Below, piece after piece: positions 1-64,000 of a stretch of 64,000 bases of DNA (the first letter of the stretch is position 1; every line of letters begins with the position of its first letter). The notes under the pieces were generated by a model. The model saw only the letters and a list, made by a program, of their open reading frames with translations, ran no database searches and had not been told where the DNA came from. Position numbers and translations under genes: made by a program. Origin of the DNA: a virus; the IMG/VR virus record IMGVR_UViG_3300035193_000067, positions 99,408 to 163,407 of that record; one strand, written 5' to 3'.

Positions 1-3000
1 AAATAAGAATAATGCCCTCCATCATAAATAAAATCAGACGAGTTGATGTTCGATCCATCGATATGGTTAGGTGCGTTTAATGTGAGTGATGGTAATTGGT
101 AGACGACTATTTTATCACTCGCATTATCCAGGGAATATAATTTTCCTTCGTAAATATCAGTATAATTTCCCTGGAATGAAAAAGTGTTATTATACAGTTC
201 ATTTGTCAGATCATCTGGGTCTAAATATAATATTTTTTTAGAAGAGTAATCGCCAAGTGCAACACATAGTGTATTAAAAAACGGTGAGACAGATGAGGAA
301 GTTAGTGATGACACTACAACGCTGTATGCATTTGAGCTATCGTCAATCGCTCCTGTAGATGTATTAATATTTCTGACATAGACATCTGCAGTAGAAGTGT
401 TATCTCCATCCAACACAAATAATTTCTCACCCACAAAACACAGTGCATACGCCCGATTACTGATCCCTATTGGTCCAGCGATATTTGATAGTACATTAGT
501 ATCCATATTGTATTGAAAATAAGTTTTTGCCCCGTCGACAATATGTAATATACCATCCTTCTCTACAATTCCACCATAGCCTGCAACCAAAGCGGCTTGA
601 TATTTGGTTGTTGTTATGTTCAACAGAGGATTGTAAATACGTACGTTGACACCTGTAAAATAATATAATTTGTCATCAGGAGCTATAAACCCCCTAGTGT
701 AGGGAAGCAGTTCTGTTGCATCTAATATTTTTTCTCCAGTAATCCTATTATATACCCTGTTTTCAGACGCTATAGTACTTGTGACTATCACATGTTTTTC
801 ACCAATCATTATTGACTGATAATTAGCAGGAGTATCAATATTAAACTCCGATTCAGCAGTCAGACCCCTAAACTCGACCCCCGCATAGTCAGTACTTCCA
901 GTGGTCACACCGTTCGAAATTTTAAATTTCTGCGCCGTAGACGTGATCGATCCCTGCATGTTTCCAGGATTAACTTCATCCCCGCCTAAATACTCGTGAT
1001 TAGGTGCATGAGGACCAACTGCCAGAGGATCTGTGGAGGTACCTGTACCTGTCAAAGTTGAATCAGTTGATACAGTGCTTAAAAAACTTCCTGCAACAGA
1101 TCCTACAGTTATTGTACGAGATCCTTCAAGCCTTAATGATTCTTCTACTGTCCAATCCCCTCCAGTCCTGTTAATAATAAATCTCTGTATAGGCACAAAC
1201 TCAGCAACGAGTGAAGAAAACTCTCCAAGATTCAACTCCTGAGGATAATATTGTTGAGCCAAACTCAAAGAATCGAAGTAGTCCTGACCAGGAATGTAAA
1301 TGAATCTTGCCAATTGTGAAGCAGCATCTTTGGTAACAGGAAGAGCATAAAGGAAAACAACACCATACTTTGCAGTAGGAATATCTGTAAGCTGCCACGC
1401 ACCTCCAGTATACTGATTATATCTTGGAGCACCTGCATTTAAAGGAACTATGTCAGTAGAACCTGTAACCAGGTTAGTTAGAGCACCTGCACCTGTCAAA
1501 TACACTTGAGAGTAATTGTTTTGAGTATTGTGAACAAGCAGCCTGGATTTCCTATCCTCATCTGCAACAACACACTCAGAAACAATAGGACGCCTTTCAG
1601 AAGCTGTCGTACTGCTTAATACAATACCTGAAACATCACCACCTGAGTATCTGTAAGTACCATGCAGATTATGCATTTCCTCATGAGATGCAGTGCTCAT
1701 CCCACAACCGTGCATCTCTTCCAATCCAAAAAGGAATGTACCAGCACTGTTATAAACTACTGCACAGATCTGAACAGTATTAAAAGACCACGGCAAAGAA
1801 CTCCAGGTAAAACTGCCGTCATAATACAAGTACTGGGTAGTTGTAGGAGCAGCAGTATAAGAACTGGAAACCCAACCATTGGCTACTCCGATGTCATCAC
1901 CATTGTAAAGAGCTGATATATCAACTCCAGACAACGTTACTGTCCGTGCAGTAGTGTCTACTGCAGCCTGCTGATTATCCGGATCAGAAGTGTATTGAAA
2001 ACCTATAGGCTCCCCTGTTGCAGTAACATACCGAGACATTCTGGCGGCTGCAATTTCACCAGCTGCATCTACATGATAAAATTCATCAGTTGTAGAGCTA
2101 CCACCTTGAAGACCTGAAAGACCATTGTGTACAGGGATTCCTGAAGACGAAACAGGTGCACCAAAAGCTGATTGAACAATTAATGACGTTCCGGATTTTG
2201 CAACAATAACTTTCCCAACTCGAATAGAAAAATCCACAAGGTTGTCAGGTATATCTGAAGGAGGTAATGCATTTTGCGCTTCTTCAAGCGTATAAGAATT
2301 TAACCCGTAAACTACATATAAATTGGAACCGCTGAAATCAAGATATACCCAGTGTACTCCGTATTTATTGTTTGCCAGAGTCTGTAAAGATCCTGATCCA
2401 TCATCGTATTGAAGATTATCAATAGCTGTCTGGGATGATACTACAGTATGACCACCAATACCATCACGGTAGATATAATCAAAAGTATCTGCAACACTGG
2501 TATCAAAAGCTGAAGAAGTCTTCCTTCCTACTCCTCCATAAAAAACACCAGCGGTCAATTTTAAATTAAGAGTCCCGATTTCAGAGAGCATTGCCCCGTA
2601 TGCCCACTCAGCAATTGCAGATCCTCTACCAATTGCCACCTCAACAAATCTCTGGGTAAGAGCCATGTTGAAGTCAAGGAACCCATTGTCATAATTAACC
2701 AGAAGGACATCACTACCTTGACGGTATGCAAGATCAAGAGCTACTTTATCCCTGCTAAACAGTACTGCAGAGCTTGTCCCTGCAAGAACTGCAGGAGTAC
2801 CTGAGTTATAATCCACATAAATATAGTTGATACTGTTGTCAGTAAGAACTAAATCAGGAGTTGCAGAGAACTGCACAAAACCTGTATCAGATCCAACAGC
2901 AGCTGAATCCTTACAAAGAACTACACCGGAAGACACATCAACTGCACCTGTAGTAGCGCTTACAGTTACTAAACCGCCTGAGATAAGACCTCTACCCTGA

Positions 3001-4457
3001 TGATAATTTATCATGTCCTGAATACTGTCTACAGTGGCTCCATCAATATCTGCCAGATGTACCTGATCAGCAGTGTAATCACCGTCAGCAGGCACCACAG
3101 CACCCGTACGAGTATTAAAGGATGTAACGTAGGATCCTTTAATGGTTGCCAGGTCCTCATAATTCTTCAGGATGTCAGAGGCATAGACAGGTTTGGACAT
3201 TGATCCATCCTGAAAAGAGATGGTTCTTCCGCTTATTGCTGTGTCTACTCCTATCAGAGATTTCTTAAGTCCAGGAGCGTAGTAAAGCTTTGCAGTGGAA
3301 GTTCCGTCAGTGACACAGACATGAGTACCTGTGTAGCTCAGGCAGGTAACTCCAGAAACTACGTAAGAGTCTATGTTTACCAAAGAAGCATTGTACCAGG
3401 AAACTACTGAATCAGCAAAGCTTGCCAGAAGGAACGTTCCATCACCCAACGCAACGACACCTGAAGCACCATTGAAGGACAGAACATCCACATAAGCATA
3501 CCCACTTATTGCAAAACGCTCCATCACATCCAAAGTACTGTTGCACAGATATACATAAGTGTTATCTACAGCAAGGCATCCGTTGGAAGAGTTCCCGCCA
3601 GACCTTACCACCGTACCTGCAAGAGCACCTGCATGAGTGTATACCTCAAATCCGTAGTTACCGGAAGTACCGATCTCTACAAACACATGAGTGTCATTTG
3701 CAGTCACATATGATTCATTTGAAGTAGTAGTGATGCCTGAATATGCAAAGGATGTTGACAAAGCCAGGGTAACAACATCGTATACATAAATTGTAGTGGT
3801 CGTATTGCAAGCTACAAAGATCTTCCCCGCAGCTACAGCAATACCACCTTCTGCAGGAGTAACCGAAGCAGACACTTCCACAACCTGATCAGAGACTCTT
3901 ATTTTCGAAAGAGTATTGGAAGATAACCTGTAAATATACTGTCCAAAAATAGCAGTATTGTGAGCCGCTCCTCCAAAAGTGAGGGAAGAGTACAGAGAAA
4001 GATCCTGAAACTCCACCCTCTCCTGCTGAAGAGGTACACGTGTGTCACTGACGTTGTAGGCACCTTGTTTCAGGTTTAGTACCGGATTGGCAGCAACTGC
4101 AATAGACCCGTCATAAACGTACTGAACAGTACTTGTAGCAGAACTTGCCAGGGTGTAAGTGGATCCTGTATCATCCGTATAACGCAGAATGAACCCAGGG
4201 CCTCCTGTGTTGTCTGCCCAGATCGTAGGAATACCTACACCGCCTGGGTTGGAGGACTTCCCAGAGGGCTCAAAAGACACACCACCCAACCCTGTTACAG
4301 GGTCGCCATCTTTACCCAGCTTTGTTTCTACCGCCACCAGAGCGCCTGCAGGAACGTTCTGATGAGACGCCAGAACAAAATCAACACTATCGATGAGAGC
4401 AGGAGCAAAAGTGTCTAATGCAATAGGATAATTTGAGGAGGGCCAAACTGTTGTCAT
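1..4457 (-). CDS. Large tail-fibre-like virion protein, C-terminus outside window
   Basis: The frame is open from an ATG at 4457 to the left edge, so at least 1,485 residues are visible and the end is missing. AAAGG lies about 11 bases before the ATG. Residues ~165-400 are a run of short strands with patterns such as AVDNTYVYLC and VALGDGTFLL, which reads like a beta-propeller; residues ~1205-1485 look propeller-like again. Near residue 445 there is SFNTRTGAVVPADGDY, a motif I know from many tail-fibre and tail-spike proteins, and near 1150 APNHEYLGGDEVNPG resembles another recurrent tail-fibre motif. Between them the sequence is rich in Ser, Thr, Gly and Asn, as in beta-structured fibres. 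It ends the minus-strand block that contains terL, which fits a structural role. Receptor binding is inference. Confidence 0.75.
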   Translation of the reverse strand, partial: MTTVWPSSNYPIALDTFAPALIDSVDFVLASHQNVPAGALVAVETKLGKDGDPVTGLGGVSFEPSGKSSNPGGVGIPTIWADNTGGPGFILRYTDDTGSTYTLASSATSTVQYVYDGSIAVAANPVLNLKQGAYNVSDTRVPLQQERVEFQDLSLYSSLTFGGAAHNTAIFGQYIYRLSSNTLSKIRVSDQVVEVSASVTPAEGGIAVAAGKIFVACNTTTTIYVYDVVTLALSTSFAYSGITTTSNESYVTANDTHVFVEIGTSGNYGFEVYTHAGALAGTVVRSGGNSSNGCLAVDNTYVYLCNSTLDVMERFAISGYAYVDVLSFNGASGVVALGDGTFLLASFADSVVSWYNASLVNIDSYVVSGVTCLSYTGTHVCVTDGTSTAKLYYAPGLKKSLIGVDTAISGRTISFQDGSMSKPVYASDILKNYEDLATIKGSYVTSFNTRTGAVVPADGDYTADQVHLADIDGATVDSIQDMINYHQGRGLISGGLVTVSATTGAVDVSSGVVLCKDSAAVGSDTGFVQFSATPDLVLTDNSINYIYVDYNSGTPAVLAGTSSAVLFSRDKVALDLAYRQGSDVLLVNYDNGFLDFNMALTQRFVEVAIGRGSAIAEWAYGAMLSEIGTLNLKLTAGVFYGGVGRKTSSAFDTSVADTFDYIYRDGIGGHTVVSSQTAIDNLQYDDGSGSLQTLANNKYGVHWVYLDFSGSNLYVVYGLNSYTLEEAQNALPPSDIPDNLVDFSIRVGKVIVAKSGTSLIVQSAFGAPVSSSGIPVHNGLSGLQGGSSTTDEFYHVDAAGEIAAARMSRYVTATGEPIGFQYTSDPDNQQAAVDTTARTVTLSGVDISALYNGDDIGVANGWVSSSYTAAPTTTQYLYYDGSFTWSSLPWSFNTVQICAVVYNSAGTFLFGLEEMHGCGMSTASHEEMHNLHGTYRYSGGDVSGIVLSSTTASERRPIVSECVVADEDRKSRLLVHNTQNNYSQVYLTGAGALTNLVTGSTDIVPLNAGAPRYNQYTGGAWQLTDIPTAKYGVVFLYALPVTKDAASQLARFIYIPGQDYFDSLSLAQQYYPQELNLGEFSSLVAEFVPIQRFIINRTGGDWTVEESLRLEGSRTITVGSVAGSFLSTVSTDSTLTGTGTSTDPLAVGPHAPNHEYLGGDEVNPGNMQGSITSTAQKFKISNGVTTGSTDYAGVEFRGLTAESEFNIDTPANYQSIMIGEKHVIVTSTIASENRVYNRITGEKILDATELLPYTRGFIAPDDKLYYFTGVNVRIYNPLLNITTTKYQAALVAGYGGIVEKDGILHIVDGAKTYFQYNMDTNVLSNIAGPIGISNRAYALCFVGEKLFVLDGDNTSTADVYVRNINTSTGAIDDSSNAYSVVVSSLTSSSVSPFFNTLCVALGDYSSKKILYLDPDDLTNELYNNTFSFQGNYTDIYEGKLYSLDNASDKIVVYQLPSLTLNAPNHIDGSNINSSDFIYDGGHYSY

Positions 4458-4549
4458 ATTATAATAACCTTTGGTTAATCAAGTTAAAAATCACCAAAGA
4501 TTATTATACTACATGCTATTTCGGGATTCTAAAGGCAGGAGGGATAGGA

Positions 4550-4789
4550 TTAGAGTCTTCCGTATTCATAAACTCCACGGATATTCTGCCAAATAAACTG
4601 CCCTTTTGAAGGAGCCTCCCAGAAAGCTGCCCAGGTCTCCGGAGAAACTCCTGCATACCAGTACGTATCTTCTGCACCAGTCTTCTTATTGTAGAAAGTA
4701 ACGTACAATACTGCAGCATCCTCATCATAACCCATACGACGAACATTGCTGGAGTCTACATCGAACATCTGTGTATTTTCAAAAGCCAT
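4550..4789 (-). CDS. KTSC-domain protein
   Basis: 79 residues, nearly all one KTSC domain: the start has SSNVRRMGYDEDAAVLYVTF, the middle WYAGVSPETWAAFWEAPSKG, the end IRGVYEYGR. This matches the family pattern of a central Lys, Thr/Ser and Tyr-containing module of about 60 residues found alone or at the ends of lysyl-tRNA synthetase-like and phage proteins; its biochemical role is not established. Start ATG at 4789, 10 bases after the previous stop (4799), with AAGGATACC before it. It lies between a hypothetical gene and the giant fibre-like gene, likely in the same transcript. Confidence 0.85.
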   Translation of the reverse strand: MAFENTQMFDVDSSNVRRMGYDEDAAVLYVTFYNKKTGAEDTYWYAGVSPETWAAFWEAPSKGQFIWQNIRGVYEYGRL

Positions 4790-4798
4790 GGTATCCTT

Positions 4799-5062
4799 CT
4801 AAAGAAATTTATCAGTACTGAAAGGATCCTGATTGGTTACTTCTTCAGTATAACCCTTCCCAAGAACTTTTGCAACTATTTTTCTGGATTCTTTTGTACC
4901 GAGCTTTGTCTGTATACCTAAATCGACTAAACCAATCGTAAATGCATACTTCTCAGCATCATTCAGTTGTGAGCACAACCTGTTGTACATTTCCTGACTC
5001 AGCAGATTGTCATCATCTGCCGCAAGTCTGGCCCGCTCTATAGCATCTTCCATCGTAATCAT
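4799..5062 (-). CDS. Hypothetical protein, 87 aa
   Basis: Not recognised. Acidic and helical; no Cys pair, signal or membrane segment. The ATG at 5062 overlaps the stop of the upstream gene by four bases (ATGA), and AAAGGA sits upstream, so the two are likely translationally coupled. Confidence 0.7.
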   Translation of the reverse strand: MITMEDAIERARLAADDDNLLSQEMYNRLCSQLNDAEKYAFTIGLVDLGIQTKLGTKESRKIVAKVLGKGYTEEVTNQDPFSTDKFL

Positions 5063-5244
5063 AAAGAAGCGTCCTTTACCTTACCTTCAAATAGAGATTC
5101 CAAAGATCTGTCAACTTCCTGATCAGCTTTCTTCCGCTGCTCAGAATAATCAAGCATGTCGCACAAATGCATGTTACGAACATCCTCAATAGACATTCCC
5201 GCAGATCTTTCAATTTCTTTAACCAATTCTGACTGAATACTCAT
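5059..5244 (-). CDS. Hypothetical protein, 61 aa
   Basis: Not recognised; a small, highly charged helical protein. An excellent AGGAGG stands 6 bases before the ATG at 5244. The 38 bases before it, back to the stop of the next gene, contain no clear promoter, so it is probably read through from upstream. Confidence 0.7.
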   Translation of the reverse strand: MSIQSELVKEIERSAGMSIEDVRNMHLCDMLDYSEQRKKADQEVDRSLESLFEGKVKDASL

Positions 5245-5281
5245 AATTTCCTCCTGTAAAGTCTACCACAGACTTTTTCGA

Positions 5282-5458
5282 TTAGCTTAACGGGTTATCA
5301 TTTTCTGAAGGAGTACATGTATCATAGTATTCCTCACACAACTCTTTCATGCAATAAGGCTTCTTCCCACCATAACACTTGGGACGGTCGGACTCCTCTT
5401 TGACAATGCTGCTGTCAATCTCCGTAATTACTGCTACAGCTTTACGCTTCTTTGCCAT
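5282..5458 (-). CDS. Small Cys-containing protein, 58 aa
   Basis: I chose ATG 5458 (MAKKRKAVAV) over a possible start 60 bases upstream because AGGAGG lies 5 bases before it and the longer version would overlap another gene. The C-terminal half has four Cys (KCYGGKKPYC...ELC...TC), which might bind metal or form disulfides. Function unknown. Confidence 0.65.
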   Translation of the reverse strand: MAKKRKAVAVITEIDSSIVKEESDRPKCYGGKKPYCMKELCEEYYDTCTPSENDNPLS

Positions 5459-5459
5459 A

Positions 5460-5627
5460 TCAATCCTCCTGCAAAGGCTCTTTAAGTTCCCAGGATAACT
5501 CTCCGGAGGTCTCGACAACTTCTACAGTAGGCAGATCGTCCAATCCTTCTTCAAATCCTGTGTTTTCATACAGCCTGCGGAAACCTCCACAGGAATCAGG
5601 TACAAAAAATAAATGCATAGATGTCAT
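5460..5627 (-). CDS. Hypothetical protein, 55 aa
   Basis: Short gene starting MTSMHLFFVP and ending PLQED, with AGGAGA 7 bases before the ATG. Its stop is one base before the next gene's ATG, and that gene's AGGAGG lies inside its last codons, so the two are tightly packed. The C-terminal half is acidic. Function unknown. Confidence 0.6.
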   Translation of the reverse strand: MTSMHLFFVPDSCGGFRRLYENTGFEEGLDDLPTVEVVETSGELSWELKEPLQED

Positions 5628-5640
5628 AATTAACTCTCCT

Positions 5641-5928
5641 TCAATCTTTCTCAGTCTCTGAGAGACCGTACCATTTTCTCAATTGAGATCTGCAAAACAT
5701 TACCTGAGCTCGGCAAAACATTACCTGATTCCAGTAAACCTTCGGAAGATCTGCCCAATTATGAGTAGAACAAGATCTCAAAGCGGGACAGTTTCCATCT
5801 GGTGCCTCACAAACAACTGTAACGGAAATTCTATCAATCATGTCGGTTGCTGAAGATGTCCTTGCTTTTTTACCGAAAACAAGCTGCATGAAATCCTTCA
5901 GCTTCTTTTTCTTGTATCTAGTCGTCAT
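5641..5928 (-). CDS. Hypothetical protein, tandem paralogue A (95 aa)
   Basis: Starts MTTRYKKKKLKDFMQLVFGK; the ATG at 5928 has AAGGAG 8 bases upstream, better than a TTG 18 bases earlier. It is a clear paralogue of the next gene upstream (5943-6212): shared basic N-terminus, VVCEAPDGNCPALRSC with two Cys, and a C-terminal RKWYGLS. Unlike its partner it carries a seven-codon tandem duplication (VMFCRAQ, VMFCRSQ). Function unknown; the shared Cys motif suggests metal binding or a disulfide. Confidence 0.75.
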   Translation of the reverse strand: MTTRYKKKKLKDFMQLVFGKKARTSSATDMIDRISVTVVCEAPDGNCPALRSCSTHNWADLPKVYWNQVMFCRAQVMFCRSQLRKWYGLSETEKD

Positions 5929-5942
5929 CTCCAAAGTCTCCT

Positions 5943-6212
5943 TCAATCTGCCTCAGTATCTGAAAGACCGTACCATTTTCTCAACTGAACTCTGCAGAAC
6001 ATCATCTGATTCAAATAACCCTCTGGTAAATCAAACCCGTTATGAGCAGAACAAGATCTCAAAGCTGGACAATTTCCATCAGGAGCTTCACATACTACGG
6101 ATACAGCAATTCTATCAAGCATCTCATTTTCAGATGATGTACTTGCGGCTTCTTTACCAAAAACAAGCTGCATAAAATCCTTCAACTTCTTCCTCTTGTA
6201 TTTAGTCGTCAT
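5943..6212 (-). CDS. Hypothetical protein, tandem paralogue B (89 aa)
   Basis: Starts MTTKYKRKKLKDFMQLVFGK at ATG 6212 with AAGGAG upstream in the same position as in paralogue A, so the duplication included the ribosome site. It overlaps the 3' end of the upstream gene by 11 bases. It has a single MFCR segment where paralogue A has two. Confidence 0.75.
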   Translation of the reverse strand: MTTKYKRKKLKDFMQLVFGKEAASTSSENEMLDRIAVSVVCEAPDGNCPALRSCSAHNGFDLPEGYLNQMMFCRVQLRKWYGLSDTEAD

Positions 6213-6531
6213 CTCCAAAATCTCCTTCAAATTCCATATCAACAACTCTATCTGCATCAGAACTTTTTAGCAGCATCTCAGCCACAAATAGAGAAGTGTA
6301 GTAATCCTTGCTTTCAACATAATCTGAAGAGAACTCTTTACGAATAGTATACTGCAGATCCAGATCCGTGATAGGATTTCCAAAACCCTCCATCCAGAAC
6401 TTCTCCAGCCGATCAACAACTTTAATCCTGAAAGTATCTCCACATCTAAGAATAACTACAGTACCCTTTACTTTAAGCCTGAAAGTGTCGCCGTAACTGA
6501 GAGTAGCTACCGTACCTTTAGTGTTACTCAT
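6202..6531 (-). CDS. Hypothetical protein with an internal N-terminal repeat (109 aa)
   Basis: The first ~35 residues consist of two copies of a 17-residue unit (KGTVATLSYGDTFRLKV then KGTVVILRCGDTFRIKV), beta-hairpin-like. The rest is acidic and ends GDFGDDD. The start ATG 6531 overlaps the upstream stop by eight bases and has AAAGGTGA 6 bases before it; a GTG nine bases earlier is possible. Function unknown. Confidence 0.7.
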   Translation of the reverse strand: MSNTKGTVATLSYGDTFRLKVKGTVVILRCGDTFRIKVVDRLEKFWMEGFGNPITDLDLQYTIRKEFSSDYVESKDYYTSLFVAEMLLKSSDADRVVDMEFEGDFGDDD

Positions 6532-6718
6532 CAAGGTCACCTTTAACAGCCTTTTCCAAAACTTCCAAGTATTTGCGATATTTGTTGAGGACCATACGCA
6601 GACTGATCGAATCTGACCCAGCCTTGTCGCCCAATTCCTTGAGAGTCTTCAGCATGGATTTCTGAGTCTTGATTGAAGATTTCAGCAATTTTACCAATTG
6701 TTTTTCACGAGTTGTCAT
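6524..6718 (-). CDS. Small helical protein, 64 aa
   Basis: Lys-rich helical sequence with heptad-like leucines (LVKLLKSSIKTQKSMLKTL), probably a coiled coil. First gene after the promoter at 6784-6789, with AAAAAGGAGA before the ATG. Not recognised. Confidence 0.7.
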   Translation of the reverse strand: MTTREKQLVKLLKSSIKTQKSMLKTLKELGDKAGSDSISLRMVLNKYRKYLEVLEKAVKGDLDE

Positions 6719-6721
6719 AAT

Positions 6722-6789
6722 ATCTCCTTTTTAATGCGGGTTACTGAACCCTACCTGTAAAAGGTAACCCTGAATAAATACTATGTCAA
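6722..6789 (-). promoter_or_regulatory. Sigma70-like promoter and hairpin leader
   Basis: TTGACA at 6789-6784, a 17-base spacer and a weak -10 (TACCTT). The leader contains GGGTT-CAGT-AACCC, a hairpin just upstream of the AAAAAGGAG of the 64-aa gene. It sits in the only gap between terL and the downstream small genes. Confidence 0.6.
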
Positions 6790-6807
6790 GAATTTTTTAT
6801 CGAAAAA

Positions 6808-8976
6808 TCAGAATTTCTGACCAGGTCTGAAAAGAGTGGTATCAAAAGCATTCTGAGATGCGTGCAATTTCTTGATCACATCTCTTCTCCTGCCGGAGTC
6901 CAGTCGAGATACTACAGAGTCCTTGATAATTCTGTCAAGACCTATTACACATCTGGCAAGGTCATCAGATCCTCTACCTCGGACAGATCCCTTCTTCGGA
7001 GAGATCACACGAGTCAGATCAGAGGATCTTCCCAAACGCAGCAACTCAACCAGGACTACAGACTCCCCAGACATAAGCTCTTCAGGCGTCCCCATCTGCA
7101 GAGCTCCTTCAGTAGTCAATCCTACCATATCCACAGGATCAGGAGGAAGCAGCTGCACCTTGTCTCCATACAGCTCCTGAATAAAATTCATGAAATCTGC
7201 TGACTTCAATGTCACTTTATTGGATTGTATCCCAAGATCTCGAATCCCCTGAATAAGCTGTGTTGAGTTCCACCTGTCGAATGCTACTGTAGCAATCTTC
7301 TGCTTCTTTTTGATCTCTTTAATGATATCCAATATACTATTAAAGTAAATCTCCCTACCTTTTGTAGGTACAATACGCATAGCCCAGTCAACCACGGTTA
7401 TAAGTTTGGCAAGATTCTCACCCTGTGAGAGAGCCTGCCCAGATCCTCCAGAGAGCATTCCACGTGCCATTGGGCAGTCAGGATCCATGTCCTCAGAACC
7501 TAACCTGACAGCTGTATCAGCAAAGCTTATGAAGCCTTCAGGAGCCTCTGAAGGTACTCTGATTTCAGGCATGCCCAGGTAGTGATCCGCATCCACATAC
7601 TCAGGATGTCCTCCCGCAAGTGCAAAGCTGTCAAAGGTTTCCCCGGCATCTCCAAATATGTATAGCGGACTTTTGAAATTGTAGGGACAGTCTGCCACTG
7701 CTGCCCCGTCATAATGTTTACCTGTTTTATCGGTAATGTGCAGTTTTTCAAAAGTGACTGTAGGTTTCTTCTCGTGGTCAATACATTTCCAAAATCTCAA
7801 AGGAGAATCAATAAGAGGTGTCTCAGCTGCCGGAGGATTTACACCAAAGTCACGCTCAGCACCTATTGCATCCTTTGCATACTCTTCATCGAAATCTGCC
7901 CGAGTAAACTGAGGATTGAACTCCCAGGTAGGACCTTTCCAGTACAAGGTCTTCTTCAGAGCTCCTTGAGAAGCCTTGGCATACAGCTGCATGGCTGCAT
8001 CGTCAATACTGATAGGACTGGTAACGTTGAGCATTATCCCGAAAAACTGAGGCAGCTGCATACGTCTGACAGCACCTCGGACAGTCTTTAAGGACTGGTT
8101 AAGCACACGATACAGCTCCTGTGCAGAAGTTTTCGACTCTGTTACAGACAGACGGGAGAGCTCATCAATTCCTGCGAAGATCCTTGTCTTACCGGCAATA
8201 CCGCCTGAGTTGCTGGACAACCTGTTAATACGCAACTGAAGATACTCATCAATTATTGCATCATCCAGCTCCTTGTATTTCCACAGACCAGTTTTACCAA
8301 TCTGCTGAGATTCCAGATTGGTAATGTATGCAACAGCCTTGTTCATCCATGGAGAGTTGTTTCTCATGGATCGGAATTTTGCATAAATTGTGTCACGGGC
8401 CTGCATGGCTGTGGAAGCTGCAAAAGAAATCTCGAAGGTCTCACCCAGGGCCTGTCCAAGCATCCTGGGGATAGCATGCCTACCGCCTCTGGAAGCTATT
8501 ACACGTAGGACATGCTCAATGTAACCTCCCATGTGAGCGCCAAAGAAGGACTTACCAGATCTCATGCCTGCGATGACAAGACCCTGATCGTAATGAGTGA
8601 CCATACCATCGTCAAGGAATTCATAGTAGGTTGTTCCACACTTGGGGCATTTGAAATCATTGTCTGCATCAGACCACTCAAGCAGTACTTCAGACTCCAG
8701 GTACTCACGGCCTTTTCCCCAGGGATCTGCCGATTCAATGTCCTGAGGATTGCAAACCTTACAACGTAAATTGAAAAAGTCTCTGAGAAGCTGATACTGT
8801 CGGGAATGCTGAAAAGTGGATGGTACATTCCAGTAGTCAGTACCTGTCACCCATTGAATAATGTTTGGAGCAAAAGTGCTTAGATATTGCTTTTCTTCGG
8901 CAAGCTGATCAGATCCGCCGATACGTGAATCAATTTGACTGGAAAGATCGTTGAGGAATTCTATGGAGGATTTCAT
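6808..8976 (-). CDS. terL: Terminase large subunit (packaging ATPase/nuclease)
   Basis: 722 residues, longer than the usual 450-600. Residues 137-143 (GMRSGKS) are the Walker A motif and 266-272 (IFAGIDE) Walker B with its catalytic Glu. The C-terminal RNase-H-fold nuclease shows its acidic residues at D443 (IFGDAG), D567 (VAFDRWN) and D671/672 (GSDDLARC). The extra length is partly an N-terminal insertion with two CxxC pairs (C72/C75, C110/C113), a probable zinc ribbon before the ATPase core. The protein cuts concatemeric DNA and drives it into the prohead with the portal and small subunit. The start has no strong ribosome site and lies 7 bases after the upstream stop, which suggests coupling. 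Confidence 0.95.
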   Translation of the reverse strand: MKSSIEFLNDLSSQIDSRIGGSDQLAEEKQYLSTFAPNIIQWVTGTDYWNVPSTFQHSRQYQLLRDFFNLRCKVCNPQDIESADPWGKGREYLESEVLLEWSDADNDFKCPKCGTTYYEFLDDGMVTHYDQGLVIAGMRSGKSFFGAHMGGYIEHVLRVIASRGGRHAIPRMLGQALGETFEISFAASTAMQARDTIYAKFRSMRNNSPWMNKAVAYITNLESQQIGKTGLWKYKELDDAIIDEYLQLRINRLSSNSGGIAGKTRIFAGIDELSRLSVTESKTSAQELYRVLNQSLKTVRGAVRRMQLPQFFGIMLNVTSPISIDDAAMQLYAKASQGALKKTLYWKGPTWEFNPQFTRADFDEEYAKDAIGAERDFGVNPPAAETPLIDSPLRFWKCIDHEKKPTVTFEKLHITDKTGKHYDGAAVADCPYNFKSPLYIFGDAGETFDSFALAGGHPEYVDADHYLGMPEIRVPSEAPEGFISFADTAVRLGSEDMDPDCPMARGMLSGGSGQALSQGENLAKLITVVDWAMRIVPTKGREIYFNSILDIIKEIKKKQKIATVAFDRWNSTQLIQGIRDLGIQSNKVTLKSADFMNFIQELYGDKVQLLPPDPVDMVGLTTEGALQMGTPEELMSGESVVLVELLRLGRSSDLTRVISPKKGSVRGRGSDDLARCVIGLDRIIKDSVVSRLDSGRRRDVIKKLHASQNAFDTTLFRPGQKF

Positions 8977-8983
8977 TTAAGAT

Positions 8984-9751
8984 TTAATCAGATTGTGAGG
9001 GATCTGATGTACTCACAGCAATAAAGTTGTTACTTTCTTCTAGCGTATATAATACATCTGGTTCAAGACCGTCTTCTCCTATATACCCTATTTTAACACG
9101 GGATCGTTCTACCTTACTATCCCAGTACTCAATAGAAATTTTACCTCGTTCACCTGCTGAAGCAGATCCTCCGCATCCTACCGTGGCAAATCCTTCAACA
9201 CCCACTTTAGCAGATCCTCCTGATCCTGCTGTAGCATACCCATAGTTATCAGCTACGGAAACCCCGTGATAGCCAGAAGTAGATCTACCTCCTATACCTG
9301 AAACTGAAGTTCCATAATCACCTGTACAGGAGACTCCGCACTTTCCTGATGTAGCAGATCCTCTGCAACCTGAAACAGCCATTGCAAGATCTCCTACAGA
9401 AACAGTAGCACCCACTACAGGACCTTGTGCTCCTTTTCTCATGATAAAATCTGTAGCAGATTTCTGATCCCCACAATGCTCTACATACCCTGATTGAAAC
9501 TCGACATGTGTGCTATGCTGCCGGATAGTACCATCTACACGAATTACCAACCACTTAGCTTCAGGAAACCAATCAATTACACCACCAAAACCACTGCCCC
9601 AAAAAAGACCATACAACCCACTATGATCAACTTCAGGATCCCAGTCAGCAGACTCCACATAACCCGATTCAGGCCATTGAAAACCTTTATAATCAGTAAG
9701 ATCCTCTTTACAAGTCCTCAAAACATAAACTGGATTATTTACACCACTCAT
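8984..9751 (-). CDS. VYVLRTC-module protein with octapeptide repeats (255 aa)
   Basis: Residues ~7-110 form the N-terminal module (VYVLRTCKEDL, GFQWPESGYVE, DWDPE, GLYGLFWG, WLVIRVDG, YVEHCGDQKSATDFI). I recall similar modules labelled DUF7666, but cannot check the name. Residues ~112-205 are about twelve octapeptide units of the form G-[ST]-[AVS]-[ST]-x-G-x-x, likely a beta-solenoid. The end has the family C-terminal module (ISIEYWD, GYIGEDGLEPDVLYTLEE). One of eleven related genes in the window. ATG 9751 shares one base with the upstream stop and has AGGAG before it. Function unknown. Confidence 0.8.
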   Translation of the reverse strand: MSGVNNPVYVLRTCKEDLTDYKGFQWPESGYVESADWDPEVDHSGLYGLFWGSGFGGVIDWFPEAKWLVIRVDGTIRQHSTHVEFQSGYVEHCGDQKSATDFIMRKGAQGPVVGATVSVGDLAMAVSGCRGSATSGKCGVSCTGDYGTSVSGIGGRSTSGYHGVSVADNYGYATAGSGGSAKVGVEGFATVGCGGSASAGERGKISIEYWDSKVERSRVKIGYIGEDGLEPDVLYTLEESNNFIAVSTSDPSQSD

Positions 9752-10011
9752 TACTCCTCCTCATGCAGATAATCCTCATCATACGCGTCATCAGAGTCTT
9801 CCCAGTAAGCCTGGGAAAAACTGTCCGCCTCTCGTGCCTCAACACCTGTAACTGATAGATAACCTTCTTCATCACCGTAATAACGTCCAAGCTCAATATG
9901 AGTATACCCCTTGCTCAAGGCCTTCTCCCTGACATTAATCAGGAAATCTACAACCTGTACCAGATCTCCTTCAAGCTCTTCCTCTTTAATTATCTTCAGT
10001 TCTTTCCGCAT
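9751..10011 (-). CDS. Acidic hypothetical protein, 86 aa
   Basis: I chose ATG 10011 (MRKELKIIKEEELEG), which has GCAGG about 8 bases upstream; earlier in-frame starts lie deep inside the upstream gene. The last 20 residues are almost all acidic. Not recognised. Confidence 0.6.
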   Translation of the reverse strand: MRKELKIIKEEELEGDLVQVVDFLINVREKALSKGYTHIELGRYYGDEEGYLSVTGVEAREADSFSQAYWEDSDDAYDEDYLHEEE

Positions 10012-10291
10012 AAGCATTACCTGCACATTCCAATAGTATGTTGGAAAGGATATGATCACCCTCTCTCACTTTGATCTTACTTTTATCTATGGATCTAGGT
10101 AAAATATATTTGATACCATCAACCCACACTTCCAATCCCAAATATGATAAGGCATACACTGTCGGGAATTTTATAAGGGATGCCAAAAAAGGCTCACCCT
10201 CTTTGTACTCATCAGGAAATCTCAGAACAACCCTTCCAAGAGGCTGGCCGTTCTCTCTCCTTAATATGTGATCCTGCTGAAAAGTTTTCAT
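9986..10291 (-). CDS. Hypothetical protein, 101 aa
   Basis: Mixed alpha/beta sequence without known motifs (RVVLRFPDEYKEGEPFLASL in the first third). AGGAAGTAGG stands before ATG 10291. It overlaps the downstream gene by 26 bases. Confidence 0.65.
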   Translation of the reverse strand: MKTFQQDHILRRENGQPLGRVVLRFPDEYKEGEPFLASLIKFPTVYALSYLGLEVWVDGIKYILPRSIDKSKIKVREGDHILSNILLECAGNAYAERTEDN

Positions 10292-10294
10292 ATC

Positions 10295-10519
10295 CTACTT
10301 CCTGTTCAACTCTCTTAGAAACTCTGCAAAACATCGATTAAGTTCTGCGTTATTATCTTTTTCACCCTTCAGTTCTGCCTGACTTTTGCTGTACATCCTA
10401 CGTAGAGTAGACAATTCACTGGAATAAATATCTCTTAACTTATAACAGGTATCCTTCCAGAATCTAACATCCTCAATAAGCTCGCTGACAACTCTAGTGT
10501 GTCTATATCTAATTTCCAT
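10295..10519 (-). CDS. Small coiled-coil protein, 74 aa
   Basis: Starts MEIRYRHTRVV at ATG 10519, eight bases after GGAGGTG; upstream Met codons are too close to or inside that site. The body is Arg/Lys/Glu-rich with heptads, likely coiled coil. It overlaps the upstream gene by 11 bases. Function unknown. Confidence 0.6.
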   Translation of the reverse strand: MEIRYRHTRVVSELIEDVRFWKDTCYKLRDIYSSELSTLRRMYSKSQAELKGEKDNNAELNRCFAEFLRELNRK

Positions 10520-10697
10520 TTTCATCACCTCCATCATCATACAGATCACAACCATCTACAAAAATAGAGTCAAGACTCCCACAGACATTATAACTGTAAA
10601 CCATGCAATCATAATGTTCGCTTTCCCTGTTGTCACAGATTGAATAAAATATACTCTCACCATATTCCGAGTGTTTACATTCTTTACATTTACTCAT
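10509..10697 (-). CDS. Cys-rich microprotein, 62 aa
   Basis: Seven Cys in 62 residues, starting MSKCKECKHSEYG with CxxC and later C21, C31, C39, C50: a likely zinc-binding microprotein. AAAGGA lies about 10 bases before the ATG. Followed without gap by the coiled-coil gene. Confidence 0.65.
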   Translation of the reverse strand: MSKCKECKHSEYGESIFYSICDNRESEHYDCMVYSYNVCGSLDSIFVDGCDLYDDGGDENGN

Positions 10698-10726
10698 TCA
10701 TGTGTATCCTTTGAATCAGTCATTTT

Positions 10727-11641
10727 TCATGAGTCCTTAATCTTGAATTCTGTCAAAATCTTCTTGAGGATCACCGGGAGGACATCCTTCATTGCTTCAG
10801 CAAGCCTCTTCAGAACCATCCCGAAGACTTCATCCGGCATGCTGCTGCCTGGGTACTCTGTTTTAAAGCTGTCTCTGCCTTCATCCAGGAGCGGTTTAAG
10901 TCTCTCAATAAAAGCTACTGTAGTCAGCTCCAGCGCCTTGTGAACAGCCTCTCCAGTGATTTTGGTGGTGTTTCTGAGCTTGGACAGATCCTGTTTCTGC
11001 TTAACCAGTGCTGAAACCTGTTTCTGGTATGACTCGATCTCTTCAATAGTGATCTGCTCCTGCGCTTTGATACGATCTTTCAAAGTCTTGTCGAAATACA
11101 GGAGGATCTCCTCAAGACTCTGCACCATCTGCTGAAGACCAATAAACTCTGTCAGCTTTTCATTGGCTGTCTCCACCATGTTGGTGGATGCTTCAAAGAC
11201 TGCCGGAGTGATTACAATAGCCTTGGAGGACTTTTTAAACGAAGGATCGTGTCCTCCATTCTCAATCTGATTTTTGCACTGAAGAAAGTCTCTGCAGTGC
11301 CCTGTGGTACCCTCTGATTTAAAACCTGTCAAATGCCTGTCCACATTCTCCCGGTTAAATCGGGAGATCTTCTCAGACTCCTGACGATCCTCATTAATGT
11401 CGTCAAGGCGGCTGTTTAAGTACCTGATCAGATCTGCCTTGCTGACACCGTCCTTTTCAAATTTCCTGTGAAACTCCAGCCAGGTCTCCGGATCGATAAT
11501 GAACAGTTTACAGATCTTGCAAGTTGGTACCCACTTGTCATTAGCGGAGGATTGCCTGGTTAAGGCCTTTAGAGGAGTACCTGTGGAGGGTTCCTGAGTA
11601 ATGCTGTCATTAAAAGGATCTGTATTTGTAAAGTCTTCCAT
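10727..11641 (-). CDS. Helical protein upstream of terL; possible small-terminase-like
   Basis: 304 residues. Residues ~38-100 look like a DNA-binding N-terminal domain: a CxxC pair (CKICK), then helices with VSKADLIRYLNSRL and RFNRENVDRHLTGF. Residues ~150-245 are long charged helices, probably coiled coil for oligomerisation, followed by a helical C-terminus. Small terminases typically have an N-terminal DNA-binding domain, a helical oligomerisation core and a position upstream of terL, and this gene has all three features in outline, but no signature motif proves it. No strong ribosome site; 34 bases separate it from the upstream gene. Confidence 0.6.
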   Translation of the reverse strand: MEDFTNTDPFNDSITQEPSTGTPLKALTRQSSANDKWVPTCKICKLFIIDPETWLEFHRKFEKDGVSKADLIRYLNSRLDDINEDRQESEKISRFNRENVDRHLTGFKSEGTTGHCRDFLQCKNQIENGGHDPSFKKSSKAIVITPAVFEASTNMVETANEKLTEFIGLQQMVQSLEEILLYFDKTLKDRIKAQEQITIEEIESYQKQVSALVKQKQDLSKLRNTTKITGEAVHKALELTTVAFIERLKPLLDEGRDSFKTEYPGSSMPDEVFGMVLKRLAEAMKDVLPVILKKILTEFKIKDS

Positions 11642-11675
11642 AATAGTAATTACTTTTTATGGAGGACCTGAAGAA

Positions 11676-12131
11676 TTATTTATTCTTTTGAAGCTCTTCC
11701 AGGGCGTCCTTGAGAGCTTCCTTCAGCATCTCCCGTTCTGACTCATCCCTCTTGCGGAGATCTGATTGAATGGTCTGAATGGAGGCTTTGTTGTTCTCCA
11801 CAGAGTAATCCAGTTTGTCAATAAGGCGTACCGCAGCTATTCCTGTGGTAAGGAAGAATACAAGAAGAGCTATACCAATTCCTGCCTGCCATCTGTACAG
11901 AGTCTTGACAGATCTTTCATTTTCTATAGAGGTTTCCTTCAAATCATTAATTCTATCTGAAGCAGTACATACATGTTCTACAGGTATTGATGTAGAGATG
12001 TCACTCAATCTGTCTGAAAGGTGATTCAGTTCTCTTTTAACACTTTCTCTATAATCACTGCATGAATCTCTTTGAGCGTTTAAATCGTCCTGCAGGACTT
12101 CCAGGGTTGTTGGCATTTTCTTACGGACCAT
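11676..12131 (-). CDS. Membrane-anchored coiled-coil protein, 151 aa
   Basis: Residues 1-78 are charged and helical, residues ~82-104 (WQAGIGIALLVFFLTTGIAA...) are one transmembrane segment, and the rest is a second charged helix, so the protein probably spans the membrane once with coiled-coil ends. First gene of the minus-strand block next to the divergent region. An ATG 15 bases downstream is an alternative start. Confidence 0.65.
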   Translation of the reverse strand: MVRKKMPTTLEVLQDDLNAQRDSCSDYRESVKRELNHLSDRLSDISTSIPVEHVCTASDRINDLKETSIENERSVKTLYRWQAGIGIALLVFFLTTGIAAVRLIDKLDYSVENNKASIQTIQSDLRKRDESEREMLKEALKDALEELQKNK

Positions 12132-13041
12132 GATGTGAGGACATTCCTTTGCATTGAATCAGATCTTCCAAGTTTCATTATATTACAGATTTAATAGAAT
12201 TTATTAAATACACTATCTATTCAGCTATATAAAAAATATTTTAATAAAAGTAGAATCTAAAATAATAGGATAAAGCCGGAGCTCGCTTGCGAGCGGATGG
12301 CTGCCTAAAACGATGGTAAAAAAGGTAAAACCACTTTTTACATAGATCCCCTTTAGAATTAAACGTTTTTAACAGTGTCTGTCGTTCTTACCGTTTATTT
12401 TCTATCCGCCATCCGCTTCGCTACGGCGTCATCCTTTTATTTTTACGGATCTATTTTTTCTATCATTTTCTATTTACTGATCTGTTTGAAATCTGTTTAA
12501 GTCGTAAATCTGTTTGAGGTTTTTCAATGAGTTTTACGTTGAAAAGTTGTTGTCGGTTTCAAAAGGAATGTGTTTAAGTACTTTTTTCGCAAAACCTCAT
12601 CCTTTTTTCAGACAGAAGATTGGGACTCACTAATGATTCTGTAAAGTACTGTAGATATTGGGTAAAGTATAAAATGTGCTAATTTCGCTTCGCTGAAAGA
12701 TGCATTAACGTACATTCCTGAAAATGTAATAGTATTCATCAAACACTCAGAATATCTATATTTATAAAAATAATCTTTTTTAAACTTTTTTAATATCGCC
12801 TAATCTCTGTTAAGAATTACTGTATTATTACAGTACAATTTTACCGAATTTTAATAATTATAAACTTTTTTAGTATTACTAGAAAAAGGTGAGCAGATCA
12901 TAAAATCATTAGTGAGTCAAGCAAAAAATGAATAAAATGGTAGTTTTATTTTGATAAATTTTCTTGCTAAAAATAGGTGGGTGCTTTATGTTATGAATGA
13001 ATCCACTTTGGTAGTGGTTTGTTAATTTAACGGAGGTAGAT
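12132..13041. other. Divergent gene-free region with inverted repeats
   Basis: About 910 AT-rich bases between the minus-strand and plus-strand blocks. No gene-like frame is supported. It holds a GC-rich dyad GCTCGC-TT-GCGAGC at 12281-12294 and a 10-bp perfect inverted repeat AGCGGATGGC / GCCATCCGCT at 12292-12301 and 12408-12417. Promoters for both blocks are expected here; a plausible plus-strand one is at 12964-12992. Confidence 0.7.
12964..12992 (+). promoter_or_regulatory. Candidate sigma70 promoter of the plus-strand block
   Basis: TTGCTA, a 17-base spacer, then TATGTT, followed by about 50 bases of leader and CGGAGG before the ATG at 13042. Confidence 0.5.
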
Positions 13042-13239
13042 ATGCGTAAATTAAAAGCTGATAAGATTTTGGACCAGATTAAAGAACTCAATAAGGAGCT
13101 TGAAGCTCATCAATCAAAATGTAAGCATACAAAAGTGATTGAGGTAACAGATGATTATGGTACGACTACAACGTGTGGAATATGCAAGCTTTCCAGATTT
13201 ACACCACGATGTACTTACTGGTATGATGCGGATCAATAA
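13042..13239 (+). CDS. Small zinc-ribbon-like protein, 65 aa
   Basis: N-terminal helix (LDQIKELNKELEAHQ), then Cys and His residues (SKCKHTK, CGIC, RCTYW) that could bind zinc. ACGGAGG stands before ATG 13042. First gene of the plus-strand block; function unknown. Confidence 0.65.
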   Translation: MRKLKADKILDQIKELNKELEAHQSKCKHTKVIEVTDDYGTTTTCGICKLSRFTPRCTYWYDADQ

Positions 13240-13376
13240 GTATGCTGATTAATTAGTGTAATCTATCTTAAGTAGATTATTGATACTACAATATTTTAAG
13301 AGGCTTTATAAACGCTACCAAGCCTAGTATATAATACGTAAAGGTGTACTGTCAACTGTTTTACGTAGGAGAGGTA

Positions 13377-13721
13377 ATGACAACTTTATACATAAAAAAT
13401 CTGACAAATAAAAATATTTCTATCGATGGAGGTGGTGAATCTCCTTTAAGGTTGTATATAACCCCTGCAGTAGGCAGAAATTATGCAACAATAGATGATT
13501 CTAATCTTGTAGGAGATACTGTTGCATGTAATTTTATTGCATCTTTAATTTCTGAAAGTAAGGTTTTAGTATCGGTTGGATCTATAACCGGAACATCTGT
13601 ATCTGCTGCATCTATTCTTAAATATGCGTCGGGTACTCAATGGAGTGCGCCTGAAGGTAATGGTGCTATCAATAAGCTAAAGAGCGCTGCGGTGAGAAGG
13701 GTTGATGTTGTTTGGGGATAG
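13377..13721 (+). CDS. Virion-type N-terminal module, possibly frameshifted from the SGNH gene
   Basis: 114 residues from ATG 13377, which has TAGGAGAGG before it. The sequence (MTTLYIKNLTNKNISIDG...) is a paralogue of the N-terminal ~90 residues of the 14956-15690 gene, including YASGTQW. The last residues, VRRVDVVWG, read like the first beta-strand of the SGNH hydrolase whose frame opens at once in +1. Either two genes overlap here or a single fibre-type protein has been split. The module probably anchors the proteins in the particle; that is inference. Confidence 0.7.
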   Translation: MTTLYIKNLTNKNISIDGGGESPLRLYITPAVGRNYATIDDSNLVGDTVACNFIASLISESKVLVSVGSITGTSVSAASILKYASGTQWSAPEGNGAINKLKSAAVRRVDVVWG

Positions 13722-14820
13722 CAACCAACATTATGATGATAAAGGGTTTGACTGGGCTATTAATAACTACTTGTCTAATACATACGGAAATTATGCCAGC
13801 CCAGTTTTTTGTAATGAAGTTTATCCTTTTCAGGCTACTGATTCTTTTCTTGGTCTACTGGATGTGCCTGATACTATAAATACGAACCATGCTGACTATT
13901 TTATTAACGACGGGAAGGGTACTTTTACTTCAACAACAAGCGTCAGACACGGTATTAGAGCTTATCAGGGTGGGAATTTTAATTTGTCATCAGCTAAGCT
14001 TAGGTACTGGTATGGCTGGGCTGGGTTTGACAGTGGTTCCGGAAATTTTACCCCAAAATTTAGAAATGCTACAGCATCTTCAACTATTCAACTATTTGAT
14101 GTGGTACCTACTAATAAAGGAGTTTTTGATCGGCAAGTTGGTTACTTTGATGTAGATGGAAGTGGTAAAGATTATGATTTCGGCTTTTATGCTACAAATG
14201 GTACTCTTAATGCTCCAGCCACACTTTTGTTTCACAGAGTTGAAGACAGAGAGAAAATATCAGGCATCAGTTGTCATTCATTATATGGGGTAAGCGGTGC
14301 TTCCTTATATGATGCAGCTGTACAGATGAATACATGGACTCTTGGACAACTTACAGGATATTTCTCTGAAGTTAGAAGGTTACAACAAGCACAGGGCCAA
14401 GTTCCTATTATAGTAATTTATATAAATTTTGGAATTAATGATCGATCTGAGTTATCAAGGAGTATAGGAATTTACAGAGAAATTAGCTCTACTCCTGAAG
14501 GTTATCTTGATAATTTGTTGAATATTACCGACAGAATAAAATCAGTATGGGATTATAACGGCTGGGATCAATCAGAACTTTCATTTTTGATAGTACCTTC
14601 ACATGTAATAGCCAGCCCTGATGATTCTACACTAGTATCTTACAGAGAGATAGCTAAGCAGGTAGAAAGAAATAGAGACGATTTTACTGTAATTGATTTA
14701 GCCAAGGATCTTACGTATCAGGATTTTGTTAATAATGATTGGTACTCTACTACAGTTAATCATCTATCTACGGCAGGTTATACTGCTGTAACTGAAAAAA
14801 TATTTGAGGGTATTAGTTAG
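13705..14820 (+). CDS. SGNH/GDSL-type hydrolase
   Basis: 371 residues from ATG 13705. Block I is at the very start (MLFGDSN, Ser6 as nucleophile), block III is IYINFGINDRSE, and the C-terminal VNHLSTAGY supplies the block V His. Phage SGNH enzymes usually de-esterify host surface polysaccharides. Starting directly at block I is abnormal because the first beta-strand is missing; it is found, in another frame, at the end of the overlapping upstream gene. AAGG lies 5 bases before the ATG, so separate translation is still possible. Confidence 0.75.
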   Translation: MLFGDSNQHYDDKGFDWAINNYLSNTYGNYASPVFCNEVYPFQATDSFLGLLDVPDTINTNHADYFINDGKGTFTSTTSVRHGIRAYQGGNFNLSSAKLRYWYGWAGFDSGSGNFTPKFRNATASSTIQLFDVVPTNKGVFDRQVGYFDVDGSGKDYDFGFYATNGTLNAPATLLFHRVEDREKISGISCHSLYGVSGASLYDAAVQMNTWTLGQLTGYFSEVRRLQQAQGQVPIIVIYINFGINDRSELSRSIGIYREISSTPEGYLDNLLNITDRIKSVWDYNGWDQSELSFLIVPSHVIASPDDSTLVSYREIAKQVERNRDDFTVIDLAKDLTYQDFVNNDWYSTTVNHLSTAGYTAVTEKIFEGIS

Positions 14821-14955
14821 CATCACGCAATAGTACTCTTTTACTCTATCAATTATACCTACCAACCCCCCCTCCTCTTAACAAAATCTACAGATAGTAT
14901 GATATGATTTGTATAGTATACTACCATAATTTTAATCACAGGAGTAAAGAAAAAA

Positions 14956-15690
14956 ATGGCAACGTTGTACGTAAAAAATTTAACAAGCAATAACATTTCT
15001 ATTGATGGAGAAGGTGAAACGCCTGTACGACTGTACATTTCTCCTTCAGTAGGAGCTAATTATGCAACAGTAAGTGATACTGTTCTTTTGGGAGATACCA
15101 CTGCTTGTACAGCTCTCTCGAACCTGATCACCAACAGCAAGGTATCTGTCACTATTGGATCACTGAGTGGTACTTCAGTTACTGCCGCAGGGATGCTGAA
15201 ATACGCTTCCGGTACTCAGTGGGATACTAATGCAAGTGGAGCCCTGGAAGTAACTGATGCATCTGACAATTCCAACTACATACAAACCCGTCAAGATCTT
15301 CGTATGCAGCGATTGGCTGTTACAGGTCTTGCTGTAGATACGCTGAACGACGAAGTATCTGCTGCCCTGGGCGGAGCTGCTACAGACCTTTTCGTTCCTC
15401 AGAAGCTTATTGTACATTTGGAAGACGTTGGCGCAGGTGCTGCTGCAACTGGTGACTTCGAGATTACTGTAGGAACTGCTACAGGTGGTACTCAGCTGCT
15501 TACAGCAACTGCATGCACAAACTGCAAAGATCTGAATGATTGTTTCACTATCGCTTTCGCAGGTCTTCAGGATGCTATTACAGCGGATTCCACGATCTTC
15601 GTAAAATGTACCACAGCAGACACTTCAGCAGGTGCTGGTCATCTGGCAGACACATACCTCATCGGTGAGCTTATTGTAGCTGGCGCATAA
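14956..15690 (+). CDS. Probable virion protein with the shared N-terminal module (244 aa)
   Basis: Residues 1-92 match the module of 13377-13721 (LYVKNLTSNNISIDG..., YASGTQW). The C-terminal 150 residues are Ala/Thr/Gly-rich and beta-like (ITVGTATGGTQLL, STIFVKCTTAD). AGGAG lies 10 bases before the ATG. The C-terminal part is more regular in codon use (GCA, GGT, CTG) than neighbouring genes, as expected for an abundant structural protein, but the exact role (decoration, fibre, tail) is not determined. Confidence 0.65.
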   Translation: MATLYVKNLTSNNISIDGEGETPVRLYISPSVGANYATVSDTVLLGDTTACTALSNLITNSKVSVTIGSLSGTSVTAAGMLKYASGTQWDTNASGALEVTDASDNSNYIQTRQDLRMQRLAVTGLAVDTLNDEVSAALGGAATDLFVPQKLIVHLEDVGAGAAATGDFEITVGTATGGTQLLTATACTNCKDLNDCFTIAFAGLQDAITADSTIFVKCTTADTSAGAGHLADTYLIGELIVAGA

Positions 15691-15729
15691 TCCTCCTTTC
15701 ATTTTTTAATCCAAAAATAAAATATTTGT

Positions 15730-15814
15730 TGACACAGGCAATATCTCTGGTTAATCTGTTATAGAAACTCAGTGATGGTCACTGATGATTAACACCTGGA
15801 GGCACCAGGTCCTG
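15730..15814 (+). promoter_or_regulatory. Promoter with structured leader
   Basis: TTGACA at 15730-15735 with a 17-base spacer to TAATCT. The leader has a CAGT...ACTG hairpin near 15771-15784, then ACCTGG-AGGC-ACCAGGT (15794-15810), a stem whose loop contains most of the GGAGG that would serve the next gene. That layout could gate translation. Confidence 0.5.
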
Positions 15815-16201
15815 ATGAGGATCTGTCGGAGATCTGTTGATACAGGAGCTGCTACTGCAGTATGCCGCTGTAAAAAAATGAAACTGATAATATTCCATCA
15901 AAATTCTGACGGTCTCGTGCATTTTATGCAGAGATCACAAAAACACATCAAATGTGGCCAGGCAACTGAGTACTACTATTCAGGAAGAAACGTAGTTACT
16001 ATTATTAATGAAGATCTGTATTTCTACATTCTTGCAGATAATTTTACAGACTTTATTCAATCTCTGCAGATTAATCCGGAGGATTTTGAAGTGGTCTTCG
16101 GAGACTCTGATGATCTCCGCAGGAAGATTATGGGAAGTAAAACACCGTTTATCAAAGATGAGATCATTACAGCCCAAATTGTGTTTGATGAGAGGTTTTA
16201 G
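15815..16201 (+). CDS. Hypothetical protein, 107-128 aa, start uncertain
   Basis: ATG 15815 has GGAGG 12 bases upstream; ATG 15878 (MKLIIFHQNSDGL) lacks a ribosome site but begins a more natural-looking protein. The body is mixed alpha/beta and ends AQIVFDERF. Not recognised. It lies directly behind the structured leader. Confidence 0.6.
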   Translation: MRICRRSVDTGAATAVCRCKKMKLIIFHQNSDGLVHFMQRSQKHIKCGQATEYYYSGRNVVTIINEDLYFYILADNFTDFIQSLQINPEDFEVVFGDSDDLRRKIMGSKTPFIKDEIITAQIVFDERF

Positions 16202-16205
16202 GGTT

Positions 16206-16616
16206 ATGTTATCAGTGAATCAATTATTAGGTGTAATCAGAGGCACCCAAACCACAAAACCAGATCCAGAGGATTCTGAAAGCCTTTTTATTCCAGCCAT
16301 ATATGTTGAGCGGATTGACCCTGAAACGGGAGAGCCTACATACCATAGGGAACCGGAGGATCTTCCAATGGATGAAGATCTCTATTTAACTCTATCAGTC
16401 GAGCAGAAATCAAAATACATAGCAGCCAAGACAGTTCTGTTTAAATTTCTGGACATTGATGAAGTTGATGTGCGGGAAGTCATGCATATGGTGGGAGAGG
16501 TCGATTCAGAAGTGGAGAAGGCAGCTATCATAGAAATACTGAACTACGCTCAATACATAGAAACACAGGGAGAGCTTCCTACCGGAGTCTTCTCAAACCT
16601 GTCAATCTTTAAATAA
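16206..16616 (+). CDS. Hypothetical protein, 136 aa
   Basis: ATG 16206 (MLSVNQLLGVIRG) follows the previous stop by four bases with AGGG before it. Pro/Glu-rich middle (RIDPETGEPTYHREPEDLP) and a helical C-terminus. Not recognised; its place between virion-type genes and a coiled-coil gene suggests assembly, as inference only. Confidence 0.65.
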   Translation: MLSVNQLLGVIRGTQTTKPDPEDSESLFIPAIYVERIDPETGEPTYHREPEDLPMDEDLYLTLSVEQKSKYIAAKTVLFKFLDIDEVDVREVMHMVGEVDSEVEKAAIIEILNYAQYIETQGELPTGVFSNLSIFK

Positions 16617-16627
16617 AGGAGAGTGCC

Positions 16628-16999
16628 ATGACTGAGAAAAACGATAATTACGTAAAACTGCTTGAGATTCGATTAAAAACTGCCGAAGATCTGATTGAGA
16701 AAATCAGAGAAATATGTAAAGTTCCTCCAGGAAAAAGTATCCTTGATTACCTGAAACCTGCGGCAGCTCCTGCGGATAAGCCTGTAGCAAGAGATGTTAG
16801 AGCGGGAAAAGCTATTGACAGAATTGAAAGAGAAAATCTCAAGCGTATACTGAGTCAGCACGGGGTTAGTGTAAATGAAAAAGACTCATCAAAACGTTTA
16901 CTGAGAATGGCGTTAGCTTCGGTTGATTTCAGTCAACTTGATAAAATTGATATAACTTTTCTTGAAAGAGTAGCATCAAGTCTCCAGGATCTCAAATAG
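16628..16999 (+). CDS. Hypothetical helical protein, 123 aa
   Basis: Helix, then a Pro/Ala linker (YLKPAAAPADKPVAR), then a helical C-terminal domain. AAAGGAGAG lies before the ATG. Its 3' end overlaps a convergent HNH gene by 24 bases. Confidence 0.65.
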   Translation: MTEKNDNYVKLLEIRLKTAEDLIEKIREICKVPPGKSILDYLKPAAAPADKPVARDVRAGKAIDRIERENLKRILSQHGVSVNEKDSSKRLLRMALASVDFSQLDKIDITFLERVASSLQDLK

Positions 17000-17239
17000 A
17001 TCATGAGAGAAACGGGGATCATGATGAACTTTTGCATGACAGTTCTTGCACAGACATGCACATTTGTCCAACTCTGCAAAGAATTCTTCAGAAGCAGAAG
17101 AATAGCTGCTTATGTTTTGAACCTTCAGAGGTGGGTTTATGTGATGAAAGTCCAGAGATGCCAAACACTCAACAGGCCCGCAAAAGAGACATCCTCCTCC
17201 CAGGTAATCAACAGCAATCTTTTTAAGATCTGCATGCAT
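16976..17239 (-). CDS. HNH endonuclease, small, opposite to its neighbours
   Basis: 87 residues. Cys17/Cys20 (CLFC), LDFHHINP (His32, His33, Asn35) and CKNCHAKVHH (Cys64, Cys67, His68, His72) make a complete zinc-stabilised HNH motif, which cuts DNA. It is the only minus-strand gene in the 13-36 kb block, as expected for a mobile homing-type enzyme. A TGATATAAT extended -10 ends only 6 bases before the ATG, so the message may be leaderless; no ribosome site is visible. Confidence 0.8.
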   Translation of the reverse strand: MHADLKKIAVDYLGGGCLFCGPVECLASLDFHHINPPLKVQNISSYSSASEEFFAELDKCACLCKNCHAKVHHDPRFSHDLFEILET

Positions 17240-17288
17240 GGATTGATTATATCACAAGTCCTATGCAATTAACTAAAGGTAATATTTT

Positions 17289-17606
17289 ATGACAACTGTA
17301 ATTAAGGATTGGTACTTCCCTGAAGAATCGAAAGAAATTGAAAACTTTGATCTGCACACTCCTGCCGGAGGAATTGTCAGCAAGACATTTTACGAGACAG
17401 ATAAAAACGTAATCACAATTCTTCCTAAATATGATATTGATTATGAATGCTTTGGAGAGTTTCTCCCGTTTCTGTTGGATTATGATCTGTTGGCTTCAGA
17501 TCCTTCTTTAAAGGAAATTAAGAATCACGTCAAAGGGTTAATCAAACGATTGGAGGCTTCAGGTGAGATACTAAAGTACCGTAAACAGAACAGGGATCAG
17601 GCATGA
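17289..17606 (+). CDS. Hypothetical protein, 105 aa
   Basis: AAAGG stands 9 bases before the ATG. Acidic, alpha/beta, ending in a basic tail; its stop overlaps the next ATG (ATGA). Not recognised. Confidence 0.65.
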   Translation: MTTVIKDWYFPEESKEIENFDLHTPAGGIVSKTFYETDKNVITILPKYDIDYECFGEFLPFLLDYDLLASDPSLKEIKNHVKGLIKRLEASGEILKYRKQNRDQA

Positions 17607-17827
17607 GTAAAAAGAAGTTGAAACCTGGGAAGTTTATTTCAAAGGCTGGTGATTTTAGTTCACACGAAAAATACATAATCAATAAAATTCTTTCAGGAGA
17701 TTCCATGGATACTGAAGAGATTTATGGTATTTTGAGTCGAAAATATCCACCGAACAAACTTATGGGTGCTTTGGAGTCCTTAATGAGTAAAATCGAAAAA
17801 ATTCGAATGGAAAGTGAGTCTGAATAA
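17603..17827 (+). CDS. Small basic protein, 74 aa
   Basis: Lys-rich N-terminus, then a helical segment resembling a small winged-helix (YIINKILSGDSMDTEEIYGI...), too short to name. Overlaps both neighbours (ATGA at the start, one base at the end), so likely coupled. Confidence 0.6.
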   Translation: MSKKKLKPGKFISKAGDFSSHEKYIINKILSGDSMDTEEIYGILSRKYPPNKLMGALESLMSKIEKIRMESESE

Positions 17828-18108
17828 TGTGTTACTGTCTAAGATGTGATTGTTGGGGTGCTACTGTTGATAAGCTGTCAGGCATTGCTCTGTGTCCGGA
17901 ATGCAAGGATTATTCAGATACGGAAGAGGATTATTCTTCATCCATAGGTGTTCTTCTTGGCCGTACCATGTCTCTGGAAAGTAGTGTATCCGTTCCTGAA
18001 AATATCCTAAGACAGCTGCCGGAACCTTTGGATCCGTTGTTTGCCTTCGGAGACTGCATTAAAGCTAAACATTTTCCACTACAGGAGCTGGGTGAATGGG
18101 ACTTTTAA
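17827..18108 (+). CDS. Zinc-ribbon protein, 93 aa
   Basis: C2, C4, C7, C9 (MCYCLRCDCW) and ALCPECKDY form a probable zinc ribbon in the first 30 residues; the rest has no known motif. The start shares one base with the upstream stop. Confidence 0.65.
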   Translation: MCYCLRCDCWGATVDKLSGIALCPECKDYSDTEEDYSSSIGVLLGRTMSLESSVSVPENILRQLPEPLDPLFAFGDCIKAKHFPLQELGEWDF

Positions 18109-18266
18109 GTTCTCCTGAATACCACCTGGGAGAGATAACCACTGCTGCAGAAGAGATTGCGGAGTTGCTGCTGAAACCTAATTGTCAAAAGCCTCAGGTA
18201 TTCACTGAAGTTGAGATAATTATCGATCATGTGGAAAAATTGAAAAAAATTATTGACAGCAAATAA
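18096..18266 (+). CDS. Small helical protein, 56 aa
   Basis: ATG 18096 lies inside the end of the previous gene, with AGGAG 9 bases upstream. Sequence MGLLSSPEYHLGEITTAAEE... to KLKKIIDSK is helical. The next promoter's TTGACA is inside its last codons. Not recognised. Confidence 0.6.
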   Translation: MGLLSSPEYHLGEITTAAEEIAELLLKPNCQKPQVFTEVEIIIDHVEKLKKIIDSK

Positions 18267-18323
18267 TATCAGGGTTACTATTATCTTAACAGCAGTTACG
18301 CTGTCAAAAACCTGGGGGTATTT
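18253..18323 (+). promoter_or_regulatory. Promoter and hairpin leader
   Basis: TTGACA 18253-18258, 17-base spacer, TACTAT. The leader hairpin ACAGC-AGTTAC-GCTGT (18289-18304) is followed by GGGGGT and the ATG at 18324. Confidence 0.65.
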
Positions 18324-18608
18324 ATGATACGTTTTAAAATCACTAAGAAAAAAGGCGGGGTGCTGCGTGTGTCTTTGGATCCTAATGAGAAAAACACTCT
18401 GGAAACGTTGCTGGGCATGAAACATCTGAGAGTAATACCTGAGGAAGAAATGGAAATGCTGTCAGAGATCCTTGAAGGTGAAACACTTCGTTCTCAGTTT
18501 GCCCGATTTGCTATGCAGGTTGGGAATCTGGATGATGCCTTCGATGTTCTTGGTGTGATGCCATCAGGTTCTGAAGAAGCCACTGTTGCCCTTCCAGGGA
18601 GGAGATGA
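18324..18608 (+). CDS. Hypothetical protein, 94 aa
   Basis: First gene of a new transcript. Basic N-terminus (MIRFKITKKKGGVLRV), then acidic helices (EEEMEMLSEILEGE). Stop overlaps the next ATG. Not recognised. Confidence 0.65.
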   Translation: MIRFKITKKKGGVLRVSLDPNEKNTLETLLGMKHLRVIPEEEMEMLSEILEGETLRSQFARFAMQVGNLDDAFDVLGVMPSGSEEATVALPGRR

Positions 18609-18817
18609 CTGTTGTTATGATTACGAGCTGCAACAATGACACTTTAAAATACTATGTCCTGAAGCATTTGGATACTCATGCAGATTTGGATAAGGATGGT
18701 GAAGTTACAGGTGATGTTGCACAATATAAAAACCTTTCCGAGGCAGTTACTGCACGGAATAATTTTGGTAATTGTTACATTGATATGAGAAGGTTTCATA
18801 TCGAGATTGAGATTTGA
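18605..18817 (+). CDS. Hypothetical protein, 70 aa
   Basis: GGGAGGAG abuts the ATG. Contains HADLDKDGEVTGD, reminiscent of a calcium-binding loop (DxDxDG-like) but without a second copy. Not recognised. Confidence 0.6.
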   Translation: MTVVMITSCNNDTLKYYVLKHLDTHADLDKDGEVTGDVAQYKNLSEAVTARNNFGNCYIDMRRFHIEIEI

Positions 18818-18819
18818 TT

Positions 18820-19113
18820 ATGGAAAAACATGAATACCCAATATGCCTGGTAAAAATTGAAACAGAAGGAGGTGTGTCATACGAAGCATCACTTCCAGAC
18901 TTTTCCTACATGGAGTTGTGCGGCAGAGGTAAAACAGCTACTGCTGCATTAAAAGATGCACGGCAGCAGAAAAATCTTCTGTTTAAAGATTATGTGGATA
19001 AAGGAATCGATCTCCCAATACCTAACTCAGTATTTTGCAATATTGACTCAGTACGTCATCAGCTCAACTATCTGTACCTGGGTAAAAAGTACACAGCTTT
19101 CATGATTCACTAG
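18820..19113 (+). CDS. HicB-like antitoxin-fold protein
   Basis: 97 residues. The N-terminal YPICLVKIETEGGVSYEASL, PDFSYMELCGRGKTATAALK and the following helix match the HicB-like partial RNase-H fold. No HicA-type toxin lies next to it, so it is more likely a stand-alone protein or a counter to a host toxin than half of a full toxin-antitoxin pair. An ATG at 18820 is preferred to a TTG six bases earlier. A second HicB-like gene is at 54295-54660. Confidence 0.7.
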   Translation: MEKHEYPICLVKIETEGGVSYEASLPDFSYMELCGRGKTATAALKDARQQKNLLFKDYVDKGIDLPIPNSVFCNIDSVRHQLNYLYLGKKYTAFMIH

Positions 19114-19126
19114 AAAGGATCTCTAT

Positions 19127-19921
19127 ATGTCTAAACCTTTTTTGAAATGGGCAGGAGGTAAAGCCCAGCTTCTCCAGCAGATTTACAAGCACATTCCTGA
19201 GAATTTCGGGACATACTTTGAGCCTTTTATAGGAGCAGGTGCTGTATTCTTCTCCCTGAAGCCTGAGAAGGCTGTCCTGAACGATGTAAACGGGGACCTG
19301 ATGAATACCTACCGAGTCGTTAAAAACAACCTGCAGGGCGTTATAGAGCTCCTACAGACGTATGAGAATGATGAGAAGTTCTTTCTGAGCATGCGTGAGA
19401 AGATGCCGATGGAGATGTCCGCTCTGGAAGCTGCAGCACGTTTTGTCTATCTGAACAGAACAGCGTTTAATGGGTTGTATCGAGTAAACTCGAAAAATAA
19501 ATACAATGTACCTTTTGGTCATTATAAAAACCCAACTATCTGTGATGTCCAGGCGCTTACACTTGCATCCAAAGCATTAAAATCTGCGGAGATTATGTCT
19601 ACAGATTTCGAAAAAGTTCTGTTGACAGCTGAAGAAGGTGACTTTGTTTATATGGATCCCCCCTACATAAAAGTCAATCATAGCTCTTTTGTAGGATACT
19701 CCAAAAAAGGATTCAACGACAAGGACCACGAACGTTTGGCAGATCTGTTTAAGGAACTGATGGGCAGAAAAGTAAAATGCCTGCTGAGTAATGCAGACAC
19801 TCCGTACACCCGGGAGCTTTATTCAGGCTTTGATATAATTTCTGTGGAAGCTCGCAGAAACATTAATTCCAACGGAAAAGGAAGAGGAAAGGTCGGTGAA
19901 GTTCTGGTAAGGAACTACTGA
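19127..19921 (+). CDS. dam: DNA adenine methylase, Dam-type
   Basis: 264 residues, normal length for the D12-class enzymes. FLKWAGGK (residues 5-12) and FIGAGAVF (34-41) form the S-adenosylmethionine site and DPPY (177-180) is the catalytic motif. Such enzymes methylate N6 of adenine, usually in GATC, in the cytoplasm. AAAGGATC lies before the ATG. GATC is common throughout this window and ten copies cluster at 36872-37068, so self-protection from restriction or replication control are likely roles; GATC specificity itself is inferred. Confidence 0.9.
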   Translation: MSKPFLKWAGGKAQLLQQIYKHIPENFGTYFEPFIGAGAVFFSLKPEKAVLNDVNGDLMNTYRVVKNNLQGVIELLQTYENDEKFFLSMREKMPMEMSALEAAARFVYLNRTAFNGLYRVNSKNKYNVPFGHYKNPTICDVQALTLASKALKSAEIMSTDFEKVLLTAEEGDFVYMDPPYIKVNHSSFVGYSKKGFNDKDHERLADLFKELMGRKVKCLLSNADTPYTRELYSGFDIISVEARRNINSNGKGRGKVGEVLVRNY

Positions 19922-19928
19922 AGATATT

Positions 19929-20267
19929 ATGAACACGCATAAACAAAAAACAATATGTATTAAGGAAGACCTGGTGGATTTGAACATCATTCCTGTGGTA
20001 AACATTATTAACAATTCCAGGTTCATTACACGGTATTCCTGCGAAGGGAAGTACAGAGGAACTTATCCCTATGTAGGTTTCTATTCTTTCACAGAAAATT
20101 CTTCAGACTATGCCAGGAAGTTTTTACAGGACGTAGGCATGGATGAGGATTTCTGCAATTATCGATGTCTTGGAGACTCCTTCAATGCAGTGTATTTCTA
20201 TTCCGTCGATTCCCTGTTTGAGTTTTATGCAGCATACGATTTGTTAAAGGAGATCCCAAATGACTGA
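19929..20267 (+). CDS. Hypothetical phage protein, 112 aa
   Basis: Has RFITRYSCEGKYRGTYPYVGF, a motif (TRYSCxG...) I have seen in unnamed phage proteins; no function is known to me. GAAG before the ATG. It overlaps the next gene by eight bases. Confidence 0.6.
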   Translation: MNTHKQKTICIKEDLVDLNIIPVVNIINNSRFITRYSCEGKYRGTYPYVGFYSFTENSSDYARKFLQDVGMDEDFCNYRCLGDSFNAVYFYSVDSLFEFYAAYDLLKEIPND

Positions 20268-20634
20268 CGAAACCGTAGAAAAAACTGAAGCAGTTGAGGA
20301 AGCCATAGAAAAAGTGGAAGAACCTGAAGTAGGTGAAGGAAATTTGGTTAAGTTCTCTGAAGGAGAAAAGGTCTTTATTGGGACATTTGCTATTGATTCA
20401 GGAATTGCGGAGATTACTGAGTGGGAAGTCAAGCAATTCGACCAGGGAAATTTCAGCGTTCTTCTGGAAGGTATGGTAAAACATCCGAGCGGAGATGAAG
20501 TTAAAGTGCATCAAAGGGTTGACTTGATTAAATCTTTTGTGTACAGAGACTATGAGTCTGCTAAACAAAGGCTTGAGCAGGACATGATTCGACTCATCCT
20601 GAAAACTCAAAAGGCCTTGAAAGGATTGGGGTAA
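20260..20634 (+). CDS. Acidic hypothetical protein, 124 aa
   Basis: The first 30 residues are Glu/Val-rich and likely disordered; residues 35-90 are beta-rich and the end is helical. AAAGGAGA stands before the ATG. Not recognised. Confidence 0.65.
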   Translation: MTDETVEKTEAVEEAIEKVEEPEVGEGNLVKFSEGEKVFIGTFAIDSGIAEITEWEVKQFDQGNFSVLLEGMVKHPSGDEVKVHQRVDLIKSFVYRDYESAKQRLEQDMIRLILKTQKALKGLG

Positions 20635-20637
20635 GCT

Positions 20638-21498
20638 ATGGATCACTATTTAGTAATTTTGTATTTACTTGGGGTTTTACTTATTACATTTATTATTAGT
20701 ATTTCGTGGAAGTATTTATTAATTCGTTTTGATCGTAAAAAAGATATTTTCGGTGAGGGTGGTGGGGTGTATGTTTTAAGGACCTGCAATGAGGATTTAA
20801 CATCTTACAACGGTTTTCAATGGCCTGAATCAGGTCCTGTTGAAGCTCCTGACTGGGATCCTGCCGCAGAATGCGGCAATGGCCTCCACGGCCTCCTCTG
20901 GGGTCAAGGAGATGGAACATTGCTGGACTGGTCTTCTAAAGCCAAATGGTTGGTTGTTCGCGTAACAGGTCCTATCACAGATCTGAAGCAAAAGGTAAAG
21001 TTCCCGGCAGGCTACGTGGAATTCTGCGGGGACCGCAAAGCTGCCACAGAATTTATTATCTCTAAAGGGGCTGACCCTGCTAATACAGTTGGTGCTTTCA
21101 TTACTGTTGGAAATAATAAAACAGCTGCTACAGGTTACCAAGGAACTGCCACAGCCGGTGATGAAGGAACTGCTACAGCTGGTGATGAAGGAACTGCTAC
21201 AGCTGGTTACCAAGGAACTGCCACAGCAGGCTACCGAGGATCTGCCACAGCTGGCGATGGAGGATCTGCTACAGCAGGTAATTATGGAAAGGCTACAGCT
21301 AGCTGGAGAGGATCTGCCTCAGTTGGCTACCAAGGATCTGCAGCAGCCGGTAAGTTTGGTATGATTTCCATTAAGTACTGGGATGAAGAAGAAACACGAT
21401 ACAGGTTGAAAGTAGGGTACATTGGAGAAAAAGGTTTGAAACCCGACACTCTCTACAAACTGGATGAAAACAATGAATTTACAGAGGTGCAATCATGA
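20638..21498 (+). CDS. Membrane-anchored VYVLRTC-module repeat protein (286 aa)
   Basis: The only family member with an N-terminal transmembrane segment (residues ~4-30), followed by a basic stretch and then the usual module from residue ~44 (VYVLRTCNEDL, GFQWPESGPVE, LHGLLWG, EFCGDRKAATEFI). About ten octapeptides follow, nearly perfect at the DNA level (GTATAGDE, GTATAGDE, GTATAGYQ, GTATAGYR, GSATAGDG), then the C-terminal module (ISIKYWDE, GYIGEKGLKPDTLYKLDE). The near-identical repeats imply recent expansion. Probably inner-membrane located with the repeats on one face. The stop overlaps the macro-domain gene's start. Confidence 0.75.
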   Translation: MDHYLVILYLLGVLLITFIISISWKYLLIRFDRKKDIFGEGGGVYVLRTCNEDLTSYNGFQWPESGPVEAPDWDPAAECGNGLHGLLWGQGDGTLLDWSSKAKWLVVRVTGPITDLKQKVKFPAGYVEFCGDRKAATEFIISKGADPANTVGAFITVGNNKTAATGYQGTATAGDEGTATAGDEGTATAGYQGTATAGYRGSATAGDGGSATAGNYGKATASWRGSASVGYQGSAAAGKFGMISIKYWDEEETRYRLKVGYIGEKGLKPDTLYKLDENNEFTEVQS

Positions 21499-22214
21499 AA
21501 TTATGGACAGTTACCTGGGCAGATATTGATGATGGATCTTTGATGGTTGATTATGTTTCAGCGCCTATCTCTTACAAATCTATTTTGAAGATCCTGAAGA
21601 CCAAGATTCTGAAGAATCGATCAAATATACAATATATTGCCAAAAACGCCCCTCGGGCAGGTTTGGCGAAACTTGTGGAGTACCTGGCAGCCAATGGGGT
21701 AAAAGTTGGAGTACGTACAACACCTGATCATGAGGATTCCAACAGATCTGGTTTAACCTACCTGAAAGGAGATGCAACATATCCTCAGACAGGTAATGCA
21801 TGTGTTATTCCACATATCTGCAATGACTGGGGTCTCTGGGGTTCTGGTTTTGTGATAGCAGTATCAAAGCGCTGGGAGGGACCTGAGAGACGGTATAAAG
21901 CAACCTTTAAGCGCTCAGGACTGTACCTGGGAATGACTCAATCAGTTCTGGTTGAGGATGACAAGTATGTATACAACATGGTTGCGCAGCACGGAACTAT
22001 CAGTAGAGACAATCCTCGACCATTATCTTACGATGCATTGTATGAATGCTTGACAAGTCTTTGTGCATTTGCTAAGAAGAATAGTCTGGAAGTGCATGCT
22101 CCAAAATTCGGCTCAGACAGAGCTGGTGGAAGCTGGGCAATAATTGAAGAAATGATCATGGAGACTCTGGTGAGAAAAGGTGTGAAAGTCTTCATCTATG
22201 AGTACTGTGAATAG
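21495..22214 (+). CDS. Macro-domain protein (ADP-ribose binding)
   Basis: 239 residues. Residues ~88-235 carry the macro-domain signature: YLKGDAT, then NACVIPHICNDWGLWGSGFV with the loop that holds the distal ribose, and FGSDRAGGSWAIIEEMI near the end, as in Poa1p-type ADP-ribose-1''-phosphatases. The ~85 N-terminal residues are unrelated and uncharacterised. Phages can use such domains to bind or remove ADP-ribose in defence conflicts or NAD metabolism; which applies here is unknown. GAGG before the ATG, which overlaps the upstream stop. Confidence 0.85.
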   Translation: MKLWTVTWADIDDGSLMVDYVSAPISYKSILKILKTKILKNRSNIQYIAKNAPRAGLAKLVEYLAANGVKVGVRTTPDHEDSNRSGLTYLKGDATYPQTGNACVIPHICNDWGLWGSGFVIAVSKRWEGPERRYKATFKRSGLYLGMTQSVLVEDDKYVYNMVAQHGTISRDNPRPLSYDALYECLTSLCAFAKKNSLEVHAPKFGSDRAGGSWAIIEEMIMETLVRKGVKVFIYEYCE

Positions 22215-22239
22215 GGAATTTAAGGAAAAGGAGAGTAAT

Positions 22240-22563
22240 ATGAATAACAAACTGTTTATGATGGAACCTCACAAGAGTAAGAACGGTTATGTAGGTTTAG
22301 TAGCTACAGGGGGTACGATGGGACAGTTATTAATTACATACACCCCAGGATACCCTTTCAAAACATATACAGATATTGTGTATAAGATGGATGCAGAGGA
22401 TGTTGTACTTTTGGTAGTTGATTTATACCTTGATTTGGTTGATGATGATTATGAGAGAGAAATATCCTGGGAGAGCTTTAAAAAGCTCGTGGTAATGCGG
22501 AAAAAGATGGACAAGTTTGGTCTGCTGGACAAACCCAACAGATATTTGGGAGTAGCTGAATGA
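22240..22563 (+). CDS. Hypothetical protein, 107 aa
   Basis: ATG 22240 (MNNKLFMMEPHKSKNG) is preceded by AAAGGAGAG; an earlier in-frame start lies inside the macro-domain gene. Alpha/beta, acidic middle. Overlaps the next gene by four bases. Confidence 0.65.
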   Translation: MNNKLFMMEPHKSKNGYVGLVATGGTMGQLLITYTPGYPFKTYTDIVYKMDAEDVVLLVVDLYLDLVDDDYEREISWESFKKLVVMRKKMDKFGLLDKPNRYLGVAE

Positions 22564-22901
22564 TTACTGAAAAAGAACGGGATACCTTAACAAAGCGTTA
22601 TGAGACTCATATGGAGTCTCAAGAAGTAGCTAGACAGGATTCTGAGAAGTACCAATCCTACGCAAATAGATTAGCCAGGAAGTACTCAGGTATGAAAAAA
22701 GGATCCTTGATAGAACTTAAGGACAACTTTATTAAAGACGGTAAATTTACTAGAATAGTTTCTCACGTAGCAGGCGAGCTGATAGGATCGGATTTAAGGA
22801 TTTCTATCTGGCATGACACAGGGTTTACGTTTAATGACTTACTCCTGGTATACTTCCTTTCAGAAGGTCTTCCTGAGTACGTATCAGTAATTGAAAAGTA
22901 A
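22560..22901 (+). CDS. Hypothetical protein, 113 aa
   Basis: Charged helical N-terminus, then alpha/beta. Translation is probably coupled through the ATGA overlap. Not recognised. Confidence 0.65.
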   Translation: MITEKERDTLTKRYETHMESQEVARQDSEKYQSYANRLARKYSGMKKGSLIELKDNFIKDGKFTRIVSHVAGELIGSDLRISIWHDTGFTFNDLLLVYFLSEGLPEYVSVIEK

Positions 22902-22975
22902 CTGGTTTAAAATTTACAAATAAAGTATACTGTAGGTACGCTTTTTTGACAAAAAATAAACTAAGGAGGTTTCTT

Positions 22976-23503
22976 ATGGTTAAACTTGTTAGAGATCCTA
23001 ATATGTGGAAAGATATTGAGAGGCATTATGTTTTGAATTTCCACGATAAAGAGTATGAGGGTTATTATATAAACCCGTGGTGCAGTACGTCAAGAGATAT
23101 GCCTGATGGTTATCATTCTGATTTTTTTGGAATTGTACTTGATGGTACTTTGTGTGGAAGTATTATTTATGATCTGGATATAGAGTCTCGCTCCATATAT
23201 GACATCGGTGTCTTCATCTTCAAGGAGTATTTGGACAAAGGGTTAGGAGTGGTTGCTTTGGTTAAGTTCCTGGAGTACGCGACTAAGACTTTCTTTAAAC
23301 TAACGTTTAGCTGTGTAACAGATAATACTCGTGCCAAGAAGATTTATGACAAAATCTTAAACATGGGAGGGGTATTTGTAGGTACGTATAGGGAGCATAC
23401 AATAAGCGTAGATGGTAAACGTCATGATCTAATGATGTATGAGCTTATCTGCTCAGAGTTCAAACCAGACAGCTTATATAAAAAACTACTGAAGAGAGGT
23501 TGA
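22976..23503 (+). CDS. GNAT-family N-acetyltransferase
   Basis: 175 residues from ATG 22976, which has AAGGAGG before it. IYDIGVFIFKEYLDKGLGVVAL is the acetyl-CoA-binding strand-loop-helix (Q/R-x-x-G-x-G/A region, here DKGLGV), and the C-terminal FSCVTDNTRAKKIYDKI fits the RimJ/RimL type. Target unknown. A TATACT element lies at about 22925 but without a clear -35. Confidence 0.8.
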   Translation: MVKLVRDPNMWKDIERHYVLNFHDKEYEGYYINPWCSTSRDMPDGYHSDFFGIVLDGTLCGSIIYDLDIESRSIYDIGVFIFKEYLDKGLGVVALVKFLEYATKTFFKLTFSCVTDNTRAKKIYDKILNMGGVFVGTYREHTISVDGKRHDLMMYELICSEFKPDSLYKKLLKRG

Positions 23504-23544
23504 TATGATACTTGAAATAATTTTCAGGAAGTGTAGGATTTTTA

Positions 23545-25506
23545 ATGGATAACGGAGAGTACACTTATCATCACGGTTTTAATATAGCTGAGATGGATAA
23601 TTTAGCAGGTCCTGAAATAAGGGAATTACAGATAGGAATGCTTGAGGAGGCAATTCTGTATCACAGGAAGAAGTACTATTCAGGATCTGCCGAAATATCT
23701 GATCAGGAATTTGACATCCTGGAAGAGATGCTTCGAGATCGGTCTCCTTACAGTCCTGTTCTGCAATCTGTAGGAACCTCTCCTGACACGGAGAAGGTAA
23801 AGCATGACATTCCTATGCTGTCTCTTCAGAAAACAAAAGATCCTGAAGAAGTTATCCGTTGGGCTGCCGGAGAATCGCTTTTACTATCTGACAAAGTTGA
23901 TGGATCTGCTGCATCTCTTATTTATGTCAATGGAGAATTTACTCTCGCAAAGACTCGTGGAGATGGTATTTATGGGGAAAATATTACTGCATCCATGAAG
24001 CATGTATCCTTTCCTAAAAAGATCTCTCCCTCTATTGAAGAGGTGCGTGGAGAGGTTTGCATACTCATCCAGGATTTCCTGAAGCTGCAGGAGGAAATGT
24101 CAAGACGTGGTTTACAGCCTCCTAAAAGCATCCGCAATTGTGTGGCAGGGCTTCTTCACAGAAAAACTGAGACAGATCTGTGCAAGTATCTAACATTTCT
24201 TGCATACGGTATGGAGTCTTCAGATAGTTATACACGTGAAGATGATCTGTTTATTGGGTTATTCAGAGAAGGGTTTAGTCTTCCCCGGCATCAATGTTAT
24301 CTGCGTAATATTAAAGAGAGTATACAAAAGTTTCGTGAAGAACCTGTCGATTATCTGACAGATGGCTTGGTATTCTCTATCATGTATCTGTCAAACCAAA
24401 CTGCCCGAGGTTTCACCAGCCACCACCCAAAAGGTAAGATGGCCTTTAAATTCCCTGCAGATGTTGTTACATCAACTGTAACAAACATTCTCCTGGATGT
24501 TGGAAGAACTGGAAAGATCTCTTTTGTTGCTGAAATAGATCCTGTACAGGTGCCTGGGGCGACTCTGAGTAAATGCACTCTGCATAACTGGAAGTACGTA
24601 AAAGACAACAGCGTAGCACCTGGAGCTGTCATTGAGATTATACGCTCCAATGATGTTATTCCAAAGCATGTAAGCACTATTCAGCCTGCAACTGTTGAGA
24701 AACCTGCAGAATGCCCTGTATGCGGCTCTGAGCTCTCTTTATCTGATACCGGGATAGACTTGTACTGCACCAACCTTAACTGCCCTGCAAAGGCTGCTGG
24801 ACGCGTTGAGAATTGGGTTAAGGTACTAGGTATTGACAACCTTGGAACAGAACTGCTGAAGAACCTGTACGAGTCTGAGAAGGTTCAATCAATTCCGGAT
24901 CTGTACAGGTTGAAAGTTCAGGATCTCATGGAAATGCCAAGGATGGGAAAAAGATCTGCTGAAAAGGTATTCAAGAATATCCAGAAATCTGCGGAAGTTC
25001 CTTTTGACAAGTTTCTGGCAGGACTTGGTATAGAAGGGTTGGGTGTCAGCACTGCCAAGACAATTGGAGAGCACTTCCTGAGTATGGACAGTTTTTATAG
25101 AATATTTGACCAGGGTATACCTACTTTAATTCTTTCCGGATTGAGAGATATTGGGGATATTACTGCAGAAAACATTGTGAATGGGATGTTTGATTACGGA
25201 CTGAGTACTCTGGTAGAGATGCGGCAGGCTGGGGTAACAATTGTTGACCTGGAGGATCCCAAGGACTGTACGCTTTCTGGTAAGGTATTTGTGATAACCG
25301 GCAATCTTTCCCGTCAAAGAAAAACAGTTTCAGACATGATTAAGAAAAAAGGTGGTAAAGTCTCCAGTAGCGTTTCTGGGAAAACTGATTATCTTGTATG
25401 CAACTCTTCCAGTGGTTCAAAAAAATGTCGAGCTGCGGGAGATCTTGGAGTACCTGTAATTACTGAAGAAGAGCTGTACAAGCTTATGGATGGTGGTAAA
25501 GAGTGA
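23545..25506 (+). CDS. ligA: NAD-dependent DNA ligase
   Basis: 653 residues, close to the bacterial ~670. N-terminal Ia domain (residues 1-70), adenylation domain with the active-site Lys in KVDG (residue 117), OB fold with VIEIIRSNDVIPKH, a four-Cys zinc finger (CPVCGSEL...YCTNLNCPAKA), helix-hairpin-helix repeats (MPRMGKRSAEKVF, GIEGLGVSTAKTI) and a C-terminal BRCT domain (KVFVITGNLS). It seals nicks using NAD and would act in phage replication and repair. AGGA lies before the ATG. A 15-codon upstream frame (23504-23551) overlaps the start. Likely read with the GNAT gene. Confidence 0.95.
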   Translation: MDNGEYTYHHGFNIAEMDNLAGPEIRELQIGMLEEAILYHRKKYYSGSAEISDQEFDILEEMLRDRSPYSPVLQSVGTSPDTEKVKHDIPMLSLQKTKDPEEVIRWAAGESLLLSDKVDGSAASLIYVNGEFTLAKTRGDGIYGENITASMKHVSFPKKISPSIEEVRGEVCILIQDFLKLQEEMSRRGLQPPKSIRNCVAGLLHRKTETDLCKYLTFLAYGMESSDSYTREDDLFIGLFREGFSLPRHQCYLRNIKESIQKFREEPVDYLTDGLVFSIMYLSNQTARGFTSHHPKGKMAFKFPADVVTSTVTNILLDVGRTGKISFVAEIDPVQVPGATLSKCTLHNWKYVKDNSVAPGAVIEIIRSNDVIPKHVSTIQPATVEKPAECPVCGSELSLSDTGIDLYCTNLNCPAKAAGRVENWVKVLGIDNLGTELLKNLYESEKVQSIPDLYRLKVQDLMEMPRMGKRSAEKVFKNIQKSAEVPFDKFLAGLGIEGLGVSTAKTIGEHFLSMDSFYRIFDQGIPTLILSGLRDIGDITAENIVNGMFDYGLSTLVEMRQAGVTIVDLEDPKDCTLSGKVFVITGNLSRQRKTVSDMIKKKGGKVSSSVSGKTDYLVCNSSSGSKKCRAAGDLGVPVITEEELYKLMDGGKE

Positions 25507-25673
25507 TTGTTAAAGAAACTGCGTATGATCCTGATGCGTTAAGCGAGATATCGGAAGCAGCCAGGAAGATTCTGGATGAAATGTCTGAGTGGCAAAGACA
25601 GTATGCTGAAGAGATTATTGAACAGGCACTCAGCAATGAAGAAAGCAAACTCCCCAGGTTTTTAGGTAAATAG
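25503..25673 (+). CDS. Small helical protein, 56 aa, GTG start
   Basis: GTG overlaps the ligA stop (GTGA) with GGTGGTAAAGAG upstream. The sequence is one long amphipathic helix region (LSEISEAARKILDEMSEWQ...). Unknown function; coupling to ligA suggests co-expression. Confidence 0.55.
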   Translation: MIVKETAYDPDALSEISEAARKILDEMSEWQRQYAEEIIEQALSNEESKLPRFLGK

Positions 25674-25676
25674 AAG

Positions 25677-25934
25677 ATGAGAGAACTATCAGAGAAAAAG
25701 AGAATTGAGTTAAAGTGTGAAGCAGAACACACTGCATTACAAGATCTTTACGGATCAATTATTGATGAAAGCTTATTACGGACTATTGAATGCATGATAA
25801 GAAATTATTTCATGTATTTACAAGCAATGCAAGTAATACGCACTGTTCCTGATATAAAATGCAACGCTTTTACTACTTATGGTAATTCTGTTTCAATTAC
25901 GTACACAGATCCTGAGACAGGTGAAGAGTTGTGA
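25677..25934 (+). CDS. Hypothetical protein, 85 aa
   Basis: Helical N-terminal half and beta C-terminus ending TDPETGEEL. Three bases after the previous stop; weak ribosome site. Not recognised. Confidence 0.6.
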   Translation: MRELSEKKRIELKCEAEHTALQDLYGSIIDESLLRTIECMIRNYFMYLQAMQVIRTVPDIKCNAFTTYGNSVSITYTDPETGEEL

Positions 25935-25953
25935 AAAAAAATGAAAAAATAAT

Positions 25954-26022
25954 TTGACAACATTCTTTTCTGCGGTTAAACTTCTTAGTGAGAGGTTAAA
26001 ATACCTCAGAAGGAGTTTAGCC
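25954..26022 (+). promoter_or_regulatory. Promoter and hairpin leader
   Basis: TTGACA 25954-25959, 17 bases, TAAACT. Leader hairpin GAGGT-TAAAAT-ACCTC (25992-26007) is two bases before AAGGAG and the ATG at 26023. Confidence 0.7.
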
Positions 26023-26487
26023 ATGGCACGTAAAGCACTTCCCGGAAAATACATAGTAATCAACAATATGTACGCAGTGGCTTTCAATCCTAATATAGAG
26101 CATGTCGACAAATGCCTGGGAAGATGTGCAACGTCTGCAGGTTTCTTCGAAGCTTCAGTAGTAGATGGAAAATTCTCAATTGAGTGTTTTGGTGAATCTG
26201 ATTCTCTTGGTGGTTTGAAAAGCCGTCCTGTAGAAGATGCAGCATTGTTGGAAGCCCTGTTTGAGAACTGTGCAGCTATCCTGGTAGGGAGAATGGTACC
26301 TGTTTTGTTTCCTGATACAGAGGACCTTCGAGAGTCAGAATCCGGTGAAATGGTTGAAAAATTCTCAGGAAAATGCTTTATTTCTCTTAAAGAAGGTGCA
26401 ATATCTGTATCCTGTTCAGAAGTTGATGGAGACTCCAGTAGAATGTCAAAAATAGCTTCAAAAATGATTATGGATCTTATTTGTTGA
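26023..26487 (+). CDS. Hypothetical protein, 154 aa
   Basis: ATG 26023 (MARKALPGKYIVINN) lies 7 bases after AAGGAG; a longer reading would start in the promoter. Alpha/beta with an acidic centre (FPDTEDLRESESGE). Not recognised. Alone between two promoters. Confidence 0.65.
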   Translation: MARKALPGKYIVINNMYAVAFNPNIEHVDKCLGRCATSAGFFEASVVDGKFSIECFGESDSLGGLKSRPVEDAALLEALFENCAAILVGRMVPVLFPDTEDLRESESGEMVEKFSGKCFISLKEGAISVSCSEVDGDSSRMSKIASKMIMDLIC

Positions 26488-26494
26488 TTCTTTA

Positions 26495-26562
26495 TTGACA
26501 GCTTTACACTTCCGCATTATATTTAACAGTGTAAAGCAGTTGATGCCAAAAGGAGACTCACT
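26495..26562 (+). promoter_or_regulatory. Strong promoter and leader
   Basis: TTGACA 26495-26500, 17 bases, TATATT: the best promoter in the window. The transcript would begin AACAGTGTAA and contains GCA-GTTGA-TGC before AAAAGGAGA. Confidence 0.8.
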
Positions 26563-26754
26563 ATGTACGTAACCTACAATGAAAAAATAAATGCAATTGG
26601 CGATAAAGGTGCGACTGAGGATGATGCATGGTTGGATCATCATGATACAACAGGATCTCCTGATGGTTATAAACTAGCGGTATTAGGAAGTGTCACCGGA
26701 TGCTCCCGCAAGCATGTGTATGATTTTGAAAACGGTATTTCCTACATAATTTGA
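26563..26754 (+). CDS. Hypothetical protein, 63 aa
   Basis: First gene after a near-consensus promoter, AAAAGGAGA before the ATG. Small acidic protein (GATEDDAWLDHHDTTGS). Not recognised. Confidence 0.65.
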   Translation: MYVTYNEKINAIGDKGATEDDAWLDHHDTTGSPDGYKLAVLGSVTGCSRKHVYDFENGISYII

Positions 26755-26776
26755 AGGATTCCAAAAAGAGATTGTC

Positions 26777-27187
26777 ATGGGAAATTTTAACAATAATGTA
26801 CTGGACCGTGAAGTAGTTGAAGTAGGTAACTCAAAAAGAGCTATTGTAGGTGATTATGGTAAAGCTGTTGCAGGTGCATGGGGTACAGCTTTAGCAGGTT
26901 ACTATGGGACTGCTGTAGCAGGTAGCTGGGGTACTGCCGAAGCAGGAGAGCATGGCACAGCTATTTCAGAGTATAAAGGTGTATCCAGAGTTAGCAGGGG
27001 TGGAAGAGCTGCCTCAGGTGAAAAAGGGCGTATTGAGATAGAATACTTTAACGACAATGAAGAAAGGGGTAGGGTTATAGTAGGTTACATCGGAGAGAAT
27101 GGATTAGAGCCCTACGTATTTTACCATCTTAATGAATCTCATGAACTAATTCCCGTTGAGGGCGAATGCGGAAGGAGACTGTCATGA
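26777..27187 (+). CDS. Octapeptide-repeat protein without the N-terminal module (136 aa)
   Basis: About eight octapeptide units (GTALAGYY, GTAVAGSW, GTAEAGEH) in residues ~17-85, then the C-terminal module (IEIEYFNDNEERGRV, GYIGENGLEPYVFYHLNE). Family member lacking VYVLRTC. AAAGAGA precedes the ATG. The stop overlaps the next gene. Confidence 0.75.
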   Translation: MGNFNNNVLDREVVEVGNSKRAIVGDYGKAVAGAWGTALAGYYGTAVAGSWGTAEAGEHGTAISEYKGVSRVSRGGRAASGEKGRIEIEYFNDNEERGRVIVGYIGENGLEPYVFYHLNESHELIPVEGECGRRLS

Positions 27188-27441
27188 AAACTAAAGAGAA
27201 TATCCAGACATTGGTAACCTGTTATGATCATATTTCAGGAGTACATGCCCTGGATACTCGTATAGTAATTGATGGAAATCTTGTGGATCAGATTAATCTT
27301 GCTCTGGAGACATACGTAACGCTGCAGCAAATATATCAGTTCCGGGCCTGTGTATGTCTGAACAGACACAGAGATGCTTCCTGGTGGGGAAGTGTAAAGA
27401 AATGTTCGAGTATTCAGGAAGTACTTGATTTTTTCAGATAA
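27184..27441 (+). CDS. Hypothetical protein, 85 aa
   Basis: ATG 27184 (MKTKENIQTLV) follows GAAGGAGAC and overlaps the upstream stop. Helical with two Cys (CVC). Not recognised. Confidence 0.6.
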   Translation: MKTKENIQTLVTCYDHISGVHALDTRIVIDGNLVDQINLALETYVTLQQIYQFRACVCLNRHRDASWWGSVKKCSSIQEVLDFFR

Positions 27442-27453
27442 AAAGGAGAAATT

Positions 27454-27810
27454 ATGGAATCTATTAATTTTGATGCTCTTCGTGATGAATTGAGAGATAT
27501 TTCAGGAGATGACGATCTTGAGTTGATCATTACCTCTACTGACAGCAACCGTTATGTTTACATAACTTCAACCGATTTAAAACCGGAGACTGTAGGTGTA
27601 TTTGGAAAAGTTTTTTCAAAGGTTTACTTTACGGGATTCATTTCCAAATTAGATGTTATTTATAAGAAAAACTTCGAATTAAAAATAAGTCTCGGATGGG
27701 ATAATGCTCAAGGAGGCTCCAATGGAACAGATTGTCTATGGGGTGTGTGGAACTATTCAGAAATGAAATGGTCTTTTATCCGGTTAACAGATATGAAATT
27801 CCAGCAGTAA
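27454..27810 (+). CDS. Hypothetical protein, 118 aa
   Basis: AAAAAGGAGA before the ATG. Beta-rich with aromatic C-terminus (LWGVWNYSEMKWSF). Not recognised. Confidence 0.65.
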   Translation: MESINFDALRDELRDISGDDDLELIITSTDSNRYVYITSTDLKPETVGVFGKVFSKVYFTGFISKLDVIYKKNFELKISLGWDNAQGGSNGTDCLWGVWNYSEMKWSFIRLTDMKFQQ

Positions 27811-27824
27811 AAAGGAAACAAAAA

Positions 27825-28190
27825 ATGCTAACAGAAGATAAATTAGTTCAATTGATGTGCAAGGTCGACAAAGCCTTGGGAAGTAACCGGTCAAACCAGG
27901 AGATTTTCGATTTTATCGAATCTGCAGTTCTGGTTAAACTCGACCAGGAAAAGAAGATCAGAGATCATTCATCAGAAACTGTACAAGGATGTTTTGTGGA
28001 GTTTAATTTTGACCAGAGCATATACAATACTTGTGCTTTGGAGGATGGTGGTTACTGCAATCTGGCAGAGGACATGAAAGATGCACATCCTGCAGCATCC
28101 AAACACTGCTGCAAGTACTGGGGAGATGTGTCCAGTGACTTAGAGGGTAACCTTGTATCGTTGTTGAATGGCAATCTGGTGACTTCATGA
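27825..28190 (+). CDS. Hypothetical protein, 121 aa
   Basis: ATG 27825 (MLTEDKLVQLM) follows AAAAAGGAAAC. Contains scattered Cys and His (CALEDGGYC, HPAASKHCCKYW) that may bind metal. ATGA overlap with the next gene. Confidence 0.65.
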   Translation: MLTEDKLVQLMCKVDKALGSNRSNQEIFDFIESAVLVKLDQEKKIRDHSSETVQGCFVEFNFDQSIYNTCALEDGGYCNLAEDMKDAHPAASKHCCKYWGDVSSDLEGNLVSLLNGNLVTS

Positions 28191-28366
28191 AAAACAAACA
28201 ATATTCCATACACCCTTCTGCAGAAAGCATGAAGAAGTTTGTTGAGCAGGATTTCGAAGAACTTGAAGCAAGAATTGTGGCAACTCAGTACAATCTTGAT
28301 CAGATTTTTTCATACGATCCTGTACCTTTCCTCGATTTCCTGAGGAAAACCTCCGGAGAAAACTGA
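28187..28366 (+). CDS. Small protein, 59 aa
   Basis: Starts MKNKQYSIHPSAESM at an ATGA overlap and ends FLRKTSGEN directly before the next ATG. Acidic helical middle. Not recognised. Confidence 0.6.
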   Translation: MKNKQYSIHPSAESMKKFVEQDFEELEARIVATQYNLDQIFSYDPVPFLDFLRKTSGEN

Positions 28367-28564
28367 ATGTCATCTCAAAAGGTACTTGACAGAATGCAGG
28401 AGACGGTTATATTCCTGTCAGACTTGTATGACAGCCTGTACAGGCTTGAGAAGACTCCCACAGTGGTGGAAGTCCTTCGAGATATTCACGAGGCTCAGAC
28501 AGCTCTGGAGAGAGCTCAAAACGGTATTAAAACCTTTGTAAAGGAGACAAGTAATGAAAACTAA
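28367..28564 (+). CDS. Small helical protein, 65 aa
   Basis: Begins immediately after the previous stop, with GGAG about 8 bases upstream. Amphipathic helices. Overlaps the next gene by 11 bases. Confidence 0.6.
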   Translation: MSSQKVLDRMQETVIFLSDLYDSLYRLEKTPTVVEVLRDIHEAQTALERAQNGIKTFVKETSNEN

Positions 28565-30038
28565 GCTAAAACAAATTAAAATCAGGACTAGCGGTTTTGA
28601 AAAGGTAGAATTAATTGAAGCAGAAGTGGTTAATATGGATAGGAGGTTTGCTATTATTGAGTTGAAAGTAGCATCAGGTACAAAGGAAGTGTATATAGAA
28701 CGAGCTTCTGAAAGTGTTATTGTTGTCACTGACGCGGAATATAATTTTCATGAATCATTGGCTCTTACATTTTCGGACTTCCCAGGCTTTGACGTATTTT
28801 CCGCAATTATAGAAGAAACATACAACGGAATTGCTACTATCTCTGTAGTTCTCCTGAAATATGAAGAAGAGAATCCGGATGCTTCATTCCTTTGTACTTC
28901 CATCCGAATAGAAGACGAGTACGAAGATCTGATGGAGACTCTGGAGAAGGAGACTACTGTAGGATTCTCTTACAAGAGACCGAGTATTGATCCGGAAGCT
29001 ATTTTCTGTAAGATCTATCTGAACAAGACGTCAGGTGAGTTAACCTGGAGCGGGGTTGAGATGGTGGATGAGGACGCTCAAAACGTTTCTGTTGAAGAAT
29101 TTATCAAATTTGCTGTAGAGAATTTCCCTGCAAAGGTTGATTATTACTACACCAAAGCAGACTCTCTGTTGGAGCTTGCCAAGCTGCTGCAGGATGTTGA
29201 AGATCTCACCGAGGTTACCTGGTCAAACGGAAGCGATCCTACACAGATGGATGTATTTGTCAGAGATTTCCTCATGCTTTCAGTGGAAAAAGGGGTGCTG
29301 ACTCGTGGAGGATCTAATGTAGACTGGGGAGAAGGAGACTTGGTGTATCGGCAGGTTATGCCTGGAGAGTTTCTGAGCAGAGCCAAGGAGATCCGTCCTA
29401 AGAAGGTTGAAGAGGTTGAGGAAAAAGAAGTCGAAGAAAAGGTTGAATACCCTGCACAATACTGCCCTGTAGAAGTGATTGCTGAAGTTGTCGTGACATC
29501 TTTACAGGAAAGAGATGAGTTTTTAAAAGACCTGGCAAAGAGTTCTTCCGTTAAATGGAGATCTGGTGAAAGTCCTATTGGGTACAAATGGGTACCTGCT
29601 CCAAAAAAGGATAAGCCTGTTTATTTTCAGTTATTGAGAGGGTATGATGATGACTCAGTGTATCTCGGGCAGGACTATGAAAGTATTATTGTAGGAGTAC
29701 CACCACAACTCTACCCAGGGAAGACACAAGCTGATAATTTTATTGACTGTGCTGCGCAGCTCTGCCCACATCCTGATGCTTATACTGTAGTGTTTAGAGA
29801 ATATGATTCAGTATTTGAATCATTACAGCTACTGCAAAAAGAAACTTTGGTATTATGGAACAGCGGACAGCTACCTACTGCTTATACTCCTGGAAAGTGT
29901 ACAGATAAAATACTGATACATTTCGATATTTACAGAAACGCCCTTACCACAGGGATGACAGATCCTTCTCGTACTTACAAAGAAGTGGAACTGTACGAAT
30001 TCATCCAGATCGTTAAAAATTTCTGCCCAAAAAACTGA
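28554..30038 (+). CDS. Internally duplicated protein, 494 aa
   Basis: AAGGAGAC before the ATG. After a beta-rich N-terminal ~110 residues the sequence shows a repeated unit: EFIKFAVENFPAKVDYYYTK...LLELAKLLQDVEDLTEVTW (residues ~180-235) and NFIDCAAQLCPHPDAYTVVF...SLQLLQKETLVLWNSG (~405-460), with further partial copies at ~125-165, ~325-365 and the C-terminus. A Glu/Lys/Val linker (~285-300) separates halves. Not recognised; the repeats suggest tandem copies of a small alpha/beta domain. The largest unknown of the plus-strand block. Confidence 0.7.
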   Translation: MKTKLKQIKIRTSGFEKVELIEAEVVNMDRRFAIIELKVASGTKEVYIERASESVIVVTDAEYNFHESLALTFSDFPGFDVFSAIIEETYNGIATISVVLLKYEEENPDASFLCTSIRIEDEYEDLMETLEKETTVGFSYKRPSIDPEAIFCKIYLNKTSGELTWSGVEMVDEDAQNVSVEEFIKFAVENFPAKVDYYYTKADSLLELAKLLQDVEDLTEVTWSNGSDPTQMDVFVRDFLMLSVEKGVLTRGGSNVDWGEGDLVYRQVMPGEFLSRAKEIRPKKVEEVEEKEVEEKVEYPAQYCPVEVIAEVVVTSLQERDEFLKDLAKSSSVKWRSGESPIGYKWVPAPKKDKPVYFQLLRGYDDDSVYLGQDYESIIVGVPPQLYPGKTQADNFIDCAAQLCPHPDAYTVVFREYDSVFESLQLLQKETLVLWNSGQLPTAYTPGKCTDKILIHFDIYRNALTTGMTDPSRTYKEVELYEFIQIVKNFCPKN

Positions 30039-30109
30039 CCCATATCCGCACATTCCGTACAAAACGTACCCAATAGTTTACAAATGAGTACATTTTGTCC
30101 GAAAACTTC

Positions 30110-30183
30110 TTGACACTCTCTAAAACCTGGTCCATATTTAACAGTGTAAGGTAGGTACTGCCAAATAGCTGAAGGAGAATATT
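30110..30183 (+). promoter_or_regulatory. Promoter and hairpin leader
   Basis: TTGACA 30110-30115, 17 bases, CATATT. Leader hairpin GGTAG-GTA-CTGCC (30150-30162), then GAAGGAGA. Confidence 0.75.
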
Positions 30184-30441
30184 ATGAAAATTGGGTCATT
30201 CGTTAAAATATTGAGTACAACAACACCGTTTCTTGTTAAAACTGTCGGAATGTACGGGAAAATCATCGGAGTTGTAGAAGAGATTGCGTACAAAGTGCAG
30301 CTTCCGGAGGAAATTAACTGCGATACACAGTGGGTTTATCTCCCCAGACAGCTGAGAGAAGTTACGGATGAGGAAGAAATCCCAAAGGAGTTGAAAAACC
30401 TCATACAAATTAATGAAGAAAGCAACATTCTACTTAATTAA
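30184..30441 (+). CDS. Small beta-barrel-like protein, 85 aa (paralogue pair, first)
   Basis: First ~45 residues (MKIGSFVKILSTTTPFLVKTVGMYGKI) match the N-terminus of 30846-31295. The pattern, a glycine-rich beta sequence with VQLPEEI and WVYLPRQL, resembles small SH3/KOW-like barrels. The two copies and their leaders were duplicated together. Function unknown. Confidence 0.7.
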   Translation: MKIGSFVKILSTTTPFLVKTVGMYGKIIGVVEEIAYKVQLPEEINCDTQWVYLPRQLREVTDEEEIPKELKNLIQINEESNILLN

Positions 30442-30466
30442 TTTTCTGGAGATCTGTAAAAAGATC

Positions 30467-30540
30467 TTGACAGGATCTGAAACAGGTGTTAAATTTAACA
30501 GTGTAAGGCAGCTACTGCCGAATAGATGAAGAAGAATATT
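30467..30540 (+). promoter_or_regulatory. Promoter and hairpin leader (duplicated)
   Basis: TTGACA 30467-30472, 17 bases, TAAATT; hairpin GGCAG-CTA-CTGCC at 30507-30519. The leader aligns with that of 30184 from the hairpin to the start codon. Confidence 0.75.
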
Positions 30541-30816
30541 GTGAGAAAGTTTAAAAATACGTTGATGGCGCTTAAAGATGAGATATTGTGTCTTAAGACT
30601 GATAAGATCTCACAGCGAGAAAGAAATCTCATTTCAATACTTGCGGAGAGACGCAGAGTTGTGAATGATTTTGTGGAAGAGAACTTTGGGTACTTTCCTG
30701 CAGGAGATTGGTATGAGGATTATCTCACACAGACATGCAAGTATGAAGATGAATTAAAAAACCTTAATAAAACATTATATACAGCGTACTCCAATCTATT
30801 GGAGAAACATTGGTAA
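30541..30816 (+). CDS. Hypothetical protein, 91-96 aa, start ambiguous
   Basis: By alignment with the duplicated leader of 30184 the start is the GTG at 30541 behind a weakened GAAGAAG. A base change has also created an ATG at 30526 in the same frame, giving five more residues. Basic helical protein with aromatic middle (FGYFPAGDWYEDYL). Not recognised. Confidence 0.6.
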   Translation: MRKFKNTLMALKDEILCLKTDKISQRERNLISILAERRRVVNDFVEENFGYFPAGDWYEDYLTQTCKYEDELKNLNKTLYTAYSNLLEKHW

Positions 30817-30845
30817 ATTCTGCCGAAGAACTGAAGGAGAATATT

Positions 30846-31295
30846 ATGCAAATTGGATCCATTGTAAAAATAATCAGTACAACAACCCCTTTCCTGGTAA
30901 AGACTATTGGGATGTATGGGATGATCTTGGCAGTTGAAGAAGAAGAGGATGATTATCTAGTACAGCTTCCACAGGTCGTAAACCATTCCTCAAGATGGTG
31001 GTATCAGCCTTTTCAGGTTCGTGATATTGACATTGTGAAGTATCCAGAAGATAAGACAAACATTACTGAGTTTCTTTGTCAGGAATTGGTCAGGCTCTCC
31101 TGTAACAGGTTTTCGGTAGCCCCTCCGAAACCTTTGACAGAATCTGATGCAGAACTGATTAAGCGCCTGGAGATAGCTGAGCAGGACTTCACAGATCTGA
31201 TGCAGCATGTTTTCAAAACAGAACCATACCTTTGTGATTACCGAGGGATTAATCAGATAAAGTCAGTTATTGAGCAGCTTAAGAAAAGATTGTAA
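30846..31295 (+). CDS. Paralogue of 30184 with C-terminal extension (149 aa)
   Basis: ATG 30846 (MQIGSIVKIISTTTPFLVKT) lies 6 bases after GAAGGAGA. Residues 1-60 are the barrel-like domain shared with 30184-30441; residues ~75-149 are helical and unique. Confidence 0.7.
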   Translation: MQIGSIVKIISTTTPFLVKTIGMYGMILAVEEEEDDYLVQLPQVVNHSSRWWYQPFQVRDIDIVKYPEDKTNITEFLCQELVRLSCNRFSVAPPKPLTESDAELIKRLEIAEQDFTDLMQHVFKTEPYLCDYRGINQIKSVIEQLKKRL

Positions 31296-31301
31296 ATTTT
31301 C

Positions 31302-31390
31302 TTGACAGATTGACAGTCTTGGTTTAAATTGATTTTAAAGGTATGCACAAAATTAAAGCAGATCTTTAGAAATTTGAAAAGGAGAAAGTC
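31302..31390 (+). promoter_or_regulatory. Promoter
   Basis: TTGACA 31302-31307, 17 bases, TAAATT; a leader of about 55 bases without the usual GGCAG hairpin, then AAAAGGAGA. Confidence 0.7.
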
Positions 31391-32059
31391 ATGAGTAAAG
31401 TAGAAGTAGTATACAACACTGAGAACAATTACTGCCATTACCCATCTCAATATGCAGCCCAAAGAGCATATGTGGAGCTTAATTGCAGAGATAATACATT
31501 ATCCAGCACATATTTCAGTGAGATCGGAAACGGAACTTCCATGGACTGTTTTCACAGTAGAGCATTCCTCTGGAATATATCTCCATACATGAAAGTGTCT
31601 GCTATTAACGACCTGCTGGAGAAACTGGAGTCTCTTGCTCAGGAAATTCTGGATGGGTACACTGAAAAGTACAACGGTAGTAATTATGTAGGTGTTCTTT
31701 CCGAAGCTGCTGAGGACTCCAAGGATGCTATAGAGAAGATCTGCGATGAATATGCATCAGATCCTTCAAACATGTTCAATTACTGGAGCTGGGATGAGTG
31801 GCTGCGGCATAATAACGTCGCAGAAGATTTGAAAGACTTCAGCAATCTTGAAGATTTTGAAGAAAAAGAGAGATCTTACATGGACGAAGAAGATCTGCTC
31901 GAAGGCGAATTGATTGATTACCTGTCAGAACTGATTGAGAATGCCAACACTGAAGAAGAACTGAAAAAGTACCCTTCCTGGATCTGGGAGCTTCCAAGAA
32001 TTCAGGAATCTCTGTCAGACGGCTGGGATGAGGAAACTGTCAGTAAATTTGTGAAATAA
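31391..32059 (+). CDS. Acidic hypothetical protein, 222 aa
   Basis: Alpha-helical and rich in Glu, Asp and Trp (YWSWDEWLRHNN, PSWIWELPRIQ). First gene of its transcript. Not recognised. Confidence 0.7.
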   Translation: MSKVEVVYNTENNYCHYPSQYAAQRAYVELNCRDNTLSSTYFSEIGNGTSMDCFHSRAFLWNISPYMKVSAINDLLEKLESLAQEILDGYTEKYNGSNYVGVLSEAAEDSKDAIEKICDEYASDPSNMFNYWSWDEWLRHNNVAEDLKDFSNLEDFEEKERSYMDEEDLLEGELIDYLSELIENANTEEELKKYPSWIWELPRIQESLSDGWDEETVSKFVK

Positions 32060-32070
32060 GGAGAAAGACT

Positions 32071-32460
32071 ATGGATTTTATGAAAAAATTGGAACTGTCT
32101 GATGTAATGCTTTCCGAAGAAGAGGCTATCAGTAAGGCGCACTCACTTGGTTTTTACTTGTGGTCAACTCACAATATGGAAGTACTTCCAGTCACAATGA
32201 TGAACGGTGTGGTTATCTTGAAAGCAAAACCTGTAGGAGGAGATGATTACATTTCATATAACTTTGAGTACTCAGAAAACTCAGAAGACTATGATACAAA
32301 TACAAAAGTACTTCTTCAGGATATGCTGGAGCTAATGTATTATGCTTTTGAGTGGATAGATGCAGTACCTGAGGAAACTCCTCTTCCTGCAATGCCTGGA
32401 TTTGATCGTGATTGGGCTGATGATCTTATGGCTAAAGTCAAAGAATACCTCAAAAAATAA
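32071..32460 (+). CDS. Hypothetical protein, 129 aa
   Basis: AAGGAGAAAG precedes the ATG. Alpha/beta, acidic, with a helical C-terminus. Not recognised; expressed just before a secreted protease. Confidence 0.65.
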   Translation: MDFMKKLELSDVMLSEEEAISKAHSLGFYLWSTHNMEVLPVTMMNGVVILKAKPVGGDDYISYNFEYSENSEDYDTNTKVLLQDMLELMYYAFEWIDAVPEETPLPAMPGFDRDWADDLMAKVKEYLKK

Positions 32461-32479
32461 TACTGAAAAAGGTAACACC

Positions 32480-33130
32480 ATGAAATTTTTACCAATACTA
32501 ATAGCAATGCTTATACCGGCACTGTCTTACAGCTACGAAATAAAAAAGACTGAAACAGGAAACCCGGTACGATGGGAGGAAGGAACTGAGATAATTGTCT
32601 CCCTGGATCCCTCCCTGGAAGATCTGAACAGTACTGCATACACAACTGCAGAAGACTCATTCAATGAATGGGTGGATTATATGGAAGGAGCTGTAATTGT
32701 TCGGTTCATTAAGCAGACCTGTACAGACTCATCCATGTTCTGTATAAAGTATGGGCAGGCTGTTGAGTCCTGTGGAGACCTTGCAATGGCTTGTACCCGT
32801 AGAACCTACAACAGTACATCAGGAGAGCTTGTAACAGTTTCTATTCAGATCTTTGACAACTACTCATGGAGTACTGTTGGAGAACTGCGTAATGCAATGC
32901 TGCATGAGATAGGCCATGGGATGGGTCTGACGCATTCCTTATTTAAAAGTGCAGTGATGTACCACATGGCATCTCCAAGGAACTCAGCACTTAGTCAGGA
33001 TGACATTAACGGGATTATGACGCTGTATACTGAAAAGGAGCACCCTTCAGTGGAAGAAACAGAGTCAATACCAGGCTGTTCATTAGCATTGTTCAGGCCT
33101 GCGCAGAATATTTACAGTTTGTTTTTTTAA
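32480..33130 (+). CDS. Secreted matrixin-like zinc metalloprotease
   Basis: 216 residues from ATG 32480, with AAAAAGG upstream. An N-terminal signal peptide (MKFLPILIAMLIPALSYS) is followed by a compact catalytic domain with HEIGHGMGLTH (142-152), the HExxHxxGxxH zinc site of metzincins, and a Met-turn Met160 (VMYH). Cys81/88/99/105 may form disulfides in the periplasm. The C-terminus ends hydrophobically. The domain is close to peptidase M10 in pattern. Targets are unknown: envelope proteins, superinfection exclusion and release are all possible. A diverged second copy is at 44199-44765. Confidence 0.85.
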   Translation: MKFLPILIAMLIPALSYSYEIKKTETGNPVRWEEGTEIIVSLDPSLEDLNSTAYTTAEDSFNEWVDYMEGAVIVRFIKQTCTDSSMFCIKYGQAVESCGDLAMACTRRTYNSTSGELVTVSIQIFDNYSWSTVGELRNAMLHEIGHGMGLTHSLFKSAVMYHMASPRNSALSQDDINGIMTLYTEKEHPSVEETESIPGCSLALFRPAQNIYSLFF

Positions 33131-33146
33131 ATACAAAGGAGAAAAT

Positions 33147-33824
33147 ATGGAAGAGAATAAACCAGTATACGTTTTAAGGACCTGCAATGAGGATCTTACA
33201 TCGTACAACGATTTCCAATGGCCTGAATCAGGTCCTGTTGAAGCTCCTGACTGGGATTCGGAAGCGGTCTGCGGAAGAGGTCTGCATGGTATCCTGTGGG
33301 GTCAAGGAGCTGTTGACCTGCTAGACTGGTCTCCTGCAGCCAAATGGTTGGTTGTTAGCGTAACAGGACCTGTAGTAGATCTGAGGCAGAAAGTAAAATT
33401 TAAATCAGGTTATGTAGAGTTCTGCGGGGACCGCAAAGCTGCCACAGATTTCATTATCGCTAAAGGCGCTGATCCTGCCAATGTTGTAGGCGCTACAGTT
33501 TCTGTCGGAGATAATCAAATAGCTGTTACTGGCTACCGAGGAACTGCCACAGCTGGCGATGGAGGAACTGCCACAGCAGGTAAATGGGGTGTTGCCACAG
33601 CCGGGAGGTATGGAACTTCCGTAGTAGGTGAATACGGAACTGCCACAGCTGGCGATGGAGGATCTGCTGAAGCAGGTGAAGGTGGTAGAATATCTATTGA
33701 GTACTGGGATGTAAAATCAGAGCGCTACAGACTGAAAACGGGGTACATTGGAGAAGATGGACTTCTCCCCAACGTACTGTACAAGTTGAACAGCTCTCAT
33801 GAGTTTGTACCGGTTGAAGATTAA
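33147..33824 (+). CDS. VYVLRTC-module repeat protein, complete type (225 aa)
   Basis: AAAGGAGA before the ATG. N-terminal module from residue ~7 (VYVLRTCNEDL, DFQWPESGPVE, LHGILWG, EFCGDRKAATDFI), about nine octapeptides (GTATAGDG, GTATAGKW, GVATAGRY, GTSVVGEY) and the C-terminal module (ISIEYWD, GYIGEDGLLPNVLYKLNS). Its N-terminal module is very close to that of 20638-21498, including long DNA identity, so the two arose by recent duplication or recombination. Confidence 0.8.
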   Translation: MEENKPVYVLRTCNEDLTSYNDFQWPESGPVEAPDWDSEAVCGRGLHGILWGQGAVDLLDWSPAAKWLVVSVTGPVVDLRQKVKFKSGYVEFCGDRKAATDFIIAKGADPANVVGATVSVGDNQIAVTGYRGTATAGDGGTATAGKWGVATAGRYGTSVVGEYGTATAGDGGSAEAGEGGRISIEYWDVKSERYRLKTGYIGEDGLLPNVLYKLNSSHEFVPVED

Positions 33825-33835
33825 AGGAGAATGTA

Positions 33836-34357
33836 ATGAAAAAATTAAGAGTAAAAGTAACACCTGAAGATGTACAACGAATTCAAAAAGAACTCGGGGA
33901 GAAGTCTTCGGTACTAACTTCCAGTGATTATTCTTTATCAGAAGTGGGGGATTGGGGTAAAAAAGCCAAAGGAATATTTTTTGATGGCAGTGTTTTTTAT
34001 TGCAGTGACGCAACAGTTGAAGGAGAACAATGTAGTGGTTGTGGTTTTTACGTAGATACAGAAGGCGGATGCCTTCCCGGCAGCTCTCTGGTATCTGTAG
34101 ATGAATTTATTGAGGAAATTATCAAAGAGTTCCCTCTCCTAAAACCTGACGAGACTTCAAAAGCTGTTTCCGAGAAAATGGAAAGGTTTATTGAAGGAAT
34201 GGTCGAGTGCTGTGAAGAGACTGAACGTTGCCCTTCGGATTTTGGGTTGCAGGATCCTATGGCAGAAGGGTGGTGTGATTCAGTAAGCAAGGCCATATGT
34301 GAAAGATGTATCAGAACAGCCTGTGAACAATTTTTCAAGGATTTAGGAATTTTATAG
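33836..34357 (+). CDS. Cys-rich hypothetical protein, 173 aa
   Basis: Ten or more Cys in several pairs (QCSGCGFY, VECCEETERC, CERCIRTAC), suggesting zinc binding. N-terminal basic beta segment. Not recognised. Confidence 0.65.
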   Translation: MKKLRVKVTPEDVQRIQKELGEKSSVLTSSDYSLSEVGDWGKKAKGIFFDGSVFYCSDATVEGEQCSGCGFYVDTEGGCLPGSSLVSVDEFIEEIIKEFPLLKPDETSKAVSEKMERFIEGMVECCEETERCPSDFGLQDPMAEGWCDSVSKAICERCIRTACEQFFKDLGIL

Positions 34358-34366
34358 GAGTATTAT

Positions 34367-34936
34367 ATGGATAATGCAAATGAAGAATTGAATAAGTTCA
34401 GAGATCTGGTAATTGGAGTTACAGCTGCTTTAGATCTGGAAAAAACTGAAGCTGTACATGGAATGCAGGATCTGTATTTGGAAGCTCTTAACAGAATCTC
34501 AACCCTTGAAAAGCAGCTTGAAGACAACAAAACCTTAACCAAATATTCTGTCAGGGGTACCTTTGAGCAGGCTCTGCAGAAGGCCAATAAACAAGTCTCC
34601 AAGGCTCTTACTAATGGAATTGTAGACAGTAATTCCGAAGTTACTGTAGCAATAGATGTCAATATCAAACACGATCTGCAAAACAAAATGTTTATTGTAG
34701 GGTCTCACCATTTTCCTTACAGGACTGAAAGAAAGCCGCAGCAAAATGATCTGTACCGTGTCTGGGATGAGGATGCGGATAAATGCTGTTTTGTGGCGCT
34801 GGATTATATACATGAAGGTTTTATGTACAGCCACTTAAACATAGATAGCGACTTCAACATAAAATGGATAAACTTTGAGCCTACAGGTCTCCGCTGGGAT
34901 CCTGATCTTAAACAGATTATAGAAATTGAAGAATAG
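34367..34936 (+). CDS. Hypothetical protein, 189 aa
   Basis: ATAGGAG before the ATG. Residues 1-80 are coiled-coil-like helices; residues ~95-189 are beta-rich with many aromatics. Not recognised. Confidence 0.65.
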   Translation: MDNANEELNKFRDLVIGVTAALDLEKTEAVHGMQDLYLEALNRISTLEKQLEDNKTLTKYSVRGTFEQALQKANKQVSKALTNGIVDSNSEVTVAIDVNIKHDLQNKMFIVGSHHFPYRTERKPQQNDLYRVWDEDADKCCFVALDYIHEGFMYSHLNIDSDFNIKWINFEPTGLRWDPDLKQIIEIEE

Positions 34937-34939
34937 TCT

Positions 34940-35122
34940 ATGGAAGCAAAATCCTTCTTTAAATGCTACTGCAGATACTGTGGAGCATATACTTCAGTCA
35001 GCGGTAAACCTGTCCTGGATTATTCAGATCTCAATCAATCTGTCTGTGACAGCTGTACAGAAGAAATAAAAAGAGAATTGGATGAAGCCTGGGAAGAATG
35101 TATCGGCTGTAAAGATCTGTAG
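34940..35122 (+). CDS. Zinc-ribbon microprotein, 60 aa
   Basis: CYCRYCGAY and VCDSC supply a treble-clef-like Cys4, and CIGC follows at the end. Last gene before a promoter. Function unknown. Confidence 0.65.
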   Translation: MEAKSFFKCYCRYCGAYTSVSGKPVLDYSDLNQSVCDSCTEEIKRELDEAWEECIGCKDL

Positions 35123-35130
35123 AAATCTCA

Positions 35131-35210
35131 AAAAAAATTCTTGACAGGTTTAGAATCCCGCATTATACTTAACAGAGTAAGGCAGTTGCTGCCAAAACCA
35201 AAAGGAGAAA
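35131..35210 (+). promoter_or_regulatory. Promoter and hairpin leader, half of an 80-bp inverted repeat
   Basis: TTGACA 35141-35146, 17 bases, TATACT; hairpin GGCAG-TTG-CTGCC at 35181-35193; AAAAGGAG. All 80 bases are repeated perfectly in inverse orientation at 38699-38778. Confidence 0.85.
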
Positions 35211-35214
35211 TATT

Positions 35215-35886
35215 ATGAATAATTCTATTAAAACTGCAGAAAATCATGAAACAGTTAATGCAGGAGATTATCAGACAGCTGTAGCAGGACATTACGGTAC
35301 AGCTATTACAGGTTTGTGTGGAGTATCTGTTGCAGGAGTAGGAGGACGTGCTGCCGCAGGACAATTCGGAGTTATTGTCATAAAGTACAACCCAAACAAC
35401 GGATTTCAGTACAGGATAAAATCAGGTAATATTGGAGAAAATGGGTTAAAACCGAATACGTTATATGAACTCAACTCTGACTACGAGTTTACCCCTGTAA
35501 CCGAAAATGCAGGAGATCATCAGGAAGTGAAAGTAGGAGACTACATGACAGCTGTGGCAGGCGATGCCAGTCTTGCCGAAGCTGGAGAGAGTGGAACCGC
35601 TGTAACAGGTGACTGGGGGAGATCTATAACAGGTTGTGGTGGACATTCCAAAGCAGGTAGATATGGACTTGCTGAGTCAGGAAACTATGGTATATCTGAA
35701 GTAGGATGCAACGGTCATGCACGATCTGGGTACGACGGTTGGATCTATATTCAGTACTGGGATGCTGCTACAGATTCTTACAAAGTAAAAAAATCCGGAG
35801 TAGGTATTGGTGGAGTAACTCCCTATACTTTTTATAAATTGGATGAAAACAATGAGTTTGTTCCAGTAGAAGAAGAGGAAGAGTAA
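35215..35886 (+). CDS. Octapeptide-repeat protein with doubled repeat and C-terminal module (223 aa)
   Basis: Architecture: repeats, C-terminal module (residues ~55-95, NIGENGLKPNTLYELNS), repeats again (~100-175), second C-terminal module (GVTPYTFYKLDENNEFVPV). The N-terminal VYVLRTC module is absent. An internal duplication is the simplest origin. It is driven by the promoter at 35141. Confidence 0.75.
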   Translation: MNNSIKTAENHETVNAGDYQTAVAGHYGTAITGLCGVSVAGVGGRAAAGQFGVIVIKYNPNNGFQYRIKSGNIGENGLKPNTLYELNSDYEFTPVTENAGDHQEVKVGDYMTAVAGDASLAEAGESGTAVTGDWGRSITGCGGHSKAGRYGLAESGNYGISEVGCNGHARSGYDGWIYIQYWDAATDSYKVKKSGVGIGGVTPYTFYKLDENNEFVPVEEEEE

Positions 35887-35897
35887 AGGATAAAATT

Positions 35898-36107
35898 ATG
35901 AAAGATAAAAATAATAAGGTTATGGACAGGATCACAAATGCTCGGGATCTGGATCATGCGTATAAGGAGCTTGATAGGCTGTGGGATGAATATGACGGTA
36001 CTTGTTTAAACCCCCAGATCCTGCAATTGGAAAAAAGGATTGAAGACTATAATCCCTGTGATATATTGGAGTCTGACATAGATGAAGGGGTACTTACATC
36101 ACAATGA
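35898..36107 (+). CDS. Small helical protein, 69 aa
   Basis: AAAGGA before the ATG. Charged helices (LDHAYKELDRLWDEYDG). Not recognised. Confidence 0.6.
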   Translation: MKDKNNKVMDRITNARDLDHAYKELDRLWDEYDGTCLNPQILQLEKRIEDYNPCDILESDIDEGVLTSQ

Positions 36108-36211
36108 TGTACCTAGATCCCAACGACTACAGCGAAAGCAGTCTCCTGATGCTGAAATTACAGTGTTCAGAATCGACTCTCAATACAGCAATACTATTTT
36201 TTCTGTTGTGA
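36104..36211 (+). CDS. Possible 35-aa peptide
   Basis: ATGA overlap with the upstream stop, frame MMYLDPNDYSESS... ending in a hydrophobic tail (TAILFFLL). Too short to be sure; supported only by the overlap and the gap it fills. Confidence 0.3.
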   Translation: MMYLDPNDYSESSLLMLKLQCSESTLNTAILFFLL

Positions 36212-36243
36212 GAGGTGAGGCAGTAAAAGAAAAGGAACAGTAA

Positions 36244-36579
36244 ATGAAAAACACAACACTGGACTCGATGCAAAATATTCTCGATATGTGCGGAATCCCC
36301 TGGGAGCCTGTGAACGAATCCTACGGATTCTACCGAGAAATAAAATTCAAAGTTTATGGAAGAGAGTTCCTGATCGAATGGTACAAGAACCTGTCACATA
36401 TTCGGGTAGGTACTGATCCCAGATCTCCAGTATACCCTTTCAGGTACCTAACCCTGGATGACTGCTTTCCTCTTGTAGGAGGTAGTAAATCACTCTGCTT
36501 CGCTTATAATACTGAAGAAACCCTCTGGGGCGGACTTAAACAGGCGTACGCCTCCTTCAGGATCCCTCTGGAGATCTGA
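36244..36579 (+). CDS. Hypothetical protein, 111 aa
   Basis: AAAAGGAAC before the ATG. Alpha/beta with a basic-aromatic centre (FLIEWYKNLSHIRVG). Last gene of the long plus-strand block. Not recognised. Confidence 0.65.
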   Translation: MKNTTLDSMQNILDMCGIPWEPVNESYGFYREIKFKVYGREFLIEWYKNLSHIRVGTDPRSPVYPFRYLTLDDCFPLVGGSKSLCFAYNTEETLWGGLKQAYASFRIPLEI

Positions 36580-36968
36580 TTAAATCTCACCAATCCTCAC
36601 AAAACTCCTGAAACCTGTCCCGCACGGACAGACTCCATAAACCTCGTGAAATCTCGGTAATTCTGCCCAAGTCTCTCCAAATTTCCTCAAATCTCCTCAA
36701 ATCTCCTCAGACCTGTTTAAGTACTGTGGAAGGGTGGGGCTGTGGAAGCCTTTCTGACGCCTTCTGGCAGTCTCTGGGGTATGTACTTGGTTAAACCCTG
36801 TCTAAAGCCCTGTGAAGGCTCTCAGGCAGCTTGAGGGGTGTTTTGAGGGGTATCTTGGAGGGTCTTGGTCCGATCTGGGGAGATCTGGGGGCGTCTTGGG
36901 AGGTACTTCGGCAGATCTGGGGAGGGTCTTGGGTAGGTACTGAGGCAGATCTTCGGCAGACCCTGGGG

Positions 36969-37037
36969 CAGATCTGGAGAGGTGCTTGGACAGATCCTGG
37001 GGGCAGATCTGGAGAGGTGCTTGGACAGATCCTGGGG
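36969..37037. repeat. 35/34-bp tandem repeat, two copies
   Basis: Units 36969-37003 and 37004-37037 begin CAGATCTGGAGAGGTGCTTG and differ by one G. Each carries two GATC sites. A third partial unit follows. Confidence 0.9.
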
Positions 37038-37169
37038 CAGATCTGCAGGAGTTTGCAGGGGGTAGATCTGGGTAAAAAATAGTGCGGTATTTAAAAAAGG
37101 CTTTAATCCAGGGACCCACCTACCCATACACTGTAAAGATTGTGACCACCCCTGTCCACCTTGTCCTAC

Positions 37170-37328
37170 CTGTGAAGATTATATACAGGCAATCCGAAGG
37201 GTTACAGCAGGCCTGTACAGATTCTGTGAAGATTATATACAGGTAATCCGATTAGATTTTAAACAAATACTGTACAGATTCTGTGAAGATTTTATACAGG
37301 TAATCCGACAGACCTGTACAGTATTTGT
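37170..37328 (+). repeat. Iterons A1-A3 with flanking 15-bp inverted repeat
   Basis: Copies near 37170-37197, 37223-37251 and 37281-37308 share CTGTGAAGATTATATACAGG then YAATCCGA. The third is framed by a perfect 15-bp inverted repeat, ACAAATACTGTACAG at 37263-37277 and its complement at 37314-37328. Diverged inverse copies lie in 45902-46006. Confidence 0.85.
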
Positions 37329-37383
37329 GGACGGATTATGTATCGACTCTTGGACAGATCTGAGTATATCTTAGACAGAACTG

Positions 37384-37803
37384 TTACAGGTCTGGAGGAT
37401 AACTGGATAACGTATCGGAGATTAAATCAAATATATCAGACATCTCTACCAGTTGAAATTTGTACAAAGTTGCTACGGAGTCGAGTAGCTTATCTCTCAG
37501 TTCCTGCTTCAGTTCCTCCCTAATCTCTTGTCGATACATTTGTTTAAACTCGAACAGCTCCTCTCTCATTTCACTCTCCAGTTCTGCCCGATGCATTTGT
37601 TTGAGTTCGAACAGTTCTTCGGCAGAGATCTGTTTGAGGTTCCAGTTGGTCAGCGCTTCCCGATAGTTGCTGAAATGTGGTGTAGAGCTGAGGCAGTTTG
37701 GGCAAACAAGTGCAACAGTTCCTTTAGAAGAGCTGTGATTAGGGAGCTCATGAGAGACTACAGGAGCCCTGCCGCAGTCCTGGCAAAGTCTTGGTTCAGT
37801 CAT
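37384..37803 (-). CDS. Lar-like zinc ribbon plus coiled coil (139 aa)
   Basis: Residues 7-55 have CQDCGRAP, LVCPNCLSS and YREALTNWN, the two-CxxC and EA-x-x-WN pattern of Lar-type restriction-alleviation zinc ribbons. Residues ~60-115 contain a repeated charged helix (EELFELKQMHRAELESEM, EELFEFKQMYRQEI). A role against host restriction is possible but the extension is unusual. Overlaps the upstream gene by eight bases. Confidence 0.6.
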   Translation of the reverse strand: MTEPRLCQDCGRAPVVSHELPNHSSSKGTVALVCPNCLSSTPHFSNYREALTNWNLKQISAEELFELKQMHRAELESEMREELFEFKQMYRQEIREELKQELRDKLLDSVATLYKFQLVEMSDIFDLISDTLSSYPPDL

Positions 37804-38272
37804 TGTTTACCTCTTCAACCGGTACAAACTCATTAGAGCTGTTCAGTCTGTACAGTACATTAGGGAGAAGTCCATCTTCTCCGATAGTTTCTGCTATAGA
37901 TCCATATATGCGGAATCCATTATCCCGATAATCTATACAAATCTCTCCACCTTTTCCTGCAGATACAGACCCTCCAACACCTGCATGAGCGTATCCAAAG
38001 TCTCCTGTTATGGAGAGCCCGTTGGGTCCTGAGACAGACGTACCATGAGGTCCTGAGACAGATCTGCCGTAGTTTCCTGAGAGAGATATCCCTTTCTGTC
38101 CAGAGATAGCTGTCCCTTTATCTCCTGCTTTTGCCCTTCCACCGTCTCCTGTTATAGATAATCCTCTGGAACCTGAGGTAGATATTCCTGAGGTCTGTGT
38201 TACAGATACTCCGTAGTCTTTTGTAGAAGAAGCACCTTCGTATCCTGAATAAACTATTGTATGCTTTTTCAT
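37796..38272 (-). CDS. Octapeptide-repeat protein without N-terminal module (158 aa)
   Basis: Thirteen or so octapeptides (GLSITGDG, GTAISGQK, GISLSGNY, GTSVSGPN), richer in Ile/Ser than the other members, then the C-terminal module (IGEDGLLPNVLYRLNSSNEFVPV). Start shares one base with the upstream stop. Confidence 0.75.
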   Translation of the reverse strand: MKKHTIVYSGYEGASSTKDYGVSVTQTSGISTSGSRGLSITGDGGRAKAGDKGTAISGQKGISLSGNYGRSVSGPHGTSVSGPNGLSITGDFGYAHAGVGGSVSAGKGGEICIDYRDNGFRIYGSIAETIGEDGLLPNVLYRLNSSNEFVPVEEVNND

Positions 38273-38439
38273 TAATTCTCCTCTTCTGCTTCAGTTGGGA
38301 ATCTCAACCCGTTAATCTCCATTTCCACTTCATGAAGAGCATCTTTTAATGAATCTTTACATCCGCTTGGTTGCGGTCTTTTTATTTCTTCCGTTAATAG
38401 TCCTTGAATAATTTCCAGAGACTGCATACTGATTGACAT
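38272..38439 (-). CDS. Small acidic protein, 55 aa
   Basis: MSISMQSLEIIQGLLTEEIK... ending AEEEN, with AAAGGAGATAG before the ATG. Not recognised; shares its MSI start and leader style with the next gene upstream. Confidence 0.6.
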   Translation of the reverse strand: MSISMQSLEIIQGLLTEEIKRPQPSGCKDSLKDALHEVEMEINGLRFPTEAEEEN

Positions 38440-38520
38440 GATCTATCTCCTTTGTCTTCGGCAGTTTCTGCCAGGTCTGTTTGAGTTCTTACCATGCTCT
38501 ACAGATCTGTGCAAGCGGTT

Positions 38521-38694
38521 TTATGAAAGCTCTTCCTCGTATATTCTGGTAAGTTTTTTATAATAATCCAGCTTTTCCTGGAGCTTTTGAATATCTGCAT
38601 GAAGGTCTGCATTTTCTTTTTTAATGGTTGCAATCTCTGTTTCAAGGGCTGCAATTTCTTCTTCCTCTGCAGAAAGGAATCCATAAATTGACAT
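38521..38694 (-). CDS. Small coiled-coil protein, 57 aa
   Basis: MSIYGFLSAEEEEIAALETE followed by heptads (IKKENADLHADIQKLQEKL). AAAAGGAGA stands before the ATG and the 80-bp promoter module drives it. A different frame over the same DNA starts inside the promoter and is rejected. Confidence 0.7.
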   Translation of the reverse strand: MSIYGFLSAEEEEIAALETEIATIKKENADLHADIQKLQEKLDYYKKLTRIYEEELS

Positions 38695-38698
38695 GATC

Positions 38699-38778
38699 TT
38701 TCTCCTTTTGGTTTTGGCAGCAACTGCCTTACTCTGTTAAGTATAATGCGGGATTCTAAACCTGTCAAGAATTTTTTT
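38699..38778 (-). promoter_or_regulatory. Promoter and hairpin leader, second half of the 80-bp inverted repeat
   Basis: Base-for-base inverse copy of 35131-35210: TTGACA 38768-38763, TATACT 38745-38740, GGCAG-TTG-CTGCC hairpin and AAAAGGAG. Confidence 0.85.
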
Positions 38779-38809
38779 GAGAAAGTTTTTGGAGATCTGT
38801 GTAAAAGGG

Positions 38810-39055
38810 TCAGCTATTTACAGGAACAATTTCTGCCCAGGAATACGAAGTGTATAAAGATCTCTCCCAGGGGAAAATTGAAGGGTGGTGGATCTCGTAA
38901 TAAAAATCTCCTTTGCTATTGACCTTCTTTGCCCGGTCACAATTGTCAATGGAGAATATGTAATCCTCTGCTTCCTGTACAGAACTGAAAAGCATATCTT
39001 CAATAGTTATATCAGAACCCCAAATAGCTACCGAGTTAATTTTATATTTTGTCAT
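38810..39055 (-). CDS. Hypothetical protein, 81 aa
   Basis: CAGGGAG before the ATG. Alpha/beta with many aromatics. Its upstream region holds a sigma54-type site instead of the usual TTGACA promoter. Not recognised. Confidence 0.65.
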   Translation of the reverse strand: MTKYKINSVAIWGSDITIEDMLFSSVQEAEDYIFSIDNCDRAKKVNSKGDFYYEIHHPSIFPWERSLYTSYSWAEIVPVNS

Positions 39056-39105
39056 TTTATACTCCCTGGGGTTAGGCTTTTCAGCGCGTTACACTTTCTT
39101 ACTAA

Positions 39106-39121
39106 TGCAACCCTTGTGCCA
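39106..39121 (-). promoter_or_regulatory. Candidate sigma54 (RpoN) promoter
   Basis: TGGCACAAGGGTTGCA on the minus strand matches the -24/-12 consensus TGGCACR-N4-TTGCW exactly, with the invariant GG and GC ten bases apart. The leader has GTGTAAC and a GCT-GAAA-AGC hairpin before CAGGGAG of the 81-aa gene. Activator sites are not identified. Confidence 0.55.
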
Positions 39122-39323
39122 GATCTGTTTGAGTTGCTGTTACAGGGTTTCAATTAGTTCGTGTTCTGAACACTCGGACATTTTTGTCATACTAAATTGA
39201 CAGAACCTGTCCAAGTACTTGAAAAGACTCAATAAAGTACTCTATGCAAACTTTGCGCGATACCGCAAAAATTTCATAACTCCTGGGGCAGGCCTTCCTG
39301 GGGCAGATCTGTCAAAAAACTGT

Positions 39324-39396
39324 TTGACAAACTGCCGGAGACTGGTTAAGGTTGGAGAGGTCTGCAGAGAAATCTGCGAAGATTGAGGAGAACTGA
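39324..39396 (+). promoter_or_regulatory. Promoter and hairpin leader
   Basis: TTGACA 39324-39329, 17 bases, TAAGGT; hairpin GCAGA-GAAA-TCTGC (39364-39377), then GAGGAG. The rest of 39056-39323 holds the sigma54-type site, a GTGTTC-T-GAACAC dyad at 39161-39173 and no gene. Confidence 0.6.
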
Positions 39397-39621
39397 ATGA
39401 AGAAAATCAGAATGGAAATAACTCTGTCAGATGACCAGTATGAAGCTTGGTTTAGCCAATATAGTAAAGACAAATTCATGCAATCCATATATGCATCTAT
39501 GGCATCTGTGCCAGCCCCTGATAGTTTTTCAGAAAAGGCCATTAATGAATCTTTAAAGAAAGAGATCCGTAAAGCTGTATGGAGTCACTTTCAGGAGATA
39601 AAGATTAAGGAAGAAGATTGA
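39397..39621 (+). CDS. Hypothetical protein, 74 aa
   Basis: GAGGAGAAC before the ATG. Basic N-terminus and helical C-terminus. Not recognised. Confidence 0.6.
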   Translation: MKKIRMEITLSDDQYEAWFSQYSKDKFMQSIYASMASVPAPDSFSEKAINESLKKEIRKAVWSHFQEIKIKEED

Positions 39622-39631
39622 GGAGATCTGA

Positions 39632-40057
39632 ATGAAGAAATACAAGACTGAGCAGGAAGCTGAAGCAGCTGCTGATGCATTTGCTAAAGAAAAGTTGGAT
39701 GAAGGCTGTTGGGTTCGTAAGGGTAGAGGTATGTATAATGATGCAAGAGCTATAACATATTCATACGATGGAGATCTTTATGTAGCCCCTCACGAGCTGT
39801 TCGAGGTAGAAGTAGATCCTGTCGTTAAGAAGGATCAGAATGTCTGGGTGAGTCGTGATGGAAGAGGTCCCTGGTTTCGCAGGCACGCAACAGGTACTTT
39901 TGAGCATACTTACATTAATTGCTACAACAACGGATGTACTTCATTTACTGCTGACCATACTGAAGCATGGCAATACTACAGGTTGACAGATCCTAATAAC
40001 GTAGAGAATCCTCCAGTATATAAATTAAGATCTCCAGAGATCCGAACACTGGTTTAA
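39632..40057 (+). CDS. YSLTDP-family protein, single module (141 aa)
   Basis: Two parts: residues 1-60 (KTEQEAEAAADAFAKEKLDE, then basic beta) and one copy of the repeat module (VWVSRDGRGPWFRRHATGTF, YYRLTDPNN). Both parts recur in 42040-43518 and 46555-47178. GAGGAGATC before the ATG. Function unknown; the module has conserved Trp, Tyr and Gly as in small carbohydrate- or peptidoglycan-binding beta domains, which is speculation. Confidence 0.7.
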   Translation: MKKYKTEQEAEAAADAFAKEKLDEGCWVRKGRGMYNDARAITYSYDGDLYVAPHELFEVEVDPVVKKDQNVWVSRDGRGPWFRRHATGTFEHTYINCYNNGCTSFTADHTEAWQYYRLTDPNNVENPPVYKLRSPEIRTLV

Positions 40058-40297
40058 GAGAATAACCCTGTCAAGACTTACCCAGTATGGGTAGAAGTTG
40101 ACACTGCGAAATCATTGAGGTTTTAGGAAAACTGCGCAAACTTTACAGACCTGGTTGAGGTTGGGAATCTGTAAACCCGTGTAATCATTGAGTTTTGAAA
40201 TTGGCACAGGTCTTGTAATAGTGTTAGGGTGTACTGCGGAGACGCAATAACAAATGAAGAAGAAACTGCTTGCTAGCAGAGAAAAAGGAGACTGATA
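40058..40297 (+). promoter_or_regulatory. Gene-free leader with sigma54-like site and hairpin
   Basis: TGGCACAGGTCTTGTA at 40202-40217 approaches the sigma54 consensus (GT in place of GC). CTGCT-TGCT-AGCAG (40266-40279) is a hairpin directly before AAAAAGGAG. The segment 40107-40150 resembles 43551-43595 downstream of the other YSLTDP gene. Confidence 0.4.
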
Positions 40298-40456
40298 ATG
40301 ATCAGAGTAACTCAACGGATTATCCATAAACAGAGCGTACCTACTTCAACCAGTTTTAAGGTAGAGTCTCACTCTGAGACAGTCAAAAGAACTGTCGTAT
40401 GGTTTATGTTTATCCCTGTGTTTGTTAAAAATACTGTGATAAGTTTCAGCAACTGA
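40298..40456 (+). CDS. Small basic protein, 52 aa
   Basis: MIRVTQRIIHKQSVPTSTSF... with a hydrophobic C-terminal segment (WFMFIPVFVKNTVISF) that may touch the membrane. AAAAAGGAG before the ATG. Not recognised. Confidence 0.5.
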   Translation: MIRVTQRIIHKQSVPTSTSFKVESHSETVKRTVVWFMFIPVFVKNTVISFSN

Positions 40457-40468
40457 AAAAGAAACTGC

Positions 40469-40532
40469 TTGACAGCCTGCTGAAGACTGGTTAAATTTTA
40501 GGAGTAAGGCAGAAAATGCCGAAGGAGAAGAG
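40469..40532 (+). promoter_or_regulatory. Promoter and hairpin leader
   Basis: TTGACA 40469-40474, 17 bases, TAAATT; hairpin GGCA-GAAAA-TGCC (40508-40520), then GAAGGAGA. Confidence 0.75.
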
Positions 40533-40658
40533 ATGAGAAAAGACTACTTTGATTGGGAACTTGATGAAGAGAAGGAAGAGGGTTTAAGCTTTCTTAACTC
40601 CCTTCCTTATATATCTGAGACAAATTCTGAGGAAGATCCGCAGGAGGAGAAGAAATGA
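40533..40658 (+). CDS. Acidic microprotein, 41 aa
   Basis: MRKDYFDWELDEEKEEG... ending PQEEKK. Strong ribosome site and ATGA overlap with the next gene support it. Highly acidic, possibly a nucleic-acid mimic or binding-partner peptide; that is speculation. Confidence 0.55.
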   Translation: MRKDYFDWELDEEKEEGLSFLNSLPYISETNSEEDPQEEKK

Positions 40659-40891
40659 AAAAGTTTGCAGTAGCAATGAACAACTTTGATGGAGATCTGA
40701 AACTCGAAATTATTGAGGCAGATACCTTGAAGGAAGCCATTAAGAAACACCTGTTTTCAAACTTCGCGAAAAAAGATGATCCTTCCCAAGTAGATTACTG
40801 GAAGTGGATTGACGATCAACCTGATGACCTGGAAGAGATCCAGGAAGCTTTCATTCAGTGTGATCAGAACATTGATGTAGTGGAACTGTAA
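40655..40891 (+). CDS. Acidic hypothetical protein, 78 aa
   Basis: GGAGGAGAAG before the ATG. Alpha/beta N-terminus, acidic helix at the end. Not recognised. Confidence 0.65.
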   Translation: MKKFAVAMNNFDGDLKLEIIEADTLKEAIKKHLFSNFAKKDDPSQVDYWKWIDDQPDDLEEIQEAFIQCDQNIDVVEL

Positions 40892-40903
40892 AACGACAAA
40901 TAG

Positions 40904-41010
40904 TACGAGGCAGCCTCCTCGTAACTGAGCTGGTTCTTCCGGTTCTAAAAAGTCCTGCCGGAGGGCTCCGGGAGTTTTTCTCCTTTCCCTTCCGCAGACT
41001 CCGGCAGGGC
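40904..41010 (+). promoter_or_regulatory. Structured intergenic RNA with competing stems (attenuator-like)
   Basis: TACGAGG-CAGCCT-CCTCGTA (40904-40923) is a 7-bp hairpin. CCGGA-GGGC-TCCGG (40958-40970) followed by GGAGTTTTTC is terminator-like. The same left arm can instead pair as GTCCTGCCGGAG (40952-40963) with CTCCGGCAGGGC (40999-41010), a 12-bp stem with one G-U, which would destroy the terminator. Confidence 0.5.
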
Positions 41011-41038
41011 ATGGCACTTTTTTGGAAGGAATTGGGAA

Positions 41039-41287
41039 ATGATCTTTTTAACACTCGTGGTAGCATACCCAGTAATTGGGTACATTCTGTACAGACTTGC
41101 ATTACTTGCTGAAGGAACTTTTACACCAGAACTTGCCAAGAGTATTGAAAAAGGTTCGAAAGGACGTATAGAGTTCCGTAACACTGTAATAGCCGCCTGG
41201 CCATTGTTTTTGTTTACGATCCTGGTCAGTTTTACAATAGCGCTGTTTAAAAAATCATGGAGGGATGATGGAAACTTCGATAAGTAA
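41039..41287 (+). CDS. Two-helix membrane protein, 82 aa
   Basis: Hydrophobic segments at residues 1-22 (IFLTLVVAYPVIGYILYRLAL) and ~50-72 (AAWPLFLFTILVSFTIALF) with a charged loop between. GGAAGG before the ATG. It lies directly behind the structured intergenic region. Unknown role. Confidence 0.65.
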   Translation: MIFLTLVVAYPVIGYILYRLALLAEGTFTPELAKSIEKGSKGRIEFRNTVIAAWPLFLFTILVSFTIALFKKSWRDDGNFDK

Positions 41288-41615
41288 TGTAGCAGAGGCG
41301 CGTAAAGAGTATATTGATAACTTCAACAAAGGTGCAAAGTATCTGTGCAGGAAGTACCTGGAGTCTTATGATCTGTCCAGACATCTGGAGGAGGTTGTTA
41401 GAGAAGGGAGATCATACATTCATTTTTCAGATGTCATGCGTGAGAAGAGCGCTTCCATTAATCTGAAGAAGGTCTGGTTGGCTGAGGTAAAAGCTTTCCT
41501 GGAGGAGAGAGGTTGCAAAGACTGCCGACTTTATGGAAAACCTGGAGCAGATCTGAGGATAAACGATGTATGGAATACAGATCTACCTTATGTAAGTCTG
41601 TTTCTGACGAGGTGA
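41265..41615 (+). CDS. Hypothetical helical protein, 116 aa
   Basis: GGAGGG before two adjacent Met codons (41265 or 41268). Helical with CKDC near the end. Overlaps the membrane-protein gene by 23 bases. Not recognised. Confidence 0.6.
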   Translation: MMETSISNVAEARKEYIDNFNKGAKYLCRKYLESYDLSRHLEEVVREGRSYIHFSDVMREKSASINLKKVWLAEVKAFLEERGCKDCRLYGKPGADLRINDVWNTDLPYVSLFLTR

Positions 41616-41619
41616 TCTG

Positions 41620-41805
41620 ATGGAAAAAAATTATTGCAACTCAAAAGGTTTTTGTACACTTTCTGATGCAGATACTCAGTACTGTACTCATTGGAGTCCT
41701 GGTCGCAACAAGTACTGCAAGCATGAGAAAAAGGTTGGAGAATCCGAATACAGATGTCAAAGTCCTGTGGCAAGATCTGAGGCAGGCTGTGAGGAGGTGG
41801 TTTGA
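41620..41805 (+). CDS. Cys-rich microprotein, 61 aa
   Basis: Seven Cys and several His (YCNSKGFC, YCTHW, YCKH, RCQS) suggest zinc binding. GAGGTG before the ATG. Not recognised. Confidence 0.6.
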   Translation: MEKNYCNSKGFCTLSDADTQYCTHWSPGRNKYCKHEKKVGESEYRCQSPVARSEAGCEEVV

Positions 41806-42026
41806 TGGCTTATGTAAAAACTGGAAAGAACAACAAAGGAGAGGTGTATGCCAGAGCGCCTTATGACGAGCTTTTCATAGCCGCAGCAAAGCGTCTGAGA
41901 GGCCGCTGGAATCCTGATTTAAGGATGTGGAAGTTCCCCTTGGGAGTAAAGGAAAAACAGGTAGGAGACCTGCTTGAGAGCTATTTCGGACCTTCTGCGT
42001 TTAATGGCGAGTTTAAACCACAGTGA
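41805..42026 (+). CDS. Small protein with a HARP-like motif, 73 aa
   Basis: ATG 41805 overlaps the upstream stop by one base; GGAGG lies 6 bases before. APYDELFIAAAKRLRGRWNP then DLRMWKFPL resembles the HARP-type 'PYD...LGGRWNPxxKxW' motif that precedes some helicases; here it stands alone. Assignment is tentative. Confidence 0.55.
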   Translation: MAYVKTGKNNKGEVYARAPYDELFIAAAKRLRGRWNPDLRMWKFPLGVKEKQVGDLLESYFGPSAFNGEFKPQ

Positions 42027-42039
42027 GGAAAGTTTCACA

Positions 42040-43518
42040 ATGATCTATGAAAATAAACAGGCTGCTGAGAAGGCTGCTGACGAATTTGCAATGGAGAAGT
42101 ACCAGGCGGGTTATATGATTCGTAAAAGGACAGTACTCAGAGAGGTCTGTATCAGTTATCTGAAGAGTCATTATGAAGGGGATTGGTCGGTTAAAGGATT
42201 CCCTTTCAAAGATCTGCCGCAGGTTGAGAAAGATCAGCTGGTATGGGTGAGAGAAATAAATACCCAGGAATGGCTGCCAAGATACGCTACAGGAGACTTT
42301 GCAGACTCAGGGAAAATTCTTTGCTACTGTGATGGAAGAACATCAACTACAGACTATTCAGATCCTATATCTTGGAATTATTATTCTCTGACAGATCCTA
42401 ACCAGACTGAAGGAGAGATTGATCCGATTGAAGGAGAGATTGATCCGATTGAAGAAGAACTGCCGCAGGTTAAAAAAGATCAGCTGGTATGGGTGAGAGA
42501 TAAGATATATGGAGCATGGGAGAAAAGGGTTGCCACAGGTAAGTTTGATAAATACGGGAGTATTTGTTGTTATTATCGTGGCAGGACTTCTTCAGAGTCT
42601 ATGGATGATGATTTTTGCACATGGAGATACTATTCTTTGACAGATCCTGAGGAGGATCTGCCTCAGACTGAAGATCTGCCGCAGGTTGAGAAAGATCAGC
42701 TGGTCTGGGTCAGGAACTGGGGGGATGCGGAGTGGAAAGAAAGATTTGCAACAGGAGAGTTTGACGAACAAGGGTGGATCTGTTGCTATTCTGAAGGCAA
42801 GACTTCCTGCGCATCTGATTATGATGATTTCTGCGCATGGAAGTACTATTCTCTGACAGATCCTGAGGAGGATCTGCCTCAGACTGAAGATCTGCCGCAT
42901 GTTGAAAAAGATCAGTTGGTCTGGGTGAGAGATTTAAACACCCAGGAATGGCTGCCGAGATATGCTACAGGTAAGTTTGAAAAAAACGGGAGGATCTGTT
43001 GCTATTTTGACGGCAGGACTTCCTGCGAATGCACTTACGGTGAGTATTGGGTATGGAATTATTATTCTCTGACAGATCCTATTGAAGGAGATCTGCCTCA
43101 GATTGAGAAAAATCAGGTAGTCTGGGTCAGAAACTGGGAAGATGTGAAATGGGTCAAAAGATTTGCCACAGGTAAATTTGATGAAAAAGGGAGAATCTTT
43201 TGTTATTGTGATGGAAGGGTTTCCGACACATCAGGTTATAAACCTTCCATCACATGGGCGTGCTATTCCCTGACAGATCCTAATCAGACTGAAGAAGAGA
43301 TTGATCCGATTGAAAGAGATCTGCCGCAGGTTGAAAGAGATCAGTTGGTCTGGGTCAGAAACGAAGAAGAATTAGACTGGGAAAAAAGATTTGCCACAGG
43401 TAAGTTTAATGAACAAGGTGGGGTTTATTGCTATTATCATGGCAAGACTTCCTGCGCATCTGATTATGATGATTTCTGCGCATGGAAGTACTATTCTCTG
43501 ACAGATCCTTATAAGTAA
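42040..43518 (+). CDS. YSLTDP-family protein with six tandem modules (492 aa)
   Basis: Residues 1-60 match the N-terminal part of 39632-40057 (AAEKAADEFAMEKYQAGYMI). Six modules of ~65-75 residues follow, each with DQLVWVR, W-x-x-R-[FY]-ATG-x-F, a CY-x-x-GRTS-like stretch and YYSLTDP, joined by acidic linkers (EEDLPQTEDLPQVEK). Several modules are nearly identical at the DNA level, so copy number probably changes by recombination. No signal or membrane segment. Function unknown; multivalent binding is the natural inference. Confidence 0.75.
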   Translation: MIYENKQAAEKAADEFAMEKYQAGYMIRKRTVLREVCISYLKSHYEGDWSVKGFPFKDLPQVEKDQLVWVREINTQEWLPRYATGDFADSGKILCYCDGRTSTTDYSDPISWNYYSLTDPNQTEGEIDPIEGEIDPIEEELPQVKKDQLVWVRDKIYGAWEKRVATGKFDKYGSICCYYRGRTSSESMDDDFCTWRYYSLTDPEEDLPQTEDLPQVEKDQLVWVRNWGDAEWKERFATGEFDEQGWICCYSEGKTSCASDYDDFCAWKYYSLTDPEEDLPQTEDLPHVEKDQLVWVRDLNTQEWLPRYATGKFEKNGRICCYFDGRTSCECTYGEYWVWNYYSLTDPIEGDLPQIEKNQVVWVRNWEDVKWVKRFATGKFDEKGRIFCYCDGRVSDTSGYKPSITWACYSLTDPNQTEEEIDPIERDLPQVERDQLVWVRNEEELDWEKRFATGKFNEQGGVYCYYHGKTSCASDYDDFCAWKYYSLTDPYK

Positions 43519-43645
43519 ACTCCACCCAGCCTCTGTCAAAACCTACCCACAAAATCATTAGACTTTTCAGCAAATCCCGCAAACTTTGCAGACCTCTGAC
43601 AGTCTGTACAGTATAAAAACTCAATGATTTCACTGCCGAAGATCT

Positions 43646-43709
43646 GGCACAGCTCATGCACTATAACCTGGTGTAACATGCTGAAAAGCACTGACACAGG
43701 AGAACAGTC
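43646..43709 (+). promoter_or_regulatory. Candidate sigma54-like promoter and GNRA hairpin leader
   Basis: TGGCACAGCTCATGCA (43646-43661) keeps GG and GC ten bases apart, one mismatch in the -12 block. GTGTAAC and TGCT-GAAA-AGCA (43679-43690) follow, matching the leader at 39106, then CAGGAG. The remainder of 43519-43645 has no gene. Confidence 0.45.
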
Positions 43710-43847
43710 ATGAAATTCGTAGCAACTCAAAAAAGCGTTAATAAATTTGGTACAGTTTCTTTTCTGGTCTCTCCAGTAGATGGCAGCAGTTTTGGCAAAA
43801 GACTGCAAAACGCTCTTATCGACTGGACTGTGACAGCTTTGGCATGA
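43710..43847 (+). CDS. Small protein, 45 aa
   Basis: MKFVATQKSVNKFGTVSFLV... ending DWTVTALA, with ACAGGAGAAC before the ATG. Not recognised; support comes from the leader and ribosome site. Confidence 0.5.
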   Translation: MKFVATQKSVNKFGTVSFLVSPVDGSSFGKRLQNALIDWTVTALA

Positions 43848-43882
43848 TCTGTAAAAATCCTCGGGAGATCTGTAAAAAGATC

Positions 43883-43955
43883 TTGACAGGATCTGGAACA
43901 GGTGTTAAATTTATAATGTCAGGTAATTAAGCCTGAAACCAAAAGGAGAAAGATC
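43883..43955 (+). promoter_or_regulatory. Promoter and hairpin leader
   Basis: TTGACA 43883-43888, 17 bases, TAAATT; hairpin TCAGG-TAATTAAG-CCTGA (43919-43936), then AAAAGGAG. Confidence 0.75.
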
Positions 43956-44087
43956 ATGAAAAGAACAAACCCAATTATTGCCGAAGAACTTTACAACCCC
44001 TCCGAGTCTGTATTAAAGACTGCCGCAGTTCTGTTTTCTGTGCTGCTCAGTACTCTGGTAATCCTGATAACATTCTGTGGGTTTTGA
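43956..44087 (+). CDS. Single-pass membrane microprotein, 43 aa
   Basis: Polar N-terminus (MKRTNPIIAEELYNPSES) and one hydrophobic helix (residues ~22-43, AAVLFSVLLSTLVILITF). AAAAGGAGAAAG before the ATG. Expressed just upstream of the lipoprotein protease. Could be a regulator or superinfection-type peptide; unknown. Confidence 0.6.
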   Translation: MKRTNPIIAEELYNPSESVLKTAAVLFSVLLSTLVILITFCGF

Positions 44088-44127
44088 GAGGATCTGTCAA
44101 AAGCTTTCAAAAAAATGTCTGAAAATC

Positions 44128-44198
44128 TTGACAAGCTGTATAAGAACTGCTACATTTATAATGTAAGGCAATGAAGCCTGAAACAAAAAGGAGAAAGC
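44128..44198 (+). promoter_or_regulatory. Promoter and hairpin leader
   Basis: TTGACA 44128-44133, 17 bases, TACATT; hairpin AGGC-AATGAA-GCCT (44166-44179), then AAAAAGGAG before the protease ATG. Confidence 0.75.
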
Positions 44199-44765
44199 AT
44201 GAGAACAGTATACACAATAATCACTATTCTTTCAGTATTTGCGGTAGCCTGTTCTCAGGAAGATCCTGACAGGATCTGGACATCCAATGAGATTACCATA
44301 ACCCTCGACAGCTCTCTGGAGGATCTGGGGGAGGATTCCTACGGAATCATTGAAGACGCTATCCTGACCTGGACAGATCATATCGACAGAGATATCACTG
44401 TCAACTTCGTGTATGAAGACTGTACAGCCTCCCCGTTCTATCGGGGAATCCTTGCTGAAAACTGCGTAATAGCTGTAGACGATCTGAACAGTGAAGTGGA
44501 TGGTAAACCTGTCCTGGGAAGAGCTTATGTCCACAATGATGACTATGACAAGAACATTATCAACGGAGACATCCTCTTTAACCGCTCAGCCGACTGGAGA
44601 GCCTTTAATCTGTACTCGACAGCCCTTCATGAAGCTGGTCACTTCTGGGGACTGGGAAGGCATTCTGAGCACCCTGAAGACATTATGTATGAGTATGTCG
44701 GAGGAGTCGATCAGGTTGAACTGTCTGAAAACGATATTAACAGGGTTCAAACCCTGTATAACTAA
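44199..44765 (+). CDS. Lipoprotein-type matrixin-like metalloprotease
   Basis: 188 residues. Signal peptide with a plausible lipobox (FAVAC, Cys18), then a catalytic domain with HEAGHFWGLGRH (144-155) and Met163 (DIMYEYV) as Met-turn. The third His is one residue further than the usual HExxHxxGxxH spacing, so zinc ligation may be shifted. It shares ITITLDSSLEDL and the C-terminal ...DINRVQTLYN with the protease at 32480-33130. Likely anchored in the envelope with the active site in the periplasm. Own promoter directly upstream. Confidence 0.85.
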   Translation: MRTVYTIITILSVFAVACSQEDPDRIWTSNEITITLDSSLEDLGEDSYGIIEDAILTWTDHIDRDITVNFVYEDCTASPFYRGILAENCVIAVDDLNSEVDGKPVLGRAYVHNDDYDKNIINGDILFNRSADWRAFNLYSTALHEAGHFWGLGRHSEHPEDIMYEYVGGVDQVELSENDINRVQTLYN

Positions 44766-44779
44766 GAAGGAGAAAGACA

Positions 44780-44974
44780 ATGAGTAAAGAATCAAGCAGC
44801 AATGGTGGAATCGGACTGGGAACAGTATTATTCTTAGTGTTCCTAATACTGAAACTGGTAGGAGTTATCACCTGGTCATGGTGGTGGGTTACAGCACCTC
44901 TGTGGATCCCTGTAATCGTCGTTCTGGTAGCTTTTGTGATAATTGGGTTAACAGGTGTAGGAAGAAAGTACTGA
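44780..44974 (+). CDS. Two-helix membrane protein, transmembrane Fragile-X-F type (64 aa)
   Basis: GGIGLGTVLFLVFLILKLVG and WSWWWVTAPLWIPVIVVLVA match the phage proteins that databases call 'transmembrane Fragile-X-F protein', a name without known function. AAGGAGAAAG before the ATG. Confidence 0.7.
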   Translation: MSKESSSNGGIGLGTVLFLVFLILKLVGVITWSWWWVTAPLWIPVIVVLVAFVIIGLTGVGRKY

Positions 44975-45023
44975 CTAAACACAGCTGTCCACAGGACTGA
45001 TACAGATCTGAAAGGAAATACCA

Positions 45024-45236
45024 ATGAAGAATAATTTAACCCGTTGTGATTACTGCAGTGCCAACGAACCTGCTACGGTTCATCTCGTTACCAGTGGTTT
45101 TGCAGATATAGTCGCTGATCTATACCTGCATAGGAACTCACTGGAGCTGTGTATAGATAACATGGACTGCAGCGTAACCTCTGTTGAAATCAAGTACTGT
45201 CCATTCTGCGGACGTAAGCTGAAAGGAAATAAGTAA
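45024..45236 (+). CDS. Zinc-ribbon protein, 70 aa
   Basis: CDYC near the start and CPFCGRKL near the end form a zinc ribbon. GAAAGG before the ATG. Not assignable further. Confidence 0.65.
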   Translation: MKNNLTRCDYCSANEPATVHLVTSGFADIVADLYLHRNSLELCIDNMDCSVTSVEIKYCPFCGRKLKGNK

Positions 45237-45508
45237 TGGAATTTAAACATGAAGTGTATGGAAGTTACTGTGCAATGGATGAACTTACCATTAACGGGAT
45301 ACAGGGAGACCCTGATGACTTTGGGACTCAGCGTGACGCCAGTCCAGAGACTGCTGAAGAGTATGGTTGTGGTGATATGACCTTCTTCCCTAAGGAGTCA
45401 ACTGTACAGGTCCTGGAGAAATACAATATCAGTGAGTGTGAATATCAGCAGATTGCCAGTATATTGGCAGATAAACTTTCTTTCGGGCGATGTGGTATGT
45501 GTATCTGA
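45236..45508 (+). CDS. Hypothetical protein, 90 aa
   Basis: TAATG overlap with the previous gene. Acidic, with RCGMC at the end. Last gene of the plus-strand block. Not recognised. Confidence 0.6.
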   Translation: MEFKHEVYGSYCAMDELTINGIQGDPDDFGTQRDASPETAEEYGCGDMTFFPKESTVQVLEKYNISECEYQQIASILADKLSFGRCGMCI

Positions 45509-45680
45509 AGAAGTCTACTGTCCTCATACAATGGACAAATAGGTCTCATGTGCCGAGATAGAAGACTTTTCAGACCTAAATCTGTCCTCAGTACGTGGAC
45601 AGATCCTCCTGAGGGTCTTCTACAGGTACCTGAAGAACTATCTTCCAGCCGCTTTAGAATCCCTAAAATTTCCGTGCTAA

Positions 45681-45709
45681 AATAATCGTCATCCTTCATG
45701 ACGATTATT
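45681..45709. terminator. 12-bp perfect hairpin, likely bidirectional terminator
   Basis: AATAATCGTCAT-CCTTC-ATGACGATTATT between the last plus-strand gene and the region B iterons; A-rich on one side and T-containing on the other, as in terminators between converging genes. Confidence 0.55.
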
Positions 45710-45877
45710 CAGAACCTGCTTCAATCCTCCTCAAATCCCCTTTAAACAGACCTCCCCAGACCCGGGACAGGCTTGCCCATCCCTCGGGCAGACTCTCCAT
45801 ATAGGAGAAAACTGACCAGACCCCTGGGCAAATTCTGAAGAAATCCTATCCTTTCAAGACCTTACGGATATTGTATC

Positions 45878-46021
45878 GATTACCTATCTGATTACCTATC
45901 TGATTACCTGTATATAATCTTCACGGAATCCTGTCGGAGTCTGAACCATAATCCGTACAACAATACTGTAAAAACCTATCGGATTACCTGTGTATAATAT
46001 TCACACATAATCTTTTACAGT
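45878..46021 (-). repeat. Inverted iterons B1-B2 and 12-bp tandem repeat
   Basis: On the minus strand, copies of GTGAAGATTATATACAGG-TAATC lie at 45902-45930 and, diverged, at 45981-46006. The latter is framed by ACTGTAAAA (45965-45973) and TTTTACAGT (46013-46021). GATTACCTATCT is repeated in tandem at 45878-45901. Confidence 0.8.
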
Positions 46022-46194
46022 CCTGTTGAAATTTGGTTCAGGGGTCGATAGATAATCCGTAAGTATCGATTATTAAAAAGATTTTTAATCCCCCAACATC
46101 CTTGCCCAGGCTTTTTTGGGCGAGATCTGGGGAAGGATCTGTCCAGAACTGGGAGAGATCTGTAATATAACAGTGTTATTTTAGGGAGGTCTGC

Positions 46195-46305
46195 ATGAGT
46201 CCTGAAAAAGATCTGTTTGAGACCTGTCTGAGATGGGCTGAAGGAGTCTTCCTCTCTATGGGAGATCCTTGTATAGGAGTATTAGTACTTACCTATATGA
46301 GATAA
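46195..46305 (+). CDS. Possible 36-aa peptide
   Basis: Excellent AGGGAGG 5 bases before an ATG (MSPEKDLFETCLRWAEGVFL...). AATATAACAGTGTTA upstream resembles the start of other transcripts here. No homology recognised; short, so uncertain. Confidence 0.35.
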   Translation: MSPEKDLFETCLRWAEGVFLSMGDPCIGVLVLTYMR

Positions 46306-46554
46306 CCTGAATAAGTATCTGAAAGTATTGATAATGTGTATAGTCCTATAATCTTATTGATTATATGTTCTGAGTGTATGTTATGAGTTCCTTTTCTTTT
46401 GTCTTATTCAGTATATTCTTATTTTGTTTTATTGGCTGTTTTATTATCCTTTTTTACTGTCTGTTTTTCTGTGGATAAATTGAGTTGGATCTGTGGCAGA
46501 ATTGAAAGAGCTTTGTAGGTATAAGAGTACCTGATTAAGAGATTGGGTAGGGTG

Positions 46555-47178
46555 TTAGGGGGTTTGGTTATTGGGATCGGTTAGAGAGTATTCATCCCAG
46601 CTGCTCCGATAGTTTTCAGGGCCTGCTGTGTTAGATGTACGTCCTGCATGGTAACATATAATCTTTCCATTCTCATTGAAGTCTCCTGTTGCATATCTTA
46701 AGAACCAATTATCATTTTTCCAATCACGTACCCAGACAGGAGTATCTTTGGCTATTTCCGGTTGAGGAGTGCTTACCTCCTGTTTATCGAATATGTTGAT
46801 TCCTATTGGCTCATAGTTATCAAACACTACTGAGTCACCGAGATCCTTATATGCCGTCAGCGAAGGTTTAGTATCTTTAAAGTAGTCCCCTGTAAAGATA
46901 CCTAAGCATTTTTCCTTTCCGTCGTTCCACCCCCAGCACAGATCCCCTTTCTTGAGATTGTGGTAGAGGAATGTCTTATAATCCCCTGAATCATGAATAG
47001 ATGTCCTCCATTGTATTGTAATCTCTCCCTCTGTTTCGTGTTTCTGTACTATGTAGCCTTGGTTCGCGTTACCTAGTATACATGCTTCAGCAGCTTTTTG
47101 GGCTTCTTCTTTGTTTTTACACAGCTGCTTATCAAAGCCCAGTTCTTTGGCACATTCAGAATAATTGTATTTTTCCAT
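46555..47178 (-). CDS. YSLTDP-family protein (207 aa)
   Basis: Residues ~18-60 match the family N-terminal part (NKEEAQKAAEACILGNANQGYIVQ), residues ~75-135 are a diverged module (KKGDLCWGWNDGKEKCLGIFTGDYF), and ~143-203 a standard one (TPVWVRDWKNDNWFLRYATG, YSLTDPNN). Own promoter with TATACT at 47210-47205; GAAAGG before the ATG. Confidence 0.7.
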   Translation of the reverse strand: MEKYNYSECAKELGFDKQLCKNKEEAQKAAEACILGNANQGYIVQKHETEGEITIQWRTSIHDSGDYKTFLYHNLKKGDLCWGWNDGKEKCLGIFTGDYFKDTKPSLTAYKDLGDSVVFDNYEPIGINIFDKQEVSTPQPEIAKDTPVWVRDWKNDNWFLRYATGDFNENGKIICYHAGRTSNTAGPENYRSSWDEYSLTDPNNQTP

Positions 47179-47204
47179 TTGTTTTCCTTTCGAGTTACCG
47201 TCTC

Positions 47205-47233
47205 AGTATAAGATCTGTCTGAGTCTCTGTCAA
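47205..47233 (-). promoter_or_regulatory. Promoter
   Basis: TTGACA 47233-47228, 17 bases, TATACT on the minus strand; a short leader leads to CGAAAGG of the 207-aa gene. Confidence 0.75.
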
Positions 47234-47251
47234 GTAATTTTAAAGCGGTTT

Positions 47252-47455
47252 TTAGAAAAAGGGAATTCTTCCAAATGCTTCTTCATAACCTCTGGTATAT
47301 GAAACATTGCCTTGTGCACGAGGTAGGCCGGACTTGGCATGATTGTAGCCTTTCTGCCATTGTTCCTTTTCCCAATCTTCCCAGGCTTTTTTATCGCGTA
47401 TTTTGGCGAGTCCGAGTACATCTTCAATATCTTCTTCAGCTTTGGTTTCAATCAT
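47252..47455 (-). CDS. Small protein, 67 aa, RMF-like motif
   Basis: AAAGGAGC before ATG 47455 decides this frame over an overlapping one. WQKGYNHAKSGLPRAQ then YTRGYEEAF resembles the 'GYxAGxxG...W' core of ribosome modulation factor, a weak likeness. Acidic N-terminus. Confidence 0.5.
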   Translation of the reverse strand: MIETKAEEDIEDVLGLAKIRDKKAWEDWEKEQWQKGYNHAKSGLPRAQGNVSYTRGYEEAFGRIPFF

Positions 47456-47467
47456 TGTCTTGCTCCT

Positions 47468-47743
47468 TTAGGTAGGATCTGTCAGAGAGTAATCAGTCCA
47501 GGGCCAACAGTCATCTTCATGGTCGATTGTGAAAGATGTCAACCCACCACTGTAGCACAGGATCTTTCCATCATCTGTGAAATCTCCTGTTGCATAAGCT
47601 CTTTTCCAATTCTCATCATCCCAATCACGTACCCAGACAGGAGTATCTCTTGGTACTTCAGGTTTAGGTTCGAAAAGGAAGGATTTTACTTCAATGCAAC
47701 CTTTAAAATCTCCAGGTGTGCGCCATGAAGCTATCTCAATCAT
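47468..47743 (-). CDS. YSLTDP-family protein, single module (91 aa)
   Basis: The first 30 residues are unlike the family N-terminus; residues ~33-91 are one module (TPVWVRDWDDENWKRAYATG, DYSLTDPT). ATGA overlap with the upstream repeat-protein gene; GCAGGAGC before the ATG. The two families meet in one operon here. Confidence 0.65.
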   Translation of the reverse strand: MIEIASWRTPGDFKGCIEVKSFLFEPKPEVPRDTPVWVRDWDDENWKRAYATGDFTDDGKILCYSGGLTSFTIDHEDDCWPWTDYSLTDPT

Positions 47744-48534
47744 AGCTCCTGCTTCATGTCTGCTACAAGCATAACCCCACCTTCACCTGCAGCAGCCATT
47801 CCTTTAATTGCTGCCAGGGCTATACCTGTTTTACCTGCTCGGGCAGTACCTTTTGCTTTTGCAACAGCTATACCTCTGTCTCCTGCTAGAGCATTCCCTT
47901 TATAATTTACCACAGAAACCCCATCATCTCCGGATGCTGAAGAACCTTCCATACCTGAAACAGAAATACCTTCTCTATCCGAACGGGCAGATCCACTATA
48001 ACCTGCTACAGACACTCCCCAGATACCTGAATCAGAGATACCATATACTCCTGAAACAGAAATACCTTCAACACCTGAGACAGACGCACTCTCGTCATCT
48101 GAGATAGCCTTGCCTCGATCACCTGTTACAGAATTACTGTAATGTCCTGTTACAGCTGTTTGATAATCTCCCACTTTAACAAAGTTTCCTACCACAGTAT
48201 TCGGGTCAACTCCTTTGGAGATGATAAACTCTATTGCAGACTTCTGGTTTCCACAGTGCTCCACATAACCTGATTGGAATTTTATTTCATTGTTACCCAG
48301 GTAAAACAGTGGGACATCCACACGGACAACCAGCCATTTGGCTTCAGGTTCCCAACTCAAGAAACCTGGCCAACCATTACCCCAGAGAAGTCCATGGAGT
48401 CCTCCACCATAGATTATTGAAGGATCCCAATCAGGAGCTTCCACGTAACCGTGAGACGGCCACTGAAACCCTCCGTAAGATGTCAAATCCTCTCTGCAGG
48501 TCCTTAAAACGTATACCGGTTTAGTCTCTTCCAT
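47740..48534 (-). CDS. VYVLRTC-module repeat protein, altered C-terminus (264 aa)
   Basis: Complete N-terminal module (VYVLRTCREDL, GFQWPSHGYVE, LHGLLWG, EHCGNQKSAIEFI), then about sixteen octapeptides, several as GISVSG or GIAVA units. It ends ADMKQEL without the usual C-terminal module, so it was truncated or recombined. The start is ATG 48534; a GTG precedes it. Confidence 0.75.
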   Translation of the reverse strand: MEETKPVYVLRTCREDLTSYGGFQWPSHGYVEAPDWDPSIIYGGGLHGLLWGNGWPGFLSWEPEAKWLVVRVDVPLFYLGNNEIKFQSGYVEHCGNQKSAIEFIISKGVDPNTVVGNFVKVGDYQTAVTGHYSNSVTGDRGKAISDDESASVSGVEGISVSGVYGISDSGIWGVSVAGYSGSARSDREGISVSGMEGSSASGDDGVSVVNYKGNALAGDRGIAVAKAKGTARAGKTGIALAAIKGMAAAGEGGVMLVADMKQEL

Positions 48535-49118
48535 CACCTTACCTCTGTAAACTCATTGTCTTCATTCAGTTTGTAGAGAGTATCCGGTTTTAATCCATCT
48601 TCATTGATGTACCCAACCTTCAACCGTTCTCTGTCAGATTCCTTGTCAATATACACTATGGCAATGATTCCTTCAGCACCTGCTTTAACCCGCCCCTCAT
48701 AGCCTGATATAGCCATTCCTGCAGCTCCTGAGGCAGAGGTACCACCAAACAGTGATAAGGAGGTTCCTGCGTCTCCTGAGGTGGCTGAGCCCATATCCTG
48801 TGCCAGGGAGACTCCTGCATAACCTGAGACAGCTTCTCCCAGCGATTTTACTACAGAAACCCCATCGTTACCTGAGGAAGCCTTTCCTTTCATACCTGCA
48901 AAAGACATGCCTCTGTTTCCTGAAACTGACTGACCTTCTTCTCCTGAAAGGGAGGTACCTCCTGTAGCTGAAGCGGACTTTCCTTCAATGCCTGATACAG
49001 AAACTCCGTAAACTCCTGAAGAAGATACCCCACCGTCTCCTGATAACGCTGTTCCAAGGTTTCCTGCTGTGGCAGAGTCGTCATCTCCTGCCAGTGCGAT
49101 TTTAATGTTTTCTTTCAT
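48534..49118 (-). CDS. Octapeptide-repeat protein with borrowed leader and start (194 aa)
   Basis: Starts MKENIKIALAGDDDS, identical to the start of 49645-49914, then about seventeen octapeptides (GTALSGDG, GVSVSGIE, GTSLSGEE) and the C-terminal module (GYINEDGLKPDTLYKLNEDNEF). Together with 49115-49441 it equals one full-length family protein cut in two. ATGA overlap at the start. Confidence 0.75.
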   Translation of the reverse strand: MKENIKIALAGDDDSATAGNLGTALSGDGGVSSSGVYGVSVSGIEGKSASATGGTSLSGEEGQSVSGNRGMSFAGMKGKASSGNDGVSVVKSLGEAVSGYAGVSLAQDMGSATSGDAGTSLSLFGGTSASGAAGMAISGYEGRVKAGAEGIIAIVYIDKESDRERLKVGYINEDGLKPDTLYKLNEDNEFTEVR

Positions 49119-49137
49119 CGTGTTACTCCTTTTGTTT
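49078..49137. repeat. 60-bp perfect direct repeat, copy 1
   Basis: Covers ACAAAAGGAGTAACACG, the start codon and 13 codons (minus strand) of the 194-aa gene; identical to 49874-49933. Confidence 0.95.
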
Positions 49138-49441
49138 TTATGAAATCTACCGCCGAGGTTTGAGTACCGCTGTACAGTACATTTCCAGATCTGAATTTAA
49201 CCATACCATTCCCCAGTTCTACTGCAGGACCCTCGACAGATACAACCAACCATTTAGAAAAAGGTTGCCACTCGGTCCGGTAGTCTTTCTGACTCCAAAG
49301 AAACCCATACAACCCTTTAGCAATGCATATGTCATAAGACCAGTCAGGAGACTCTACATAACCTAATTCAGGCCAATGGAATCCCTGGGCTGTCATATTT
49401 GCGTTACAAGGAACCAGTAGATATAGCGCTGTATTATACAT
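49115..49441 (-). CDS. Isolated N-terminal module (108 aa), split from its repeat partner
   Basis: Diverged N-terminal module (LYLLVPCNANM, GFHWPELGYVE, YGFLWSQ, WLVVSVEG, NVLYSGTQTSAVDFI). After FIKTKG, where relatives continue KGADP, the frame runs into a copied ribosome site and stops. Overlaps the upstream gene by eight bases. Confidence 0.7.
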   Translation of the reverse strand: MYNTALYLLVPCNANMTAQGFHWPELGYVESPDWSYDICIAKGLYGFLWSQKDYRTEWQPFSKWLVVSVEGPAVELGNGMVKFRSGNVLYSGTQTSAVDFIKTKGVTR

Positions 49442-49652
49442 TAGCTTTAAACTCTTCCAGTGTCTTAAAGAATTGTTGCTGTATTTCTGCCGGAACCCTG
49501 GCTCGGTACAGTGCTTTTAAAGGAATTGGGGACTCTCCATAACTGAATGATGTTGTACTGTAATCAATGTCCCAATTTAAAACCCTGGGGCTTAAAGTAA
49601 GCGCTTCAGTCAGCGGATTTTCTATCAGATATTTTTTAAATTCTTCAGTCAT
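49434..49652 (-). CDS. Hypothetical protein, 72 aa
   Basis: ATG 49652 (MTEEFKKYLIENP) lies inside the end of the upstream gene with GGTGG nearby. Alpha/beta. Not recognised. Confidence 0.6.
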   Translation of the reverse strand: MTEEFKKYLIENPLTEALTLSPRVLNWDIDYSTTSFSYGESPIPLKALYRARVPAEIQQQFFKTLEEFKANV

Positions 49653-49914
49653 CGCATCCACCTATGCTGCTAGCTGCATTATATGCCGCCAGAATATTTT
49701 TAACCTGCTCCAATGAATCGTCGACAAAAGCGTCGCTAGATGGGTCTTCCCCGTAGATTAGCACTCCGTTTTTCTGCAATGACTCAGCCCAGTCAACTAC
49801 AAGATCCGCCAGAATCTTTATTTTATCAGTGTCATTATCACCACCGAATCCTAATAATGCTGTCTTACAATCATCGTCATCTCCTGCCAGTGCGATTTTA
49901 ATGTTTTCTTTCAT
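49645..49914 (-). CDS. Hypothetical protein, 89 aa
   Basis: ATG 49914 with AAAAGGAG upstream. Shares its first 14 residues with the 194-aa repeat protein through the 60-bp repeat, then continues with an unrelated acidic helical sequence. Not recognised. Confidence 0.65.
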   Translation of the reverse strand: MKENIKIALAGDDDDCKTALLGFGGDNDTDKIKILADLVVDWAESLQKNGVLIYGEDPSSDAFVDDSLEQVKNILAAYNAASSIGGCDD

Positions 49915-49933
49915 CGTGTTACTCCTTTTGTTT
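49874..49933. repeat. 60-bp perfect direct repeat, copy 2
   Basis: Same leader, start codon and MKENIKIALAGDDD codons, here in front of the 89-aa gene. Probably the donor, since a promoter stands upstream of it. Confidence 0.95.
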
Positions 49934-49983
49934 GAACATATTACCTGCATTCTTGTATAAGTGTAGGTATTTTGTCTGAATTT

Positions 49984-50012
49984 ACCATAATACCTGTTTC
50001 AGGATCTGTCAA
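49984..50012 (-). promoter_or_regulatory. Promoter
   Basis: TTGACA 50012-50007, 17 bases, TATGGT. It overlaps the end of the amber-interrupted frame. Confidence 0.6.
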
Positions 50013-50016
50013 GATA

Positions 50017-50253
50017 TTAGAAGGTGTTTATTAAATCTAGCACCAAAGTAGCTAATAAAAAAATCAGTGGAAGCAGTAATGTCATCAACATCAACCCTGA
50101 GTATTCAAACAGGTTTACCAGGAACTTTTTAAAAGGCGTTTCCCTGAACATAGACTGTATATACTGCTTATTCTGTTTCTCCTGGAAGGGCTACTCCAGA
50201 ATCAAAAGTACCTGTACCACCCCCATACAGAGATAATCGTCAGCTGCTCCCAT
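50017..50253 (-). pseudogene. Small membrane protein gene interrupted by an in-frame amber codon
   Basis: AAAAGGAGAAAG precedes ATG 50253 (MGAADDYLCMGVVQVLLILE), then TAG at 50193-50191, then the same frame stays open for 57 codons (PFQEKQNKQYIQSMF...) ending with a transmembrane helix (LMTLLLPLIFLLATLVLDL). The unbroken frame, strong start and sensible C-terminus suggest one 78-codon gene. Readthrough, reinitiation at the Met codon 35, or decay are all possible; neither tRNA in the window reads UAG. Confidence 0.6.
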
Positions 50254-50488
50254 TGTCTTTCTCCTTTTGTGTGTCAGTTTCATACTTCCAACCATTTTTA
50301 TCCCAACAATTAGGACAATATATCCACTCAAACTGGTCTCTTTCCCGTAAGTTCCCTTCAGTAATAATTCCTGCAGTTCTCCATCCTAGATTATTTATAT
50401 CAGGATTTGGTGCTATTTCCTGCTCGCAATTACCATAACCCCCATCACAAAGTAACAATACCAGCTTACCTTGTTTATACTCTCTCAT
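50240..50488 (-). CDS. Zinc-ribbon-like protein, 82 aa
   Basis: ATG 50488 (MREYKQGK) follows GGGAGGGG. LLCDGGYGNC and IYCPNCW supply four Cys. Overlaps both neighbours. Not recognised. Confidence 0.6.
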   Translation of the reverse strand: MREYKQGKLVLLLCDGGYGNCEQEIAPNPDINNLGWRTAGIITEGNLRERDQFEWIYCPNCWDKNGWKYETDTQKEKDNGSS

Positions 50489-50681
50489 TACCCCTCCCAC
50501 TTTGTATTAGGTGCAGATTCAATATAATAGCTGAAATGTGATCCTGGCTTTCCTTATCACCGTTACTTAACAAATATTCAATCTGTTCCATATTAAGTGC
50601 ACCAATACCTAAACAATTGTACACAGATTGTGCATTCTTCACTTCTGAAGATGAAGAGTCTCTGTCGCATACTTTACACAT
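50475..50681 (-). CDS. Small protein, 68 aa
   Basis: ATG 50681 (MCKVCDRD) follows GTAGGAG. CxxC at the start, helical rest. Not recognised. Confidence 0.6.
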   Translation of the reverse strand: MCKVCDRDSSSSEVKNAQSVYNCLGIGALNMEQIEYLLSNGDKESQDHISAIILNLHLIQSGRGNERV

Positions 50682-50689
50682 AACAACTC

Positions 50690-50896
50690 CTACCTGTAGC
50701 ATTCTCCATGGTTTTCGTAAGACTTTATATAATCTTCCACATTTGAAAGAAAGTATTCCTTTTCAGGGTTAATTGAGTCTTGACCAGAAGGACAATCCAA
50801 AACAAGCTCTCCCAGGAACTCGTTCAAGATAACCTCAAATACTGCGTTTTGATACACAATAAACTGCCCCTCTTTTAAATCAGCTCCTTTTATCAT
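50690..50896 (-). CDS. Hypothetical protein, 68 aa
   Basis: AAAAAGGAGC before the ATG. Beta-rich N-terminus (EGQFIVYQNAVFEVIL) like a small barrel. Not recognised. Confidence 0.6.
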   Translation of the reverse strand: MIKGADLKEGQFIVYQNAVFEVILNEFLGELVLDCPSGQDSINPEKEYFLSNVEDYIKSYENHGECYR

Positions 50897-50908
50897 AACA
50901 GCTCCTTT

Positions 50909-51256
50909 TTACTCCACAGGAAGGTTGCAGGCTTCGGCAGCCTTAAACAGGATTTCAATAACTCTCTCGTCCTGAGGATCACAATGAAAGTATTCAAAGA
51001 ACTCCCAATTTGTAGACTCTGCATTACCCCAGTTAAAACCAGAGGCAGATCCTTGCCAGAAAGGACCTCTTCCGTCAAGTTCCGCTTCTTCGCTCCACAT
51101 GAACTCTAGGAAACTTCGAGCATCTTCTCGATTATCTGAATCCCGGCTCCATATGAAGTTCATAAAACCTTTAGCGCCCTCTCGATTATCCGAGACAAAC
51201 TCAATTCCAATACCATGGCATTTATCCGGTACGTGTAGTTTTAAAAAAGCTGTCAT
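50909..51256 (-). CDS. Hypothetical protein with an internal repeat, 115 aa
   Basis: First gene after the promoter at 51330. Residues 23-58 hold two copies of a unit (DNREGAKGFMNFIWSRDS and DNREDARSFLEFMWSEE). Trp-rich. Not recognised. Confidence 0.65.
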   Translation of the reverse strand: MTAFLKLHVPDKCHGIGIEFVSDNREGAKGFMNFIWSRDSDNREDARSFLEFMWSEEAELDGRGPFWQGSASGFNWGNAESTNWEFFEYFHCDPQDERVIEILFKAAEACNLPVE

Positions 51257-51301
51257 GAGTGTTCTCCTTTTGCTTTTGGCACTAACTGCCTTACTCAGGT
51301 A

Positions 51302-51330
51302 AAGATAATGCGATTCAGGAGGATTGTCAA
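51302..51330 (-). promoter_or_regulatory. Promoter with hairpin leader
   Basis: TTGACA 51330-51325, 17 bases, TATCTT. Leader GGCA-GTTAG-TGCC, then AAAAGGAG before ATG 51256. Confidence 0.75.
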
Positions 51331-51349
51331 GGAATTTTTCAGTTTTTAT

Positions 51350-51565
51350 TCAGCAGCTGCCAAATCTGTAGGAGAACATGAAACCTTCGCTATGATCAGC
51401 CTCAAAACCCAACTCACTCAGTTTTTCAAGCACGTCTTCAGGGATATTGGCAGGATCTGCAGCAACGGTTAAAATGTTATGCTCACAGTGTGTTGGGAAC
51501 TTCTGACTATACTCACTTTGAATGTAATCCTTCATGATTGTTAAGGCCTCGATTAAATTGTTCAT
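51350..51565 (-). CDS. Hypothetical protein, 71 aa
   Basis: ATG 51565 (MNNLIEALTIMKDY) follows AAAAGGAGA. Helical. ATGA overlap with the upstream gene. Not recognised. Confidence 0.65.
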   Translation of the reverse strand: MNNLIEALTIMKDYIQSEYSQKFPTHCEHNILTVAADPANIPEDVLEKLSELGFEADHSEGFMFSYRFGSC

Positions 51566-51858
51566 TGTATTTCTCCTTTTGAAATGACTTTGACAGCTGT
51601 GTGAATACAATCTAAACAAATCCAAACACAAAAAGGATCCCCTCCGGTAGGGAACTCTACCACTTGATCCACCTCTGAACAGCAACAATCACAAGTAATC
51701 TTCATGTGCTCATCATTTATATTAAAAACGGTAGGATCATCTTTTACCAAGCGAATTGATTTATGGTTGCTTGACTCAACTATTGGTTTGTTACTCTTTC
51801 TGGATGAAGTTAGTACCTTAAACAGCTCAGTATATCCCGCATCAGATCCTTTTAGCAT
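51562..51858 (-). CDS. Zinc-binding hypothetical protein, 98 aa
   Basis: TCDCCCSEV and WICLDCIHT form a zinc ribbon in the C-terminal half. ATAGGAG before the ATG. Not recognised. Confidence 0.65.
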   Translation of the reverse strand: MLKGSDAGYTELFKVLTSSRKSNKPIVESSNHKSIRLVKDDPTVFNINDEHMKITCDCCCSEVDQVVEFPTGGDPFCVWICLDCIHTAVKVISKGEIQ

Positions 51859-51879
51859 AGTATCACTCCTATTCGTTCT

Positions 51880-52077
51880 TCAGCCTTTATAAAGCTTATC
51901 ACGGTTTTCATAGATTGCCCTGCTTTGGGCTTCCTCAAGTCTTCCTAAATACTCCGAGGACTGAATGAGTATCTCCTCTTCAATGCGTTTAGCTTTTTCA
52001 GCATACTCAGGGACCTCCTGAGCTTTCATAACTGCATCAGAAGCCTCTGCAAAAAGTTCAAGAATGTCTTTTTTCAT
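51880..52077 (-). CDS. Small helical protein, 65 aa
   Basis: Charged helices throughout. ATGA overlap with the upstream gene. Not recognised. Confidence 0.6.
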   Translation of the reverse strand: MKKDILELFAEASDAVMKAQEVPEYAEKAKRIEEEILIQSSEYLGRLEEAQSRAIYENRDKLYKG

Positions 52078-52292
52078 TTCTCACCTTTCCTGAATTTCTC
52101 TTTGGAAGCCCTCTTTGGAGGCTCCAGGTCATTATGGACAGATCCATGAAGAGCTCCGTACAGATATCCAAAGTTTGCAAGTCTGGTTGCATGCAATTCA
52201 TCATCTGTCAAAACTTCTCTAAACAGCGGTTTTTCTTCAGATTCAATAATGTTGTAATTAATTTCTTCTTCAAACTCTTTCCTGTCGGACAT
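52074..52292 (-). CDS. Hypothetical protein, 72 aa
   Basis: First gene after the promoter at 52362; AAAAGGAGA before the ATG. Acidic N-terminus, basic C-terminus. Not recognised. Confidence 0.65.
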   Translation of the reverse strand: MSDRKEFEEEINYNIIESEEKPLFREVLTDDELHATRLANFGYLYGALHGSVHNDLEPPKRASKEKFRKGEK

Positions 52293-52333
52293 ACTATCTC
52301 TCCTTTTGCAGATCTGTTCACTGCGTCTGCAAT

Positions 52334-52362
52334 AACTTAAGCATTCTTTAAAGATCTGTCAA
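52334..52362 (-). promoter_or_regulatory. Promoter with hairpin leader
   Basis: TTGACA 52362-52357, 17 bases, TAAGTT. Leader stem GCAGA/TCTGC (52330-52326 with 52312-52308), then AAAAGGAG. Confidence 0.65.
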
Positions 52363-52390
52363 GGAGTTTTTAGGATCTGTCGGAGATATT

Positions 52391-52543
52391 TTAGAAATCT
52401 TCCAGGGACTTTCGAAGTTTGTCTATGTCTTCCTGTGTCAGATATCTGCTGAAGGATGGTTTGTGGTTTGCTGCCGGAGGTTCTTTGGCAGGTTCTTCGG
52501 TAGGATACGGAAACAGGATGTCAAACAGATCAGTCAACCACAT
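52391..52543 (-). CDS. Small protein, 50 aa, start uncertain
   Basis: MWLTDLFDILFPYPTEEPAK... with a Pro-rich middle. It begins inside the end of the upstream gene; a start 27 bases earlier is possible. Weak ribosome site. Not recognised. Confidence 0.45.
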   Translation of the reverse strand: MWLTDLFDILFPYPTEEPAKEPPAANHKPSFSRYLTQEDIDKLRKSLEDF

Positions 52544-52727
52544 TTTCAGAAGAAGAGATCTCTTCAGCATTATATTCACTCAATGCGGTAACAACAGTAT
52601 TACAGAATTCAATGATAGGTTTGCTGTAAGTGATAACCTTTCTTATATCTTTGTTTTTTTGTAAATCCTTACTCACAATCTCCTTAACAACTGTGAATGC
52701 GATATTCTCAAGAATAGACCCATTCAT
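52530..52727 (-). CDS. Small protein, 65 aa
   Basis: AAAAGG lies 10-12 bases before the ATG. Helical with a basic middle. Not recognised. Confidence 0.6.
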   Translation of the reverse strand: MNGSILENIAFTVVKEIVSKDLQKNKDIRKVITYSKPIIEFCNTVVTALSEYNAEEISSSENVVD

Positions 52728-52745
52728 TTCATTTTACCTTTTCTT

Positions 52746-52877
52746 TCATGAGACGATAGATTTAATCTTGTTAATAATACCTTTACGGACTTTACCTTCA
52801 TTGAACAGTTTGTCAACCAGCAGCAAGCCCAACAATACTTTCACTTTGTTTTCTTTTACTGTTTTTACTATATCCAT
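52746..52877 (-). CDS. 43-aa copy of the C-terminal tail of the BspA-type protein
   Basis: MDIVKTVKENKVKVLLGLLL... closely matches the tail of 52879-53604 (VVKTVKENKVKVLLGFLA). AAAGG lies 9 bases before ATG 52877. A short amphipathic or membrane-inserted peptide made by partial gene duplication. Confidence 0.6.
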   Translation of the reverse strand: MDIVKTVKENKVKVLLGLLLVDKLFNEGKVRKGIINKIKSIVS

Positions 52878-52878
52878 T

Positions 52879-53604
52879 TTACTCATCCTTTCCTGTTACG
52901 ATAGATTTAACCTTGCTAACGATACTTTTACGAACGTTACCTTTGTTGAGAATCTGTTCAGCAACAATAATTGCCGCCAGAAATCCTAACAATACTTTCA
53001 CTTTGTTTTCTTTTACTGTTTTTACTACTTCTTTTGCCTTCATTTCTGACTCCTTTAGTCTAGTTGTCTCCAGAATTATCTCTGGTGTTGTTTTTACTTT
53101 TGGCTCTCCATATGCATAAGTATAAGCGCCATTAAACATATCGTGTATATCTGTTGTAGTTGAAATCTCCCAAGTTGATAAGTTTTGATTAAATGATTTG
53201 GCATAACTAAACATCCATCTCATATCAGTTACGTTTGAAACATCCCAATTTGAAATATCACCATTAAATAATGAACTATGAAACATCCATCTCATATTAG
53301 TTACGTTTGAAACATCCCAATTTGAAATATCACCATTAAACACTGATCCACTAAACATCCATCTCATATCAGTTACGTTTGAAACATCCCAATTTGAAAT
53401 ATCACCATTAAACACTGATCCACTAAACATACAAGACATATCAGTTACGTTTGAAACATCCCAATTTGAAATATCTTGGTTAAATGAGGTATTACAGAAA
53501 AAAAGCCCGTTCATATCAGTTATACTTGATACGTCCAGTTCTGTTACATCCTCGCCAGCTTTAATCAAATCCTGAAGTTCTTGTTTATTTTTTACTTTTT
53601 TCAT
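52879..53604 (-). CDS. BspA-type (DUF285) repeat protein with membrane tail (241 aa)
   Basis: Residues ~20-150 are five or six copies of the ~26-residue unit FNGDISNWDVSNVTDMRWMF, the hallmark of BspA/DUF285 leucine-rich-like repeats known from surface proteins of Mycoplasma, Fusobacterium and others. No signal peptide is seen; instead the C-terminus has a basic helix and a hydrophobic stretch (VLLGFLAAIIVAEQIL). Several repeats are identical at the DNA level. Such proteins in phage genomes are uncommon. Function unknown. Confidence 0.8.
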   Translation of the reverse strand: MKKVKNKQELQDLIKAGEDVTELDVSSITDMNGLFFCNTSFNQDISNWDVSNVTDMSCMFSGSVFNGDISNWDVSNVTDMRWMFSGSVFNGDISNWDVSNVTNMRWMFHSSLFNGDISNWDVSNVTDMRWMFSYAKSFNQNLSTWEISTTTDIHDMFNGAYTYAYGEPKVKTTPEIILETTRLKESEMKAKEVVKTVKENKVKVLLGFLAAIIVAEQILNKGNVRKSIVSKVKSIVTGKDE

Positions 53605-53636
53605 TTCAATTCTCTAACTTTCTTTACTAGCATGAA

Positions 53637-54302
53637 TCAGTACTGTACAAAATCATGCTGTTCATTCAAAGTATACAGTACGTAAGGTTCTAAAGTACCA
53701 TCTCCCGTATACCCTACTTTAACATAACTACGCTTACCTGCCCTGTCAAGGTATTTTATGCATATTTTACCAAATTCTCCTGCAGATGCTGACCCGGCTA
53801 CACCTACAGACGCAGTTCCCATATCACCTGTAAGAGCTTTGCCACCTTGCCCTGCTGAAGAATTACCATAATCACCTGATACTGCTTCTCCGCAGTTTCC
53901 TGCACAAGAAGTCCCGTGATATCCTGTAACAGATGTTTGATAATCTCCAACAGTAATTGAGGCACCTACAACATTTGATGGGTCAGCACCTTTCTCAATA
54001 ATGAAATCTGTGGCAGATTTACGGTCTCCACAGAACTCCACAAAACCTGATTTAAATTTTACACACCTCCCCAGGTCTACAACTTTTCCATCAACTCGGA
54101 CTACCAGCCATTTAGCGGTAGGCGACCAGTCAAGAAAATAACCATCTCCCCGACCCCACAGGAGGCCATATAACCCTTTACAATTACTAACAGAAGGATC
54201 CCAGTCATTAGCTTTAACAAAACCTGATGCAGGCCACTGGAATCTGTGAGAGGATGATAAATCTTCTTTGCAGGTCCTTAGAACGTACACAGGTTTAGTC
54301 AT
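53637..54302 (-). CDS. VYVLRTC-module repeat protein, complete type (221 aa)
   Basis: ATG 54302 (MTKPVYVLRTCKEDL) follows GGAAGGAG. N-terminal module, about nine octapeptides (GTSCAGNC, GEAVSGDY, GKALTGDM, GTASVGVA) and the C-terminal module (ICIKYLDRAG, GYTGDGTLEPYVLYTLNE). Overlaps the HicB-like gene by eight bases. Confidence 0.8.
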   Translation of the reverse strand: MTKPVYVLRTCKEDLSSSHRFQWPASGFVKANDWDPSVSNCKGLYGLLWGRGDGYFLDWSPTAKWLVVRVDGKVVDLGRCVKFKSGFVEFCGDRKSATDFIIEKGADPSNVVGASITVGDYQTSVTGYHGTSCAGNCGEAVSGDYGNSSAGQGGKALTGDMGTASVGVAGSASAGEFGKICIKYLDRAGKRSYVKVGYTGDGTLEPYVLYTLNEQHDFVQY

Positions 54303-54660
54303 CATCATCTCCTTCCAGAATCTCTTTGGATCTCTGCATCGCAAACTTATAGATCTCTTCGCAATCCTCTTCAGTCAGCTTTCGAATATCTGCATAAGGA
54401 TCCTCCGGCAGTGGATAATTGGATCTGAAGAGAGGTTCAGGTGTTTCTCTACCTCTTTCCAGGAAGTAATAAATAACATCATCTTTTACGCTTTTCAGCA
54501 ATGTCAGAGCCTCCTCTTCAGAGTCTCCTACAGCACTGCAGGCAGAATGACCAAAGTCCGGAAGATATGCGTAATAGAGCACCTCAAAAGTATCACAATC
54601 AACCATTTCATGGACTGCTGCATAATATTTGATGCTTAACACGTCTTCAAGCTTACTCAT
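54295..54660 (-). CDS. HicB-like protein, 121 aa
   Basis: YAYLPDFGHSACSAVGDSEE followed by ALTLLKSVKDDVIYYFLERG is the HicB-like fold; residues ~70-121 are an acidic extension ending GDDDD. No HicA toxin adjacent. Second such gene in the window (see 18820-19113). Confidence 0.7.
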   Translation of the reverse strand: MSKLEDVLSIKYYAAVHEMVDCDTFEVLYYAYLPDFGHSACSAVGDSEEEALTLLKSVKDDVIYYFLERGRETPEPLFRSNYPLPEDPYADIRKLTEEDCEEIYKFAMQRSKEILEGDDDD

Positions 54661-54731
54661 TTCTATTTAACCTCTCCAGTAATTATCTACATTCTGTGAC
54701 AAAAACTACGAAATATCGTGGTTTTCTACTG

Positions 54732-54804
54732 AGCCTTCAAACGGAATCGAACCGATGACCTGCGGATTACAAAGCCGCTGCTCTACCTGCTGAGCTATGA
54801 AGGC
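54732..54804 (-). tRNA. tRNA-Thr (anticodon TGT)
   Basis: 73-nt cloverleaf: acceptor GCCTTCA/TGAAGGC (7 bp), D-arm AGCTCAGCAGGTAGAGCA, anticodon loop TTTGTAA with TGT, T-loop TTCGATT. One mismatch each at the base of the anticodon stem and in the T stem. CCA is not encoded. Confidence 0.85.
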
Positions 54805-54841
54805 AATATTTTATAATCCAAACAACATAAGTGCAAAAAAT

Positions 54842-55018
54842 CTACCTTTTGCATGTGCTTGGTGCATTTAATTTCTCCCAAACCCACGTATAGCTGGATT
54901 CAGCGTTTTTGTGCTCTATAATTCTTGAGTACACAGCGCCACAAGGACAATACCAGGAATTGTATCTCTTTGTCATATACTTTTTGCAATATTTACACTT
55001 TAAAAAACTATTAACCAT
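54842..55018 (-). CDS. Zinc-ribbon microprotein, 58 aa
   Basis: ATG 55018 (MVNSFLKCKYCKKYM) follows AGGAGATTAAAGAG. CKYC and YCPCG make a zinc ribbon. It lies between the two tRNA genes, probably on the same transcript. Confidence 0.6.
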   Translation of the reverse strand: MVNSFLKCKYCKKYMTKRYNSWYCPCGAVYSRIIEHKNAESSYTWVWEKLNAPSTCKR

Positions 55019-55042
55019 CTCTTTAATCTCCTGTAAAAATAA

Positions 55043-55111
55043 TTGAGGTGGCAGGATTCGAACCTGCAAGCAGACTTTTCAGCATACTGTGCACCTACTA
55101 CACTCACCTCA
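55043..55111 (-). tRNA. Degenerate tRNA, possibly tRNA-Phe (GAA)
   Basis: 69 nt. Perfect 7-bp acceptor TGAGGTG/CACCTCA and a perfect T-arm GCAGG-TTCGAAT-CCTGC. The D-arm is short and the anticodon stem pairs poorly around CTGAAAA, which would give GAA. About four bases shorter than a normal tRNA, so it may be inactive or recognised unusually. Confidence 0.55.
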
Positions 55112-55209
55112 TTAATTATCCCCCAGAAGCCTTTCTAAACCTGTTTAAGTTCTCAACGTAGGGTTACCTACCAACACCTGTAAAAGCCTGTCAGAAGACA
55201 TTCTGAGAC

Positions 55210-55404
55210 TCATGAGAGTGCATCGCAGATGAGTAGGTGGACTCTTTCGATTTCTTTACAGGTACTTTCACTTAAACCTGTACTGCAATGAATATCATAC
55301 CAAGAAGGCATCACTCCACCTCTTTTCAACAGAGAGTCAATAATTTCTGACAAATCTTCCTTTGACAGTTCTTCATAAGTCTCTTTAGCTTCTGTTCCAA
55401 GCAT
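55210..55404 (-). CDS. Small helical protein, 64 aa
   Basis: Acidic helices, then WYDIHCSTGLSESTCKEIER, a possible HTH. Weak ribosome site. Not recognised. Confidence 0.55.
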   Translation of the reverse strand: MLGTEAKETYEELSKEDLSEIIDSLLKRGGVMPSWYDIHCSTGLSESTCKEIERVHLLICDALS

Positions 55405-55406
55405 TG

Positions 55407-55780
55407 TCAGTTATCCTTAATTTTGTTGAGAATGTTAATTCCAAGATCTTCGTAATTAGAGTAGATATACCCCGGACCATCTTTACTAAAATCTTCAGTA
55501 TCCTCAACAAACTTCCCATTTCCAAGTGAAATCATTGGAACTTTACAATCATTGGAACTTTACACCCTTTCTTATCAGTACTCCAACACAAGCACAAGTT
55601 TCCTTCAGGAGGAAAAGTTTTGTGAGCAAAAGATATTACCTGTTCACAAATATCTCCTAACTTAAACACAACAGACAATTTATTGCCTGCATCTTCTCTT
55701 ATATGTACCCCTTCCAAGTACCTTTCCAGCACTTCAATATCCTTCTCCAAGTGTTTTCTCAAGTCTTCTTTAGTCTTCAT
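55407..55780 (-). pseudogene. Gene split by a 17-bp tandem duplication
   Basis: Frame 1 runs from ATG 55780 (MKTKEDLRKHLEKDIEV) to a stop at 55532; frame 2 continues from 55535 (MISLGNGKFVEDTEDFSK) to 55407. The junction is a perfect 17-bp tandem repeat, 55531-55547 and 55548-55564. Removing one copy joins the frames as ...CKVPMISLGNGKFVEDT..., a smooth ~124-residue protein. AGAGGAAAC precedes the start. The first part alone is 82 residues. Function unknown. Confidence 0.75.
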
Positions 55781-55949
55781 GAGTTTCCTCTTTCTGAACA
55801 TATTCTGCCATTGGCCAATCTGTGAGCTCCCCTGTATTCCAATCAGAGACCTGTTTGACTATTCCTGAAGCCTGTACAGATCCTCCCTCAGGTGCAGGTG
55901 CTGGGATATAACTCGATAATTCGCCTGTGTTCCAATCAGTTACTTTCAT
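55770..55949 (-). CDS. Small protein with a repeated motif, 59 aa
   Basis: ATG 55949 follows TGGAGGAAC. VTDWNTGELSSY and VSDWNTGELTDW flank a Pro/Gly linker. Perhaps a short binding peptide with two sites. Not recognised. Confidence 0.6.
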   Translation of the reverse strand: MKVTDWNTGELSSYIPAPAPEGGSVQASGIVKQVSDWNTGELTDWPMAEYVQKEETHED

Positions 55950-55963
55950 TGTTCCTCCATTTT

Positions 55964-56063
55964 GCTGCATAAGGCTGCAGCAGATCCTCTAATAATCTGG
56001 TTGAGTTCTTCAACCAACCTTTATTACTCTACTAAGTGTAATCAGCCAGAGTAATCTTGTCAA
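55964..56063 (-). promoter_or_regulatory. Promoter with two leader hairpins
   Basis: TTGACA 56063-56058, 17 bases, TACACT. Hairpins TGGTTGA/TCAACCA (55998-56016) and GCTGCA/TGCAGC (55964-55981), the second directly before AAAATGGAGG. Confidence 0.65.
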
Positions 56064-56071
56064 TAAAAATA

Positions 56072-56368
56072 TCAATCTTTATTTTGTCTTACCTGATCAA
56101 GTACTTCTAAGATTAGTGAAGATACCGCTGAGTCATTTGCTCCAGTATCCTGGTGCAGTCGTTGTATAGGTCGTATGTACCCATCCTGTATTTTGAACAA
56201 ATCCAAAAACGACAGATCTTCCCCCTTACACAGTTCTTCCGTCTTTAGAACTGCACTCATAACTGCAGATGTCAAATCGCTTGCAGCAGCCTTTCCACGA
56301 TCTCCTGAACCCAGAAGTAACCAGTCTTCAGCAGTTCTTGGGATTTCTATGTTATTTATTACTATCAC
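56072..56368 (-). CDS. Hypothetical protein, 98 aa, GTG start
   Basis: GTG 56368 has AAGGATCACCT before it; a TTG 21 bases upstream is an alternative. EIPRTAEDWLLLGSGDRGKAA then helices. Not recognised. Confidence 0.55.
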   Translation of the reverse strand: MIVINNIEIPRTAEDWLLLGSGDRGKAAASDLTSAVMSAVLKTEELCKGEDLSFLDLFKIQDGYIRPIQRLHQDTGANDSAVSSLILEVLDQVRQNKD

Positions 56369-56437
56369 AGGTGATCCTTGTCTAACCAATATAGTTCATG
56401 TTCGAGATACTTTCAAGAAGTTTCTTCATACATCTTT

Positions 56438-56593
56438 TTATCCACGCCATTTTTCAAGCTGTGCAGCCATTTGATGAGGATAAATTGCAGTAAAAATTTT
56501 TCGGTTATCAATAATAAAAGAAGCATCATTACAGGATGAAATAAATTCAATGAAATCGCACAAATTTTTAAGCTCTGCTTTCTTTATTTCCAT
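56438..56593 (-). CDS. Small protein, 51 aa
   Basis: MEIKKAELKNLCDFIEFISS... ending LEKWRG, with AGAGGATCC before the ATG. Not recognised. Confidence 0.55.
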   Translation of the reverse strand: MEIKKAELKNLCDFIEFISSCNDASFIIDNRKIFTAIYPHQMAAQLEKWRG

Positions 56594-56639
56594 ATTATGG
56601 ATCCTCTTTTCGAATTGATCTCCTGACCATTTCCCTGAA

Positions 56640-56774
56640 TTAATTTTCTGCTGCCTTTTTATTTAAATACGCCACCATTTCAGCCTTGACACGCAACAAC
56701 CCATTAAATTGATTATTTAATGCATTATCTACAATATTGATTGCCCAGGATATTTGCTTGTCTGTACCGTGCAT
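56640..56774 (-). CDS. Small protein, 44 aa
   Basis: MHGTDKQISWAINIVDNALN... ending NKKAAEN. Directly behind a promoter of the repeated type with AAAGGGG as ribosome site. Helical. Not recognised. Confidence 0.55.
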   Translation of the reverse strand: MHGTDKQISWAINIVDNALNNQFNGLLRVKAEMVAYLNKKAAEN

Positions 56775-56816
56775 ATCAACCCCTTTGGTTGTGGCAGTAA
56801 CTGCCTGACACTGTTA

Positions 56817-56845
56817 AATTTAATGCGGGATTCTAAACCTGTCAA
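56817..56845 (-). promoter_or_regulatory. Promoter with hairpin leader
   Basis: TTGACA 56845-56840, 17 bases, TAAATT, leader GGCAG-TTA-CTGCC. Spacer sequence equals that of the 35131/38699 modules, so it is a diverged copy. Confidence 0.75.
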
Positions 56846-56858
56846 GAATTTTTTCAAT

Positions 56859-57043
56859 TTACTCTTCAAAACACTCAGGCGCACTACCAAAAACTGAAAA
56901 CGGTGGTTCACTTTCTGTAGTAGCACCTGTACCCCACCACTCTCGGGCAGCCAATACCACAGAAGCTGTCAAAGCTCTGTCGCAGTTCTCCCGTTTCTTA
57001 CAATTTGACTCAACGCAAAAAGATCTGTCTCTGTAAAACGCAT
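56859..57043 (-). pseudogene. Cys-rich small gene broken at a T tract
   Basis: A perfect AGGAGG precedes ATG 57043, whose frame stops after 24 codons. The next frame encodes a coherent Cys-rich protein (FYRDRSFCVESNCKKRENC...AAREWWGTG...ECFEE) to 56859. One added T in the TTTT tract (57038-57035) would give a 60-residue protein starting MRFYRDRSFC. Sequencing error, decay or programmed shift cannot be told apart. Confidence 0.6.
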
Positions 57044-57054
57044 ATAATAACCTC

Positions 57055-57414
57055 CTAAAGACTTCTTAAATATTTCAACAAGTCAACAATATCTTCCAGT
57101 TCAAATACCGGAATATCCATTTTTTTCGCTTCTTCAATCTCACCCAGAGTGCCTGAAGACTTCTCCCAGTTAGACAATAGGATAACTGCATCAGATCTCC
57201 GCAGCATCTCCAGACCGTACTCAATCCAGTACTTCTCAGGAATGCCCAATGAAAAGTGCACTTCCCCATAAAAATGTGGGCAGAAGTACCCTACATGAAG
57301 TCTGGCAAGCATGTCTGAGACTTCCAAAGCTTTTTTGACATTGGCTGCCACATCTCCGTTTAAAGGTCCTGCAATGTAAACTATTTTATCTGCAAGCATT
57401 TTTTCAGATTTCAT
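57055..57414 (-). CDS. Nucleoside 2-deoxyribosyltransferase-like (DUF4406-type) protein
   Basis: 119 residues. VYIAGPLNG (residues ~12-20), PHFYGEVHFS, EMLRRSDAVILLSNWEKSSG and TLGEIEEAKKMDIPVF are the standard motifs of this Rossmann-like family, which cleaves or transfers N-glycosidic bonds in nucleotides. The catalytic Glu is likely in GEIEEA. Possibly nucleotide salvage or NAD-related. ATG lies within the end of the CYTH gene. Confidence 0.75.
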   Translation of the reverse strand: MKSEKMLADKIVYIAGPLNGDVAANVKKALEVSDMLARLHVGYFCPHFYGEVHFSLGIPEKYWIEYGLEMLRRSDAVILLSNWEKSSGTLGEIEEAKKMDIPVFELEDIVDLLKYLRSL

Positions 57415-57913
57415 TCAGGTCTCCTTTGCTCTTAACTGTTATCCCGTATGCTGCCAAATACTTGTTTGAGTACATGTGGTAGCCTGTAACGTCTGTTGCA
57501 ATGTCCTGCAGATCTTTTGGCAGCAGAAAGAAGGTAGCTTCGCCGACCTCCTGGAATTCCACTTCCAGAGTGAACAAGCCTTCGAGGTCTCCCAGGTACT
57601 CATCAATCTCGTACAGAAGGTCTTTCTCAGGATCTGAGTAAAAGTACCTTCGTTTCTCCAGACTGCAGTAAGTTCTCTCCCAGAGCGCTTCAAATACTTC
57701 CTTTGACAGGAAGTTCTCATGTTCTTCCCTGGACAGACCTGATCCAGACTTTACAGTAACTGTGTAATAAATGTCAGAGATGTTTCGCAATCTTACTGAA
57801 TACCTTGACGGATCCTCGAACAGGTATCCTTGTTTAATGTAGGCAGATCCATTAGCTTTCATGTAATCTGGAATGTACTTCAGTACGTATTTTCTTTCGA
57901 TCTCTTTAGTCAT
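57404..57913 (-). CDS. CYTH-domain phosphohydrolase (triphosphate tunnel enzyme)
   Basis: 169 residues. EIERKYVL at residues 4-11 is the ExExK signature; IKQGYL, SVRLRNI, YTVTVKSG and EIDEYLG, LEVEFQEV follow as strands of the tunnel. The family hydrolyses triphosphates such as inorganic triphosphate, thiamine triphosphate or, in a few cases, makes cAMP. ATG 57913 follows AAAGGAATC. Uncommon in phages. Confidence 0.85.
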   Translation of the reverse strand: MTKEIERKYVLKYIPDYMKANGSAYIKQGYLFEDPSRYSVRLRNISDIYYTVTVKSGSGLSREEHENFLSKEVFEALWERTYCSLEKRRYFYSDPEKDLLYEIDEYLGDLEGLFTLEVEFQEVGEATFFLLPKDLQDIATDVTGYHMYSNKYLAAYGITVKSKGDLNEI

Positions 57914-58439
57914 GTGCAGATTCCTTTTCAATTAAATCATCCACAACGATACGCAATTTGTAGTCCGAATAGTAATAATGGCTAAAGGTGTTGTATAGTT
58001 TTTTCAACAGATCTGTTACTTTATCTCCAAATATATTACGATTACTTTTTTGATATAACCAGTAAAGATCCTGAGAAAGACCACTATAATACGCCTTCTT
58101 TTCATCAATAAGATCTTTTAGAGAATACTCTCCTTCTACTGTACCTTTTTGACTCGCTTTAGTAAATGCTCTTTGTGCAATTACTGAAGAGATTTCAACA
58201 GCTAGTTCTTCCAACAACTCTTCCTCCAAAAGTTTTCTCTTATGTATAACAAGCTTTCCCAACTCGACAGCATTACGCAGATCTTCTGCAGTAACCTCCT
58301 CAGGAATCGAAAGACTCTCTAAAGCAGCCTGCTCGGTTACAGGAGGAACTACGCAGCTAGTTTGTTGTACTTGTTCAGGCTTGAACAGCTTTGCCCAGAT
58401 CCTGGCAAAGAATTGTGTGAATAATTTATACAGTTTCAT
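57906..58439 (-). CDS. Hypothetical helical protein, 177 aa
   Basis: Basic N-terminal amphipathic segment (LYKLFTQFFARIWAKLFK) that may bind membrane, then Glu-rich helices. AAAAGGAG before the ATG. Overlaps the CYTH gene by eight bases. Not recognised. Confidence 0.65.
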   Translation of the reverse strand: MKLYKLFTQFFARIWAKLFKPEQVQQTSCVVPPVTEQAALESLSIPEEVTAEDLRNAVELGKLVIHKRKLLEEELLEELAVEISSVIAQRAFTKASQKGTVEGEYSLKDLIDEKKAYYSGLSQDLYWLYQKSNRNIFGDKVTDLLKKLYNTFSHYYYSDYKLRIVVDDLIEKESAHD

Positions 58440-58453
58440 TGGCTTCTCCTTTT

Positions 58454-58657
58454 CTATACTTTCATAAAACCGTGAGTACGGTTTATCAACTTATGCTTAC
58501 CTATCATGATAGGATCCACTTCAGCAGGTCGAATTACCTCTTCAGGACTGCTGAAGACTTTTGAACCCTGAGAGATTACACCAGATCTGATCAGCCTTAA
58601 AGCTTCTCCATGAGCAGTGCATACACCGGAACTGTACAGTATTTCTAAAATTGTCAT
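58454..58657 (-). CDS. Stand-alone S4-like RNA-binding domain, 67 aa
   Basis: GEALRLIRSGVISQGSKVFS, then SSPEEVI and IMIGKHKLIN match the C-terminal S4 domain of tyrosyl-tRNA synthetases (EARRLIxQGGVxxN...IRxGKRKF). No catalytic part nearby. A tRNA or rRNA binding role is inferred. AGGAGG before the ATG. Confidence 0.65.
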   Translation of the reverse strand: MTILEILYSSGVCTAHGEALRLIRSGVISQGSKVFSSPEEVIRPAEVDPIMIGKHKLINRTHGFMKV

Positions 58658-58671
58658 AAAATCCTCCTGAC

Positions 58672-58687
58672 CACTATAATTATAGTG
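58672..58687. promoter_or_regulatory. 16-bp perfect palindrome overlapping a -10 box
   Basis: CACTATAATTATAGTG lies about 15 bases before the S4 gene and contains TATAAT on both strands. No good -35. It looks like an operator over a promoter. Confidence 0.5.
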
Positions 58688-58700
58688 AGTACTTTACAAA

Positions 58701-58959
58701 TCAATATTCCACCTTCTCAAGGGAATACTCACCCCAATCAACACAATGCGTAATTTTATCAATCAAAGCAACTGCATAGTTGTGGTCGCTTATACCCCAA
58801 TCATCCCATAACGTAAGAATCACCGTATGCTTTCCTGCAGTTGTATACTCTTCATCCTCCTGAAGATAAATAGAACCTATTATATAAACATCTCCCCCAG
58901 CAAACTAATTTATCGTCTTCCTGAAAACCCAACAAATCACGTATTTTAGATAACTCCAT
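58701..58959 (-). pseudogene. Small gene broken at a G5 tract
   Basis: From ATG 58959 (MELSKIRDLLGFQEDDKLVCW) the frame stops at 58852 after 35 codons, but the +1 frame carries on coherently (GDVYIIGSIYLQEDEEYTTAG...WGEYSLEKVEY) to 58701. Losing one G in the GGGGG at 58898-58894 joins them into an 84-85-residue protein. AAAGG stands before the ATG. Confidence 0.6.
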
Positions 58960-58975
58960 AAAGAATAACCTTTCC

Positions 58976-59028
58976 CAGGAACAACTTCCTGATGTACTAA
59001 ATATAAATTCTGTTTAGGGAGCTGTCAA
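58976..59028 (-). promoter_or_regulatory. Strong promoter with hairpin leader
   Basis: TTGACA 59028-59023, 17 bases, TATATT; hairpin CAGGAA-GTTG-TTCCTG (58991-58976), then GGAAAGG. Confidence 0.8.
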
Positions 59029-59033
59029 GTAAA

Positions 59034-59267
59034 TTATTCAGATATTTTTAAAGTGAGAAAAGGTGTAGTGTCTTCTGAATAAGGTATGGTGGCAGATGTT
59101 GCCTGGAGTTTGATACTATCCTTCCTAGGCGTAGAGACGTACCCAGTTCCTTCACAGATTGGACAATCAACGTATACAGAATTACATTGTCCTATTTCTT
59201 CGCAAACGTATCCAGTACCTAAACATTCCAGACAAGAAACTCCGTGATCCATAGGTATCAATCTCAT
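59034..59267 (-). CDS. DnaJ-type zinc-finger protein, 77 aa
   Basis: ATG 59267 (MRLIPMDHGVSC) follows GGAGAG and shares a base with the upstream stop. CLECLGTGYV and CPICEGTGYV are two CxxCxGxG units as in the DnaJ Cys-rich domain, forming one zinc site. No J domain. Likely protein or RNA binding. Confidence 0.7.
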   Translation of the reverse strand: MRLIPMDHGVSCLECLGTGYVCEEIGQCNSVYVDCPICEGTGYVSTPRKDSIKLQATSATIPYSEDTTPFLTLKISE

Positions 59268-59623
59268 TAAAACACTCTCCACCTTACTGTATTGGTGTTT
59301 CCTTCTAAAGGTGCATAACCAGTACCTGCACAATCTAAGCAGTCTGTATAAATGCGGTGAGCCTTTCCAACAGCCTTACGAAAATACCCTCTACCGTTAC
59401 AGTTTCTACAGACATCTCTACCCTCCAGCTGTCTTATTTTCTTCTTCAGATCCTGCACTTCATTGTCGCTTGAAGCGACAGGAGCTGTCGAATGGTTGTC
59501 AAAAGACTCCACAGCAAGTACAGCATTCTCTGCCAAAAGACTGGTAGCAGAGTCTGTACAGTCGATACCCAGCTCTTCCAAGGCCTCCTGAAGGACTTCT
59601 TTTACATGTTCAATTTTTGTCAT
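59267..59623 (-). CDS. DnaJ-type zinc-finger protein with helical N-terminus, 118 aa
   Basis: Residues 1-70 are helical; CRNCNGRGYF and CLDCAGTGYA repeat the CxxCxGxG pair of the downstream gene, so the two are paralogues. Overlaps the upstream gene by four bases. Confidence 0.7.
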   Translation of the reverse strand: MTKIEHVKEVLQEALEELGIDCTDSATSLLAENAVLAVESFDNHSTAPVASSDNEVQDLKKKIRQLEGRDVCRNCNGRGYFRKAVGKAHRIYTDCLDCAGTGYAPLEGNTNTVRWRVF

Positions 59624-60228
59624 TTCCTGCTCCGTACTGGGACAATATTACCGTTCTCATCGACTTTATGAGTAATTGGTTTAATGTTCTCCTTTACTAT
59701 ATGAGACATGTAGGCGTTGTTGAGTCTAACAATTAGATCTTCTACACCTACTACAACCCCTGAACAAAAACCACTTCTGTCAATGCTTTTCATAGGAGCA
59801 ATTACCAAATCACCTGGTTGAGGTTCTCTTACACCAGTATAATCAAACTCATAACGTTCAATATTGATTGGCTGCAGCTGTTTCTCGCTGACAACTATCA
59901 TTTTTCCTGTATCGATGTACTCAAACTGCTTACCTTCTTCAATGAAAGCTTCGCACTGCTTCTTTGCCTGTGCTTTGGCTTCCTCGTAAGATAATACAGG
60001 AGTCTCGTACTCATCAAGGCGCTTTTCCAGATCTGCAATCCTGTTTTGATCACTGGCATGACGATCTTTATAACCCTCTACAACCTCCAAGAGACTCTCA
60101 ACGTAATTAAGCGCACTACTGTATTCATTACTCAACTTCTGGTATAACGAATGGGTAGGGGTCCTACAATTATTCAGATCACCAAGCATTATATCAAATG
60201 CTTTTTTACCATACAACTCGTGTTTCAT
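59620..60228 (-). CDS. Coiled-coil protein with a shared C-terminal domain, 202 aa
   Basis: Helical residues 1-110, then a beta domain (REPQPGDLVIAPM, GFCSGVVVGV, RLNNAYMSHIVKENIKPITH, VDENGNIVPVR) shared with the next gene. The domain reads like a small SH3/Tudor-like barrel. Overlaps the upstream gene by four bases. Confidence 0.7.
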   Translation of the reverse strand: MKHELYGKKAFDIMLGDLNNCRTPTHSLYQKLSNEYSSALNYVESLLEVVEGYKDRHASDQNRIADLEKRLDEYETPVLSYEEAKAQAKKQCEAFIEEGKQFEYIDTGKMIVVSEKQLQPINIERYEFDYTGVREPQPGDLVIAPMKSIDRSGFCSGVVVGVEDLIVRLNNAYMSHIVKENIKPITHKVDENGNIVPVRSRK

Positions 60229-61577
60229 TGTTCTCTCCTTACTGATACAACATTACCGTTCTCGTCTACTCGGTGTGTGATATGCTTAATGGCGTCTTTT
60301 GATAAATGAGTATTCGAAGCATTGTTGAGGTAAACCTTTGTGCTGTCAACTTCTTTTACCACTCCTGCACAGAAACCTTCGCTGTAGGTCATTTTTGCAA
60401 CTACCAAATCACCTGGCTGCGGTTCCTTGTGCTCTGTGACAGTTTTCTTATTTGTGTAATTAAACTTTTCAAAGGCCAAACGAGGAACTGTCACAGACTT
60501 TTCATACTCACCCAAACGCTTCTCAAGTTTTGTAATTCTCTCTTGATCGTGATCGTGCTGCTCCAGCAAGCTGTTGTAAATCTCTTTATCTTCTTTGATT
60601 ACTTTTTCCAACTCTGCAATCTTCAACTGATAGTCCACAAACTCAGGAAGACCGTCAGGAAGAATGTTGGAAGTGCTTCCAGTATGCTCTATACAGGCAG
60701 TAAGATTCTCAATAACGCTTAAATTTGTCTCACTCAATTTACACCAAGACTCATTTAATTTTTCGAGTTCTGCAATTCTGACAGTGAGCCTCCTGCACTC
60801 GCTGTCACAGGAAACTGCCCCACTCGGATGTTGAGCGGATGATGAGGACAGCTCTTCTTTCTCAGCTTGCAAAGAATGAACTTTTTTCTCAAGCTCTGCA
60901 ATCTTCAACCTGTACTCCGCAGCATGCACTTTTCTCTGCTTAAGCTCTTTATGTAAGGAATCCTTCTCTTTTTCAAGCTCCTCATTCCTTTGTGTAAGTA
61001 TATCATCAGAAGCTCTCCAGCCATCTTCCAGCTGCTTTTCCCTCTCCTCAAGTTCTGCAATTCTCTCACCATACCAGAGTTTCTCACTTTCCCACTCTGT
61101 ACACTTATGACTCATACCATGCTTCAGTGCTTCACTACAAGCTGAAGCTGCAATAATCGCTCCCTCAAGCTGCTCAATGTAGTCAAGAGCTTTCGCAAAT
61201 GCACTGTCAATAAAATCTGCTACAGCCGCCCTGGTAGCAACAGTCTGAGCACTGACACACTCACCTACCAACTCCCTGAACTGATCCATATACAGAGCCT
61301 TATCCCTTAGAGAACCCTCCCCTTTTTCCTGCTGTTGTTCCTGCAACTTAGCTTTATACTCATCATCCAACTGTAGAGCTTTGATACGGCAATCTTGGCA
61401 ACTCTTTCCAAAAAATATATCTTCTGGAGATATATCAAGAACAGTACAGAACCTAATACCTGTACTATTCTGATCCTCGTCCAAAATACAATTACAGCAA
61501 TCACACTCAGAAGCACTCATAGACTCTCTATACTTTTCAGGTATAGGTAAAATATCATTAAAATTTACTTCACTCAT
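60225..61577 (-). CDS. Long coiled-coil protein with shared C-terminal domain, 450 aa
   Basis: ATG 61577 (MSEVNFNDILPIPEKY) follows GGATGGAC. N-terminal Cys cluster (CDCCNC, CQDC) suggests zinc binding; residues ~85-385 are coiled coil with repeated IAELEK units; residues ~388-450 are the barrel-like domain of the previous gene. Could be structural or a scaffold; unknown. Confidence 0.7.
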   Translation of the reverse strand: MSEVNFNDILPIPEKYRESMSASECDCCNCILDEDQNSTGIRFCTVLDISPEDIFFGKSCQDCRIKALQLDDEYKAKLQEQQQEKGEGSLRDKALYMDQFRELVGECVSAQTVATRAAVADFIDSAFAKALDYIEQLEGAIIAASACSEALKHGMSHKCTEWESEKLWYGERIAELEEREKQLEDGWRASDDILTQRNEELEKEKDSLHKELKQRKVHAAEYRLKIAELEKKVHSLQAEKEELSSSSAQHPSGAVSCDSECRRLTVRIAELEKLNESWCKLSETNLSVIENLTACIEHTGSTSNILPDGLPEFVDYQLKIAELEKVIKEDKEIYNSLLEQHDHDQERITKLEKRLGEYEKSVTVPRLAFEKFNYTNKKTVTEHKEPQPGDLVVAKMTYSEGFCAGVVKEVDSTKVYLNNASNTHLSKDAIKHITHRVDENGNVVSVRREQ

Positions 61578-61884
61578 TCTGTCCATCCTTTTTTACAAAA
61601 CTTATCTCCAGCCCAAATCCACAGATCTGAGCAAACCTTGCCAAAGTCTCAAGAGTAACGCTACGAGAGTCTCCACCTGCCAACATACTGTACAAACTCT
61701 TTGCCGCATACTCTTTCACCTCCTCTTCAATCTTCTGAAGAGTTAATCCAGATTCTACCATGACATGAAAAGCCCGTCCAGCTGTTTTTGACAAGGCATA
61801 CTCAATTTCAGCTTCCTGCAGAAAGTCTTCCGAAAATACCTGCTTGAGGAAGTCATCTGCATTCATTTCTCTTGAATTATTCAT
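61570..61884 (-). CDS. XRE/HigA-like helix-turn-helix protein, 104 aa
   Basis: ESGLTLQKIEEEVKEYAAKS, SMLAGGDSRSV and TLETLARFAQICGFGLEI match antitoxin-type HTH proteins that bind DNA as dimers. No toxin partner adjacent. Possible regulator of the overlapping operon. Confidence 0.75.
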   Translation of the reverse strand: MNNSREMNADDFLKQVFSEDFLQEAEIEYALSKTAGRAFHVMVESGLTLQKIEEEVKEYAAKSLYSMLAGGDSRSVTLETLARFAQICGFGLEISFVKKDGQNE

Positions 61885-62051
61885 CAGATCTCCTTCAGGT
61901 CTTTTTTGGGTGAAAGAATTACTTCCTTTGTTTCATCATCACAGTTTAGAATACCAGACTCCAGTAGGTTCAGAAGGACCTCTTCGCCTCTCCAAAAAGA
62001 CTGATCTTTACTGCTCCTGCAACAAGTCTTTTTAATTCTCTTCCTACTCAT
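61884..62051 (-). CDS. Small basic protein, 55 aa
   Basis: MSRKRIKKTCCRSSKDQSFW... ending KKDLKEI. ATGA overlaps at the start; its AAGGAGATC serves the HTH gene. Not recognised. Confidence 0.55.
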   Translation of the reverse strand: MSRKRIKKTCCRSSKDQSFWRGEEVLLNLLESGILNCDDETKEVILSPKKDLKEI

Positions 62052-62428
62052 GGCTTTTTCCTGTTCATTTGATCGATAAAATAATCAGCAATCTTAAAAG
62101 AATTATGTATAAACTCATCCCAACTGCTTACCCACCTCTTGTCAAATTCCATTGTAAACAGGATTCTCTCAGCAAGTTTAGTCCTGAAATCGTTGCTGTG
62201 ATCCTCACAAACACCGGTCTGAGGAGGCTGTCCTTCTGTTTTCCGGTAGACTCTGTCCGAGAGACCATTCCACAGCCTTACAGCCTCTTTCCTAGACTCG
62301 CCATAAGGACCAATTGCCCCGCACTTATCACAACAGATGCGTGTTTTGTATTCTGGTGAAGTCTTCCAATTTAGAAGATCCGTAGACTCTCCACAATATG
62401 GACATGGGTTAATTTTTAATTCATCCAT
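62048..62428 (-). CDS. Lar-like restriction-alleviation zinc ribbon, 126 aa
   Basis: CPYCGES...RICCDKCGAIGPYG then SRKEAVRLWN is the Lar-family pattern; the known family eases type I restriction. The C-terminal 70 residues are an extension. GAGGTAAAC before the ATG. The second Lar-like protein in the window. Confidence 0.75.
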   Translation of the reverse strand: MDELKINPCPYCGESTDLLNWKTSPEYKTRICCDKCGAIGPYGESRKEAVRLWNGLSDRVYRKTEGQPPQTGVCEDHSNDFRTKLAERILFTMEFDKRWVSSWDEFIHNSFKIADYFIDQMNRKKP

Positions 62429-62451
62429 TGTTTACCTCTTCTTCAACCTTA

Positions 62452-62760
62452 TCAATACTCAGACAGATTATCAGAAGTCTCGTAACCATACTTGCTGAAG
62501 ATTTCAACAACTTCCGGAACTCTTCTGATAACTCCATAATCAATTGACCGTGCCGAGCAAAAACCTGCTACTGCTGCATACCTTATTAAGTCTTCATAAA
62601 TATCTGCTGCACATGCTTTTGTAGGGTTTCTCATCAACCCCATAGCGTGCTTCTCAAATACAAAACCTCCGGTAAAATCCTCCACATCTTCTTCGCCATG
62701 CAACTCCACCAATCTTTCGTAGTCTGCTCTGACCATCTTGTACCTGTCTGATGCTTTCAT
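62452..62760 (-). CDS. Hypothetical protein, 102 aa
   Basis: ATG 62760 (MKASDRYKMVRADYE) follows AAAGGAAAGC. Alpha-helical. Not recognised. Confidence 0.65.
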   Translation of the reverse strand: MKASDRYKMVRADYERLVELHGEEDVEDFTGGFVFEKHAMGLMRNPTKACAADIYEDLIRYAAVAGFCSARSIDYGVIRRVPEVVEIFSKYGYETSDNLSEY

Positions 62761-62770
62761 TTGCTTTCCT

Positions 62771-63400
62771 TTAAAAAGATCTCTCCAGATCTGTAAATTT
62801 CCCAATAAACACCGGCATATACTTGTACTTTTCTGCCGAAGCTGACCATCTGAGCGATCCATAACCTCTCCGCAGAGAATGCCCAACCCACCTGGTATCC
62901 ACTACCTTAGGCTTCTCCCGATACTCAGTGAGCAGAAGGGTTCCCATAAACTCCACCCATTCTGTATGAGTAAGAATCTTCAGAATATATCCATGCATGC
63001 TGTTACCGGAATCAAACAGATACAGATCCTCCAGCAGATCATCCGACAGAGTATCCCGCAGAGACTCCAAATGCCACCTGCTCAACTTTCCATTAAAGTC
63101 AATCATCGGTATATGATGTACCCAGTGCTCATCAAGTATATTTATGGAAGAGCGTAAGGATAGATCATAACCAGGATCAGTATTGGACAGCATATCTTCC
63201 AAAGCATTGCCTTCTGAAAAATATTCTAAGCTGAAAGGTTGTATGTTGTGCGATTCATCTGAAATTAACGGAACCTTATCTCTACCAACACACCAGGGTT
63301 TACGCAGATACTTGACAATAAAAGCAATGATACTGTCATACGGATACTTATCCTCAAGTATTTCCATAATCTTTATTGGATGATCTCCCAATTTTATCAT
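62771..63400 (-). CDS. Hypothetical protein, 209 aa; faint primase-like pattern
   Basis: Contains HHIPMIDFNGKLSRWHLE, LFDSGNSMHGYIL, VVDTRWVGHSLRRGYGSLRW. An SG-x-x-x-H-x-Y motif and DTRW...LRWS order recall archaeo-eukaryotic-type primases, but catalytic acidic residues are not clear. AAAGGAGC before the ATG. Treat the likeness as a hint. Confidence 0.6.
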   Translation of the reverse strand: MIKLGDHPIKIMEILEDKYPYDSIIAFIVKYLRKPWCVGRDKVPLISDESHNIQPFSLEYFSEGNALEDMLSNTDPGYDLSLRSSINILDEHWVHHIPMIDFNGKLSRWHLESLRDTLSDDLLEDLYLFDSGNSMHGYILKILTHTEWVEFMGTLLLTEYREKPKVVDTRWVGHSLRRGYGSLRWSASAEKYKYMPVFIGKFTDLERSF

Positions 63401-63422
63401 TTGATGCTCCTTTCATAAACCT

Positions 63423-63707
63423 CTACAGATCTGCCACAATATTCTCAATACTTGACAGCTTCTGTTCAATTGCTGCTTTCTCCTGCTTAATCCTGTCAAT
63501 AGCAGATTTATCCACCTTAACAGATACTTGTGAATCGAAATCAAACCATTCCGCATAAGGAAGCCATCCTCCAGCCTGAATACACAGTAGATCTCCATTA
63601 GACTCCACTCGTACAGAATCTCCCACCTGTAAAGTACCGCAATCAGTTCCTGTAACAACTGTGTAAGGCAGCCATTCAATCATTTCTGACAATCTAAAAT
63701 TTTTCAT
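63423..63707 (-). CDS. Hypothetical protein, 94 aa
   Basis: Beta-rich residues 10-60 (VGDSVRVESNGDLLCIQAGG) and a C-terminal coiled coil. AAAAGGAGA before the ATG and a promoter upstream. Not recognised. Confidence 0.65.
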   Translation of the reverse strand: MKNFRLSEMIEWLPYTVVTGTDCGTLQVGDSVRVESNGDLLCIQAGGWLPYAEWFDFDSQVSVKVDKSAIDRIKQEKAAIEQKLSSIENIVADL

Positions 63708-63750
63708 TTATCTCTCCTTTTGTTTCAGGCTTAATTACCTTACTGTCTCA

Positions 63751-63779
63751 AACCTAACACCTGTCCGAGTACCTGTCAA
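63751..63779 (-). promoter_or_regulatory. Promoter with hairpin-type leader
   Basis: TTGACA 63779-63774, 17 bases, TAGGTT; leader AGG-TAATTAAG-CCT resembles that at 43919. Confidence 0.6.
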
Positions 63780-63784
63780 GGAAG

Positions 63785-64000
63785 TTATCCATAAAGCACA
63801 AACCTGTGATTAGACCCCAACCTGTACAATTGATTACTAAGAAGATTTTTACCATCAATGACACCAGTTTTCACTTTCAAGCTTTGTGTACAGGAGCACC
63901 AATACTGAATAGAAATCTTCCCACCCTTTCCTGCCGCAGCACGTCCACACTCCCCCACCTTGGCATGACCTTCATCTCCAACTATTGCAACACCTCGAAC
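63785..64000 (-). CDS. Octapeptide-repeat family protein, C-terminal part only
   Basis: 71 residues visible, N-terminus outside the window. Three octapeptides (GVAIVGDE, GHAKVGEC, GRAAAGKG) and a diverged C-terminal module (ISIQYWC, TGVIDGKNLLSNQLYRLGS). Eleventh member of the family here. Confidence 0.7.
   Translation of the reverse strand, partial: VRGVAIVGDEGHAKVGECGRAAAGKGGKISIQYWCSCTQSLKVKTGVIDGKNLLSNQLYRLGSNHRFVLYG

What the first reader, a model, noticed from the sequence alone, without database searches (positions are those of the whole stretch)
49078..49933. 60-bp direct repeat copies a ribosome site and start codon into a repeat-protein gene and splits it
49078-49137 and 49874-49933 are identical and carry ACAAAAGGAG, the ATG and 13 codons. 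In the first copy this block sits exactly between an isolated N-terminal module (ending FIKTKG) and a repeats-plus-C module. Relatives read FII-x-KGADP at that point, so the exchange may have happened at the AAAGG shared by the ribosome site and the KG codons. A promoterless start has thus been created inside a gene, a clear snapshot of how modules are cut apart.
Basis: seen in the sequence. Interest (0 to 1): 0.62.

Follow-up and report, generated by a model that had tools for sequence, protein, structure and literature searches.

The report
Copied gene start splits phage gene
In an uncultured phage, a 60-letter piece of DNA holding a ribosome site, a start codon and 13 codons occurs twice, 796 bases apart, and one copy lies exactly where a two-part repeat-protein gene is cut into two genes; the same kind of copied gene start is already seen in phage T4, so this is an instructive but not unprecedented example.

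Summary
In detail: 49078-49137 and 49874-49933 are identical over 60 nt (two copies in the 163-kb virus record; chance gives 15-17 nt). One copy sits between an N-module gene (ends FIKTKGVTR*, ATGA overlap) and a repeats-plus-C gene. Six paralogous N modules in the record are unsplit there, relatives in other phages are N-R-C too, and AlphaFold places the cut at the domain boundary, so fission is the derived state. The replaced stretch is 37 nt against 38 in an intact paralog: one exchange puts a stop in the N frame and a start in the repeat frame. The 'donor' gene is itself an octad-repeat gene at its start. The exchange point cannot be pinned to AAAGG. The N-only gene is on a branch about three times longer than its paralogs while the repeat-C part is not, so N was diverging before this recent copy: the copy need not have made the split. 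No relative with this locus was found, so direction stays inferred. Precedents: T4 ipII/ipIII (47 nt of RBS, start and leader shared by unrelated genes) and T4 alt.-2/alt.-1. Ordinary phage micro-recombination, nicely preserved.

The parts
49874..49933 (-). 60-nt block, copy A: ribosome site, ATG and 13 codons at the start of the 'up' gene
   Evidence: identical to copy B; first gene after a promoter-like site
49078..49137 (-). 60-nt block, copy B: ends the N-only gene (KTKGVTR*) and starts the R-C gene
49645..49914 (-). 'up' gene, 89 aa, MKENIKIALAGDDDDCKTALLGFGG...; octad-like at its start, body without known relatives
   Evidence: octad score in the unique part reached by 0.018% of control windows; scores as coding in frame
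49434..49652 (-). g2, 72 aa from ATG (75 aa from GTG at 49661), unknown, overlaps both neighbours
   Evidence: scores as coding in frame
49115..49441 (-). N-only gene, 108 aa, divergent DUF7666/phrog_18079 N module, ends at the copied block
   Evidence: phrog_18079 E 1.7e-12, DUF7666 below cut-off, long branch, 28 of 42 invariant residues kept
48534..49118 (-). R-C gene, 194 aa, octad-repeat solenoid plus C cap, started by copy B
   Evidence: phrog_18079 E 1.3e-26, predicted solenoid
47740..48534 (-). next gene: N module plus repeats without the C cap, 264 aa; closest unsplit comparison
49984..50012 (-). promoter-like TTGACA-17-TATGGT upstream of 'up'
   Evidence: 10 of 12 consensus matches; the number of such sites in the region is no higher than in shuffles
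53637..54308 (-). unsplit N-R-C paralog
33147..33824 (+). unsplit N-R-C paralog (AlphaFold model, pLDDT 96)
20638..21498 (+). unsplit N-R-C paralog; closest C module to the R-C gene (69%)
8984..9751 (-). unsplit N-R-C paralog
35215..35886 (+). stand-alone R-C gene without the 60-mer; its leader MNNSIKTA is the best match to MKENIKIA among 187 RBS-preceded starts
37796..38272 (-). stand-alone R-C gene without the 60-mer
26777..27187 (+). stand-alone R-C gene without the 60-mer

Best explanation
A short translation-start block (ribosome site, start codon, 13 codons) was copied within one phage operon between the starts of two octad-repeat genes 796 bp apart. At 49078-49137 it replaced the linker between the N domain and the repeat solenoid of an N-R-C gene: the N reading frame runs through the ribosome site into a TGA, and the overlapping ATGA starts the repeat-C frame, so two self-contained proteins should be made by coupled translation from one message. 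The copying was probably a gene-conversion or template-switch patch guided by short shared sequence (AAAGGAG on the left, GGAGAT and octad similarity on the right), most likely from the promoter-proximal 'up' gene to the junction. Shown: the identity, the replacement of the linker, the module boundary, the derived nature of the split. Inferred: direction, mechanism, expression of both parts. The split, or at least the drift of N, may be older than the present 60-nt identity, which could have been refreshed by later conversion.
For: Identity over 60 nt, two copies only. All six unsplit in-genome paralogs run from KG through a linker into the repeats, and outside relatives including BPP-1 Bbp36, Mica and D14O are N-R-C. 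N-only is nested in the in-genome clade, support 100/99. From AAAGGAG to GGAGAT the split gene has 37 nt against 38 in the 47740 paralog, and the repeats that follow are in register. In the AlphaFold model of the unsplit 33147 protein (pLDDT 96) the last N-domain helix ends at residue 105, KG is 106-107 and the solenoid starts at 117. 'Up' starts like a repeat gene: IALAGDDD and, outside the shared block, TALLGFGG each score as octads at a level reached by 0.018% of control windows. 'Up' is first after TTGACA-17-TATGGT. N-only, g2 and the 'up' tail all score as coding in their annotated frames. T4 recombines at 6-10 bp microhomologies (PMC9391042).
Against: No relative carries this locus, so the pre-split state is known only from paralogs. 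N-only has a terminal branch of 1.38 against 0.04-0.51 for the other six, while the R-C gene's C module is ordinary; with zero differences in 60 nt the copy is recent (95% upper bound about 0.05 per site), so the drift of N came mostly before it. The leader resembles that of the stand-alone R-C gene 35215, which fits R-C as native owner equally well.
Confidence: 0.5

Rival explanations
1. Deletion model: an N-R-C gene stood upstream of a stand-alone R-C gene with its own ribosome site; recombination at AAAGGAG removed the first gene's R-C and joined N to the second gene's start. The start of that R-C gene was separately copied to 'up'.
For: Stand-alone R-C genes with the same kind of ribosome site and leader exist in this genome (35215). 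AAAGG occurs in all six intact paralogs at the right place. It explains why N and R-C have such different rates.
Against: Needs two events. Identity with the other copy reaches 5 nt beyond AAAGGAG into N. The near-equal length, 37 against 38 nt, is then a coincidence.
Confidence: 0.22
2. Same block, opposite direction: the R-C gene (split earlier, by another path) is the native owner and its start was copied to the 'up' gene, giving that gene its ribosome site and first 14 residues.
For: IALAGDDD fits the octad pattern and continues in register in R-C but with a 3-residue offset in 'up'; leader similarity to the R-C gene 35215; N drift older than the copy.
Against: 'Up' has the promoter-proximal position, and its own unique part also begins with an octad. 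The ribosome site in the R-C copy lies in what is linker-coding sequence in every intact paralog.
Confidence: 0.18
3. The shared 14-residue leader is a functional tag kept by selection on unrelated proteins, like the capsid targeting sequence of T4 internal proteins.
For: T4 ipII and ipIII share 47 identical nt of ribosome site, start and leader before unrelated bodies, and that leader is a known targeting peptide (PMC9026906).
Against: Identity covers 19 nt of untranslated DNA and all synonymous positions. Only two proteins share the leader. Its last residues are part of the octad fold.
Confidence: 0.07
4. Assembly artefact: the repeat was created or its flanks mis-joined during metagenome assembly.
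For: Uncultured virus, single contig, reads not available; the only overlapping IMG/VR contig does not cover this locus.
Against: 60 bp is short for normal read lengths. Every gene around it scores as coding in frame and the junction makes a precise stop/start overlap.
Confidence: 0.03

Closest known systems
Bacteriophage T4 alt.-1 / alt.-2
   Same: Annotated in NC_000866 as a duplication of the first part of gene alt into which a stop codon and a new start were placed: one phage gene cut into two small neighbouring ORFs (the record's note is cut off after 'a stop codon and new')
   Different: There the whole 5' part of a gene was duplicated; here only about 60 nt of start region is shared, between two different genes
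Bacteriophage T4 ipII / ipIII start regions
   Same: 47 identical nt of ribosome site, ATG and leader codons in neighbouring genes 697 bp apart with unrelated bodies
   Different: The shared T4 leader is a functional capsid targeting sequence (PMC9026906); the T4 block does not split a gene
Split genes of T4-like phages (T4 39/60, Aeh1 nrdA, phage 25 gene 43)
   Same: One coding region of relatives cut into two (PMC2988022)
   Different: [quoted passage not shown] here by a short copied start region with no insertion
Bordetella phage BPP-1 Bbp36 (VR2)
   Same: Same N-repeat-C protein family with 24-bp repeats
   Different: Unsplit; there the repeat number varies (9-20 copies), function unknown and gene not essential (PMC2884959)
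Start Associated Sequences of cluster K mycobacteriophages
   Same: Repeated sequence at the ribosome site of several genes in one phage (PMC3203893)
   Different: 13 bp, 11-19 copies per genome, conserved between phages, no coding part; here two copies of 60 nt with coding sequence

Membership tests
phrog_18079 / Bbp36-type N-repeat-C proteins | N module (DUF7666-like) of about 105 residues ending in FI..KG | tested here: met
   N-only gene: phrog_18079 E 1.7e-12 over residues 3-102; home-made N profile E 9e-30; Pfam DUF7666 below its cut-off
phrog_18079 / Bbp36-type N-repeat-C proteins | octad repeats and C cap (GYIGE.GL.P..LY.L) | tested here: met
   R-C gene: phrog_18079 E 1.3e-26, solenoid and cap in the model
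phrog_18079 / Bbp36-type N-repeat-C proteins | N, repeats and C in one open reading frame | tested here: not met
   split by TGA/ATG at 49115-49118; N and repeats are in one frame in six paralogs, and N-R-C in BPP-1, Mica and D14O
Intragenomic copy of a translation-start block (as in T4 ipII/ipIII) | identical run through ribosome site, start codon and leader in two genes with unrelated bodies, beyond chance | tested here: met
   60 nt against a maximum of 12-19 in 20 simulations of start regions; T4 control gives 47 nt
Gene split by a copied start region (as in T4 alt.-2/alt.-1) | unsplit relatives exist and the split state is derived | tested here: met
Gene split by a copied start region (as in T4 alt.-2/alt.-1) | the copy itself caused the split | tested here: inconclusive
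   N-only drift appears older than the copy; no relatives of the locus
Gene split by a homing endonuclease | endonuclease gene at the cut | tested here: not met
   no gene lies between N-only and R-C; they overlap by 4 nt
Start Associated Sequences | short motif repeated at many gene starts | tested here: not met
   two copies only; no third copy even with up to 9 mismatches in the first 36 nt
Capsid targeting leader | leader directs proteins into the prohead and is cleaved | not testable with these tools
   no virion proteomics

The most novel reading that the evidence does not exclude
Phages use portable start cassettes (ribosome site, ATG and a short leader) as a recurrent unit of gene making: copied by short-homology recombination, they carve one gene into two or give a new body a strong start. 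In this record three pairs of starts with unrelated bodies share 23-60 identical nt through the start codon, including a four-gene array with the leader MKI(A/T)NEE(E/G)Y, and T4 shows three such pairs (18, 19 and 47 nt).
Probability: 0.15. Interest if true: 0.55.

Novelty: new member of a known kind. Interest (0 to 1): 0.32.

Why it matters
It is a readable case of a phage gene parted exactly at a domain boundary by a start region copied from a neighbour, with unsplit paralogs in the same genome for comparison. It adds to T4 alt.-2/alt.-1 and ipII/ipIII as evidence that start regions can move as units. It also warns that an identical repeat need not date the split next to it: here the N-terminal half was drifting before the repeat took its present form.

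Tried and rejected
Relatives of the locus: the full protein, the 'up' protein, paralog alignments, the C module, the terminase and the exact start sequence were sought in IMG/VR, and the paralog alignment in GTDB genomes; only an identical contig of the same virus covering another part, or distant N-R-C genes, came back. DNA similarity in annotated phages: none. Homing endonuclease at the cut: none. Fold comparison with the PDB for both models: nothing significant, so no biochemical role for the modules can be proposed. RNA structure around the two starts: energies no lower than shuffles. The idea that start copying is special to this virus was dropped after T4 gave the same number of pairs. 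A programmed frameshift joining N to R-C was considered, since the repeat frame is open 26 codons upstream of the ATG, but no standard slippery site was seen and a strong ribosome site makes it needless.

Full report
Observation. On the minus strand each carries AAACAAAAGGAGTAACACG, an ATG and 12 further codons plus two bases. Only these two copies exist in the 163,407-base virus record from which the window comes. Simulated sequence of the same composition has longest repeats of 15-17 nt. This is not chance.

Setting. On the minus strand the order is: a promoter-like site (TTGACA-17-TATGGT, 50012-49984), the 'up' gene (49914-49645), g2, the N-only gene (49441-49115), the repeats-plus-C gene (49118-48534), then an N-plus-repeats gene without the C cap (48534-47740). 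Neighbouring genes overlap. The 'up' tail, g2 and N-only score as coding in their annotated frames by the codon usage of the genome. N-only and R-C match the two ends of one family, phrog_18079, to which Bordetella phage BPP-1 Bbp36 with its variable repeats VR2 is related. In BMP-1 the 24-bp element of this gene occurs 9-20 times and the gene is not essential (PMC2884959).

The split is real and derived. The same record holds six other N modules covering the joint, all followed in frame by the linker and repeats; five of those genes keep the C cap and one, 47740, lacks it. Relatives in other phages are N-R-C in one frame. In a tree of N modules N-only lies inside the in-genome clade (support 100/99). 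AlphaFold of the unsplit 33147 protein (pLDDT 96) shows the last N-domain helix at 96-105, the KG at 106-107, a short linker, and the solenoid from 117: the cut is at the domain boundary. The R-C protein is predicted as a solenoid plus cap, with its first 36 residues of low confidence.

What the block did there. In the 47740 paralog, AAAGGAG and GGAGAT are 38 nt apart; in the split gene 37. In between, the linker codons are gone and the ribosome site, ATG and leader are present; the octads after it stay in register with the paralogs. One replacement thus gives a stop to the N frame (FIKTKGVTR*) and a start to the repeat frame (ATGA).

Which copy is native. The 'up' gene is first after the promoter-like site, and the ribosome site in the R-C copy lies where all paralogs have linker-coding sequence; both point to 'up' as source. 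But the leader's best match among 187 ribosome-site-preceded starts in the window is the stand-alone R-C gene 35215 (MNNSIKTA), and IALAGDDD is a good octad. The unique part of 'up' also starts with an octad, TALLGFGG, a score reached by 0.018% of 27,534 control windows, or 0.26% of stretches of that length. So 'up' is itself an octad gene at its start, and the exchange was between two related gene starts. I put up-to-junction first, without excluding the reverse.

N-only has a terminal branch of 1.38 changes per column against 0.04-0.51 for the other six, and keeps 28 of the 42 residues invariant in them; the C module of the R-C gene is as conserved as in its paralogs. The 60-mer shows no change at all, which bounds the divergence since copying at about 0.05 per site. 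Most of the drift of N therefore came before the present copy. Either N drifted while still joined, or the parting is older and the start block was copied or refreshed later. A 'clear snapshot' of the cut is not shown.

How common it is. Among 211 ribosome-site-preceded starts of this record, three pairs with unrelated bodies share 60, 23 and 23 nt through the start codon; 20 simulations of start regions never exceeded 19. One pair belongs to a four-gene array with near-identical ribosome site and leader MKI(A/T)NEE(E/G)Y; in the three closely spaced genes compared, the bodies are 22-28% identical, no better than shuffles. T4, run as a control over 150 kb, gives three such pairs too, with ipII/ipIII at 47 nt; there the leader is the capsid targeting sequence (PMC9026906). 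T4 alt.-2/alt.-1 is annotated as a duplicated gene part that received a stop and a new start. T4 also recombines readily at 6-10 bp of homology (PMC9391042). The phenomenon is thus of a known kind.

Limits. No relative of the locus was found in IMG/VR, GTDB genomes or annotated phages; an IMG/VR contig identical to this virus covers another part of it. Expression, interaction of the halves and function of the family are untested; fold searches gave nothing significant.

Noticed in passing
G000 record 7266-7863 (minus strand; outside the window, in L084): Four consecutive small genes share ribosome site, ATG and about 12 codons (MKI(A/T)NEE(E/G)Y..A) before apparently unrelated bodies; of the three spaced 166 nt apart, the first two end by reading through the next start block (GELNENN[QK]*). 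Reminiscent of the leader-sharing T4 internal protein genes.
   Followed up: partly
window 38694 (-) and 43956 (+): 23 identical nt of ribosome site and ATG (AACCAAAAGGAGAAAGATCATG and one more base) before unrelated genes on opposite strands.
   Followed up: partly
window 39397 and 39632 (+): Neighbouring unrelated genes share about 28 of 29 nt over the preceding stop, ribosome site, ATG and first codons.
   Followed up: partly
window 63785-64000 (-) and record positions 1-446 (-): The two ends of the record carry the C part and the N part of what looks like one N-R-C gene, as if a circular or circularly permuted genome had been opened inside the octad repeats; the record may be nearly complete.
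   Followed up: no
window 47740-48534 (-): N-plus-repeats gene that has lost the C cap (ends MLVADMKQEL), immediately downstream of the split gene.
   Followed up: partly
window 52730-53027: Two diverged copies of a DUF285 gene's 3' part (75 nt at 79%, 50 nt at 94%) next to its 72-nt repeats, another local duplication.
   Followed up: no
window 50150-50265 (-): A ribosome site and ATG open a short frame MGAADD..., and one frame over runs LSLYGGGTGTFDSGVALPGETE*, octad-like: possibly a decayed small repeat gene.
   Followed up: no
window 38744/56821 and 30448/43864: Dispersed 34-nt and 32-nt exact repeats that contain TTGACA-like promoter sequence (CTGTCAAGA, CTTGACAGGATCTG): promoter blocks also seem copied around this genome.
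   Followed up: no
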